64,000 bases of DNA from Monosporascus cannonballus (lineage: Eukaryota; Ascomycota; Sordariomycetes; Xylariales), in contig QJNS01000034.1 of NCBI GenBank assembly GCA_004154925.1, positions 62,001 to 126,000 on the forward strand, written 5' to 3'. Numbering within the stretch: the stretch's first letter is position 1; each line of letters begins with the position of its first letter. Below the pieces are notes generated by a model. That model worked only from the letters and a program-made list of their open reading frames with translations. It did no database searches and was not told the DNA's origin. The translations under genes were made by a program, and so were the position numbers. This document shows, in pieces, positions 1-64,000 of this stretch.

Positions 1-3000
1 TCGTCGTGGCGAGTGATAGAGAAACTGAGCCGCTCCAGGAGCCTGCACAGCCTTTCGTTGTGCGTATACAGTCGTTGGGTAAGACTCTTGGTGTGTTCGT
101 TACGACTCTCCAAGCGAGCGTCGAGACTTGCCGCCCGAGTCTCAGAGGAGTGTAGTTTTTCCTGGAACATTCGAACTTCTTCCTCAAGACTGCCTACCTG
201 GGACTGTCTTGATGCCAGCTGTTCCAATAGTTCTGCGACTCTCTTCTCTTCATCCTCCAGCTTCTTTCGTAAAGTCTCCGAGCCACTCTCGCCTTCGGTC
301 ATTTGGGCTCTCAGGCGGTCAATCTGCTCCCGCCCGTCCTTGACCTCTGCTTCCAAGGCGGCGCATCTGGCTTTCTCCTTGTCTAGTGACTCGCGCAGAT
401 GAACTGATGCCATCTCTTCTGCGGACAATCTCTCCTGTGTAGCCGACAGCTCGGACTTGACCTCCTTAACGGTCCCTTGGGCATGGTCGAGATCGGTCTT
501 CATGAGGGAAAGGTCTTCCTCGAGTGACTGGACCTTCGCTAGAATATCGGCCGACTTGTTCGCCAGTGACTCGATGAGGTCGGCTATCTCCTGGGGCACA
601 GCTTCTTTGGGCGACAACTGGCTGTGGAGCTCCTTGAGCGACTTGGTATGGGTCTCTGTGTTTTCTTCATATGTTTCTGCACGTCTTGATAGAGCCTTGA
701 TGGCCTCGCGGGCTTCCTGCAGTTGCCTCTCGAGGGACACGTTCCGTTCCCGCTGTGCGCGACTCTCGCTGCGGAGGAAGTCAAGCTGGCCCTGAGATTT
801 CAGTATATCGTCCCTCTTCTCCCGTGTCAGGCGTCCGACCTCCTCTTCCAGATAATGGACCTTCTCATCGTAGGCTAGCTTTTCGTTATCTCTGGATTCG
901 CCAAAATGCTCTATCTCTTCCTCGGTCTCCTCGAGGCGCATCTTCAAAGCCTTGATCTCGGTCTCAAGCGACTTGCGTTCCTCTAAGAATTCCCTCTTCA
1001 AGGCCTCCATGTTGCCCAGGAGGTCATTCTTAGTTGAGTTGACTTCTTGCATGTCCGTCGTTCGGGCCTGGGCCTCCCTCTCGAGAGCCGTAGCGCGTTC
1101 TCTTTCCGCATTGAGGTCGCCTTCTAGTTTCGCGATACGGTCCAAAAGAGCCCCACTACTGTCTGAAGCGGACGATCGTCGCCGGCCGTCACTCGGCTGG
1201 TCCGCCTTGACCGAGGCAGTGTAATCGTTCCTGTCCGCTGATTGCCGCTGTGGTTGGAACAATGACGGTCTTGATGCCTGACTATGTCGATGCAAGAGAT
1301 CTTCGAGTCGGCGGACTCTGCTTTCGGCAGTCCTTAGCTTGTTCTCCAGCTTGGATTTGTCTTCCTGCAGGCTTCGAAGGAGCTCATCGTCTCCTCGGAT
1401 GAGCAGGCCACTCCTACCTAGCACCGCTTCATGGACACTGCCGTTCTTGAAGGCCTTCACCCGTTTCGACTGCTGCTTGGTCGGGTTATTAAGCTCGTCA
1501 ATCAGCTTTGAGACGTCATCCACAACTGAAGGTTCTGCGTTGTGTCGTTGAATGACGGCCAAGAACTCATTGAGATCTTGCCTCGCCATGGCCGGCCACG
1601 CCTCCTCTTCCCCGAGGATGTTCACTTCGACGCCCAGTACATTGTTATCTGCCTTTTCGGGTCCGTATGTGCTACCAACCATTTTATGCCATTTGCGTCT
1701 GCGTTTCAACTCCTCATCCTGGAAAAGCGCCATCTCGTTGACAAGCGTTGACGAGTCTGACTTGACCTTGTCCGCCCATTCCCTACGCCTTACAGCTTCT
1801 GCCACGAAGGATGCGTACATAAACGGGAGCTGCTGTATGAGGCGCAGATAGTCGAACGTAGTCATCTCCTCCTCGCCTTGGGTGATGGCATTCATCTGAT
1901 TCTTCACGTTCGCGTGCAAACTTGTTATCTCGGCGATATTGCGCATGAAAACCAGAGAATCGCGAGCCACGTCATTGCGTGCCTGGGTCGCGTAACGAAC
2001 CATAGCCTCCATCTCAAGAGCCCGATTATGCATGCTAGGTAGGAGTTGCTTGGTATGGTTGACGGCCGTCTTGGAAGCTTGTGGGACGTCTCTTGCCGGA
2101 TTGACATATAGAAGCGTAGCCTGGTAATCCGTATCAATCTTCTTCGCCACAGCCTCGATATCCTCCAACAGCCGGCGGCACTCATCGGCATGGTGCAAAG
2201 CTGATCGAGCCATGAGCTTGTCAAACTCCTGAAACAGCTGGTCACATTCGGCAAACATCCTCTCGGCCGTCTTGTCGAGGTCGGATATCTTGTTGTTAAA
2301 CTTTCGCAGAGACGTAGTGGCGAGCTTGCCAGCCTTCCGCGTCGTCTCTGGATCGATAAGGTCCTCCAGTGTTTTCTGACGAGACTTCCGCACCTCCTGA
2401 CAGGTCATGAAGCGGACCATGTCCGGGGATATACCGATGCTCCGAGCCGACTCTAGATAACGCTCCCAGTTGGTGGCTAGGTTGGTGTAGTCTTCCTGCG
2501 TGGGAACAATCCATTTCTTCAACTCGTTATATTTGGGCTCCAGAGGCTTCAACGCGGTGTCGAGATTGGCCACGGCAGCATCGAGGCACCTGAGCATGAC
2601 ATCCATTTCATCGTAGCGTGCGTGCGCAGTGTTGGCCATGGCGGTACAGTCGTTTACGATGTTCGACGCCCAGTCGCGACGACTCTTGAACAGAGCCTGC
2701 CATGATTGCAAAGACCGTGAATCGTTAATAGCGTTAGGCGCAGCAGTTAGGACATATCGCCTCGGAATGGGGCCCTCGGACACAAGGGATGTAGGGGTCC
2801 CCGGCGACGAGGCTTGCGTTATTCGGATATCGTAGACGTATATCTCCTTCTATAGCCCGCATTAGCCAAAGACTTCAGGGTGCTGTAGGGTAGAGGGAGG
2901 AAGGTGCGCTGACTTCCGACTGGATGGTTTGGATCTTTACGGTTTTCCCTTGTGAGGTAAGAGCAACGATACTCGGTATCGGTATAGAGCTTTGTCGGGA

Positions 3001-3177
3001 GACCCATCCCTTGAAGTCATCGAGGCTACAGTTGCGATGTCAGTCTGTGTTACACTAAATCTCGACTCCGCAGCGAGTCGTTGCGAGCCGAGTCAGTACG
3101 TACGACGAGAACTGCGAGATGTCGACCTGCAGGCGCTGGCCCGTGTGGGCTACCAACACCTGCGTCTGCGTCGCCAT
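1..3177 (-). CDS. ATG11: Autophagy-related protein 11 (selective autophagy scaffold), N-terminal and central part, runs off window
   Basis: Atg11 is the scaffold that ties cargo receptors to the autophagy initiation machinery at the vacuole or phagophore assembly site. Exons on the minus strand are 3104-3177, 2914-3025 and 2849-1, with introns 3026-3103 (donor GTACGT, acceptor CTGTAG) and 2850-2913 (GTCAGC..TATAG). The start ATG at 3177 begins MATQTQVLVAHTGQRLQVDI, the ubiquitin-like N-terminus usual for fungal Atg11, and exon 2 to 3 joins as TIQSE/KEIYVYDIRIT. The third exon stays open for about 950 codons to base 1. It carries the conserved RRRKWHKMVG block and then long heptad coiled coils rich in Glu, Lys and Leu, ending in ERLCRLLERLSFSITR at the window edge. 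The C-terminal Atg11 domain lies outside. It is divergent from the CENP-H-like gene at 4105. Family assignment is strong; splice sites are inferred from frame and consensus. Confidence 0.93.
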
Positions 3178-4104
3178 TATTCATGTATTCCATCACCTAA
3201 TGACAGCATACGGGGCGGAGCCGAGACAGGAACGGACGTCGGAATGTAAGTATGTTCAAACGAAGAGCCGGTAACTGGGGAATACCAATGTATGGGTGCG
3301 TGGTGTGTGTAAGATAAGAAGATGACCTGGCAGACTGGAATATTGCGGTGATGATAAAGCACGGGAAGCGACTACTAGGATCAGCTCCCCTAGATAGCAG
3401 ATGGCAGATAGCTCTATAGGGTCAGGGTATCGGAGGTTACCAGAGCAATAAGCCCGACAGTAGTCATCATCACGAGGCGGTCTCGATTCTAGAACAAGAA
3501 TTGAGAGATGGGCTCCCAACGGCGCCCCGTCGTCCCACGGCACCGATCACCAATCACAGACGAGGCAGAGCTTAGACCAGTCGACTATGTGGATGTGCAA
3601 GCGGTTTCGAATGTCTTGGGTTTGCGGGTATCCCGGTACAATCGAGGATGACGTCGGCTCGTGATCAAGCGGTTGTCACGTACTCGAATTACATAGTGCT
3701 ATCACAAGTAATCATGAAAGGTAGTGAAAGGGCTGATGAGGGATTCTTATTTAAAGAGCCCATGTAATTAAGAGAAATAAGAGAGGCGAGGATAGGATCA
3801 AGGTTCCAAAGCTTGTTCGGAGTTTAGGTATAAGAACGAACTTTGTTCCAGCGCGCGGTACCTAATGGTTGTTGATTACAACAAACATCCGAATAGCGCC
3901 ACCGCATCAGCCACTTTGTTTTCTGATGCCCAGCCACATCTCCCATTAGCCCCGTATGCAAACCGTTTCCGTACCCGACCGCGTTAGATATGAGTGGCAA
4001 TCTGGATAAAAGGAGACAGTTATTATATTGCATAATTCTATTATATATCTCTGAAGGTCCAAAGTTATTCATTTATTGTTCAGTGTCAATCAAGAAACGG
4101 GGCC
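3178..4104. promoter_or_regulatory. Divergent intergenic region between ATG11 and CENP-H-like gene
   Basis: This 927-bp spacer separates two divergently transcribed genes, so both promoters should lie here. I see no coding potential, no repeats and no RNA gene. The stretch around 3740-3840 is A+T-rich. No specific operator can be named from sequence alone. Confidence 0.4.
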
Positions 4105-4979
4105 ATGGCACAAGAAGCCAAGGAAAGCCCAACGGCGCTGTTGCTACTATCAGACGAGGAAAAGCGCGTCTTAGAGCTACATGACAGGCTCCAGCAGCTC
4201 CAGTTAGAAATCGCCCTGTTAACAGCACAAAGGAACTACGTTCCAAGTATAGGTCACCGGTTTACCTTAGCCCTAGAACATCGTGGCTAACGAAACACAG
4301 GCACCACAACATCATCATCGCAAGAGGGAGATGCAATAAAGGTAGCACAGAAAGAGCTCCTGGACTCCCGCGCTCGATACGTTCTACGGAACGAGGCCGT
4401 GGAGAGCGTCATGATGGCGAATCCGATCATGCAGGCCGTGCACAGCGGGACCAACGCCTCTCCCATCGAAAGGTCAGTTAACCAGGGTCCTTACGTCCTC
4501 CCTTCCCCATCCCCGTTTCTAAACCTAGATGCAAGTACGAGAAGTGAGATTCGCCAAACAAGACAGCTGGCTAACAGAATGACAGGGACCTCCTGCCCGC
4601 GCTCGAGCAGCGCGACGCGGCCTCCGTGACGCTAGCCAAGCAATCGACGGAGCTCCGGGCGCTGCTCGACGAGCTGGTCGAGGTCGAGGGCCAGAGCCTG
4701 CGGCTGATGCGCGAGAACGCGGACCTGGCAGCCGAGGTGCTGCGGTTGGCGGGGGAGGCAAACCGCCGGAATAACGGGACGGGGGAGCCGTGGGCGGACG
4801 CGGACCCGGATCTCGCGGCCGAGATCGACGAGCTCGGGGTGCAGGTCCGGGCGAGCCGGAAGCGGTGGCGCGTCGTCAAGGGGACGGCGAGCGCCGTCGT
4901 CGCGGGCAGCGGCGCCGACTGGGCCCGCGACGCCGAGCTTAGGGATATCGTCCTCGACGCGGAGGACGACGACATATAA
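4105..4979 (+). CDS. CENP-H-like inner kinetochore protein
   Basis: Likely the fungal CENP-H homologue (Fta3/Mcm16 type) of the constitutive centromere-associated network. Three exons, 4105-4246, 4301-4472 and 4586-4979, give 235 residues. Introns are GTATAG..ACACAG and GTCAGT..GACAG, the second with a GCTAAC branch site. The N-terminus has LLLLSDEEKRVLELHDRL followed by a heptad segment, the middle is helical with MMANPIMQAVHSG, and a second long coiled coil precedes the C-terminal WRVVKGTASAVVAGSG and DWARDAELRDIVLD blocks, which are typical of the family as I know it. The acidic tail is EDDD. The last exon is markedly more GC-rich than the first two. All frames and phases fit, so the gene looks intact. 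It could be another coiled-coil kinetochore subunit; CENP-H is the best match from memory of the C-terminal block. Confidence 0.75.
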
Positions 4980-7900
4980 TCGGTAGCTGGCGTGAGCGAG
5001 AGCTTGGGGCTCCGAAAGGAGGCTGTTGGATTGTTTCTATGCTTGTGATACCCTATCCCTTCTTGCACTCATGAATACATACACCTGTGCAACCAATGGC
5101 GTGGCCAGCCAGTTCACTCAGCTGACTGGATGGATCTGTCTAAGAGGATATACGTGCGCAAGCTCCTTTCTCTTAGCAGGGGATAAAACCATCGACTGCC
5201 TCTTTCTTCCACAGGGCAGCATAGTACTCACCACGGAGCGAGCCGTTATTAGCTGCCGCAACCCACCGCCCTGTCAGAATTCAGGATCGGGGTCCATTTC
5301 AAGAGTAGCCAGTTCTCGGCCCTTGAACAGCCACACACCAAGAGATCGACGCAAGTCATTCGGTATTTCACACTGTAAGAACCAAAATCGCAAATACCAA
5401 CATCATGGAGCGACCCGGCACCCACGAAAGCTTGTTTCGTCGACGCAGACGCATTCAAACGATCCAAACGCTAGCAAATAGGGCTTAGCGCACCCCAAGG
5501 TTGGCGACTGTGCCGTCGGCTCCTACGAAGCACGTGATATGCATGCTATTTTTATTTAGCCTTGGAGCTGTTTAGGATCATCTAGGTTGGGAAGGCAAGG
5601 GCCAGCGGGGATCCGGAAAAGTTGGATCAACCACGTTGCCTGGGCCTTTAGCTCTACGTACCTTGGTAATCAATATTGCGAGATGGCTGATATAATCATC
5701 CGCGAATGGAATCAGATTATGGCGAAGATGCAGGGCTTTGCCTCCATCTTCCCATTTGGTATCGCCTTTTACGTGTGATGTAAACATAGGTGCCAGTGGT
5801 TAGTAGCGCATCGATATCACAGCCAAGCCAAGCCCTGTGTCTTGAATGTGTAATTGCTCTGACGAACATGATTGATGAGTGCAGTTGTAGGATTTTCCCA
5901 ACGGACTGTAGTCATGGTGGAGAAACGGGCCTCCTGGATGATCCGAAAGAGGGATGGGAGCACAGTGCGGGATTACGGTCCAGTGAAACAACCAAGTCGC
6001 TTTCTCTCGGTGGACGGTATGCGGTACAGTGAAGCCCCCCGACTCCCGGTAAATCCGTCCCAACGTTGCCCCTACGACCAAAACAGGTGCCCACATAAGG
6101 AAGCCGTAGGCATGACTGCGAAACATCTCGTGCCCTATCCATTGCAGATTCTTTGGGCGAATGAGACACTTCGACGGATTTTCGTGTGCATTACCACAAC
6201 TACGGAATCTGACAGGTCTCGAGGACACTTACCAAGCACCGCAGTGATCCTGCACGTAATTGCGCAAGCTGGTTCCTATTGCAATTATACTTGCGACGTT
6301 GCTACGCGTGTTATTAGTGGATATGCACAACCCATGTCGGTCTCAAGCCTTGTACCCTTTGGTTGCGGAGCAGCTGCTGAACGGAACAGGTAAACATGAG
6401 CGAGCATTTGCCACAACAGATACGGGGGTGGCAGTTGTGACCAGAAGTGTGTGTGGTATGCTCCCACACTCGTTGGCCTTGTCACGCCGTATGTTTTGTT
6501 AGCTGGTTCCTAATATTGTATATTTATAGCCTGGTCAACACCTGGTTGGGAGCATCGAGTATTCCAAAAAGCGCACGCCACTATTATCCTCAGTGGCAAG
6601 ATGGCCCCTTCAATAACAGTCTCTCCTTATGGGAAAGACCAGGGCATGCATAGTCGACTGGTTGGGGGGACGTTGCGTCGGCGCAACAAACAGATATCTA
6701 CAACTGCGCGATTTCGAAAACGTTATTGGTTTAACGAGTCCTTGGCATGATATTTGCCTATAGAAGGTTCATTTAGGGTCTGAGTTCCATCCGGTCAATG
6801 CCAATATCAGTTGGCGCTGGGGTGTAGACGGGCGATATTTATCAAGAGCTAGAGCCAATCTCATGATTGGCTAGTTATGCTTATTCAAGGACAGCGACGA
6901 GGCTAGCAATAAACATTTGGCGAGAGGTAGAATGTACTGGGATGAGCTTCTAGGGGATCGCAAGCCTAGATCATCAATGATGCATCAGAGAAGCGTAAGA
7001 TTTCACTTGTATTGTCCAGGCCAGTATATTTGCATGCCAGCGTTTCCCTTCGAGTCGAAAGAGCTGGTTATCTGCTTTGGTGCATTAGGTTTGCTTGAGA
7101 GAAAAGAAAGGGGTTGATGGTCTGCATATGACCGAAGCAAAGCACTATGTGACTCAAGTCAGAAAGGGATGGGTGATAGATAGCCTGATGGGTGAGTTGG
7201 GAGGAAACAGGGGAGCTTGGGTGAAACAGTAGGAGGGGGAGGACCGGACTCGCAGCAAAATCGACCAGGATGAAATCAGCTGTCAACCACTTCGTACTAG
7301 GCACTTTCTTCCTTGGATCACAGCCCAACAACACACGATAGTACTGATAAACGAGTGCGTGCTCAAACAAGGTACCTAGAGTGAAGTACTAATCCGATGA
7401 CGCAAATGATAGGTAGGTAGGAGATCTGAAGAGCCAAAACACCTCAGCTATGCTACCCGCAGATAGGCTTGCGTTGCCCCCAAATGCTGCCAGCTGGGCA
7501 ATGTTTCAAAGGTCAACCTCTGTCTTTAAGATGCCTAGGAAAACATCGAATTCGTGGCAAAGAGACCAGCTGTAAATTACTGGCATTTTCAATCCCTATT
7601 CGGTATCTGCAAAGGAATGGGAGTGGTACATAACCCTTTTGCGTCGCTCAGAGAACCATATACGAGGTTAAGAGGAAGGCAAATGGGACTTTTGAAGCTC
7701 AGATATGTACCTAGATACGTAAGCAATCTGATTCTCAAAGCAAAAGTCAGAGTGATGATCCAAATGAATCAATACGTGATTACGGAGTACGGCGTAAAGG
7801 TGGGAGCCAATGCGGGAAGAGGGAGTACACAGTATCCTGGCGACGCTGCACTTTACGCGTCAGTACAGGGAATCAGTCAGATAGTACCGGATTCTTAGTA

Positions 7901-8209
7901 GCCCTACACAGTCTGAATAACGTGCATAACTGAGAAAGCCCCAAGTCTGTAAGTACTATTTGGCAGCTGCCAGTCTTGTGAACAGTTTGAGTCCTGCCGG
8001 CAAAGCATAGTTCGACGGCTGTCAGCAATAGGCTATGGAAATGGCTAGCACTCGGTCAGCTGAACCATGGACGACAGAAAGTGTGAGGCGAGTCAAAGCA
8101 GAATACAGTACCTGCGCATAACGCATACGTGCCTGCTCCCTGCTTTTAGTTGCTGCTGCTGGGTGTTCTGCTGCTGGACCAAGAACGGTACCCCTCCCTT
8201 TCACAATTT
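4980..8209. other. Intergenic region without a recognised gene
   Basis: About 3.2 kb between the CENP-H-like gene and the NHP6 leader. Open frames are all short (under about 175 codons), overlap on both strands and match nothing I recognise. No tRNA-like fold, no tandem array and no RIP-like composition stand out. Short AGGTAGG / TACCTACC motifs, common in Sordariomycete spacers, occur near 7411. A CACGTG palindrome is at about 5529. Confidence 0.5.
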
Positions 8210-9025
8210 GGGGGAGGAAGCGCCTGCCCAGCTACACACACGCAACGGAAAGCGCACGCACTCCCACACAATCAGCCACCCGCAGTAAAAAGGCACCCAG
8301 CCAACTCCCCCCATACAAATTTCCCTCTCTTCTCTCTCATACAATTCTCACACGCAAATCGACTCCCATACAAACAGCGCCTACACACAACCTCACTACA
8401 TACCCGCACAACTGTGAGTACCTCCCATTATATGCGCCTGCACTGCAATTCCCAAGTCACTTTCTTGCAACAACTGCAATACAAACCGATAAAGTCAAAC
8501 TTCGTCGCCATCAATCTTTGGGACCATTCTGCACAAGTATCCGTCTCATTTCAAGGTTCTTGTCGGTTTTTGGGAGCTTTGTCCAGCTTAATAACCTGGC
8601 TGTTGCTTCGTCCTCCCCATCAGCCATATCCATCAACCGTCAACTTTTCACCATTCATCTGCCATCGCAATTCACTGATATCGAATTATTGCAACAGCTT
8701 CGCAAAACACAACAACACGTGCTGAATCCCTCAGAAACCTATCAAAAGTATGAAGCATGCCCTATTCAGACTAATTTTGAGCTTCGACTGGCGGATTTCA
8801 CGCGTTGGGATGCGCAATTGCATTTGCGCCTGTTACGCATCACCGTCACTGCACTATCGCCCATCACCCAACTGCCCCTCCAAGCTATCACACGCGTGGC
8901 TATCAAACGCGTCGCAGGCCTGCCCTTCAGTCTAGCCAACTCTACAACGCATCGCACCCCGCTGACTTAATCATCCCATTAAAAGATTGTCAAGGCTAAC
9001 CAGGAACCTGCACAGGCACTTGAAA
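8210..9025 (+). promoter_or_regulatory. C/A-rich probable promoter and long 5' leader of NHP6
   Basis: The stretch from about 8230 to 8420 is strongly biased to C and A with pyrimidine runs (for example ttccctctcttctctctc near 8321), a pattern often seen around transcription starts of highly expressed fungal genes. Several upstream ATGs precede the NHP6 start at 9026, so an intron in the leader or upstream open frames are possible. No transcript data are available, so the start site is not placed. Confidence 0.35.
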
Positions 9026-9681
9026 ATGCCCAAGGAAGCAACTAAGCGCGGCGGTAAGGCCGGCAAGGTCGAGAAGAGACGCGGCAAGAAGGGTAAGTCT
9101 CGCCAATCACACAACGCATACCCATGTCCTGCTCAGCACGGCTGGGTGCAACGCGCGTCACCTGGCGGGCAATATCCCAAGACCCGTTCCCCTTTGTCAT
9201 CTTCCCCGGGATGTACCATGACGCCTCGAAAGGTGCTGGTCGCGCTGGAGAGTTGGCGGTGGCATATTTCGAGCCTTGAGTCATTGCTAACTGACTGCCC
9301 TGTCTAGACCCTAACGCCCCCAAGCGTGGTCTATCTGCCTATATGTTCTTCGCCAATGAGCAACGTGAGAACGTTCGTGACGAGAACCCCGGCATCTCTT
9401 TCGGTAAGCTCATGTGGCCCTGCTACGTTTATTGGCATCTAGGCCTAACTCGTTGCGCAGGCCAAGTCGGCAAGATCCTTGGTGAGAGATGGAAGGCCCT
9501 GAACGACAAGCAGCGCGCCCCTTATGAGGCTAAGGCCGCTGCCGACAAGAAGAGATACGAGGATGAGAAGCAAGCCTACCAGGTAAGCCCCGCACGTCCC
9601 CTCCGTTGCTGTGTTCGAACCATACTGAAGAGTACTGATTAGGCCGAATCTGATTAGGCTGGAGGAGATGACAGCGAGTAA
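9026..9681 (+). CDS. NHP6: Non-histone chromosomal protein 6 (single HMG-box)
   Basis: Nhp6 is a small nuclear HMG-box protein that bends DNA and assists FACT, chromatin remodellers and transcription. Four exons, 9026-9092, 9308-9403, 9461-9582 and 9658-9681, give 102 residues. The start is [20 protein letters not shown], a basic tail, then the HMG box from [20 protein letters not shown] through [20 protein letters not shown] to [12 protein letters not shown], and a short acidic end AGGDDSE. Introns are GTAAGT..TCTAG, GTAAGC..GCGCAG and GTAAGC..GATTAG. The last intron has two usable GATTAG acceptors 15 bp apart; the upstream one would end the protein AESD instead. Length and domain layout are normal for the family. 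The gene appears intact. Confidence 0.96.
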
Positions 9682-12676
9682 ATGTGGTCCGTTCACTTTG
9701 ACCGCTTATCAGGTCACGAGTTTCACGATGCGATGACTAAGAGTCGTTGTCTACTCGAGAAGCTTGGGACAAGGTGGACGCCTACATTTCTTTTCACGTG
9801 TATTTCGTATGGGCCAGGTCGGTGTTGCAGCACAGGAAGGGATATGTGCTTGGTTTGCTTTGATGCACGCATTTATTCTTTGAGATGACGGCCGAGGGTC
9901 TACAGATACGATACCCTGGGTTGCAGTTTAGGGTCCCAACCTACATGATGTTTTCATCGCAGGACATCGATCCGAGTTCAAGACAATTGAACCATTGTAA
10001 ACTAGTTGCGATCATAACTATGATCAATCCACGAACGTGCCTCCTTTACCTTGCCTCGCAAAATGGGTAAAATGGTATCAAGCTCCGTAACCCTCTCACC
10101 CAATGAAGATACTGAGTGTCTTACGAAATAAATAAAAAAACATATGTCAGGTATCAGCTAGTGCAAGAACTTGCAACTGAAAGAATCCCGGTATCTAACA
10201 GGTGGAGAGATACCGCCCGAGGATGTTAAAAGACGTACCCATCATATATAGCACGGAATGTCGAGTGCCTAACGTTAGCGGGTAAGGTACCTACTAGGTA
10301 GCTATATGATGAGACCTACCAAGGTACCCATGGTAGGGGCCTGACGTTAGAGCGACCTCGTGTGGCCTGTTGATGGATTGGAGTTCTAGCGAGTCTCAAC
10401 TTCAAGCCTGAAAGACGAGGCTACCTTCTCTGGGCTAGGTACCTACCTATCTAACCACGAAATGCCGATTCATCTATTTTTGTGGGCAGAAGTGTTGCAA
10501 TTCTTCGGTCTGGATTCTGTTCCGATTGGGAGTGCTGTCGGACTAGCTACATAGGGGGTTCTCCTAGCTGATATAGGCTGTCGGCCTTTTCGTTGCTGCG
10601 GTCCTAGGGCCACAAAATCAAAGCCCTTTTGATCCTCTTCAGCGCTCCAACAACAAATCACCACATCTTCCGACAATTTCATTTAAATTGTACTTTCTCT
10701 AGTACTCCAAAGCGGCTTATCTCGATCCCACCCCTCCGGCCGTACCGCGTACTAGGCGCCGCATACCAGATGCGATGAAAGCGAAGTTCCAACCCCAATC
10801 GTCAACCATGTGAGGCTCACGGTTCCCGCGGCGCACCAATCATAAGATTTGGTGATTGTTTCAATTGTTGGATCTACTTGTGCCCTTGCCTCTTTGTGAG
10901 CAAGGTTCGCCAATGCGTCTCAACTACCGACAAATTCTTGCCATCCCAAGGTTTGAATAAAGCCCTTGTGGGGAGCTCAATGACGCTCTCGATCGGAGCG
11001 AACCCCTGAGAGCCTCACAGGTGTTATTGGCTCAAGCTAGACACACACCGCACGAAGCAAGCCCTTCTCCCCGCCACCAAAACGAAGAGTACGATTCCCT
11101 TTTGCAGGCGTTCATCAACAGTCAAAGCGACACTAGGTTCGATTCCTATCAGGCCTACTGAGGGCTTCACCTTTGGCTCAGTTTTGCCCATCGTTCCCTT
11201 GGTAGGATAGGTATCGGTCGTCGCGCGTGGAACCCAGAGCTCGCCGTTACTCTCCGGATAATGCTGATGCTCCTTGGATTCGTTGCTACATAAATTTGAA
11301 TTTTGACCTCGAGTACGTGTATCTCCAACTCAGTCGGAGGCCTTTCCTGTGTGCAATACATTGTGTCGCTGGTCTCGAGTATCCGGTTGCGGTCGCGTCT
11401 CTCCACTGCTCTTATTGAGACACGTAGCACAGGTGTGCTATGAGCATCCGACCGGAAAATGTCTCTCGCGTATATCCCCCTTCGCCGACTCTCATTTGTG
11501 GTATCATATCGCAGGCAGGCCACCCCGTGTTAATCGACCAGTCCTCGCCACTACGTCCTGCATGTCATTTATGCATGTGCTCATCTCCGCGTCGCTAAGT
11601 GCAGCAAAAAAAAAAAAAATTCAAAACTACTCCAGCCTACACCACATCCGGCTCGGGCCCAAGATTCATTCGCCAGCCCGTCCAATCCCGTCTGCATATA
11701 TATCCTGGCGTGGACAAATCCGCGCTGGCTTCGTGGCAGCTGCTCACTGAACATCCTTCAACCATCTATTACCTGGTTAAGAGACGGTCCATCGCCTCCA
11801 CCGCGCAGAAGTTCCGGGCTGCGGTCAATGGTGCTGAGCGTTCCTCTAACCCCCCCTAATCCCATTCGTTCGCCTCCTAGTTCCTAACTCGGTCTTCAGC
11901 AACTTTCCTATGTTACAGCATTCGCTAGAGTTACTCGATACCTGCGTTATTTCTAGAATTTCCGTGTCTCCCTCTCGATTGACGGCCGGCGACAGGCTAA
12001 TTGGCTCAAAGAGGACTGCTAGCGAGGTTATTGATTCGTCCACATTCTTGACAAGGCTAGGTTGTGGACCGATAACATAATATGTCTATTCTTCGTCTCC
12101 TCTCCCCGGCTTGCATTGAGAGGATCGCGTGATCGTCATCTCTGGTCCATCGACCGCCACGCCGAACCCCACTACCCGCAAGCAGAGCGTCTCCAGAGCC
12201 AACTCCCTATTCCTTCCCACCTGCATGGGCCGCTAGGCGCATCGGTTGAACGCAGCACATTCGACTCCAACCTCTAGACGGGTTCCATAATTGCTTGAGG
12301 CGGATGCCCCCCGAGTTCAGTCCCTTGGCGATTGATTTGGTTGTGGTGCCCAGGCCGTTCCCGCCTGTTCCCACACGGCCGCCTGCCCGACCTTCTGCGG
12401 AGTTCTGCATCTGTACCATTGAAACATTGCCAGACGCTCGGGTTCCAACTGTTCTTTTTTTCCATAAAGCCCAACGAGCCTTGTATAAGTCGTCTCTGGT
12501 CGAACAATTTGCGAACAATCTGGAGTCAAATAACGTCGGATGCTGGGATGTGGGGACAGGGATATTGTTCAAGGGGGGATCGTGAGATGACTATCTCGAC
12601 CTCCAGTGATCATGAACTCTAACCAGGACCCATGGTGACTCCGCCTCGGCTCTGATGCGATAAACCAGTGCCCAGC
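9682..12676. other. Intergenic region without a recognised gene
   Basis: About 3 kb. An A-rich stretch at about 10127-10141 could belong to the NHP6 3' end. Repeated TAGGTACC / GGTACCTACC motifs lie at about 10287-10335 and 10436-10450. A run of 13 A begins near 11605. Open frames up to about 130 codons exist on both strands at 11.2-12.6 kb, but they overlap one another, lack conserved motifs and are probably upstream sequence of the gene that starts at 12677. Confidence 0.45.
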
Positions 12677-14732
12677 ATGCAACAACATCTTGTACTCGGG
12701 CAGGAGCTTCTGCAAGGCTGTCATCTCGAAGCCCACCGTGCCAACATCGTAGCCATCCAGCTTCAAGGATTGCGAGCCGCACTGCCAGAGCATTACTATG
12801 CGCACCTTGACGCGCTCATCGGCGAGATCCAAATCGGAAGCAAGCTGCTTCGCGACGTTGGGGACCAATTGCTAGTGCATATTCCCCACGTGCCTCAGGT
12901 CGTCGACTATCTAAACGTCCTCCTGCCCTGCCTCTGCAAGTCGCTACGCGATATAACCATCTACTACAACGACCGGACCATGACAAAGGAGAAGCGGTGG
13001 CGGTATCTGTATTATAAAATGGGCGCCGAGCACCCGGGGATACTACTGCCGGCCCGATTCTCTATGTATAACCAGTACTTACAGTTCCTGTTGCTCCTCC
13101 TCGCTCGGTCGGTCCCCCTCCATTCCAGCCACGAAGCAGGAGCTAACATCGAGTCCGCCAAAGGTCCCCAAACTTCAATATCAACGCTCTTGATGATCTT
13201 AAAGACCGTATCCTCCAGCTTCGGGAGACTAGGAACATTCGTCAGTGTCCAGTAGCATTGGTGACTAATAGGGCTAACTTTACCTCTAGCGCCTCCGACT
13301 ACTGTCACCCAAGGAGAACTGATCAGGCGCGGGGATCTCATCCTGGATTGGAATCATCAGTCGGTTAGTAGCGCAGGCCACGGTCATACTTCGCCTTCTG
13401 ATGCGATGCAGAACACCCACTGGGCCGAGTCGATCTTCTTGAGGTCGCCCCGCTCTAAGGGGGAGTTCAGAAAGCATGGAGTGTACGTCAACATCATGTA
13501 GTGTAAAGGATGGCAGATATCATCGGGATGGGGCTAACACCTCGAAGTCGCCATCGTACATCAGAGGCCTTCGGACCTCTCTTGAGACTCGGGCAATTTC
13601 CCATGACACAGGGTCCTATGTCACGGGATGTCAAGATCCTATTCAAACGGTGCGTGTTGGCACTTTTTAGATAGACTCGTTTTTCTCTCCTTATCTTAGT
13701 TTACCTTTCTTTTCCTTTCCGTAATCGGGAATGGGGTCTGTGTTGACTTCTTAATAACGACGCCTCTAGGTCTTTTGATAACGATCGCATCTCCGTTATT
13801 TTCTTCCTACAGGGCATAGATCAAGCACCGTTTCTCTACGTTCGATCTTTCGACAATCTCGGCGAGCCCTGGGTCTCGAGGCGCGGTGCGCACGAGCTAT
13901 GCATCCGACGAGATAGCAGTTCGACCCTAACCTTGACTCGGTGGAGTGACTCGGAGCGTCGTAGGAAACGCTGGGCAGCGCTCCGCTTCGCCACCTGGGA
14001 AGGTACGTCTAGAAGCTCTCTAGCCAAGTAATCATGTCTAACTTCTGCTAATGCATATCCCAGAGCTTGTCCTGTTCCACTGCGCTTTCGTGTGTCTTAA
14101 GGCCCACAGCCTTCTGACCGTGATGGTCGACCCGGAAGAATTCATCCTCAACAAGGAAAGGCGCTTGTTCCAGGCGTAAGCAGATCCCACCTCCCTACAG
14201 CAGCCAGAACCTGCGCCGCTAACACCGCGCAGCCAGATCATCGACGATGGATTTCATCACTCTCTCATGGTCTACGAAGACCGTGTCACGAAGGGCATCC
14301 GCCTCCACACCGCGGTCTGGGACGGTAAACTGCGATACTGTCCCGTCTGGACGGCCTTTGGTATGTGTCTTCTTCGCCGTCTGTGCAACCCCCCCTCCGG
14401 CCCTATACCCAGGGGCCACGGCTGACTCACAGGCCCACCGCATAGTAACCCCGCATTGCTTCTCCCCCTCGTGGCTGGTGCGCAAGTCGCCGCACCGCGT
14501 CTGGCTCAAGGACCTGGACCCCTTCGTCTTCTGCCAGCGGTACCGGCCACGGAACCAGCGCAACAACAAGGCGGGCGCGTTCGAGCTTGACTTCGTCAAC
14601 GACGTGGCCGCCACGCACTTCAAAGAGATCTTCTCCCCCGATCCCGGCCCCGCACCGACCATCACCACCGCCACCGAAGAAGAGTCGTCCGAGAACGCCA
14701 CCACCGCTGGTGGTGGTGACGACGCTTTGTGA
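12677..14732 (+). CDS. Conserved hypothetical protein of filamentous ascomycetes, eight exons
   Basis: I recognise the style of this protein from Sordariomycete genomes but know no function. Exons 12677-13107, 13164-13240, 13290-13482, 13548-13649, 13770-14002, 14064-14175, 14233-14360 and 14446-14732 join in frame to 520 residues. Marker blocks in order are LRDVGDQLLVHIPHVPQVVD, LDDLKDRILQLRETRNI, TQGELIRRGDLILDWNHQS, WAESIFFLRSPRSKGEFRKH, GQFPMTQGPMSRDVKILFKR, APFLYVRSFDNLGEPWVSRR, FHCAFVCLKAHSLLTVMVDP and WLVRKSPHRVWLKDLDPFVF; the C-terminus is low-complexity Thr/Glu/Gly. Intron 3 (13483-13547) needs donor GTACGT and acceptor CGAAG after a GCTAAC branch; without it the frame is broken. An upstream GTG at 12668 is in frame but the ATG is preferred. 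Further 5' exons cannot be excluded. Confidence 0.72.
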
Positions 14733-16019
14733 GTGCCGATGAGTGTTGAGTCGAAGTGTCGGAGTCGATGGGACTATAGTTCATAACGCCGTATCGGGAC
14801 GACCGTGAGTCTTGCCGACCAATCGAGCCAGTTAGGAAAGTTGGCCGCGGGAAACATCGTGTCCACCCAAAATGCCCTCCGCTCCGACATTACCGTTGTG
14901 CTTAGACCCGAATCAGCGCCACCTCGTCTCAGTTACTTACCACGCAATACTACGCGCGTATGTAATATCACTCTACTACCCCTTCTCCCTGATGTCCAAA
15001 ATGGATGGCCCCGTGGGGGCTTCTGGGCCCAAGGCTTTCACGATAGTGGCGGTCCCGTGCGACAGGACGAACCATGCGAGGCGGCTTACGAAAGCACGGC
15101 TTAATTACGCTCCATTACGACAATTACGCTATAATTACGCTATACGACATATACGAGTTACGATACACGACGCCTACGATTTTCGAGAAGACTACGACTA
15201 CTGTGACGAGGACACGCAAGGAATATTTCATGATACCCACCACACAAGACCCCAGCATAGCGCCTCTATGTGTTTTGTTTTTTGTTGCGTCTTTGCGTTA
15301 TCAAATGGTCGTTTTCGTAGCAGAGAGGTTGTTCCTTAACCGCATGCGTGCCTGTCATACTCCAGAAACACGAGTATGGAGGTCGACAGGAGGCCCACGG
15401 GGCTAACACACCTGGACGATGCGATGGCACTGATAAAATTGTGGGCGACAATGGTGGTGATGTTCAGTGGTAAGAGTAGTGTGTTGTCCCCTGTTTACCC
15501 GCGATTTGATCGAGTTCCGAAATCTGTAATCGGAATAATATCTTGTGTGATTAGCGCAGCAGTGCTCAGCCCCTGGGTAGGTACTATCGGAATAGTCAAG
15601 GCTTCCTGCGTATTTCGCATGGTCCTTGTCATGAATACTGATCCGTAATTTGCGTTACACGCTGCGATTTGTATGAAACGCCACATTCTATTTTCGGGCG
15701 ATAAGCTGTCTGCCACTCTATCTCACTGGTGAAGCAAGCCCCTTTTCCCCTGAGCACCACGGACCCAAGTGGCATCAGGTATAATCTATTGCGGCCCTGA
15801 AAAACGCGCCGTGTTGCTCTTTGCCCTATAGCGTATACGTGGCCTGGCTCCTACATCAGTTTAGCAGAAGCGTTCATGGTGCAATTCTTTTCGTAATTCT
15901 GCTGCCACCAAGTAATAGCTGTCCATCATTAGGTAGGCATCGTACGGACAATATCCCGCACGCCATTCTCTTGGCACTTATCGCGAGGGTAATTGATCGT
16001 ATGATGAATATAGTGACTG
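14733..16019. other. Intergenic region with a TTACG-rich low-complexity patch
   Basis: No recognisable gene in about 1.3 kb. At about 15102-15210 the sequence repeats ATTACG / TATACGA / TACGA words imperfectly, a low-complexity patch. Short open frames elsewhere have no recognisable motifs. Confidence 0.45.
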
Positions 16020-17216
16020 GTGTTATTTATAACCCAACGTGAATATTCTGCTGGGGAAGCCCGCCAGGAAACAAGATGTCTGTTTTGTGTTGATCTCTGT
16101 TTAGCCGATGAATCTGGCTATCAAGATCACTTCACGCGTAGCCATCCTCATATTCAGGATTATGACCCAGACGCATACCGTCCCCAGGCAAATAATAGTG
16201 ATTCGGTGGTATATCCTTTCGTATTGAGCCACTCCTCGTCGAACCACACACCCTACCGCTTCTCTATCGCTGTTTTGCCGAAGAGATAGGTCCGGCTCCA
16301 GAATGGATCAAGTAGGTAACTCCGCCATTCGGCTCACCTATTGACTCAGGATCCGGCCGGAAACGAGGAGGCAAATCCCCATCCGCCGCGAGACCTTCTA
16401 GTCCCGAATCCACTAACTGGTCTTCGATGTCCTCTGCGCTCAGATCGTTGTCCGAAATCCGCTTGAGAAAATTGTGATGAGCATGGGGCAGAGCCTAAGT
16501 CACCCCGGGATCCATTCCCGCTGCATAGTGCCATTGGTAAACCGCTTCTTCACTACTACATTGTCCGAACAATTCTTTTTTCCGAATTAATTCCAGGTTG
16601 AAGAAGGCCTAACCGGACGATGGTAAGTCGTTATGGAATGCTATGGCCTGAGATTCCAGGCACTGAAGTTTTTCCTCTTCGATTATCAGCGGATGGAAAG
16701 TATCAGATAACACACCAATGCGGTGATGCCCAGATTCAGGAACTACTGGTATGCTTTCTACCAGAAAACAGAAAGGATCCTGACATCCCGGCCTTCACTG
16801 GCTCGCCCATGGTTGCGACTGCCCCAAGAAGCCGCTTTATGCATGTAGAGGAAGGGTGGACCTTAACTGTAATGTTGTCCGCAAATCTGCGACGCGCGTT
16901 TGGCCTTTTTGATGAGGCTCAAGATAGCGAATTCCTCCACATCTTATTTAGAACCCCCCGGCCCTCTCGTCATGCGCCTCTGGCACTTCCCCAAGCCGAG
17001 CTCAAAACGCCCCCTGACTCAATCCTCCAATGTCGCGCCGCCGATGCAGTTCAGCTCCGCAAGGACGTGGGCTTCCACCACCACTTCCAGAAATATGATA
17101 CGAAGGACGTTGCTGCAAGGAGTTGCGAAGTTGGACGGTCTAACACTATCAGGAGGAAAGGCAGGAGGAAGGAGGCGCCACTCGCCCCGTCATCCTCTGA
17201 CGTGCGGATATGGTGA
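16020..17216 (+). pseudogene. Possible relic of a C2H2 zinc-finger-containing gene, function unknown
   Basis: Weak call. Near 16077-16145 the plus strand encodes CLFC followed after 13 residues by HFTRSH, a good fit to a C-x2-C-x13-H-x4-H zinc finger. From about 16330 to 16480 a Ser/Pro/Arg-rich segment (for example PSAARPSSPESTNWSSM) is in an open frame ending in two stops. From 16620 a further frame of 198 codons contains ENRKDPDIPAF and HVEEGWTLTVMLSANLRRAF and ends at 17216. These pieces do not join into one frame in any way I could confirm. They may be exons of one gene, two genes, or a decayed copy. I do not recognise a family beyond the single zinc finger. Confidence 0.3.
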
Positions 17217-18180
17217 TGCGCTCCTCCCATTTTCAGCACCTTCTTACCACCTATGCTCGTCGGGCTGGGCTTTCTGATTCACAAATATTCCATGTATATT
17301 GCGTTTACGACATCAACCAGGCAAGACCGACTCACATCTGGCATGTCCCATCCTGGACCTCATGCAGCATTTTGTTCTGCCGCCTAGGACGGATTTTACA
17401 ACAACAGCAACACATCTCAGTAGCCGCCCGAATACAGTTACGGTTGATAAGCTTCACCTCGTGCAGACAACCCCGACACCAGACCCAGGAACTAAATTGG
17501 CGCAAAACTGGCTTCACCGCACGGTTATCGCTGGCTTCTGAGGTGTAGCAGCCACTCGACTCTTCGCTAGAGACCATCAACATTGCTACTTATCGACAAA
17601 GAACTCGGGTTCCATAAACCAATCACAATACCCAACGCTCCAAAACATCAAGAACCAGGTGGCCTTATACATATTTCTTCCAACTATCAGTAACAAAGAT
17701 GAAGATGAGGAAGCTCCCGAGAAGGGGCGCGGCCTGCTTGCTCTGAGACTACCCCTTTAATCAGTATTGCTAGACAGGGCAGACTTGAGGAGGGTCAGCT
17801 GCTGCGGAGATCTTACTAGTGTCCGAAGCGTTGAAATACGGAATACAGATGCCCAAGCGTCGCTCTTTTCTTTGATTATATATCTACCTCAGCAACTGAT
17901 ATCCAGATATAAAAGGAATGGGAGAGGCAGACGTAGATGGCAGGGGAAGTGATATTGGGTTAAGAGGCTCTAGAGTTGTTCCGTCCCGGCATTCGAGTGC
18001 AAGTCCGTAGGGATTTGTTGGCAACGCATCATCGAGGGTAAAGCGTGAGAGTGTCGATAAAAGTACATTTGCACCACATATACCAACTACATCGTATGCA
18101 CGGGGCGGACCGCGAGGGTCCATAGACTGGGTTTTTTTTTCGTGTGTATCATCATACATACACTACCATAAATCACCTCC
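17217..18180. other. Intergenic region, no gene seen
   Basis: Nearly 1 kb downstream of the weak relic and downstream of the convergent bL9m gene. No conserved frame, repeat or RNA gene is visible. A T-run near 18130-18139 lies about 45 bp past the bL9m stop, within its likely 3' UTR. Confidence 0.45.
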
Positions 18181-19206
18181 TTATTCCTCGGGGATGACCT
18201 CGACGGTCCGGCGCACGGGCTCCAGGTCCTTGCCGGGCGAGATCTCGACCTCGAAGGTGCCGAGCCTCTTGATGCGGTCCTCGCCAGGCTCCAGGCCCAG
18301 GATCAAGACGCTCTCGGCCTCCAGAGCCACGCGGCTGCCCTGACTGTCCACCGCCAGCGCCTCCTTGACCACGTGGAGGATGTCGTTCGTCGACACGGAG
18401 CCGAAGATAGCGGTCGCTGCTGGGGGCGTTTCGGCCTCGACGCCGGCGGTCTGCGATGCGGCCGCGGTGGGGGCCAGCGACGGAGACCGTGGGACGACGG
18501 GCTCGGGCGCCGCCTCGGGGGCGGGCGTCGCGATGGGTTTCCGGGCGAAGGTCAGGGTTGGTGGGAGGAGGGTCGTGAGGAGAGACTGCGTCTCTTCGGG
18601 CTGTTTTCGGAGGACCGTGATTAGCTTCCGTCCCATTCTGTCCATCCACCCAGGATATATCCCGTGCCTCGCTTTAAGGCTAAACCCAGGGTAGTGGTAC
18701 TAACCGGCAGCGTGAGAGTCGCCATCTTCTTGCGGGCGACGGGCTCCTCCTCGACCAGCACCTTCTTGCCGCCCTTGTCCTTGTCCTCGTCGAGCACGAG
18801 CCGGGTGCCGAAGGTGCGGTCGCGGACGCCGATGGCGGACTCGCTCAGGCCGAGCTCCTTGAACCGGTTCCGCGTCATGTACTCGGCCAGGCCCTTGGGG
18901 AACCAGTAGTTCCGCATCCGGCCCGGCTTAACGCGGATGATGGCATCTACGGGGACAGTTACGTTGGCTGGCGATCCAACTTGACCTGCGGCTAAGGAAA
19001 ATGGACGTACGTTTGCGACCGAACCCGATGATGTCCTGCAGGAGCCGCACGGGGATGCCCTGCAGATCTTCCAGCTCAGCCTTGGTGGTTCTGCTTCGCG
19101 ACTGGATCAACGATGCTGGCGGCGCAATTGATGTCGGCGCAGGCCGCGTAAGCTGCCGAAGACAATTCAGACATGTCGGGAAGCGCCCGAAGCGTGGTGC
19201 GGCCAT
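18181..19206 (-). CDS. Mitochondrial large-subunit ribosomal protein bL9m
   Basis: Nuclear-encoded mitochondrial ribosomal protein of the L9 family, part of the large subunit. Minus-strand exons are 19011-19206, 18705-18946 and 18181-18624, giving 293 residues. The first exon starts MAAPRFGRFPTCLNCLRQL, an Arg-containing, acid-poor presequence suitable for mitochondrial import. The L9 signature follows across the first junction as VRLLQDIIGFGRK/HAIIRVKPGRMRN, then YWFPKGLAEYMTRNRFKELG. Introns are GTACGT..CGTAG (64 bp) and GTTAGT with an acceptor I place at GGAAG before 18624 because only this keeps frame; a more typical CAG nearby does not. A Pro/Ala-rich linker precedes a C-terminal domain ending RRTVEVIPEE. 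The gene appears intact. Confidence 0.85.
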
Positions 19207-19731
19207 CGTCGGGCGTTTCTATGTAGCACCTCGCTGCCGATTCAGGTTCTGTTCCGGCTTCAAAGCTCCTTGAAGCTTTCTCAATATCATTTCCTCGATG
19301 CGAATTTAGGTGGGGCTGCCAAAGCCTAAGATCAAACATTGGCGAATCATAATTCCCAGTCTGTTCCTACATCCCTTTGGAGCACTACTTCTTTATAAGA
19401 ATGCTCCATCATTGTAAGCGATTTTACTGTAAGAGAGGCTTTCATAAGCCCGACCAGAGCCAAGATGATATTTGTATGCTCTGCAAGCTCCGTACATAAT
19501 CGGGGAGACATTATTATTAAGAGAACACGCTCAGTTAGGCGTGTACGGAATTGGACGTCGCAACGTCGCAACGTCGCAACGTCGTGATATCAGGTTCATC
19601 TCAGGCACTTCCATTACCGATGTACTGGAAAAGGACATACGCAAACCCACTAATTTCACAAGTCAAAAGCGTGTAGCAAGGGGTAATAAAACAGCTTGGG
19701 CTAACAATCTTTATATAAGGCGACATCATTC
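19207..19731. other. Spacer between bL9m and the PKS-NRPS relic
   Basis: About 0.5 kb without coding potential. It holds a short tandem repeat at 19555-19586 (see separate entry). It separates the intact housekeeping segment from the decayed biosynthetic locus. Confidence 0.5.
19555..19586. repeat. 8-bp tandem repeat, four units (ACGTCGCA)
   Basis: The unit ACGTCGCA is repeated three times exactly, followed by a fourth unit with two changes (ACGTCGTG). It is in the spacer just downstream of the PKS-NRPS relic. Confidence 0.85.
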
Positions 19732-22119
19732 TTAGCGCACATACTTTTCTATGAGCGGTATCACAAGCTTCTGCCCTCCCCTAGCGCCAGCCAGGTAGTC
19801 ATACAAACGTTGGCTCAGTCCCCGATGCAATGCGGCATTGAGCCAAACCTGCATAAGGAGCTCCCCGAGACGCACCCCATACAGCTTTTTCAAGTCATCC
19901 TTGAGACTCTCGGGTGGGACTCTGGCATCGTTGCAATAATGCACGAAGTGCGCTTCCGGCTGTTGACCGGGCCGTAATGACCGGAGCGCGATGTCTACCA
20001 AGTCCTTCGCAACGTCCTACACCACGATCAGGTCGAACGCACCGGTCGCGTTCTCGCTGTCTAGTTTTGGTACGGCGCCAAGCACACGCGCGTACTTGAA
20101 GATGACGTTGATCAGATTTAGTGCTGGAGCATCGTCGCCGACCACACTTGAGCGCCTGTGGTTCCACGTCGGAAGGCCGTTGTCCGCTGAAACCTTTTCC
20201 AGGAGGACCTCGCTGACCCACTTGCAGACACCATAGCCGTCTGAACTATCGGAAAGCGGCAGGTATTCGGAAATGGAGACTTCGGGTAGCGTGGCATTAT
20301 CGGTGAACTTGACTACCTAGTCAGTTGAGACAAAATGAAAGGCACGCTGTGTGGAATCCCCATCTCACAGAGGGTTCTCGTTGACACGACGTTCGCTCTG
20401 CGGAGGAACGAGTACCTCTTGAGGAACAAGACCTCGGCACCGTTGTGAATGATCAGATCTATATTCTAGCCACTCAGGGAGTCCCAGGAAGCGATCGGAT
20501 AGGTCCCCGGAGTATTCGATGACCGTCTTGCTCTTGGCAGCGACGTGGCGTGGGTGACAGAGAGCATTTGGCCGGATCGCGATGCAGTGTACTTCCTTGA
20601 TCCTATCATCCTCGACGTGACGCTTCAATATATGCTTTCCAAGGAACCCGGTCGCTCCAGTCAGGAGCACGGCTGGTTTTGACGATGCGCTGACGGTTAT
20701 ATCTGTCCCCCGCGGTTGAGCGAGGTCGTGGCCAACGCGGCAACCTCGACGTCCCAATCGACATGCTACACTGGCACTACCTCATAGGGCTTCGCCACAC
20801 GCGCAGCCATACTATGCAGTGTGCTCGCTTGGAAGAGCTCGGGGAGTGAGAGCGTGGCACCGAACGTCCCCTGGAGAACAGATCGAAGTTTGATGAGCAG
20901 CATCGAGTTGCCTCCAACATGGACACAACGTCTGGGGATCTCTTGGCTACACTGCTGAACGGCTCGTCAAGTCGAAGCTGAAAACGTAATGGTAGCATGT
21001 TCAGGAAGTGGCCGATCGTCTGGGAGTCCTCTCTTTGGGTTCGGTTCGCCTCCATAATCCCGATGCTGACGTCCTCCACGTTGAGACATCGCGCAAGGTA
21101 TACCACCAACGTCGAGAGATAGAGGCTGAAGGAGGTGACCTGGAGTCCCGCGGCAGCCTGCTTGATGAGCTTCGTGAAGTTGGTGTCGAGTTTGGTGTCG
21201 ACAATATGCATGCTGTATGACTTCAGCGCCTGGCGAATTTTTGATCTTCGAGAACGGGAAGGAGGGACAGGCTCAGGTGGCGGTGTACGGTAGATCTCGC
21301 CTCAGAACGCTAGTTCCCGCTTTAGACTTTCCTTTGAATAAGTTGCGCCTTGCTTCCTGGCCACGTCGGTCGCTTGTTGGGCGGGACGTGTCGGCACCTG
21401 GCCCGAATACACCTGACTGAGATCCCGCAGGAACAAGCTGAAACTCTGCCCGTCGGGCGCTATGTGCTGGTGGAGAAAGGCCACGTGCTGAAGAGAAGGC
21501 GTCTCGGAGAGAACTGCGACCTTCATTACCTGGCCGTTCTCGATGTCAAACACCTCGTATTTGAGCCTCCCAAATTTCCGTCCGGACTTCATCCTCGTTC
21601 CCGATATGCTTGCATTCGAGGATGATGCCCAGCTCCGTGCTCACCGCCCGGATCGCTTGGTCGGCGGACTTGTCCATGAAATACGAGGTGTGGGGGCTTT
21701 CATGTCGCATCCCCACGGTGTCGACGGCCTACTTCAACTTTGGGACATTGAGTCTGCCATGAAGCTTCCCCGTATAACCGGCATTATAGGCCGGCTTATC
21801 GTCGAGGCATTCATTTAGGAAGTAGACCTGTGCTTGTGCGTGGGACATCCGGCCGGTTCTTTCGTATGTGGCGGGTAATTGCCGCTGTCCTTCTGGCTTG
21901 TCCATAAAGCTATCCGACATTGGACTGGACCCCCGTGACGCTCTAGGTGTAAGCTTTGGCGTATTGCTGCTTGTCGGCACACTGGAAGTCGCAGGGTCAG
22001 TCTGGGGCAGACCCGCCAGCGGTTGGGGGGAAGACCGGGATCTCTTCTCAACGGCAGGTTTCCCTTGGCCCCGAGGGTCAACTTTTTCTTCACAACCTGA
22101 GACGCAGCAGGGAGTTTCC
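19732..22119 (-). pseudogene. Hybrid PKS-NRPS, peptide synthetase half, decayed and lacking the adenylation domain (C, T, R)
   Basis: Continuation of the megasynthase after a Ser/Thr/Pro linker. The condensation domain begins GRMSHAQAQVYFLNECLDD near 21860; its active-site region reads HQHIAPDG at about 21472-21449, with Gln where the first His of HHxxxDG is expected. The second half has IGIMEANRTQREDSQTIGHF and LNMLPLRFQLRLDEPFSSV. Immediately afterwards, near 20920-20955, the sequence enters a carrier (T) domain, VGGNSMLLIKL with the modifiable Ser at 20904-20906, then LSLPELFQASTLHSMAARV. The adenylation domain of 500 or more residues is therefore missing. The reductive-release domain has VLLTGATGFLGKHILKR near 20680, YGVCK (Tyr 20233-20235), an in-frame TAG at 20017-20019, and ends with KLVIPLIEKYVR before the stop at 19732. 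Confidence 0.9.
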
Positions 22120-25100
22120 CGAGGACGTCCCGGCAAATGTCGACCAGGGAGGCGCCTCCTAATATTTTCACGACCGGCACGTCAACCGCCAGTTCCTTGA
22201 GGAACCACGACCGGATCTCTACTGCCACTAGCGAGTCAATGCCTAGTGTGACCAGTGGCGCCCTTTTGTCCATCTTCTCGCTGGACGACGCAGGACCGCT
22301 CCAATCTTCATGGCGGAGGCGCCATCCAGAATCGAAAGTGTCTCTTTGCTATGCCGCGTCTCTTTCAGTTGGTCCTGGACGCTGTGGTTCCGCTGGGCCC
22401 GACTCAGGCTTTCCGCCGTCGCTTTTTTTTTCAGGCTATAATGCCAAAATCGAGGAACACGGCACCAAGGGGCATCTAACTGGTACCCGATGCCGGTGAT
22501 GAGCTCAAGATCTAGACCCGAGGCCGGTCGTCCACCAAGTAGCGCCTCGGCACAAATTATGTGGAATTCTGGCTCTGAGATAGCCATGTAGTCCATATTC
22601 CGCATGTGCTCTTCGACCGCACCGTGTGGGCGTTATTCATCAACTCGATGCCAAGCAACATTCCGATGCCCATCACAGAAGCCGCAAAACCTCGCTTGCG
22701 TCTCTGGCTGGCCAAGGACACCATGGACATGTTGGCAGCAGCATAACTTGACTGTGCTGGGTTGCCAACGGCTCCAGACAGGGACGAGAAGAACACGACG
22801 AAGTCTAGCTTTGCCGAATAGAATAACTCATCAAGATCCTTGCTGCCCTATACCTTTGACCGTAACACGAGGCTGAAGTCCGCCCACGACATACTCTCCA
22901 GAGGCGAGTCGTGGAGAGTCATGGCCCCGTTGTAGACGCATCCGATCGATGGCATACTCGCGACGATTTCCGCATGTACTTCGCGAAGCCTCGCCTTGTT
23001 GGTGATATCAAGGGAGAAGACCCTCAAGTCCCCCCTTTATTCTGCAGATGTCGCATAATGGCTGCGTCGATTTTCGGATTGCGGCTAGCGAGCGCGAAGT
23101 GCCTTGCACCATGATCGATCATCCACTCGCAGAGGGAGAATCCGACGTCTCGGGTCAGACCAACGAAGAAGTGTGTCTTCTCACCCGAGAAAAAGCCTTG
23201 CACGTCGACTGGTCTCACTCGCACGGAGAGGCTCTCGGACGTTTCCCAATCTACGACGGTGCTGTGGCTGAGGCGTTGCTGGTCCGGGTACTGCGAAATC
23301 GTGTCAACTGAAATGGAACCCTGAGAGCCCTGGTATCGCGCGGCACATGCTGAGTCCAAAGTGGATAAGTATTGGGCCAAGAGCTTATGCAACTTAGCGC
23401 TACCATAGGAGAGCAGGTAAGCCTTCTCATATAAGCCTCTAGCAACATACACAATATCCACCCCACCGCCGGCAGACGATTCGAGGAGACTGTCGGGGGC
23501 CGCCTTCTCCCAAGACCCATGTGCGCGAATCTTTGAGTATCGCGAGGTATTAAGAGCTTGAACTCGCGCTCTGTTGATCGCGGATGTATGAATTGGGCCC
23601 TTCCACCTGATTTCGGTGAGGATGTAGTGAGGAAGCGATGAAGCCCACGGATCTTCGCGACCTTCAACACAATCTCTACAAAGTCGTCATCGGCATCATG
23701 GACCCAAAGCGTTCCAGTGATATTATTCAACATGGTCTCGCAGAGTAAACTTGTCAGGATCTCTTCAAGAATAGCTTCGGCCTTTCCATTGGAGCTGCAA
23801 TTGAAGGTTGGTTGGACGGAACTTTGATAAGTGACTGGCTCGTAGAAGACATCGCCACAACTCGCCTATGAGTTGCTGACATGTGACCCACGCAGATATA
23901 GAATGGACGGCCATCCGACGTGGAGAATACAAAACGCAGAGGACGATTCGACCTTGACTTTCATGTTTCCGTCACTGCTGTCGTAGTCGTGGGCGAACGT
24001 CGCTTCTTCGAGGACAAACGGACCGTTCTCCTTGACCAGCGCAACTGGGCTGGTAGCAGGCGACACTCCCTTATGGATTGCCCTTGTGCGCGTTGAGGCG
24101 ATCATTGAGTAAATTATCTGGTATAACTCCGGGTACGCAGACCTTCCCATTCTCAATCGCTAGCTCTGTCTCTTGACTCCATAGCAGAGTATCAGCATAG
24201 CCAGGACGAGCTAGGTATGTCATTCGCAGCAGCATCTCGGGGAACAGGAGTCTCAGGGGGAGTGATCTTGGAACCTATCAATATTCACGAACTGAAGGCG
24301 AAGATGCGGATATTTCAGGCTTGCTGACCGGCCCATCCCGACGATAATATTGGCATCGGGGTCATCGCCACGGGAGCCTCGCGTAGCCCAAAGGATGTAC
24401 GTGGCGTTGCTGAAGATCGACTTGATAACCTGAAACTTTGTCTCGTTCATCTTCTTGAAATCAGCTTCTTCCGGACCAGCAAGACAAATAACAGCACATC
24501 CAAGTCTCAAGCGGCTGTTTCGCTCAATGCTTTCCAGAGAATCAACTATGATTGTGCTCAATGCGTAAGGTCGCAGGGGCGTTTTGACTTTTCGAGTTGC
24601 TTGGGAAACCTGCAAGCTATTCCCACTAATGGTGACAGGGTCATCAACTACGGGGTTATTATCAGCGGGCACGGACGCGAGAGGTTCTCGGGAGCTCAAT
24701 CCTTTCATCCACCGCTTGGCTGACCATGACGGAGAAACCGTGCTTCGACCTACTGACAAGGTCGACACTAGAAAATCGAGAAGCTGTGAGAAGAAGGTTC
24801 CACCGCGCTTGGGTAAGAGCCGATGGAAAGTACCAGCACTGGAAAAGCCACTGAAAATGAATGGTGCGCGGATGTCGCCACTCGTGGGTTCCATGAGTAT
24901 AATCCGCCCGCCCGGTGGTAGTAGCCATCTGCAGTTTACCAGAGCAGTTGCCAGCGACTCCGTTGCGTAGGACGCGTTGCAGGCGATGATGAGATCAAAT
25001 GCGCATTCCTTAAAGCCTTGCTCACTTGACGAGCGGCTAATGTCAAGAACTGCGCCTTTAACATGCTCCCCGCACTGAGATAGCAGCTCTCAAATCTTCT

Positions 25101-28100
25101 TCAAGGACTCCGGCGAGGGATCCGTCAAGGTGTATGAACCCAAGCTTGGTACGGTGCTCTCCAAGGCTGTTAGGGTGGCATTCCCAGTCCTTGACCCAAC
25201 CTCGAGTACCCACATACCGGGATATTGATGCACCAGTTGACCTACGAGTGGGCGGAGTCGACTTCTAACCTCGACAAAACCTAGCCCTTCCCTATATAGT
25301 CTGCTAATCATATCATGATCCATGACAGCTTGAGCAGTTGGAGTTGCCCTTGAGACCCTTGAGATGATATTGTCGGCCCCCTGCAAATCAGCTGCAGATC
25401 AATATGGTCATGGTAATTTTCTTCCCAAGCCATCATCATTTTGAGAATGTCGCTTTTCCACTGATTATTCGCTACGGTGTGATGGCCCGACTCCATCTTT
25501 CCGGTCATCTCCAGAGCCCAGTTGATAAGGGACTGCACATATTGTTTCAGAGGTTCGGTTGCAGGCCTTTGAATTTTGCACTGTTGTTGCAGGTAGAAAT
25601 ATGAGGCCTGAGCGCACATTTCACGTAGAGCATCCTCCATAGACGAATCTTCGAGGGCATCGTCTGCCTCAATACCGGACCCCATGTCCTTGTTCCTCAA
25701 GGTGCGAGCGAACAACAAACGATCATTTGTAGCGCTTGGGTTTTCGAAAGAAGAGTAAACGACACCCTGTGCTTGCATTTCGGGATGGTTATCTTCGGCG
25801 CAGAACATGTCGAGATCACCGTGAGTAGTCCTGGCAGTGGTCCCTGTAAGGTGACAGTCAATCACTAGTCCGGATTCTTCGCACGCCACGATCCGAGGGC
25901 AAGTTGCCATGTTGATCCGGACTTTCCTGATGCTCGTTGGCAGGTAGATCGACCTCAATCTCCCATCGCCTGGGAAGGCGAAAGCCGAGTAGAAACCCTG
26001 AAAGGCCGCGTCCAATGTGGCAGGATAGGGTCGATATTGCTTATGCGCCTTCCGCCTTATAGCAACGGTAGAGACATTCAGACCTCTTTTCATCGAATCG
26101 ACCAGGAAATCGCCCGAGTAATCAAGCCCGCACGTCATCAGCCACATGTAGAAGCGGTCGAGGCCGATGTCTGTCATTGGTAGCTCCGGGAACCCTCCTG
26201 GGAGCCAGAGCATCCGGCGTCAGGTCCCCCAGCGTCGCGACCACCCGCCTGGTGAAGATGGTCCTCTCGAACTCCGAAGAACCGGCCTCCACTTCACCAG
26301 AATAACATCAATATTGAGCTATGACTTGGTCGGAATCAGTTTCGAGTAGTCTGATGACAAAAACGATCTCGACCCCTGAGGATCTGTCTTCCAGGGCGAT
26401 TACGTTATGGACGGTAAGATCTTGTAGGTCCAGGAGATTCAGGGGCTGGTCCTGAACAAGTTGCAGCGCGCCATTCATCGCTCCTAAAAACATAGCCTGC
26501 TTCCGGGAATAAAACTTGACCTTGGAATTGGTGCCTTTGGAGCCATTCCATCTCGCTGAGCTTGATGATATTGTGCCAACGGACCTCCTCGCCGTTCATG
26601 GGCGTTAACTTGCCAAGAAGCTCGTCAACAGGCCGACTCTGTGTGCGCCATATCTTCGACCTCCTAGACCCTTTGAACAGCGGCCTGTCGTCGGTCCCAA
26701 CAGTATGGAGGGAGCCCTTCTGCACCTGGGGCTTCCGCGAAGTACATCCATTGCAGGCAGTTTGGAAGCTGTCGAAGTCAACAACCGGAATGGGTGACTG
26801 GATGTTCTTCCATACAAAGCCGAGAGCGTCCGAATACGCGTTCACGTCGTCATCATTCCTTTTTAATACGCCGTGGTAAGGGATATCGACTCCTGTTAAT
26901 ACCTTCAACGTTTCCGTCGCAGGCCCTTTCAGAACCGGGTATGGCCCTACTTCGAGGACGATATCGAAACAATTCTCTTCTTGCGCCGCACGGCTGAGCG
27001 CCTGGGAAAACATGCTCCTTCCGTTGAGCACGTGTACGCTGGGGTAACAGTTACAGTCACTTTCGACGTTGGTTCTTCGCGGTTCGATATCGCACTGGCG
27101 CAGTGATTCTAGATAAGCTCGGGAGCTTGGTTCCAGGTGGTGGGAGTGGTACGCCTTATTGATCGCCAGCACCCTTGCAAATGTCTTTTCAGCGTCCAGG
27201 AACGCCTTTGCTTCATCGATGGCATCGGTATCACCAGAGAGCGTGATACTCGACTGCGAATTGCTCGCGGTTACCTTTACCCTCCCCAGGAATTTCTCAC
27301 GGGCACATAATCTCTTGGCCTCTGCTAACGTCATCCCTACGGCCATCATCTTTCCCGATTGACCGTTCGCAGCTTTGGAGAGATGCGAGTACGGTCCGCG
27401 ATGATACGCGACTCGTATTGCATCCTTCACCGTGAAGTAGCCCGCGGCGTACGCTGCGGCAATCTCGCCAGACGAATGGCCAACGACGGCGTTGAAGGTT
27501 ATGCCCGAAGCCCTCAGAAGGTCCACTAGAGCAGTCTGAAACGCAGTCGTTAGGGGCTGTGAAATCTCAGCGCACTGGATTCTGGCGGGGTCTGTTGAAG
27601 TCGTCATCTCTTTGGCAAGGGTCCAAGAGGGGCCGTCAGGGATGCTCCCGAGTGATTCATCTAGATGGTGGATCGATTCCCTGAAACGCAAAGAGCACGC
27701 AAAGAGCTTTGAGCCCACTGCCATCCCTAAGGCTAGCATTTGTTCTTTTTGCGCGATGGATATACCAACTTAATGACCACTGCGCTCCTTGTCCCGTGAA
27801 AACTCCAAGGGAGCGTGCTGGATATGCCTTCGATACCCGTGCTGGTCGCGTGGACAACGAGTACTGAGGGTCGTTCCTAGACATTTCAACGGAGTCACGG
27901 AGCTTCTTCGTAGGCTGGGCACTATTTGACGCTGAGGGGGCGGCCTTATATTGGAAGGGGTCTGACGAGCTTACAAAGCCCACGACGAGTCCTCCAGCAA
28001 AATACTCGGATCGGCTTCGAGCGCCTTGGGATAACGCAGCTACGGTACCCGGGGAGAGCACAAGATGACTTGGCAGACAGCAAAATAGGTCCAGGGACCA

Positions 28101-28560
28101 CTTCCTTTTTTTGGTCCGGGTCCGTATTTGATTGTTGGGTAGCTCGCCCAGGCTCCCAACTCTCGATGATGGCGTGAGCATTCGTGCCCCCAAACCTGAA
28201 TGGATTCACACTGGCCCTCCAAGGCGCACCAGGCGGTAGATCGGGCCATGGGTGCAGCTGCCCAGTCGGCACGCCGAGATTTTGTAGAAAGGCTCAATCG
28301 ACGGATTTAACTGATTGAAATGTAAGTTTGGCGGAATCTTGCCTTTTTGAACGGCAGCAGACGCTTTCAGGAGCCCCGCCAGTCCAGCTGCACCCTCCAG
28401 ATGCCCGATCATGGTCTTTATCGATCCGACATACAGTGTCTCATCTCGCCTGTTCGATTCGGAGCTCGACTCGGTGCTCCAGTCAGTACTCCTATCGCAA
28501 CTAGACTCCACTGGGAAGAAAGCATTTCTTATGGCCTTTGCTTCCTTGGCGGCCACCGAC
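22120..28560 (-). pseudogene. Hybrid PKS-NRPS, polyketide synthase half, decayed (partial KS, AT, DH, MT, KR, ACP)
   Basis: This is the highly reducing polyketide half of a fungal PKS-NRPS megasynthase. Reading 28560 down to 22120: the last third of the ketosynthase ([20 protein letters not shown], with one catalytic His; the active-site Cys and EAHGTGT-type His regions are absent); the KS-AT linker with PFRFGGTNAHAIIESWEPG; acyltransferase with GVFTGQGAQW and nucleophile motif GHSSGE at about 27480-27463; dehydratase with WLQRHQFQGQVLFPEAGY near 26500 and PATLDAAFQ near 26000; methyltransferase with SAM motif VLEVGSRTGN near 25200; a central region with LWATRGSRGDDPDANIIVG; ketoreductase with FFVGLTRDVGFSLCEWM near 23160 and catalytic FFSSLSG..SSYAAAN near 22790-22730; and an acyl carrier domain with LGIDSLVAVEIRSWFLKEL, Ser at 22232-22234. 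Pieces lie in different frames, so it cannot make a full protein. Confidence 0.92.
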
Positions 28561-31260
28561 TGTAACTATCACTAACGAGCAAGAGGACATGCATGGCCGC
28601 GACACTATCTACATATACTTTGTTCTATGCACCGACCGTTATAGTTAGAGGCACGCATAGTCGAAAGAACTCGCTTCCACTACACCAGATAAGTAGCCTA
28701 GGAACAAACTACATTGGGGTGACAGCAGCGCAACATGAAATCAGTCTTGCTATCGTGGTTAAACATTCACCAATACCTGGTTAGGTACATGAGAGCTACA
28801 TGGACTCCGAATACGTAACACGGTTTCCCGTGCAGATTTGATCCCAGCGCTTACCACTTACGGTAGGTCAATCTCTGTTCTGCGCACCATGAGTGGTCAG
28901 CCTAACTTAACAAGGCCACCCTGGGGTCCGTAATCCCGTGTTGTTCTTTGGTGTTGGAGTTGTAACTGACAATGGGACCCTTACCCACAAGCCAATATTG
29001 CCTAATCCCCATCGTGGGCCTTAAGAGCTGTTAGCCGAAGCTGGCACAGGATATGAATTCCTGTGCTGCAGTTGGGGGAGGCTTGTGGAGGGCGATATGG
29101 AATAGACCGGTCGCTGACAGCGCTCCCGAACGCCTAATCCCCAACCTGAAGCCGACGACAACGAAGTTCCTGACTCCCGCCGTTTGGGTGATGGGGGGTG
29201 GTTGTGAGGGGGTATGGTACGTTACAATATGCGCTGCAACCTAAAATCGGCCGCGCGCCCCGCAATGCGCCTCCCCCGCGAACTCTTTGTCGTATTTAGG
29301 GCCGCTGACGACAATCTGGGGTTGAAGGCTAGCGTAAGTTACCTTTTAGAATGCTACTGCCCCGTGAAATCAGCTTAGGTTATCATGGACTAATCGCCAT
29401 CCAGCGCCGACTTGGCGGCTCCTGCCCAACTCTTCACAGAAGTCGCCTTCTGAACTAATAAGTATGCTAGGTGTTTAGGTGGACATTCGCCTTGACGCAA
29501 TACCTGGCAAGGCGAGGGAATGCTATTAACAGCCCTTCTCCATAAGGGCGTAAATAAGAATTAGTGGTATTGGCGATCATTTACAATACCTGCGATACTA
29601 TGATGGCTGCTGGCCTTCTACTACCGTATCGTCGCGCCTTACGCGCAGAGGCTGATGAAACTCATTGGACAGACTGTGACCTCTCGTATGTATAAGTCAG
29701 AGCCTGTAAGTCGTATCACGTGCTGGGACCCGTGGATCTCAGTGACTGTCCAACTGTTCATACCCATTATGCGAATCACCGACGGCGGAGTCCAGCACAT
29801 CATGCGGTTTTGCGAACCCCTACTATAGTAGATAATGGGTTATCAGCCTAACAAGGGTCGGGGCCTTATCTCACATGGCAATAAGCAGCATCTGAGCCCA
29901 GCCGAGCCAGATCGACCTAGGTCCGACACCCTGCATCGAATCGACAGTTACCTCGAAGTGACCGTTCTATAACCCGGTCGGTCTCCTCTTGAGCTAAAGG
30001 AAACAGTTGATAACTACGCCTTCGGTTGAAAATACCAAGGGAACACTATCGGTACCAGTGATATAAGTCTGTTGTTATGTGTTAGAGGCCTACAGACCTA
30101 GGCAGCCAACAGTAACACAGCATAAACTGTTCCCAACACGGACACATCATGATCATCCTGCGGAGAGGCAGAATCAGGGACTCCGCGGTTCTCCGTAAAA
30201 GCCTCAGGAGATTTCCGATGAGAGAGGCGGATTCCTGTATAAGCGCCCTGTATCTCCCGATGTCGTAGATCGCTATCTTTGAATGGAAACCCACAGGACG
30301 GGTCTCATTTAATAGGCTCCCCCACAGAGCCAGAAGGAAGAGCCGGCACTTACTGGCACGGTAAATCCTGTCTCCAAACGTTGGCGCATTAGTGCCTACT
30401 AGCTGCCGTTCAGATCTCTTGTGGTCTTGTCTCCGGGTGGTGTGGGTGTGTCAGAGTTGAAGTTAGCGGGGTGGAGACTGGATGTGAATGTAGGCAGGTA
30501 CAACTACCTATAGCGTCTGATTTTCCGTCCCTCTTCTCCATGTATGCACATCACAAATTCCCCCAGGGGCGTGTTGCTGTGGACGCAGTAAGGGCAATGA
30601 GAAAGACGGAGATGATACGTCGGATCCTACGTACGCTTCAGTAAGTATATAGGTATGTGTGTAAGGAGTGGCGGCCGGCTGATGATAGCACTAGAACCAA
30701 CCCAGAGTGTTGATCCAGCCTTAACTGCTTCATATGGTTTATGGCAGATCAGTGCCTGGTACTGGTTCTTCTTCCCGCCTCTCTTGATCTTGTATTTTAC
30801 GTGTTTGCAGGATTCATCGTTTCGTCCATGGATGTCTAACATACGTTAATTTAGTGGCTGAGCCGCATCAGGTACTATAATCCAACGGCCTCAGCCAGTT
30901 AGGAACGCCACCCGCACTCCGGGGTGTCTGTGCCGCGTCGGTAGGATGTAACATAGTTACCGCATACTGGAGAGCCCGTCCGATAGGGATCCCGTTGCTC
31001 ATCGTCAAGGATAATATTGATAACTGCTGCCAGATGGGTCGGTATATTGGCCGGCAGTCTGACCTGGCCATGCGATTGCCGACTCGTTTGAGGATGGAAC
31101 GAGCCCGCGGGCGAAGCCTCATCGACGTCGGTAGGACCCCTCGGGCAGCAGACTCGAAAGAAGTTGATCAGCTCCCGCTTGTAAGAGACCATCTAGGTTC
31201 CTAAGCCTACCGCAAATCGCCCAGCTCGTGGCTTCTCAGAGCATAAGTTAATTTCACTGC
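28561..31260. other. Non-coding stretch inside the dead biosynthetic locus
   Basis: About 2.7 kb of normal base composition between the truncated KS end and the MFS relic. The missing two-thirds of the KS is not present here in recognisable form. Open frames are short and unmatched. I see no repeat, RNA gene or transposon end. Possibly strongly decayed cluster sequence. Confidence 0.45.
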
Positions 31261-33156
31261 AATGGCACCCGTCACACTGACCACGGCACCTCCCGCTAGC
31301 ACGGACCGGGGGTGGGGCTGACGTTTCTGGGTTCGTGAACGCTCCCGCGGGACTTGTAAGCATGGCTAACCAAGTTATTATCTAGACCACCATCATATCC
31401 TGTACCTTGTCTTCGATCCTCACGGCGATAGATAGCTCGGCCATCTCCACGGCCATGCCGAGCATGGTCAGGGACGTCGGCTCCACCTACGCCTACGTCC
31501 GGATCGCCAACGCTTACTTCCTGACCACGACGGCGTTCCAGCCCATATACGGACAGAACCCCATGTCTTCGGCCGCCGGAGTCTGATCCTGACCGCAGTC
31601 TTCTTGTTCGCCATGGGTTCGGCTATGTGCGGCCCCCGCGCCGAGCCTCACGACTCTTATCGCGGGGCAAGCGATCAAGGGTATCGGGGGTGGCGGTATC
31701 AACGTCATGATTGACGTTATCGTCAGTGATCTGGTACCACTGCGTGAACGCCCCAAGTATATCGGCCTCATGTTAATAGAGTACGGCGTAGGTGTCACTA
31801 TCGGGCCTGTCATTGGCGGTTCGCTCTCGGAACGCGTCTCTTGGCGCCGGGTGTTCTACCTGAAACCTCCGTATCGCAGCTGCCGGGTTCATTATGTTTG
31901 TAATATCGCTTAAGGTGTGGTACGTGAAAGATACGGCTCGAAACTCGTTGAAGCGGGTTGACTTCGGAGGGAACGCCCTCTTTGTGGCGAGCATGGTATC
32001 GATACTCATAGGTTTGTCCTGGGGCGGCGTCGCGTACCCCTGGGCATCGTGGAGAGTATTATTATCGCTGCCCCTAGAATTCGCCGACTTGGCTGCGTTC
32101 CTAGTGATCCAATGTTCAGGTCTGACCCCGGAGCCCACCATGCTCTTGAAGCTGTTCACCAACCGGGTCTCTCTCGCGGTCTTTGGTCTCAAGCCCATCC
32201 TCTCCATCCTTATGTACTGGCAGATCTATTTCCTCCCTCTGCACTTCCAGTCCGTCCTGGAGGCCTCGCCGACAACCCCAGGCGTCTACCCGCTGCCCAC
32301 CGTAGCCATCCCAATGATCCTCCCCGTGGCGGCCGGCACAGGGCTCTCCAAGACAGGCCGCTACCCCCCCCCAGCACTCCTCCGGCATGGCTTTCTTCGC
32401 TATCGGCTACGAGCTCTTCTCCCTCCTCGACGAGGACTCCTCAACGGCCTTCTGGGCCGGCGTCCAGTTCTTGGGCGCCATATTGATCGGAGTTTTGATG
32501 GCGACAACCCTCCCCGCGGCCCAGGCCCCCCTTGCCGAAGCGGACGTCGCCGTTGTCACGGACACGTGGGGCTTCCTGGGCTACTTCGGCAGTATCTGGG
32601 GCATAGCTGTACCGGGCTCGATCTTCAACTCCAAAGTCGACTAGCTGGCCATCACGTGCCTGGAGGACGAGAACGCGCGCGCGCTGCTGTCTAACGGCGG
32701 AGCCTACGGTCTAGCGTCCGGGGTTCTCACCACTCCGCTGAACCACTCCCCGGCGCTCATGGCTACCGTAAAGAGTATGTCATGGAAAAGGGCACCTCTA
32801 GCTGGGGTCTTCGGGTGATTGTTGTTCCTTTCCGAAGCCCCATATCAGTGGATCACCCACACCAAGTGGGATCACCGCTTCCTAGCTTCCTACAAGTCAA
32901 TATACCCTCAAGAGCTGTGTATCTGCTCCTTAGTAAGTGTGACAGAGTATCTATGCCGACAGCCTCAAGCTAGCCTGGCAAGTGGGCATTGGCTTCGCGC
33001 TGGCGGGTGTCATCCTGTAGCTCATAACTAAAGGGATCCCACTGCGCACGGGAGCTGGGGACGCACTTTGGCTTGGATGAGGGAGAGGGCCAAGAAGCCG
33101 AGAAGGGGATCTCGGTCAAAGCATCGGGCGAATCAATTGACAAAGAGGAAACCTGA
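31261..33156 (+). pseudogene. MFS multidrug-type efflux transporter, decayed
   Basis: A major facilitator superfamily drug-efflux pump of the fungal 14-spanner type, with multiple breaks. The start MAPVTLTTAPPAS at 31261 soon meets a stop. Recognisable pieces are ILTAIDSSAISTAMPSMV, YVRIANAYFLTTTAFQPIYG near 31500, RRSLILTAVFLFAMGSAMC in another frame near 31570, then LIAGQAIKGIGGGGINVMID, DLVPLRERPKYIGLMLIEYG and GPVIGGSLSERVSWRRVFYL near 31800-31860. Later parts include KRVDFGGNALFVASMVSILI and LGYFGSIWGIAVPGSIFNSK, followed by a TAG at 32642-32644, more coding-like sequence, and a hydrophilic tail ending at 33156. At least four frame changes or stops are needed. Its place beside the PKS-NRPS suggests it was the cluster exporter; that role is inference. 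Confidence 0.88.
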
Positions 33157-35396
33157 GAGAAGAGTTAAGAATCATATCAGATGGCATGGGACAGGGATGC
33201 ATTTGGAGCTTCCGCTTCCGAGAACCGCCGGCTAGGGGTAGTCCAAGTTTCTAGTTTGGTTAATCATATAACAAGCGATTACGGTAGGATTCGTGCACTT
33301 CGGAACGTTATTCCAACACTCGTCATGATTCCTGCTCTTCGAGTGAGTTTGTTTCAGCAGTCTATACTGGGAGAATCTTATAAGATTCTGAGCAACATAG
33401 TCAAACCCCCTTTATATCCAGGAGCGGGAATATACAAACTGAACAATGAAAGCCAACTACAATAATATCCACTCACTCGACAGTCGATAGGGCTGGCTGG
33501 TGGCTATGCGACCTTTATTAAGAAATGATACATTATCGAGATGCATACTGAATCATACCGACATGATATAACTTGGTGGTTGAACGTGGCTTAAGTTCTA
33601 TGGTCAGAGCCTGTGTTCTCAACCAGTCCCGAGGTTACTAGGCTTTAATCCGAATAAAAGGGAATACAGCCTACAATATCAAAACCGCCGAACAATGTTT
33701 TAGGAGTACTGGCACGTGTTTAAACAACTACACATAGATGCAGTATCCCCAACCGACCTGTGCTTATAAGGGATAAGGGGAGGGCCTCCCAAGCTACACT
33801 TAGGACACTGCGCAAGTGGAAATCTTACCAGCGACGAGCCGGGACTTACCTTAGCTAAACGATGTTCAAGGATAACGTGGCACTTGATGCAGCCAGGGAT
33901 CGGGGAGCTCGAAGCCAGACATTGGATAATGTAAGGCCAGAGGACCCCCATGAAGGACCGCAACAGTGAAGGTCCTCGCACTACCGGACAATAATGGAAT
34001 GCTGGTTATATCCTACAAATAGAAAGGTTCCAAACGAAGGAATGCATTAAAAGGAACTAGAAGCGAACGGGGCTTCAGAGAGTGAGGCATAGGAATCTAG
34101 TAACTAGGTCAAGGGACAACAAGAGACAGCAATGCATCTCTCGTTCCTTGCGAGTTTTAACTGACAAGATCGAGTCAAAGTAATTGAACCACCGCATATA
34201 CAATGGCCGAAATACTGTAATTAGCATAATGAGCTTCTACACGGCGGTCTTACTCTCGTTCCCTTGCATACAGCAAACGGTTGTGCTGAGTAGGACCCTT
34301 TTTTCCCGTCTCTTCGTTTGATTGTATCGGTATATTGCTGCCATGAAGCATATGTACACCTAGGTTGACATTGAAGACTTGGATACCAGTGCCAGGGCCT
34401 ACCAGAGACTCTCGAGAATTCATGTGACTATACAGTCGAGCATCCACAAGGCATTGATGCAGGATGGGGAGACTTCGTCGCTTCCATGGGTGACAGCCTC
34501 ACGGGATCCATAATCGCAGATAATAATATGGTCCAGGAGACTGGATCTCATGATACAAGAGTCAATAGGGCGACACGTACTGAGAGAATTGGGATAAGGG
34601 CTAGAATAGGAGTACCTAGATGGCCCACACCTCTATAAAATTATGTAGTTATTTATAGTCCCCCGACGTTCAAGGCTGGCCACTTCTGTGGCTATTAACA
34701 GGTATTCAACCTATCTTTGACAGAGAGAGCCGTCCCTACTGGTAGTAGACCACATTATTGTCGAGAGGAGGATATCCGCTCGTCCAGACGGTGTCGTCCA
34801 TAACATCTTAGCTAGTCCGATAATTTACCACTACCTGATATTGGTCAACTGAATGATATTGGTAGCGATATGTGGCCAATGGTTATCCCGACCTGACCCC
34901 TAATTAGAGTAATACTAGCTCGAACTAGATCCTCGCGGTCATTCGCCTAGATCGAAATGAAGTTTAATGACACAAGTGGTTAGTGTGTTTCCGGCGCGTG
35001 ATGCTCTCATGTATTGGACAAAGCTATTGCTAACCGAAAGCCTGAATATGATGTACTTTTGTTGAATGTCAAGGCGATGCTCTTGCCTGGGGCCATGGTT
35101 GGCCTCGATCCTTCAGTCCTGGAGGAACAAAAGAGTACAACGAAAAGTAATACAACCAAAATACTATAACATCCTCCTCCGGACTTATCGGAAGATTTCC
35201 GATTTAACCCCTCTAACCTCGGACCCCACATAATGAATGACCCTAACAATGAATACGACTTTTCTCCACAACAACCATTCTTTAAAGCTTCATTCCGCGA
35301 TAACTTAACAACCCTTTCGTTAATTAATTTCGGGTAAAGATGGTTAATTTCGACCGAAAGCGCAGAATTTGAGATGCCAAGAATTTTATGGCGGAA
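33157..35396. other. Intergenic region at the edge of the AT-rich block
   Basis: About 2.2 kb with no recognised gene. Base composition is intermediate, and from about 35,280 it becomes AT-rich. Open frames are short and none shows a domain. This is the transition from gene-bearing DNA to the RIP-degraded block. Confidence 0.45.
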
Positions 35397-35790
35397 GGTA
35401 ATTCCGAAACCCTTGCGAGCTTGCGATTCGATATACCCCAGTTGACCTTATTATACCGCGTTTATAGTTCCAAATCGCGTTCCGAAACTAAAGCTAAAGC
35501 GTATAAGCTGTCGGATTAGGAAAAAAAAATAAGCTTGTTAACTGGATATTGTACGGAAAGGCATACGGCCGCGTCCCTATGAAGATACAGGTCCGTTAAA
35601 TAGCAAAAGCCTTATTAGGCCTTAAAAGGACTTTCGGGAAAAATTAGGTTAATCGTTTTATCGTACGCTATAATAAGATATATACGAAGAAAGGACGAGT
35701 TATGCCCCGGGACCGCCTAGAGGTACGCGATTGCGATGATATCCGCGAGTTTTTCCCTCTTTTCGCCGCCGTCCGAACCAAATACAAAAT
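35397..35790 (+). mobile_element. Left part of a pogo/Fot1-type DNA transposon relic (transposase DNA-binding region)
   Basis: The plus strand encodes a degraded helix-turn-helix and CENP-B-like region: ETLASLRFDIPQLTLLYRVY, SRSETKAKAYKLSD, then in the next frame KLVNWILYGKAYGRVP, a relic stop, ALLGLKRTFGKN, RFIVRYNKIYTKKGRV and FFPLFAAVRTKYKI. The order matches pogo-family transposases (psq-type helix-turn-helix, then Tc5/CENP-B-type domain). The frame stops inside KYKI, at AAAAT, where gypsy element A begins, and resumes at 53363 with KPANEYNMNKTG. The stops seen (TAA, TAG) are of the kind RIP produces. Confidence 0.72.
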
Positions 35791-36321
35791 TGTTATGGCT
35801 GCACCATACCATCACGCCACCAGGGCAAAAGATCGGTGGAATGATCGCAATTGTGGCAATCATCCTGGTGCTTACAGCTGTATATATGTACTCGTACATG
35901 TTGGAAGATATTAGATATTACGGGTGTTACGACCTGATAAGCCACGGCCTCCAGAAACGGTCGCAGCAGAGAAGGCCAAGAAGATTATGTGGATCAGGTT
36001 ACGTGACGGATCACCAACTTACTGATGGTAATCCAGTGAGCCGGATCACCAGCTTACTGATGGTAATCCAGTAAGCCGGATCACCAGCTTGCTAATGGTA
36101 AGCCGGTAAGCCAGAAGGATATATACGCTTATTATTCTATAATTTAAATAACTTTAACTTATAATATTTATTAATATTAATCGTTTATAATAATAAGGTA
36201 TTAAGAAATATAATACGATTATTATATTTATTGCTTAGATTCCTACGATATTCCTATTAATATAAACCCGTCAATTTAAGGTTTAAAAATTGGTTAAACC
36301 GCATAGCCGTTATACGTTATA
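35791..36321 (+). repeat. Left LTR of gypsy element A
   Basis: The part from 35925 (TGTTACGACC) to 36321 aligns to the right LTR at 52912-53357, with the shared CGGCCTCCAGAAACG, the 35-bp repeats, ATATATACGCTTATTATTC and AAACCGCATAGCCGT. The first 134 bp (35791-35924) have no counterpart in the right LTR and are less AT-rich; they may be an extra insertion in, or an older end of, this LTR. The left boundary at 35791 is set by the AAAAT duplication and the pogo frame. Confidence 0.7.
36008..36112. repeat. 35-bp tandem repeat in left LTR of A, three units
   Basis: Units begin at 36008, 36043 and 36078 with GGATCACCA. Each contains the dyad CTTACTG..CAGTAAG around ATGGTAATC, so each unit can fold into a hairpin; the third unit is the most diverged. 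Confidence 0.9.
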
Positions 36322-38281
36322 AGTTTTTGTTCAGTAATACCGTTAAACTCTAAGTAATATTTAATACTGTCAAAATGTCGACCAGCACTTAAAAAACCTT
36401 TACTTAATAGTTTTAGGCTCGAATTCGGGAATTAGAAAGAAAAATCCGACAAATTAAGGTTACGTTACTTACTTAACTTTTTTTCGCCCGCATAAAACTT
36501 AAAAAGCCGGAACCTTATAATAAAAAAGGTAATCTTTAAACCTTTTTAATTTAAATATAAATTTATCTTTATTTTTTAAACCTTAATAATTTAACGGATT
36601 AAGTTTTAATAATAAAAATATGCTTAATAAAAAATACAGCTAATTAGTTTAAGCCCATTATAAAAAACTTTTTGGAAATAAAAAAACTAAATAAGAAAAA
36701 CTTTATTAACGAAATCTTTTTACTTTATACCAATTTTAAAAACAAAATACGTAATAATTTCGGTAATCCGGATAAAAAACGATTTACGGCTTAATAATTT
36801 TTGCAATTCCGATAAAAAAAATTCGCGTTCAAGTACGCCGTAACCTTTAAAAATTTCGCAGCAAAGGCCGGATAAAAAAACGATAAAACCGATACCCTTA
36901 TCGATATATTTTATAAGTGATTAAAAAATAATATAAAAAATAAAATTATTCGGATCAAATAATTAATTACCCTGAACCGGTATATTGTAAAAATAATTAA
37001 AATTAATAACCGACAGTTTAAAAAATGATAAAAAAAAGGAAGAATATATTTTACGCTTAGGATATAATAAGTTTAATTAGAGAAAAAACGAAACGTACCC
37101 TTTACTTTTTACGGAACGGCGTTAGGACTTATGGAATTTGGCGTTACCCATAAATAAAATTAAAGCCAAATAAAATGCTTTAATTATGGCAAAATAAGAT
37201 ATAAGGCTTATAAATACAAAAAGCTTAAAAAACCACGGTAAAATAACTAAACCCCGATACCGGAAAAATAATCCAGGACTAATTAAGAAAACGATAACAA
37301 AATTATTAATATAATCCAAACCAAGTACATATTAGGCTTACGGCAAAAAGTTTAATAAGAACTATCTCAATAAAAAATTCGACGAAAAATACGAAAAATT
37401 AGAAAACTGATTTAGTAAGTATTGCAAATATATTAAGAAATATTATAAGGATAATTACGCGAATACTAGAATTAAATAAAAGAAATTTGTCCCAAAACTC
37501 TTAATTAATACGGCAAAATATATGCTATACATTATCGACAACGAAAATACCCCGATCACGAAAAATAAAAATAATATATTTACGAACGAAATACCTATAT
37601 ATATTATAAGGGATTTGATTTTCCAAATCATATCGGAAACAATAAGGACGATAAGTAATAATATCGACATTTTCGAACCATAACCCTAGGAAATATCCAG
37701 TAATTAGCCGAAATAAAAAGCTAGCTTAAAAGAAAATAATGCCCGTAAAAAAACCCTTTTTGTTATTATGGATAATATAACTATTAAACGGAAAAGGAGT
37801 TAATCCAGCGTACAATTAAAAAGTATTATTAAAAAACTATTACGAACCTTTATTTTTAATTAGTATTTATTATGGATCCCTGGGAAAAAAATTATCAAAA
37901 ACAAATACGTTAATTCATAAAAGATCTTTAAAACGATAATCGGAATAACGCATAATAGGATATAATCGTAAATACAAAAAAATAATTTATTCGATAAGGA
38001 AAAGAATTACACAAAAACCAAAAGCAATTAATACGGTTCGAAGGAACAGTACGTCGACAATAACGATAGATATAATAATTTAACGCGTTAAATAAAGAAA
38101 TATAAGTAAAATTTAATAAATTCGAACAGAAATTAAAAAAAAGGGTTACCTGTAAAAACGTTACAAAATAACAAAACTCAAAGAAATTAAAAAGAATTCT
38201 CAAAAAAAGCTTTAAATGCAATAATAAAAAACGTTAATAACTTTATTACTTTGGATATATAAATCGGAACGTATTAATATA

Positions 38282-38711
38282 TGTAACGAACCTGTCATAC
38301 ATCCACCTGGAGGTATGAGCAATATTTAAAAAGGGTCTTGATTTGCAAGTAACAATAGGGCGAGGAATAATTTAGTAATCTATTCGTTAAAGAGATTTAA
38401 GTATTTTCCCCTTAATTAAAGAACGGTGCAGTTACCTTTAACTAAGAGCTTAAATTAATAGCTAAGGAACGAAACTAGGTAAGTAATTATTTATATAAAA
38501 GATCTAAACCTTATATATCCTTTTTATCCTTTATGTTTTTTATGGTTTCTAGGGATCTCGAAAAACCATGGTATTTGTCGTCCACGAATCTCCTGGTGTT
38601 TTTGGAGATTAACAAAGACCCGAGGTTTATCCGATGGAAAATGGGGATCCCGAACGTTTTTAACTTCCTGGGCCTCCTTTGGGCCTAATGGAGTTCCTTC
38701 TGAATGTAATA
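38282..38711 (-). repeat. LTR of element C (low-coordinate copy)
   Basis: 430 bp, beginning TGTAACGAACC and ending GAATGTAATA. Differences from the copy at 45048-45476 are almost all C/T and G/A transitions on both strands, as expected for RIP. Confidence 0.9.
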
Positions 38712-41700
38712 TTATTCCCTTTTTTCCAGGATCTTTGTCCCCAAAGATAAAAAAAGTAAGTCCTTAACTTCTTTTTTTTTTGCGTTATAGCATTATATTT
38801 AACTATATCGGATAGATTTCGAAAACGCATTAAATTTTCCATTGAAAGTTATTACGAATTAATTAAGTCGATTTTTTAGTTTGGTTTCGAAGTTATGCCG
38901 TATATACGTTATTTCGAGAAAAAGCTTTTTTGCAAAATGTTAAAAGGTTAAAGGAACTGTTAGAATTATTTGGCGGCTAATATTTAATTTTGCGATAAGA
39001 ATTATATTTCGCTTTTATTGCTTAAAAATATCCGAACCGAAAAGTTCCGGATAAATTAAAAAAAACGTTTAATTATTTAACAGCTTTAAGAATTATTTAA
39101 TTGTATTATTCGGTTAAATCGTTAATTTGAATGGTTATATTTTAAAAAGGTATTATTTATTTAAAGGGGGCTTAAAAATATGGATAAATTGGAAAAATAA
39201 GAAAAATTGGATACGGAAAAGGATCGTAAAGAAAAAAAGCAAACATAATTTGCTTCAAAGTTAAATACGTTAATGGAGGTATTTATTTTTTTTTGATTAG
39301 AACGCCGTAAGGGTTGATTTAAATGGGGGACCGTTATTGCCTGCGACCTTGGCCGCATTAAAAATGGTCGGTTAGGATTTTGGCGGTAAAACGTTTTAAT
39401 TAGGTTTATCGTATTCGTTAAGTGGTTAAATGGTTTTTACGTATTTTCTTTATGTAAATATCTTTTTTATTTAATTAGGTATTGGATTTTTTTTTGATTA
39501 TTCTGGAGTCCAGTATTTGTTTAACTTCGTATTCGTCAAAGTTTTTTTCGAATTTTAGGTTTGTTTTTAACGGGGTATTCTTAGGTATTAATTTAAGTAA
39601 AGAAATATGGAAAATAGGATATATCTTTATGTTTTTGGGTAATAACAATTTGTAATTAGTTTTGGAAATAATTTCGTCAATTTTGAACTGTTTAAGCTTT
39701 TTAAAATTAAATTTGTCGTTAGGTTTTTTTGTTTTGATTTGTAAAATATTTGAAGTTGCGTTTTGTTTTTGGCGTAATAGGTAAATTTTATTTTTTTTCG
39801 TTAAAATTAATCCCTTAATTCTTTTTTTATTATAATACTGGGTTACCCATCGTTAAAGGAATCGTAATTTATTTTAAAAATAGGCCTAGATCGTTTTGAT
39901 TTTTATAGTTAATATTTTTGCTTTTAAAGTAATTATAATAATTTTTGGTACTTTGTTAAACGGTTATTTAGGTCGTTTTATTTTTATATTATATCCGTAT
40001 ATAGCTGTATAAAGGGATATGCCTATATTTTCATTAATTAATATATTGTAAACGATTTGTATTAATGGTAAAAATTTTACCCAATTATTTTATTAATAAT
40101 TAACGTAATTTCGCAAATATTGTTTTAAGGTTTGGTTTAATTTTTCGGTTTAGTTATCCGTTTAAGGATAATACGTTATTAAGAACTTAAATTTAATACC
40201 AATTTATTTAAAAAAAATTAATACCGAATTTTAAAGTAAATAACGTATTTCGGTTTAAAACGATTTTTTTAAATATCTTATATTTGTTAAGGTATTATTT
40301 AATAAAGACGTAGGCCAATTATTTTGTCGTTATATTTCCTTTAAAAGGTAAAAAGTATTTATATTTAATAAATTTGTTAATAATTATTTATATTCTGTCA
40401 TATTCGACTTTAATAATTAGGTCTTTAAATAAAAATAAGTTAATAATAAAATCCCGAGTTATGGTATTCTATGCTTTATTAGGAATGTCGGTAAGTTATA
40501 AAAGCCCGTAAAGCTTATGGCGTATTACTTTAGCTTTATTATAAACGTTACAATTCTTAATAATTATTTTAACCATACGGCGTAATTTAAGGAAATTATA
40601 TTTTTTTTGTAGCTGTCGGGTGGTTTTAAAGATTCTTTGGTATTTATATAATAGGTCCTTATGGAATTCCTTTACGAATTATTTTTGTTAATTTTTAGGA
40701 ATATAGATTTTATTATAATACAATAATTAATTTTTGGGTTGTCCTTTTAGCTGCTGGATTTCCTTTTGTTTTTTTTTATATCGTAAAAATTCCGGAACCG
40801 TATTAAAAGTTTAGTAATTAATTTTTTCATTATTTCATACAAATATATAGTTCTATCTTTATTATATTGTAATATTTATATATTTTTTTGGAATTTTGAA
40901 ATCGTAATCTCCTTTACGATTAAAAATATCTATTTGGATATTTTCCTTTCTTTTGATATGATGTATTTTAAAGTTAAATCTGGATAAAAAAATCCATTAT
41001 TTTTTATGTCGTTTATTTAGTTTTTGGGCTGTTATAAATTACGTAAGATTTTTATAATTAAAGTAAATATCGAAAGATTCTTTTATTCCGTTAAGGAAAA
41101 GTTTTTATTCCTTAAAAGCATTAATAATTACTAATAACTTTTTGTCGTAAATCTAATATTTAAATTTTGTATTTCGGAATGCTTTAAAATAATATACCAC
41201 TAAGTATTATTTGCCGTTACTTTTTTACTATTCCAAAATTGCGCTTAAGATATATTTTGAAATATCTGTTTTTAGTTGTTTCGTTTTATCTAGATTTGGC
41301 ATCCTTACGATAAGTCCGTTAGTAATTGTTTTTTTTAATTCCCGGAACGCTTTTTTTACTTTTTTTAAAAGTTCGAATTTTTTCTTAACGTATTCCTTAA
41401 TAGTAAATTTCGTTAAAGGCCTAATTATATTTTTATATCCCTTAATTAGGCCGCGTACGTAATCCGTAAATTTTAAAATCTGCTGGATATTTATAACGGT
41501 CGCCTTATTAGGGATAAGCCAGTCCTTAATTGTTTTTATCTTAAAGCGTTAAATCTGAATTTGGCCGGGGGTAAAAGTATATCCCAGAAAATCTAGTTTT
41601 TACGTATGCCATATGCTTTTAACTGGGTTAATTCGGATATTTGCTTTATTTAAAATCTTAAGTATTTGGGCAACGTATTTTTTATATTTTTCCAGAATCT

Positions 41701-44700
41701 CGGAATAAATAAGGATATTATCGAAATAAATAAATACAAATTTGTCCAAAAACGTTTTAAACGTAATTATAATTAAGCGTTAAAAATTGGCGGGAGCATT
41801 AGTAAATCCCATGGGCATTACTTTATATTCGTAAAGTCCATATATCGTTTTAAATGCCGTTTTTTATTTTTTTTATTTTAATTATTTTAATACGGTAATA
41901 ACCGTTTTAAAAATTAAATGCAATAAATTATTTTATTTTGTTAGCGTTTTTTTAACGTATTTATAAGGATTAAAAAATATCCGTTTTTAATTGTAATATC
42001 GTTTAATTATTTATAATTAATTATATTTTTAAAAACTAGGTTTTCGTTTTCGTTAATTTTTTGCTTTTTATCTTTAGTTTTTGGTACTATAAAAACGGGA
42101 TATCTAATTGGGGAATTAAAAGGTTAGATATATTTTTTTTAAATCGAATTAAATATTTTTTTATAAAGCCTTTAATTTATTAAGGTTTATATGGTAAATT
42201 TTATAAAGTTTAAAATGGTATTTTTCTTTAATGGGTATTTTGTAATCCTATTAGCTATAAGGTAATAATTCGTGATTTTTTTTATCCTTAAATAATTTCT
42301 TGAACCGTCGATACTTAGGTAGTACTGTAAAAGGTTAATCTGTAATCTGGATTTCCTTAATAATATAATAAATTTCTTAATTATTTTCTTCGGGTGGCTT
42401 ATTTTCCCATAAAAATATTTAATATTTCCAATTAATATATAGATTATTAAATCTAAATTATGGCATTCTTAAGATAATGTTGTATCCGGAGATATCGGCA
42501 ATATTTAACAAAATCCATTTTTGGTATCCTTAAATCTATACGAAGAATTTTTTAATTTCTCGAAAAATTCGTCCGTTTTCGTAAGTAAATAGGCTGCCGT
42601 CCATTGTATGTAATTTGTAAAATTTTAACTTATATTTTTAGGGAATCTGATATTTTTCCGTTATTACGGGAGAAATAAAATTATTTTTTGCTCCGGAATT
42701 AATTATGGCCTTAAGCATTTTGCCTTTATATCAAAAGGGGATCTTAATCTGGTTACGCGTTCTTTTTGTTATTTCGTATAAGGTCTTATTAATTAAGGCT
42801 TTTCGATACCTTATTTTCGAAAGCCTTTGTAATTTTTTGATTTTTAATAATTTCCGATTTAAGTAAGCCTTTATTTGCAAGTTTTTCTAACAATATATTT
42901 GGTATATTAGTCGTTCTTATACCGGAACCATATTTTTTTGCCGTACTTGCACTGGGGCTTCAAAATTTAATTCTTTTTTTGGTTTATCCTTTAATTTTAT
43001 ATTTTCTAGGTTATAGGAGTAAAGAAGTAATTCTTTAAAGAAGGTGTTCTTATATTTAGGAGCTTATGTTAAACGTAAAGCATCGGAGAATAACATAAAT
43101 ATCCTTACGGTATAACCTTTTAATTCCGTTTTGATTTAAGGTGCATATAATAAAACCTTGGATATTCTGGTTATCGTAAGATTTCTGTATATCGGCATTT
43201 ATTATTTTATTCGGTAAGGGTTTTATTATTTTATCCGGGCCAAAAGCTATTTTTTTTTTAGTTCGGAAATAAACGAAATAATCGTTCTAATAGCAGGCGG
43301 AAAAATATAATAAGTTATAAAGGTTTACCGATAACGTTTTCTGGTAAATGGTATATTTTAGGAACTTATAAAGTTCCGGGGATAATTATTTATAATTATT
43401 AATATCTGGTCGAAATTAACCGTTTTCTATATACATCTTATATTTCTGGGAATTAAGGTAGTATTAGTATCCTAGCTTTATGGTTATTTTGGAAGCCGTT
43501 TATCCTGGGTAATATTTATAAGCTTTAACCTTAAAGTTTTGGCAAATTAGATAATTTTCGTATTTTAGGATATCGTTCGGAATTTAAATAATTGTAGTAA
43601 TAATAAATTCTGGCTAGGAAAAAATCGAATTAACTTTTTTCTCCTTTTTTTCTACCTTATTGTCGGTTTTTTGTTCGGTTATTCTGATTTTTTTCTAAGG
43701 TTAAGGAATTCCTTTTTTCTTAAAGTTTCTTTTGGCGGAAAAACGGCATTCGCTTTTGAAATATCCCCTTTTGCCATAATTAAAATATTCTATTTTAAAT
43801 TTGTTTTTTTTAGGCTTTTTCGAAATAGAATTTGTTTTTTTTTGAGGCTTATTTTTATTTTTCTTAGTTCGGCTGTTAAAGCCCTTATTGTTATTTCGTT
43901 TGCCGGTTCCTTTTTTTTCGAAATACCGATTAAAGGTACGACGGTCGGCAATAATAACCTTATCGGTATATTTTATAAAGGATTTTATTTTAAGTTCTAT
44001 ATATATTTTGTCCTTAATTTAAAGTTTTAAGTTATTATAATAAGAATAAAATAACGTACTTTTAAATAGGTTTAAAATAATTATTAAGCGGTTAAATTCG
44101 ATCGTATATTTAGATATTAATTTAATCTGGCAAAAAAAATAAAATTATTTAATTATATATTATTTTTTATTAAGATTTCCGAATAAAGCCCGTATTTATT
44201 TTTTAAAATAATCCGTTAAAATAAGTTCGAACTATTTTTGGATTCGTCCGGTTAATAACTAGGAGATAATTATTACTTTTTGATAATTCTCCGTTAAAGA
44301 ATTTTCGTAAAATTTAAGGTAAAATCTGGCCTGAATTAAAAATTTATTAAGATTTTTTAATTTATCGTAAGGCTTAGGGGGAGTTGGCTTGTAACCCTTG
44401 ACGTCTGGTATTCCGTAATAACTAAAAAATGGAACAGTTTTTTCCCGTATCCGGTTTGCGCCGAACAATGGTAAAATCGAAGTTTTTTCTGGTATTTGTC
44501 TTGTGTTTAACGAAGGTGGTCGGTAGCCAGCCCCTTGGCTTCGTCCCTTTGGAAAGCCAAATTATGGAAAAGCCGGTTTTTTTTCTTTGGCGAGCCGAAT
44601 ATTCTCCTTTTTTAGGCTTTTGACCTTTTGGGCCAGAAGGTCCAGTTATTTTTCTATAATAAGTTTTTTTTTCAATTTAGCGTTTTAGTACCTTTTTTTT

Positions 44701-45047
44701 TAATTTTTTAACCGGATATTCTTTTTCTTTTTTATTTGTTTTATTTCTTTATACCTTAATTATTTTTTTTGCGGGTAAAGGCTATTGCTGGGGTTAAAAG
44801 GAAAAAGGGTTTCCTTAAGATTTAGTAATAAGGGATGTTATATTATTTATTAGTTGGAAAACTTTTTTAATAAGTGATAAATCGTTTAGTTTTGTTACTG
44901 ATTTTTTATTAGCTAATAACGGAAATCGGGTATATTATTTATTTTCTGAACATTATTTTATATTATTATTTGCATTAAGTTTAGGAAAATTTATGCTTAA
45001 TTAGGCCTTAAATTATTCGTCGGTTATTAATTAAGGAATTATTAAAA

Positions 45048-45476
45048 TATAACGAACCTGTTATATATTTACCTAAAGGTATAAGTAATATCTAAAAAGG
45101 ATTTTGATTTGTAGGTAATAATAAGGCGAAAAATAATTTAATAATTTTTTTATTAAAAAGATTTAAATATTTTTCCTTTAATTAAAAACGGTATAATTAC
45201 TTTTAATTAAAAGCTTAAATTAATAATTAAAACACGAAATTAGGTAAGTAATTATTTATATAAAAAATCCAAACCTTATATATCCTTTTTATCCTTTATA
45301 TTTTTCATGATTTCTGGGGATTTCGAGAAACCATGGTGTTTGTCGTTTACGAATTTCCTGGTGTCTTTGGAGATTGACAGAGACCCGAGGTTTATCCGAT
45401 GGAAGGTGGAGATCCCGAGCGTTTCTAATTTCCTGGGCCTCCTTTGGGCCCAGTGGAGTTCCTTCTGAACGTAACA
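45048..45476 (-). repeat. LTR of element C (high-coordinate copy)
   Basis: 429 bp, beginning TATAACGAACC (TG changed to TA) and ending GAACGTAACA. Its right half from about 45300 is noticeably GC-richer and less mutated than its left half. Confidence 0.9.
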
Positions 45477-46046
45477 ATATATCGCAATAATAAATTACGA
45501 AACTTTGGGCGAAAATTATATTATACTGGATATAGTTAATAAATTTAGATTATTATAAAGATATGAATTAAAACCATATATAACGACAAATATCGAAAGT
45601 TAGGAATTTGCTTATAATAACAGAAAAATTATACGCAAAATTAATTATTTCGAAAGATTTATTAAAAAACGATATTAAACGATTAATTTCGATAATATTT
45701 TGTTCGGAAATTACGATATGATCGTAAAATTACCATAAATACGATAATATAAATTTTAATTAACGGAAAAACTAATTAGGTAAAATTTGTTTTATTCCTT
45801 ATTAATAAACGAAAAAAAAATTAAAATCTTAATATTCGATCGATAATAACGACAAATGCAAACATAAAAACAAAATAAATATTTTATTACCTAAAGGAAC
45901 AAAATATAAGAAAAAAAAAACAAATATTAAAAAAAATATAACATATTATTATTATTATGAAAACAAAATTAAGGTAACTAAATAACGATTTAAAATAAAA
46001 AAAATTATAACCTTAGGAATTAAAAAATCTAATTAATATATTGTTA

Positions 46047-46066
46047 TAATATTACAGCCGTGGTGT
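46047..46066 (+). other. Left half of predicted origin and insertion junction
   Basis: TAATATTAC (46047-46055) overlaps the stem arm CAGCCGTGGTGT (46055-46066). TAATATT up to 46053 belongs to the interrupted retrotransposon; A46054 is the first base of the insertion. Confidence 0.75.
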
Positions 46067-46203
46067 TTTGATGTCTTACTAGGGTATGCACCAATCGGAT
46101 ATCTGGGATTCCGGTTTTGTTTTGGTGTCTTACCAATGGGAAGCGTAGGACTTTTTAGCGCTGGTGTCCGTATATTGGGTATCAGCTCTTCCGGCGCTAA
46201 TGG

Positions 46204-46294
46204 ATGCGCCAAGGCTCGTATTTAAATCTAGCTTGCTTTTTCGGGTTTGGCCTTTTTTGGCTTAATCTTAACATATGCGCCAAGTCTCGTATTT
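46204..46294 (+). repeat. Iteron-like direct repeat beside the predicted origin
   Basis: ATGCGCCAAGGCTCGTATTT at 46204-46223 and ATGCGCCAAGTCTCGTATTT at 46275-46294 match at 19 of 20 positions. They lie between the origin and the virion-sense gene, where CRESS viruses carry Rep-binding iterons. A second pair, TTTTGATGTCTTAC and TTTTGGTGTCTTAC, lies at about 46067-46080 and 46125-46138. Confidence 0.6.
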
Positions 46295-46402
46295 TTGCGC
46301 ATAAGTACTATTTACTTTATTTATAAATTCTTTTTTTTTCTGTTTACTCAATTTTTGCTTTTCTTTATTCATTAAATCTTTTTTCGAACTTTTTTTAATA
46401 TT

Positions 46403-47758
46403 ATGTTCGGTTATTGTCGTCCGTATTATCCTTATCGTCGCTATTGCCGCTATCGTCCTAAGTTTTATCCTAATTGTCGGTACGGTATTATTCGTTACTT
46501 TGGATACGTACGTCGTTACTAACGTTTTCTGGTTAATTCATTTACTTATTTTCCGCGTTAATATATTGCTGGTTATAAGGTTTGGGGTTTTGACTGTACT
46601 AAAAGGCCTTTACCTTATCGTCGCCGTATCCCTAAAGATAATTAATTTATTTTTTCGAAATTATTTTTTCCTCCCTTTGCGTTTCGTATTCGTAAGTTAA
46701 ATGGGGAACGTTTTGAAAATTTTATTTTATGGTATTTTTTTTCGGATTAGTTTTATGATAATTATCCTTTTTAGCCGTATTACGATTTTTTTATTATTAT
46801 GTTTAAAGGTTTTTTAGGCGGTTATTGCCGGCATTTCGATTATCTGCGCGTATTTTATCGGTTTACGCGGGTTATGCGAAAAATTACTTTTATTAATTAT
46901 TACGTTAAAAAATTTATGGAATAATTTAATAAGATTCGGTACCCGCTTATTATTTATACGGGTAATTCGGATTTTGTTTTTTTTTTGGTTTTTGGTAATA
47001 AGGTTTATTGGTCCGATAATCGGATTATGCGAATTATTATTATTAACGGCGTTTGGTTGGATTTCAATATTATTGCATCGCGCAATTATATTATGCGCGT
47101 TTTAATTATTCAGGCTTATAATAATCCAGGTAATAATATTTTTGTTTTTAGGTTTTCTATTTGTTAACGTTTATTTAATGCTATTAGGCGTTTTTTTGGT
47201 CCTATTAGGGTTACCGATATTTACGTATTTAAGTTTTTATTTAGCGATAATATTATTTTGAAATATATAAAACCTAAAGCCTTTATTTATTGGCTTATTT
47301 GGCGTAACGTTAAAAAACGCGTTTTCGTTAATAAGATTTATAATAAACGTTTTATTTATGGGGTTAATAGTTTAAAAAATCGACTTTTTAATATTTATAT
47401 TCGAATATTACGGAAATTGGAATTTAGGAATAATGTTAATAGTTTTTTGCATATTATTAAGGATATTTAGGTTAATTTCAATATTTATTTCCTTATTATG
47501 GTTTATGTTTCCGCTTTTTTTGTTAAACGTATTTCTCGGTTATCCGATTTATTTTTAATAAATATTAATTTTAAGGATAAAGGTAAATTATTAACGCATA
47601 AGCGTTTGGGCTCCTAATTTCGGGTTCTTTTTCGGCCTGATATTTTATTAAATAAATAATCGGGTTAATCGAAGGTTTTTATTATTATTTTGAATCGTAT
47701 TACAAAATATGCGTTATCCGTAATAAAATTTGAAAATATTTGGGCTATATTTTATTAA
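46403..47758 (+). pseudogene. Virion-sense gene of the CRESS-like element, Arg/Tyr-rich start (possible capsid-like protein), degenerate
   Basis: A single frame of about 450 codons stays open except for TAA/TAG stops. The N-terminus, MFGYCRPYYPYRRYCRYRPK, is extremely rich in Arg, Tyr and Pro, then more conventional sequence follows, such as KKFME, NKIRYPLIIYTGNSDFVFF and YWSDNRIMRIIIINGVWLDF. A basic N-terminus on the virion-sense gene opposite Rep is the usual position and character of capsid proteins in CRESS viruses; this is inference by position and composition, since I recognise no fold. Alternatively it is a protein specific to a mobile element. It lies on the strand that carries TAATATTAC, as expected for the virion-sense gene. 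Confidence 0.5.
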
Positions 47759-48457
47759 AAAAAAATTAAATATTTAATATTAATAATTATCGTCGTTTTT
47801 TATATTTTTTAAAAATAAATTTAATACCTTTATTTTATTATCTGGTATTTTTGTTTTTTTTTATTTTTACCAGCAAAAGGTTTTATATTTTTATAAAAAT
47901 GTAATTTTTTTATTTATTTTATATCCATTTTTATATATAATCTTAGGTTTTCGTTAGTTAAATATATACATAATAGGCCTTAATTAAGAAAGTATATTTT
48001 CCGTACGTATTTGTCCGTAACGGAAAATTTTTATTAATAGCTGAATATTTATTTGTAATATTTTAGCATTTATTTATCGTATAAGGGTATATTATTTATT
48101 ATTATATATTAATTAAATAAAAATAATATAAAAATAATATTTTATTTTTTTGTTATATAAATATAAGGTCTTAATAAACATATTTATGTTATTTTATATG
48201 TACGTATCTTTTTATATAAATATAACGATTTCGGACGTATTATTTTTCCGTTAATTTTAAAGTTTACCTAGTTTACGTTATTATTTTAGGCCCCTGCCAG
48301 GGAGGGCCGTTTGCGGCCACCTTTGGTTATCGTTCCGTTACTGGCGTTCCTAAGGAGGTCCTTTTTCCCTCTTTCCGGTAAACCTTAGCGAACTTTTAGG
48401 AGGGGGGGCATTTAAGGGGGGGTTAGCCCCCAGAAATAGGGAAGAGGTAATTTTTAA
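47759..48457. other. Convergent intergenic region of the CRESS-like element with a GC-rich hairpin island
   Basis: Between the ends of the two opposed genes. From about 48289 to 48450 the sequence is suddenly GC-rich, with possible hairpins such as GGCCGTTTGCGGCC and a G-run/C-run pair around ggggggttagccccc. It could be a bidirectional terminator or a small intergenic region of the virus, or a remnant of the Rep C-terminus; I cannot decide. Confidence 0.45.
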
Positions 48458-49315
48458 TCAAAATCCTAACTTACGTAAAAGGTTTTTCAAAATTTTTTTA
48501 ATCTAATCGGAAATTTCTTTTAGTAGGTCCTATATTCCTTTAAATTTAGGTGGAATATATGTTAATACCGGGGGTTTGAAATGGTCGTCCATATAAAAAC
48601 GTACGTTGCCGTAATTAAATATTTGCTCCTTAAATACATCCGATTTAAAGCAAAAAACAAATTCCTTTCGGTTAATAATTATCGTCGCTATTAACCAAAA
48701 ATCTTTTTTGATTTTTTTTTTTAAAAATTTCGGTTCCGTTATGTCGCCGCCAATATAAATTAAACGTTTTTTATTTTTATAGAAATAACGTTAAGCCGTT
48801 AACTTATTACGTATTTTAACGATATTTAGGTAAAAACTTTTAATATTAAAATAACGGGAGTTTTTTTAGGTTTTTTTTTGTACTTACTTTTTGATTACGT
48901 AAAAGTATAAAGTGCCGTTTTTGTATTTTTCGCGGACTGCGTAATATTGTTAAAAATTAAATTTGTTAATTTCCGCGATAAACTTTTGTAAATCCAGGTG
49001 GTATTTCGGGTATGTCAAAAAGATAAATTTTGCCGTTAATCTAAATCGGCCCGTATTGTCGATAAGTAGGTCCTTTAAAATTAATTTTAGGGAGCTTTTT
49101 CGTATATTTGGTATGGTTTATGCGGTACTGGCAACTTTTGTTTCGAAGTCGAAAAAGTTAATTAGTTATCTTTTAAAAAGCTAATTATTTATAGCCGTTT
49201 TTAATATATCTGAGATAATAAAATCAAGAAGTGATTTTAAGTTATTAGGTATTAATATCTGGGTCGGTATTGCTGCCTGGAATAATTGGCTTAGTAATAT
49301 GATTTGTAATGCCAT
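48458..49315 (-). pseudogene. Rep-like rolling-circle replication initiator (HUH endonuclease family), degenerate
   Basis: A single frame of 286 codons from ATG at 49315 to TGA at 48458, with nine internal stops. Motif I is visible as FLTYP at 49007-49021 after FRLTAKFI. The place of motif II (48899-48907) reads Tyr-Phe-Tyr, so the metal-binding His pair is not present. The motif III region reads RYFYK at 48776-48790, keeping the Tyr-x2-Lys spacing with its catalytic Tyr, followed by IYIGGDITEP. The product family nicks the origin nonanucleotide and starts rolling-circle replication in the nucleus. No helicase domain with a Walker A motif is recognisable downstream; it may be lost or too mutated. 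In its present state the gene cannot be functional. Confidence 0.78.
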
Positions 49316-49479
49316 TTTGTAAATATGGAATTAATATCTATATTTATCTTATTATGTAATGTAAAATATTAGAATTTTTGGTATCTTTATATACTTCATT
49401 TGTATTTATTATTTATTAGTTCGTTTCTTTATGTTTGTTTTACGTTATGTGTATTGGTTTTTGTCACTTGGAATAAGGG

Positions 49480-49508
49480 ACACCACGGCTGAAAACTTTT
49501 AATATTAC
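49480..49508 (+). other. Right half of predicted rolling-circle origin: stem arm, loop and nonanucleotide
   Basis: ACACCACGGCTG (49480-49491) is followed by AAAACTTT and TAATATTAC (49500-49508). The predicted nick is after 49506. The matching arm is at 46055-46066. Confidence 0.75.
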
Positions 49509-51900
49509 AAATATAAGCAGCTTTTTAAAAAAGAACTCGATATAAAATTATTAAAATAAAACAAATAAAATTATAAAATAATTTTTAAAAAAAGATCTTT
49601 AACAAAGTTTTATCTTATTTATAATTTTAACGAAAACGAATTATGTATTTTCAAAGAATATTAAGAAAATCGGCTACAAAAAGGATAAATTCAACTTTTT
49701 AAATCATTAACAAAATATCCGATATTTTTTATATTAAAAAAAACGAAAAATTACGACTTATGGTTAATTATTAACAATTAAATGATATTACCGTTAAAAA
49801 TCAAATATTATTACTTTTAATTACGGAAATTAAAAATTAATTTTACGAAACTAAAGAATTTATAGTATTTAATCACAAAAATAAATATAACCTGGTTAAA
49901 ATTAAAAAAATACGAATAAAAAATAATTTTTAAAACGAAATACGGATTATTTAAATATTTGATTATATTAATACAATTTACGAACACACCAGTAATTTTC
50001 TAGCGAATAATAAATTATATACTGTAAAAATACCTTAATATTTTCGTCGTTTGCTATTTCGACGACATTCTCATATTTTCAAAAACAGAAAAAATATACG
50101 TAAAATACGTTTATAAAGTTTTTCAAATTTTACGAAACGTAAAGTTACTTATTAATGCAAAAAAAAAGTTAATTCTATAAATAAAAAATGGAATATCTAG
50201 AATATATTATTACTCTAGGACATATTAAAATAAATTTTAAAAAATTACTGCAGTTATAAAATAATAAACGTTAATAATAGTTAAAAAGGTATAGGCATTT
50301 TTTAAATTCGCCAACTATTACAGGAAGTTTATTCGAAATTTTAGCAAAATAATTATATTTTTAATACATTTTACGAAAAAAAAAGTTAAAATAAATGTCA
50401 AATACGGAAAAAGTATTTCAAGATATTAAACATGCAATTATTAATAAATTAATATTAATTATATATAATTTAAATTATTTCGTTAAATTAAAAACCTATA
50501 TTTCGGATTATGCGTTAAACGTAATAATTAAATAACGAAAAAATTAAAGCAAATTATATCTTATTATATTTTTTTCGTATAAATTAAAAAGAATTAAGTT
50601 TAATTACGATATTCCAAATAAAAATTTTATGGCCATTATTATGATATTTCGAAAATTTAGGTATTTTTCAAAAGAAAGTTTATATCAGATCAAGGTTTAT
50701 ACGGATTATCAAAATCTTATCCGATTTACTACAACCAAAAAGCCTATAAAACGATAATTTCGTTACGCGGAAAAATTAGCGAATTTCGATTTCGTTATTA
50801 TCCATAAGAAAAACTTAAAAAACAACAAAGCGGATACCTTAAATACGTAATTAAACCTTAAAGAAAAATTAGTTAAAATTAATTATACAATTTTCGATAC
50901 CATTATAAAAAAATATTTACGCTTACGACAGATAACGATAATTCGGGCAGTACCTAGCAATATGCATTAGAAAATTTAACAGTATAATAACGGTCTTTTA
51001 AAAAATTAAAGAACGGATAAAATACAAATACCGAAGAAATACTAAAAGGAGTTAATACGAAAAATATACAAATATTAATTATATAAATATCTAAGGATTT
51101 ATAAAATCTTAAAAAACTTTTAATACATATATTCCTTTTTTAAAATAAAATAAATAATACAAAGAATTATACGGCAATACGATATTTACGCCAAAACAAA
51201 AACTCGACGATACAAACTATATAAAGAAATATAGTTATTATTAATCGCAAAACGATTATAGTATTTGAATTATATTCGATTTTATTATTAAACTTCCTAT
51301 ATTAAAAAATCCAGCTATAAGAATATATTACGATAATACTTTCGTAATCGTCGATCGATTTACGAAATCTTCCTATTTTGTACCATATTATAAGAATATA
51401 AACGCCGAATAATAGGTATATATTTTTTTAAACATATTTTCAACATATATAGATTACTAATAAAAATTATATCAGATAAAAAATTAATATTTATATCGAA
51501 ATTTTGGCAAGGCTTAATAATATAAATCAGCTTAAATTACAAATTATTTAACGTATTTAAACCTTAAACAAATAAATAAATAAAGCGAATAAATCAAATT
51601 TTAAAAATTTACTTACGATATTACATTAGTTACGAACAAAATAACTGGGTTAAGAAATTACCGATCGTATAATTAACCTATAATACCAACTATTATAAAA
51701 ATATTAAGATAATACCTACGAACGCTAATTTTGGTTTTATTTTAAAAATTTATAAAAAAATATGTAATAACGGTTCAATTAATATCAAAATAATCCTTAC
51801 GTTAAAACAATTACGATAATTACATCAGGAAATAAAAACAAAACTAAAATTCGTACGGAATTAAATAAAGAAATATTATAATTAAAAAAAGTTAAAGGGA
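49507..51900 (+). pseudogene. pol region of gypsy element A (RT, RNase H, integrase)
   Basis: From YYKYKQLFKKELDI at the insertion junction (joined from 46053) the plus strand reads the usual gypsy order: KTKNYDLWL near 49740, TKYGLFKYL near 49940, CYFDDILIFSKTE near 50050, KKSLYQIKVYTDYQNL-type RNase H material near 50680, and the integrase core FVIVDRFTKSSYFVPY near 51335 followed by ISDKKLIFISKFWQGL near 51470. Several frame and stop breaks. Inactive. Confidence 0.75.
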
Positions 51901-52911
51901 TTAATTTTCGAAAAAAGTGAAATAGTTTTCTTCGCTATCAAAAACATTTAAACAAAACGACCTAATAAAAAACTCGATTTTAAATATATCAGTCTATATA
52001 AAATCGCCAAGAAAATCTTAAAAAATAATTACTAATTAGAGCTTTTATCAAAAATAAAATTCTATTTAATTTTTCATATTTTCTTACTTAAATTAATAAC
52101 AAATACAATCAAAATGCATACGGTACAAGACGATATAAAAATAAAAAAATAAATAGGCATACGAAATAAAGAAAACTTTCGATATACGAAAATAAAACGG
52201 ACTTACTTAATACTTAATCAAATAAAAAAACACCCAAACTCCGAAAACACCTAGGAACCCGCCAAAAACCTTATTAGCGCCTAGCGTTTATTAAAGAATT
52301 TTCACCGGTAATAACGGAATTACTCGAAATAATGGTATTCTAATTTACAAAATCCAAAAAAACTCTTAATTTACCGCATTCCAATTAATAACGTTTACCT
52401 TACTTAAGACCTGTATTTCGACTACAAACTTTAATTTCATTTACGTAAAATCGTTAAAATCGTCTAAAGATTAAAGGGTACGATTAATAAATTTTGCACC
52501 TTAAAATTAATAATATTAACGTTAATAACGTATACGAAAAAAACGCGAAAAAACTTCGGATAAGGATTTTTCGGCCTTTAATTTCTTTTTTTTAACCTTT
52601 TCGATTCCGCGATATACCGATTAATTATAAAAACAGGGATTTCTGTCTTATCGCATAAACGACCTCGGCGAACATATTCCTTATAACGAAAAACCCCGTT
52701 CATTATTTAACAATTAAGTTACCGAACGGAATAAAAAAATAAGGTATCGCATCAAAACCTTCGAATTTAATTAAATTAATCAAAGTAAGTTGCTATTCGG
52801 ATTTGCAGGAATAACGCTTGGATATACTAAAGGACATATTAAAGGTATACGGAAAAACTTACCAGAAGAAAAAAAAATCTTAAAGGCAAGATTTTGGGAA
52901 AAGAAAAATCG

Positions 52912-53357
52912 TATTACGACTTAACAAATTACGGCCTCCAGAAACGATTGCAGCAGAAAAGGCTAAGAAAACTATATAAATCAGGTTACGTAACAGATTA
53001 CTAACTTACTGATGGTAATCCAGTAAGCCGGATTACCAGCTTACTGATGGTAATCCAGTAAGCCGGATCACCAGCTTACTGATGGTAATCCAGTAAGCCG
53101 GATCACCAGCTTACTGATAGTAAGTCGATAAGCCAGAAAAATATATACGCTTATTATTCCATAATTTAAATAACTTTAACTTGTAACACTTATTAATATT
53201 AATGGTTTGCAATTACAAGATATTAAAAGACGTAATACGATTACTGTATTTATTGCTCAGATTCCTACGATACTTCTGCTAACATAAACCCGTCGACTTA
53301 AGGTTTAATAGTTGGTTAAACCGCATAGCCGTCATAACGGATAACTAGGCCGTAACA
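52912..53357 (+). repeat. Right LTR of gypsy element A
   Basis: Starts TATTACGAC (TG changed to TA, a RIP-type change) and ends CCGTAACA before the duplication AAAAT. It differs from the left LTR mainly by transitions, one extra 35-bp repeat unit, and about 16 extra bases near the right end. Confidence 0.75.
52995..53134. repeat. 35-bp tandem repeat in right LTR of A, four units
   Basis: Units begin at 52995, 53030, 53065 and 53100. The sequence is the same unit as at 36008-36112 with the CTTACTG..CAGTAAG dyad. One more unit than in the left LTR. Confidence 0.9.
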
Positions 53358-53362
53358 AAAAT

Positions 53363-54485
53363 TAAGCCTGCGAACGAGTATAATATGAATAAAACGGGCG
53401 TCCAAAAAAGGAAATAAGCTAATAAAACGGTCGTAGGATTTTTAGAAACGGTTCGCGCGAAACTTAAAAAATCTAAAGTAACGTTATAGGTATCTATTTT
53501 CGAATATATCGGCTTTATATACGGGAAAAGTACGGCCGCATATATTTTTAATAGTTTTATTATTCAAATATAATAACTACCCAAAAATATCAAAAAAGCC
53601 GAATATACGTTAATTCCGAAAAGGTAAATTAATAACGTTATTACGTTAAAATAATTAAATCTTTTTCTTTCAGACATTGAGCCTCGTTTCTATAATAAAT
53701 AACAGTTATTTATTTTAAATAACTATATTATATACGTATTCTTTACTTTTAAATAGAAATGCTTTAAAAATAAGGTTACCTTTATATATTTTCCACTTTA
53801 TTCGAATAGTAATTTTTAGCTATTTAACGTTACCGTATTTTCCGTATCTAAAAAGGAATATCGTATCGCTTTGTGGGAAGCCGGCGGATTGTTCGTAATA
53901 ACTTTTGAATATAAACGCCGTATATTAAAAATGTATCGCAAAATTGTCGAGATTGCTTTTATCGACAAAAATATCAAAACTGGATAACGTTATACCGGCT
54001 TATTTTTTTTCAAACCCAAAATAATGTTAAAAAACCTCGAAATAGCACCTTAACTAACCTCTAAGCCGAAAATACCCCTAGAACAAATAATTAACAGCTA
54101 GAACGAAATCGTATATATTTCTTATAAAGCTCTAAAGTTACGAAAAAGCATACGAACGGCCTTACGTAATTAAGCGAAGGCGTTTCGCGATGTACGGAAG
54201 GTAATAATTAAAGTTGTTAAAGGGCTTCATAATCTTAATATCGAAAATGCCATTTTTCGCCATAATAATTAACTTTTACAAACGAAATTCGAAAAATACG
54301 AAAATCGCAAACGCTAAATTGTTATTAAATAACCGAATATGATTTTTGCGAATTTATTAAATATTAGATCGGCTAAAGATAAAGCTATTAAACGTTTAAG
54401 GCCTATAAAGGCTGGCGATTAGATCCCAATTAATAGTTATATTGAAAAGCAGCCTGCTAAAAAAAGGCAGCGTAAAGCTAAATAA
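53363..54485 (+). mobile_element. Right part of the pogo/Fot1-type transposon relic (DDE and C-terminal region)
   Basis: Continuation of the transposase interrupted at 35790. It opens KPANEYNMNKTGVQKRK, where pogo-family enzymes have the first catalytic Asp in a Y-N-x-D-E context; here Asn is seen. EYIGFIYGKSTAAY follows. The C-terminal part near 54030-54480 has the TSKPKIPLEQI type of block, then AKAFRDVRKVIIKVVKGLHN and a basic end. Internal stops are frequent. Terminal inverted repeats were not found, so the outer ends of the transposon are unknown. Confidence 0.6.
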
Positions 54486-54546
54486 CCTAGATAGCTTTAT
54501 TTTATCAAAAAATACGTTGTTACGTTGTTAAAAGGCTTTAGAATGT

Positions 54547-54880
54547 TGTGACGGCTAGGAGGTTTAACTAATTATTAAACTTTAGTCGTACGAGTTTATA
54601 TTGGCAGAAATATCGTAAGAATCTGAACAATAAATATAGTAATCGTATTACGTCTCGTAATACTAAAGGCGCTTTAAGTAACGAATTATTATTACAAATT
54701 AAAATTATTTAAATTTTAAAAATAATAAGTATATTATACTTGATTTTTCCGACTTATCGAACTTGGCTTTATTGCCTTTACGATCGATCTTATCAAACTA
54801 TTACGTAACTTGATCCACATAACTTAGTTATTTTCTTGTTACGACCGTTTCCTAAGGCCGTAACTCGTTAGGCCATAATA
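54547..54880 (-). repeat. LTR of element B (low-coordinate copy)
   Basis: 334 bp, TGTGACGG at the left, GGCCATAATA at the right. It carries about 65 bp absent from the other LTR, around 54630-54715. Confidence 0.8.
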
Positions 54881-57800
54881 CGATCCTTCTTTTTTATAAT
54901 TTTCGCCTCGAAAAATTTTTTTATAAGTCCTTTTTTTGCCATTATGTCGGGCCGTATTAAAAACTAATTAACAGAAAAACAAAAAAACGAAATAACTTAC
55001 TTAAATTAATTATTTTTCGAATTAGAAATATGCCGATATATTCTTATTATATTCGTTACAGATTATTATTTTTTCATATTTTTTCGTTACATATTTTCCG
55101 GTATAAAAAATATATAATGGAAAATTAAGGTCTTTATAATATTAACGATTTTTTACTCTTTAACTTAAAAAACTCGTTTTTAATTACCTTAAAATTAAAA
55201 CGAAACTTAAGAAAACTAAGAAAAAAACGGAATAAACGTAAGTTAAAGTGTGTTATTTTCGAAAACAATAAAAATTATAGGCCGACCGTATAATATGTAT
55301 GCTATTTCGTAAGCTTCGGTCCTTAAAGGAATTAAATAAGTTAAAAGGTTAAAAAAACAGGCCGAATTAAAGGTCGCTTAAGCTATATTGGCAAAGGTCG
55401 TAATTTTTTTTAAATTAATCCAACTTTAATTCCATCGATTAATCGTTTACCGATTGAGGAACTTTTAATCCTGCTAATTTCGGCGTTACTAATAAAAGTT
55501 TTTTAACAGGCGTTAGGCGTTAATAAGGTTCTTAGCGGGTTCTTAGGTATTCTCGAAATTCGGGTGCTTTTTTTACTTAATTAAGTATTAAGTAAATCCG
55601 TTTTATTTCCGTATATTGAAAATTTCCTCCATTTCGTATATTTATTCGTCTTTTATTTCTATATCGTTTTATATTATATATACCTTAATTATATCTGCTG
55701 TTAATTCGAATAAAAAAGTGTAAAACATTAAATAGAATTTAAATTTTGATACAAATTCTAATTAATAATTATTTTCTAAAATTCTTTTGATAATTTTATA
55801 TAAACCGATATATTTGAAATCGAAACCTTTATTAGATCGTTTTATTTAAATATGTTTAGTAACGAAAAAAACCATTTCTTTTTCCGAAAATTAATTTTTT
55901 TTAACTTCTTTAATTATAGTATTTACTTATTTAATTTTGTGCGAATTTTAATTTTGTTTTTATCTTTTAATCTAACTATCGTAATTATTTTGATATAAAA
56001 ATTAATTTAATATTAATTAAATTGTTATTACGTATTTCTTTGTAAATTTCTAAAATAAACCTAAAATTTGCGTTCGCTGCTATTATTTTAATATTTTTAT
56101 AATAACTGATATTATAAGTTAATTATTCGATTAGTAATTTCTCAACTTAATTATTTTATTCGTAATTAATATAATATTATAAGTAAATTTTTAAGGTTTA
56201 ATTTGTTTTATTTATTTATTTAAAGTTTAAATATGTTAAATAACTTATAATTAAGGCCGATTTATATTATAAGATTTTGCCAAAATTTGAATACGAATAT
56301 CGATCCTTTATTTGAAATAATTTCCATTAATAATTCGTATATATTTAAGGTATATCTTAAAAATATATATTATTTATTTAGCGTTTATATTTTCGTAATA
56401 TAGTAAAAAAAATAAAAAGATTTCGTAAATTAATTAACGATTACGAAAATGTTATCGTAATATCTTTGTGTAATTGGAATTTTTGATAAAGGAAATTTAA
56501 TAATGAAATCGAATATAATTAAATATTATAATCGTTTTGAAATTAATAATAGCTATAATTTTCTATATAGTTTATGTTATCGAATTTTTGCTTTAATGTA
56601 AATATTGCATTATGATATAATTTTTTATACCGTTAATTTCATTTTAAAAAAGGAATATATACGTTAAAGCCGTTTTAGGGTTTTATAAATTTCTAAATAT
56701 CCGTATAATTAATATCCGTATAGTTTTCGCGTTAAACCTTTTTGGTATTTTTCCGGAATTTGTATTTTATTTATTTTTTAATCTTTTTGAAAATTATCGT
56801 TACACTGCTGGATTTTTTGATATATATTGAAAGGTACTGCCCGAATTATTATAATTTGTTATAAGCGTAAATTTTCTTTTATAATAATATTCAAAATTAT
56901 ATAACTAATTTTAATCAATTTTTTTTCGAGGTTTAGTCGTTTGCTTAAAGTTTTTATTTACTTTGCCATTTTCTAAACCTTTTTTATGAATAATAACGAA
57001 ATCGAAATTCGCCAATTTTTCTGTATAACGAAGTTATTGTCCTGTAAGTTTCTTAGTCGTAATAAATCGGATAAGATTTTGATAATCCGTATAAACCTTA
57101 ACCTAGTATAAATTTCTTTTTAAAAAATGCTTAAACTTTCGAAATGCTATAATAATAATTATCAATTCCTTATTTAAAATGCTATAATTAAATTCGGTTC
57201 TTTTTAATATTTACGAAAAAAAGATAATAAGGTATAATTTGCTTTAATTATTTCATTATCCGATTATTACGTTTAACGTATAATTTAAAATATCGGTTTT
57301 TAATTTAACGGAACGATTTAAATCGTATATAATTAATATTGGTTTGTTAACAATTATATCTTTAATATCCTAAAATGATTTTTCGACATTTGGCGTCTAT
57401 TTGAACTTTTTTTTCGTAAAGTTCGTTAAGGGTATAGTTATTTTGTTAAGATTTCGAATAAATTTTCTATAGTAATTGGCGAATCCCAGAAATACCTGTA
57501 CCTCCTTATTCGTTATTGGCGTTTGCTATTTTATGATTACAGCGATTTTTTAGAATCTATCTTAATATATTCTAAGGTAATAATATGTCCCAAATATTTT
57601 ACGTTTTATTTGTAAAATTAAGTTTTTTTGCATTAATAAATAGTTTTACGTCTTATAAAGGTTAAAAATTTTTATAAACGTATTTTGTATATGTTTTTTC
57701 CGTTTTTGAAAAAATAAAAATGTCGTCGAAATAACAAACGATAAAAATGTCGAGGTATTTTCGTAACATATAATTTATTATCTGTTAGAAAATTACTAGT

Positions 57801-60147
57801 ACGTTTGTAAGTCTTATTAATATAACCAAATATTTAAATAATCCGTATTTTGTTTTGAAAATTATTTTCTATTTATGTCCTTTTTTAAGTTTAATAATAT
57901 TGTATTTATTTCTAAGATCGAATATTATAAATTATTTGATTCCGTAAAATCGGTTTTTTATTTCCGTAATTAAAGGTAATAATATTGGATTTTTAAAAGT
58001 AACGTCGTTTAATTATCGATAATTAATTACAAGTCGTAACTTTTAATTCTTTTTAGGCACGAAAAATATTAAATACTTTATTAGTAATTTCAAAAATCGA
58101 ATTTATTTTTTCTTTAACCGAATTTCTAGAGATTTTCTAAGAATATATAACTCGTTTCCCCTAAAGTTGTAAATAGCGTAAAACTTCGTCGAAATTCTTT
58201 TTTAAAAAATTATCTTATAATTTTATTCGCTACGTTTTAATAATTTCGTATCGAATTCCGTTCTAAAGAGATACTTATATCTATAGTATTATGGTAATTA
58301 TATTAGTCAGTTTTTTTGACTTTTGGAGCTGGTATTTTAAATCGTTATTTAACTACTTTAATTTTGCTTTAATAATAATAACGACACGTCGTATTTTTCT
58401 CTGGTACCCGTTTTTTTCTTATGTTTTGTCCTTTTAAATAGTAAAATTTCTATTGTATTCTTATATTTATATTCGTCGTTATTTTCGATTAAGTATTAAA
58501 ATCTTAATTTTTTTTCGTTTATGAACAAAAAGTAAAATAAATTTTATTTGGCCAGTGTTTTCGTTAATTAAAATTCCGTATTAACGTATTTATAATAATT
58601 CTAAGATTATATCGTAATTGTGAAATAAAACGATATCAAAATCGATTATTTGGTATCTTTTTTAAAAAAAATCTCGAAATAATTAATTTCATATATAATT
58701 TTCCTGCTATCGTAAGCGAATTCTCAACTTTTGATATTTTTCGTTATATAAGGTTTTAACTTGTATTTTGATGGCAGTTTAAGCTTATTAATTATATTTG
58801 GTATAATATAATTTCCGCTTTGAGCTTTATAATTTACTAATGCGATATATTACTATGTTTTAATTCGTATATTTAAGTAATAAAGTTATTAACTTTTTTT
58901 ATCGTCGCGTTTAAAGCCTTTTATAAAAATTCCTTTTAATTTCTTTAGGTTTCGTTATTCTGCGGCTCCTTGATAAGTAACCTTTTTTTTAATTTTTGTT
59001 CGAATTTATCTAATTTTATCCATGTTTTTATATTTAACGCGTTAAGCTGTTGTATTTATTATTATTACCGGCGTACTGTTTCTTCGAATTATATTAATTA
59101 TTTTTAATTCTATTATAAATTTTTTTTATCGAATAAATTGTTTTTTTATATTTTTAGTTATATTCTATTATACATTATTTTAATTATCGTTCTAGACTTC
59201 GTTTATAAATTAACGTATTCTTTTCTTAATAGTGTTTTTTTCGTAAAAGTTTATAATAAACATTAATTAAAAATGAAAATTTGTAATAGCTTTCTGGCAG
59301 TGTTTTTTATTATACGTTAAATTAACCCTTTTTCCATTTAGTTATTATATTATTAATAATAAGAAAAGGGGTTTTCCTACGGGTACTACTTTTTTTCGAG
59401 CTAGCTTTTTGCTTCGGCTAGCTATTGAACTTTTCCTAAGGCTATGATTCGAAAATATCGATATTATTATTTATCGTTTTTATTGTTTACGATACGGTTT
59501 GGAAAATGGAATTTTTTGTAATATATGCGGGTAATCCCTCCGTAAATATATTATTTCTTTTTTTCGTAATCGGAATATTTTGGTCGTCGGCACTATATGA
59601 CATGTATTTTGCCGTATCGATTAAGGCTTCCGGGACAGATTTCTTTTATCCAATTTTAATATTTGCGTAATTATCCTTATAATATGTCTTATTATGTTCG
59701 CGATATTTATTAAGCTAGTTTTTTAGGTTCTCGCATTTTTTATTAGATTTTTCGCTATAGGGAATCTGGTATATACTTAGGCTAAATCGTATTAATAAAT
59801 CTGCCTTTGTTTTTCTGATCTTTTTTAAATTATCTTTCGGATATAGGTTTCCAGTTATTTCAACGGGATTTTTAAAGTATTTTATACTATGTTATTTTAT
59901 GTTTTATTTTATTGCAATTATAGCATTTGATTTAATTCTAATTTTTTCTATAAGTAACTCCTAATTCTATAAGTTTTAGTTTTATATCGTAAAAAATATT
60001 ACTGCGTCGAAAAACGCTAATATTGATTATATGTCGGGGTTTATTATTATTTTTTCTTTTAATACTTTTAATACGTTTTACATATTATCGATCGTGAATT
60101 TTAACTGCTATAACGATATAATCCGACAAATAATTAGGCCGATTAAG

Positions 60148-60322
60148 TGTCAGGTATTGTTGGAAGGTCAGAGTGGCAAGGTAACCCATTTATTGAGAAC
60201 AGTCTAAAACCTGACCTTCCATCTCATTTCTAGAGAGAAACCACCCATACATATAGCCGATCCCCGCATCGAGCTCGTAAAGGTGACGTAGCTCTGACGC
60301 GTACACCCCTTAGCATCTGACA
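60148..60322. mobile_element. Solo LTR (175 bp), not RIP-mutated, inserted in element B
   Basis: It begins TGTCAGGTATTG and ends GCATCTGACA, with the terminal inverted pair TGTCAG/CTGACA and an exact 5-bp duplication TTAAG on both sides (60143-60147 and 60323-60327). Its base composition is normal while the surrounding element is heavily AT-biased. It therefore arrived after RIP of B. The family is unknown. Confidence 0.85.
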
Positions 60323-61136
60323 TTAAGCTTAAAAAGCTTTTTTTATATTTTTTTAGACCGTCGAAAAGTTTAGCTATTAATGCTTTTTGTTTTTAATTTA
60401 TTTTAGCTGCTAGTTAAATTATCGTATTGCTATCATTGGTTACGGATCTCTTTTGTTATAATTATTAGATTTATATTTAGGTTTTTATTTTTTCGTTTAT
60501 TATTTTAAAAACTTTCGTTAATATTTATTCGAATTATTCGTAATCGCTATAAATTCGCATTATTTTTAGGTTTTGTTTTTTAATTAATAAGGCAATATAT
60601 TTTCTTATAATAGGCTTAAACTAAATGGCCGTATTTCCGATACATCGTTCGATTGCAAATTCGATTCGTATAATAAGCGTAATAAGTTAGATAGAAAAGT
60701 ACCTAAAATATATTCGGCATTAAGTTAAAAACAGTTGTAACTTGGTTAAGGTTTTGTTAAAAAATTCCGGTTTAGGAGGTTTAAAAACTTTTCCTAATTT
60801 CTTAGTAGAATTTAGCTAAATAACTTAGCTTATTCGAAAAGGTTTTTCGATTTCGGAAACTTTTTTTTTTAAGTTTCTTATGAGCAGCTTAAAAAACGTC
60901 GTAAGATCATTATTGTCTTTTTTAAGCTGAAAAATGTGCCTATTTATGGTCTTTAATTATTAAAGAACCTCTTTGCGAAAAAAACGAAATTTTTCCTTTT
61001 TCTTTTCGGATTCCATTTTAATGTCTGAGTAATTAAGGACTTAATAAATAAGTTGTTCGAGCTGTTTGCTAGTAAACATAACGTTAATCGATATTATTAA
61101 AAATTTAAGGATATTATTAAACAAAACCTTGTAACA

Positions 61137-61405
61137 TATAATAATTAAAGAATTTAACTAATTATTAAACCTTAATCGTACGGATTTATATTAATAAAAA
61201 TATCGTAAAAATTTAACTTATAAAAATAATAAACGTATTATATTTGATTTTTTGGCTTTATGGGCTTTACGATCGATCTTGTTGAGCCTGGCTTTATAGG
61301 CTTTACGATCGATTCTGTCGAGCCATTACGTAACTTGATCCACATAGCTTACTTATTTTCTTGTTGCGACCGTTTCCTAAGGCCGTAACCCGTTAGGCCA
61401 TAACA
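61137..61405 (-). repeat. LTR of element B (high-coordinate copy)
   Basis: 269 bp, TATAATAA at the left (all transitions relative to TGTGACGG), GGCCATAACA at the right. A short duplication around CTTTACGATCGAT occurs twice (about 61268 and 61301). Confidence 0.8.
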
Positions 61406-61410
61406 AATGT

Positions 61411-63298
61411 GTAGATTACTATGATTTTGAGTGTGTTTTCCTTATTCTTGCCTTATCGTGATTAGGACTCCATCTTGGAGGTTGTGGCTGCGTCTGCGGC
61501 GCAGCAGTCGTAGTCACAGCTATAGCTTTTAATCAAGAAGTATCTGTCAGGAATCCAATATATCAGCTAATTCCTTTAAGAATAATATCTATAAAAATAA
61601 TAAAATTTTCAAAATAAGGCCTGATAATAAATTGTGGTTTTTTTGTTCCGTTTGATACATTTTTATATAAATTTGCAGAAATTATTATTATTAATTTTGG
61701 CAATATATATTAATTACGAAACTCCTAGTATTTTAACTTATATAATTTAATGGAAAATTAAAGTCTTTATTTTCTAATATAATTATAATTTTAATTAATA
61801 CGAAATAAAAATTATTATAATAAAAAAATAACCCAAAATCTCGATTAATACATATTATAACTTTTTACCTCGCTTAAGTTAATATGATAATAACATAGCT
61901 TTATAAGTTAAAATAATAATATATAAAGTTTAAAATCGTTTATAACAAATTTTAAAATATATTTTGTTAAATTAGTTAAATACGGGTAATATATTCGAAA
62001 ATCTAAAATAAATACCTTAAACCTTTAAACATTTAACTTTTCAAAGTAAAGCATTTATCCTTATCCGATATCTTTACCGGTTTTTGGCCGATATAAACAT
62101 GATTAACCCATATGCCAACGTTATATATACGGCTAATAACCTTACGGAAACCTTACGCCGTCGGTTTATTCGCCTTATATTAAACGTTATATTTGACAGG
62201 TAAAGCCGTATTTTACGAAAAAAATAAGTTAATACGATATATAATCTGGTTTTCGAAAAGCTTAATATTCTTTTTATTATTAGAATAAGCTTCGAAAAAT
62301 CCTTAATTATTTAAGGTTTTTTTAAATAATTAATTTAATTCTTATCTAGATCGTACTAGAATTAAGTTAATAGAAAAATAACGAATTTTTATATTAATAG
62401 TTTTATGTTTCATTTTTGTCTTAATATATGCAGATATGAAAAAATTAACCTAAAGATATTCGACCGTATAACTGCTGGACGGTATAATTATATTATTTTT
62501 GATTTTAAATAAATATTAAACGATTAATTTCAAACTGTTATATTAAATCCTGTTTTTGAAGGACGATATAATTCGGTTATTTTTAACGAAATATATTTAT
62601 TATCGGAATAAAATATTTTCCGGCCTAAATATATTAATATCCGCAACTTACGTTTTATTTTTTTTACTTATATATATTAGTTTACGTATATAGCAACTGT
62701 TAGTAATATCACTAAAAAGAAAATCGCGAAATATGGCGGTTTTCGTCAAATCGGCGGTCTAACTAGGTATGGCTATAAGGCGAAGGTTCGGCGGTTTCGT
62801 ATTAATCGTCTCGAAATCGATATTACTGTTTTCCTTATACCCACCCAGAGGTTAACGTTCGAATTAGGGGTACTTAAATTTCCTGATAATTAATGCATCC
62901 GAGTTATCAAGTAATATCTCTCTAGTTCAGCTTAATAGCTTGCGTTCTATCACTAAGATTATTATTTATGTTGATAGCAGAGCGAAAACTATAGACATCC
63001 GCAACCACCTGATCAGAACTATAGTAAACCGGGGGTACGACTACAATACCGGGCAAGGGCGGTAATGATATTCCGTATAACGGCATTATATCGAAGCATT
63101 ATATTACGAACATAATCTTAAATATTAAAGTTATTATACCAAAATACTATATCGTCTTGTTATACTTAGCTATAAAGCGCAATTTATCCTAATCGGAATT
63201 ATATTATTATAAAAAAATTAATATATATTACCTTAAACTTCTTTATTAACCGAATTATATTTTTATTTAATATATAATAATTTTCGTAAATATCTAAC
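61411..63298. other. AT-rich sequence between elements B and D
   Basis: About 1.9 kb of mostly RIP-like sequence without a recognised frame. Two patches are less AT-rich, 61411-61540 and about 62710-63070. The first patch directly follows element B's target duplication and so is older than B. Nothing specific recognised. Confidence 0.45.
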
Positions 63299-63676
63299 TG
63301 TTACGACCTAATCTAAGATCGGCCACAAAAACGGTCGGACCCGCACAAAGAGGTCACGTGATTTGGATCTCTCTTATCATCAGGATCCAAATAAATCTAT
63401 ACAAAACCAACCGAATCCAATGGCATTAGATCTGTAACAACGTCGAAATCTAATAAAGATCCTATGAACCTATAAAGATATATACGCTTATTATTTCCAT
63501 AATTTAGATAACTTCAGGTTACAATATAATATCGTTATTTAAGATACCCTTGGTATTACGAAACGTAATACGATTACTATATTTATTACTTAGATTTCCA
63601 CGATATTCCTATTAATATAAACCCGTATAACTAAGGTTTAATAATTAATTAAACCGCTTAGCCGTTATACGTTACA
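63299..63676 (+). repeat. Left LTR of element D
   Basis: 378 bp. It shares the terminal TGTTACGACCT and the right half with the LTRs of A, but carries an unrelated left half from about 63312 to 63475. Confidence 0.7.
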
Positions 63677-64000
63677 AACTTTTATTTAATAATACCGTTA
63701 AACTTTAAGTAATATTCAATACTGTCAAAATATCGACCAGCGTTTAGAAAACCCTTACGTAATAGCTTTAGGCCCAAATCCGGGAACTGGAAAAAGAAAT
63801 CCAACAAATCAAAGCTATGTCACTTACCCAAACTTCTTTTACCCGTATGAAACTTAGGAAGCCGAAGCCCTATAATAGAAAAAACAACCTTTAAACCTTT
63901 TTATTTTAGGAACGAATTTATTTTCGTTTTTTAAACCTTAATAATTTAGCGGATTAGTTTCTAATAGTAAGAATATACCTAATAGAAAAGACGGTTAATC
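63299..64000 (+). mobile_element. Ty3/gypsy element D, left end, same internal family as A, runs off window
   Basis: A left LTR from TGTTACGACC (63299) to CGTTACA (63676) is followed by sequence matching the start of element A's internal region: ACTGTCAAAATaTCGACCAGCG near 63722, where the gag ATG of A (36375) reads ATA, then the same gag region to the window end. The LTR's right half matches A (ATATATACGCTTATTATT, AAACCGCnTAGCCGT), but its left half is different, GC-richer and lacks the 35-bp repeats. Confidence 0.78.

Follow-up and report, generated by a model that had tools for sequence, protein, structure and literature searches.

A multi-copy element with a predicted geminivirus-type Rep and origin-motif borders in the genome of Monosporascus cannonballus

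Integrated sequences of single-stranded DNA viruses in eukaryotes are mostly regarded as accidental fossils, and geminivirus-like elements of fungi and plants are already in print (PMC3198968, PMC5014472, PMC7758297). The 64,000-nucleotide stretch of the Monosporascus cannonballus contig QJNS01000034.1 analysed here (the window) contains a unit of 3,453 bp that the original prediction described as a whole viral or virus-derived circle, captured in a fungal chromosome. How did this unit come to lie there, and does it represent one captured genome or something that moves?

Borders and surroundings of the unit

The predicted unit-length insertion is real and its coordinates are exact, with TAATATTAC and the arms of a stem-loop at both borders (Table 1). 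A perfect 12-bp inverted repeat, CAGCCGTGGTGT and ACACCACGGCTG, lies just within the two TAATATTAC borders and is offset, because eight extra bases, AAAACTTT, separate its right arm from the 9-mer. Circularising the ends gives a stem-loop origin as in CRESS-DNA genomes, with a stem of 12 bp and a loop of about 16 nt made up of AAAACTTT and the nonanucleotide. Geminivirus Reps cleave between TAATATT and AC, in origins whose stem measures 9-11 bp and whose loop has 10-13 nt; the loop of the element is somewhat larger (PMC7826260). The 9-mer by itself is not unusual for the composition of the window (three occurrences vs 1.71 expected, a number reached in 22 of 100 shuffles); its position at the borders is what counts. 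Iterons are found near the origin in Geminiviridae and Genomoviridae, and the element has iteron-like repeats there: GGTGT[CT] was counted three times for the window (mean of 0.31 after shuffling; three or more in 0.3% of 2000 shuffles) and one to four times per copy in 20 copies, many of which also carry it at element position 16. By eye, a near-direct repeat, TGCGCCAAG.CTCGTATTT, occurs twice at 46204-46300, in the leader that separates the origin from the plus-strand gene.

Table 1. Coordinates of the features in the window
Feature	Position	Strand	Basis or remark
RNase H-like pol stretch of host retrotransposon	41231..41548	-	RT_RNaseH_2, E 4e-6
TAATATTAC, left junction	46047..46055	+	sequence
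Whole unit, between the cleavage points	46054..49506	.	3,453 bp; cleavage position from PMC7826260
Left arm of 12-bp origin stem, CAGCCGTGGTGT	46055..46066	+	
Iteron-like GGTGT[CT]	46062..46168	+	at 46062, 46124, 46163 (element positions 8, 70, 109)
Plus-strand (virion-sense) capsid-like gene	46403..47755	+	one phase, internal stops, R/Y-rich start
Probable Rep exon 2, helicase-like motif remains	47783..48267	-	motifs, codon bias
Putative intron, G+C-rich	48268..48474	-	GTAAGT resembling a donor, 48474-48469; acceptor tentative
Rep exon 1, HUH endonuclease domain	48475..49315	-	one phase, motifs; P0001 matches 48698-49048
Right arm of 12-bp origin stem, ACACCACGGCTG	49480..49491	+	
TAATATTAC, right junction	49500..49508	+	sequence

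As originally predicted, the element sits inside a fungal retrotransposon, of Gypsy type judging from RNase H-like matches: the match in the window, at 27.2 bits, falls short of the cut-off of 29.8, and the sister copy L045 matches RT_RNaseH above the cut-off (5.1e-10). Element and flanks show RIP-like dinucleotide indices, with TpA/ApT at 1.12 vs 0.78 in the gene half of the window and (CpA+TpG)/(ApC+GpT) at 0.62 vs 1.15. The border between these compartments is sharp: G+C is about 0.5 in positions 1-35500 and mostly 0.2-0.3 in the RIP-like positions 36000-64000. A 444-aa open reading frame at 26405-27739(-) resembles, by eye, the acyltransferase part of a polyketide synthase.

The two opposed genes

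The minus-strand frame runs in a single phase from 49315 to about 48475 and contains FLTYP, YFYV, RYFYK and GGDITEP, with seven stops within the part checked (49315-48533). A direct Pfam scan of ten mutated Rep pieces gave sub-threshold matches only (Gemini_AL1, 0.1; Gemini_AL1_M, 0.061), next to unrelated families at 0.018-0.2, and a Rep profile found nothing meaningful in the PDB. A profile built from eleven stop-free Rep pieces retrieved one natural open protein, P0001 (153 aa, on a 643-bp contig), with an E value of 1.1e-14. It was the sole protein at E <= 10 among 2790 candidates drawn from 5.77 billion proteins, and the candidates were limited to 0.55-1.75 times the query length, a range that excluded full-length Reps. 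P0001 matches Gemini_AL1 above the cut-off (5.6e-12), as well as six solved chains named Rep or replication-associated protein (6.2e-8 to 2.9e-5), which we take to be geminivirus Reps; the other 14 rows of its structure list look like chance, most of them being cytochrome oxidase with values no better than 0.02. In the host assembly, the best match of P0001 is the copy C5 (4.3e-35); it matches the window element at 5.6e-28, with 117 residues aligned at 46% identity. A repeat protein search with P0001 as the query returned only P0001 itself, and a PF00799 search of the host assembly gave no match, which carries little weight because 14 controls were equally silent. By way of P0001, then, the homology identifies the minus-strand gene as a geminivirus-type (Gemini_AL1) HUH Rep, in agreement with the original prediction. 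A Helitron has a two-tyrosine Rep fused to a Pif1-type helicase, unlike the Gemini_AL1-type Rep of this element.

Behind exon 1 lies a G+C-rich block that we read as a putative intron, with acceptor and frame not reconciled. It is present in the window and in ten other copies (one partial) and absent from 11 further copies whose right-hand loci were searched, some of which are interrupted there. The following minus-strand stretch, from 48267 to about 47783, holds RPKSLYLY and CIYLTNEN in one frame, the window being apparently frame-shifted near the end of the stretch; in other copies the same frame yields pieces such as FSVTDKYVRK and CIYLMNEN. RPKSLYLY and CIYLTNEN are presumably remains of the SF3 helicase motifs A and C. 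Codon-position bias in this exon is 9/5/18 (p 0.015; significant in one of four pairs tested), a Pfam scan of it gave no match, and a Tyr occupies the expected Gly position of the supposed Walker A loop. Motifs, position and codon bias suggest that Rep probably has a helicase exon, without profile support, and that the earlier statement that no helicase domain is visible was probably wrong.

The plus-strand frame extends in a single phase from the ATG at 46403 to about 47755. It has an Arg/Tyr-rich start and is interrupted by 12 in-frame stops. Its pieces, which are short and mutated, match nothing in the PDB, Pfam or IMG/VR, and a protein database search returned none of 1011 candidates at E <= 10 (candidates of 82-260 aa only). 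Two structure models, with pLDDT values of 52 and 38, were too poor for use. We call this gene capsid-like from its position, its R/Y-rich start and the codon selection described below. Profile searches of both frames thus recovered the Rep, through P0001, and no capsid; the capture of a complete unit stands, and that of a whole virus, with no detectable capsid homologue, is unproven.

Differences between copies were counted as transversions, which RIP does not create. Transversion columns at codon positions 1/2/3 number 75/59/131 in the plus-strand gene (p 8.5e-8) and 11/15/36 in Rep exon 1 (p 1.6e-4; the HUH part alone, 6/11/16, is not significant at p 0.1), with the non-coding leader as a comparison (11/15/13, p 0.74); the copies are related, so these p values are indicative. 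In pairs with the window, the plus-strand gene gives 51/35/86 (C21), 47/33/92 (C90) and 48/42/86 (C445). The pairs C21 vs C90 (20/27/30) and C21 vs C445 (25/34/39) are not significant, nor are three of the four pairs for Rep exon 1. The pattern shows coding constraint on both genes prior to decay. The ambisense plan that had been proposed is borne out, since two opposed one-phase frames surround the origin, each with codon constraint, and divergent transcription is predicted. In its Rep catalytic domain type, ambisense plan and origin motif the element resembles Geminiviridae and Genomoviridae; it differs from them in its chromosomal location and in a plus-strand gene without a detectable homologue. 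Genomoviruses are also shorter than this unit.

Copies, junctions and exchange between copies

The original prediction had proposed looking for further copies in the same genome. The left 347 bp of the element gave 35 matches at 34 places in the same assembly and the right 634 bp gave 29 matches; both ends are present at no fewer than 28 loci, which makes this a family and not one capture. A 25-mer from the right end (up to three mismatches) occurs 24 times vs none for the reversed control, and a 17-mer from the left end (up to two mismatches) 35 times, 15 of them exact, vs 14 for its control. The ends are spaced about 3.1-3.6 kb apart in 19 of the two-ended loci and 5-24 kb apart in nine. A longer parent element was considered for the wide-spaced copies and dropped: at five of the nine loci (C1, C2, C108, C571 and C38), the 3.45-kb unit is split by inserts of about 7 kb, at five different points.

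C112, C5, C95, C91 and C30 lie within about 0.03 transversions of the window element in every region, and C606 is a more divergent relative. C254 and C100:87974 are clearly similar to the element at the origin end only. The corresponding loci, L076 (C254:16000-20200) and L077 (C100:87700-91900), share the TAATATTACAGCCGTGG end and have a largely unrelated interior, L076 with a different R/Y-rich start (MSGFRRNYY); they may be other or decayed members of the family, or non-autonomous forms. A search for head-to-tail junctions with up to three mismatches found none (mutated ones could escape it), and viral contigs of IMG/VR contained no relative when scanned with Rep, plus-strand-gene and origin queries.

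Junctions were read at the 20 best-scoring of the 34 left ends and the 20 best-scoring of the 29 right ends, the window being counted in each. On the left, 13 of 20 carry an exact TAATATTAC, five differ at one base (in three of them the final C has become T), one differs at two bases, and in L019 the 9-mer is 1 nt off; on the right, 18 are exact, one has one mismatch and one has two. Beyond the 9-mers, the flanking DNA is unlike among most copies, and the opening point of the circle is identical in nearly all of these ends. C445, C68 and C108 deviate in the left 9-mer only, at position 5 or 6, and in the decayed copies C571 and C45 it is the right 9-mer that differs, at position 1 or 2. This asymmetry fits a nick-and-join reaction without proving it, and later mutation may also account for it.

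An empty version of the retrotransposon site, with a single TAATATTAC, is present in L045, and a degraded form in L047. L045 (C108, about 940-7790) is itself a retrotransposon of the window's host family, nested within another copy of the element and retaining the empty TAATATTAC site. One retrotransposon site is occupied three times, by the copies in the window, C91 and C245. Between the window and C91, transversions per site are 0.003-0.018 in the element, depending on the region, and 0.036-0.045 in the flanks. Because the elements are closer than their flanks, two separate insertions are the simplest explanation; apparently these elements were inserted after their hosts had diverged, with gene conversion as the alternative. 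C245 (element 0.025-0.085, flanks 0.023-0.048) is uninformative on separate insertion. All this suggests that the element integrates at its own origin motif, a target that the original prediction did not name.

The copy C21 is a mosaic relative to the window. From the left end there are no transversions in the first 200 nt, followed by 2, 5 and 1 per 100; from 46555 to 47854 there are 8-21 per 100 in all 13 windows, then 7 and 6; from 48055 to 49154 there are 0-3 in 11 windows, then 6, 2, 4 and 0 up to the origin. The plus-strand gene was therefore swapped between genomes with a common origin and most of Rep in common.

How the unit may have been integrated

We lean, with modest confidence, towards the view that the window holds a RIP-mutated copy from a CRESS-DNA family of geminivirus or genomovirus type, which Rep integrated from extrachromosomal virus-like circles. 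Circular forms would once have been present outside the chromosome. Rep would have opened the origin of the circle between TAATATT and AC, cleaved an identical 9-mer in host DNA that was single-stranded, and then joined circle and target. One complete unit would thereby have been inserted, flanked by hybrid 9-mers: TAATATT of the target and AC of the element on the left, TAATATT of the element and AC of the target on the right. The copies would afterwards have been inactivated by RIP. Nicking and joining by Rep would account for a constant opening point, for the target motif and for the single 9-mer per side, with no transposase needed. The Rep homology, the junctions, the empty site in L045, the distances between window and C91, the coding constraint and the C21 mosaic speak for integration of circles by Rep, enough to make it somewhat the better bet. 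Against it, IMG/VR scans yielded no exogenous relative, the plus-strand gene has no homologue and the helicase no profile support. P0001 is, besides, the single outside relative of the Rep (in a length-limited search), the loop is larger, and the joining step is inferred.

The element may instead be a virus-derived transposon with equal TAATATTAC targeting, copied Helitron-like from chromosomal copies without virions, its plus-strand gene serving in another role. In HUH transposons, among them Helitrons and replitrons, an HUH nuclease probably cuts and pastes single strands at fixed ends; nuclease, helicase type and insertion site differ from those of the element. High copy number, the low-divergence group of C112, C5, C95, C91 and C30, and the IMG/VR scans without a relative agree with such a transposon, as does the Rep-mediated spread proposed for yam elements (PMC5014472). 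The plus-strand gene is coding-constrained and exchanged as a module, as virus genomes would show, and we regard a purely chromosomal transposon as possible and on the doubtful side.

We think it improbable that this is an ordinary terminal-inverted-repeat (DDE) transposon that acquired a rep gene and makes an 8-9 bp target duplication, TAATATTA(C). The 12-bp inverted repeat and the duplicated motif of 8-9 bp would suit it; the repeat, however, is offset by the eight bases AAAACTTT, the duplicated motif is the geminivirus cleavage site, and the 9-mers of C445, C68 and C108 are unequal at position 5 or 6, which later mutation could explain. An unrelated transposase, which would have spoken against the original prediction, did not appear: none was found among 38 pieces scanned against Pfam (eight of them other pieces or flank), nor did those pieces yield a DDE transposase for the element or any relative. 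Passive capture of viral DNA at breaks, with later spread by the host retrotransposon, would account for the shared retrotransposon family and site of the window, C91 and C245 copies, and is very unlikely given an opening point and target motif constant in nearly all ends read, mostly unrelated flanks, and elements in the window and C91 that are more alike than their flanks. Spread only with the retrotransposon was dropped for this pair on the same distances.

The nearest published case in a fungus is the geminivirus-like transposon of Tuber melanosporum, a multi-copy element whose reported Rep genes and their remnants number 42 (Liu et al. 2011, PMC3198968). Both are multi-copy fungal elements with a geminivirus-like Rep gene; the inverted repeats of the Tuber element measure 37 bp, and it carries two transposase ORFs and shows no obvious duplication of its target, unlike the present one with its 12-bp repeat and no transposase in the pieces scanned, and the accessible part of that paper mentions neither TAATATTAC nor a capsid-like gene (PMC3198968). 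Endogenous geminiviral sequences of plants are integrated genomes or parts of them with a stem-loop and TAATATTAC, partial and tandem in the case of the yam repeats (PMC5014472); in contrast to the present element, insertion at a genomic TAATATTAC is not reported in the available portions of these accounts (PMC5014472, PMC7758297). Among titles and abstract openings of the open-licence literature, we found no report of origin-targeted integration of a unit at a genomic TAATATTAC.

The borders, the empty site and the reuse of one site speak for a defined insertion, directed by Rep, at the element's own origin motif. On balance we favour a fungal CRESS-DNA lineage in which Rep would act as the site-specific integrase of a whole circle at genomic copies of the origin nonanucleotide. 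Such a lineage would, at a similar level of confidence, be a temperate-like single-stranded DNA virus or an intermediate between virus and transposon, and selection would have maintained its capsid-like gene. The constraint on the plus-strand gene and its exchange are in favour of a virus, the number of copies and the low-divergence group in favour of intragenomic spread, and, as far as the sequences go, both can be true. If integration by Rep is correct, replication and integration would be combined in one enzyme, CRESS viruses would be bridged to HUH transposons, and the old idea of Rep-driven transposition would become testable with oligonucleotides.
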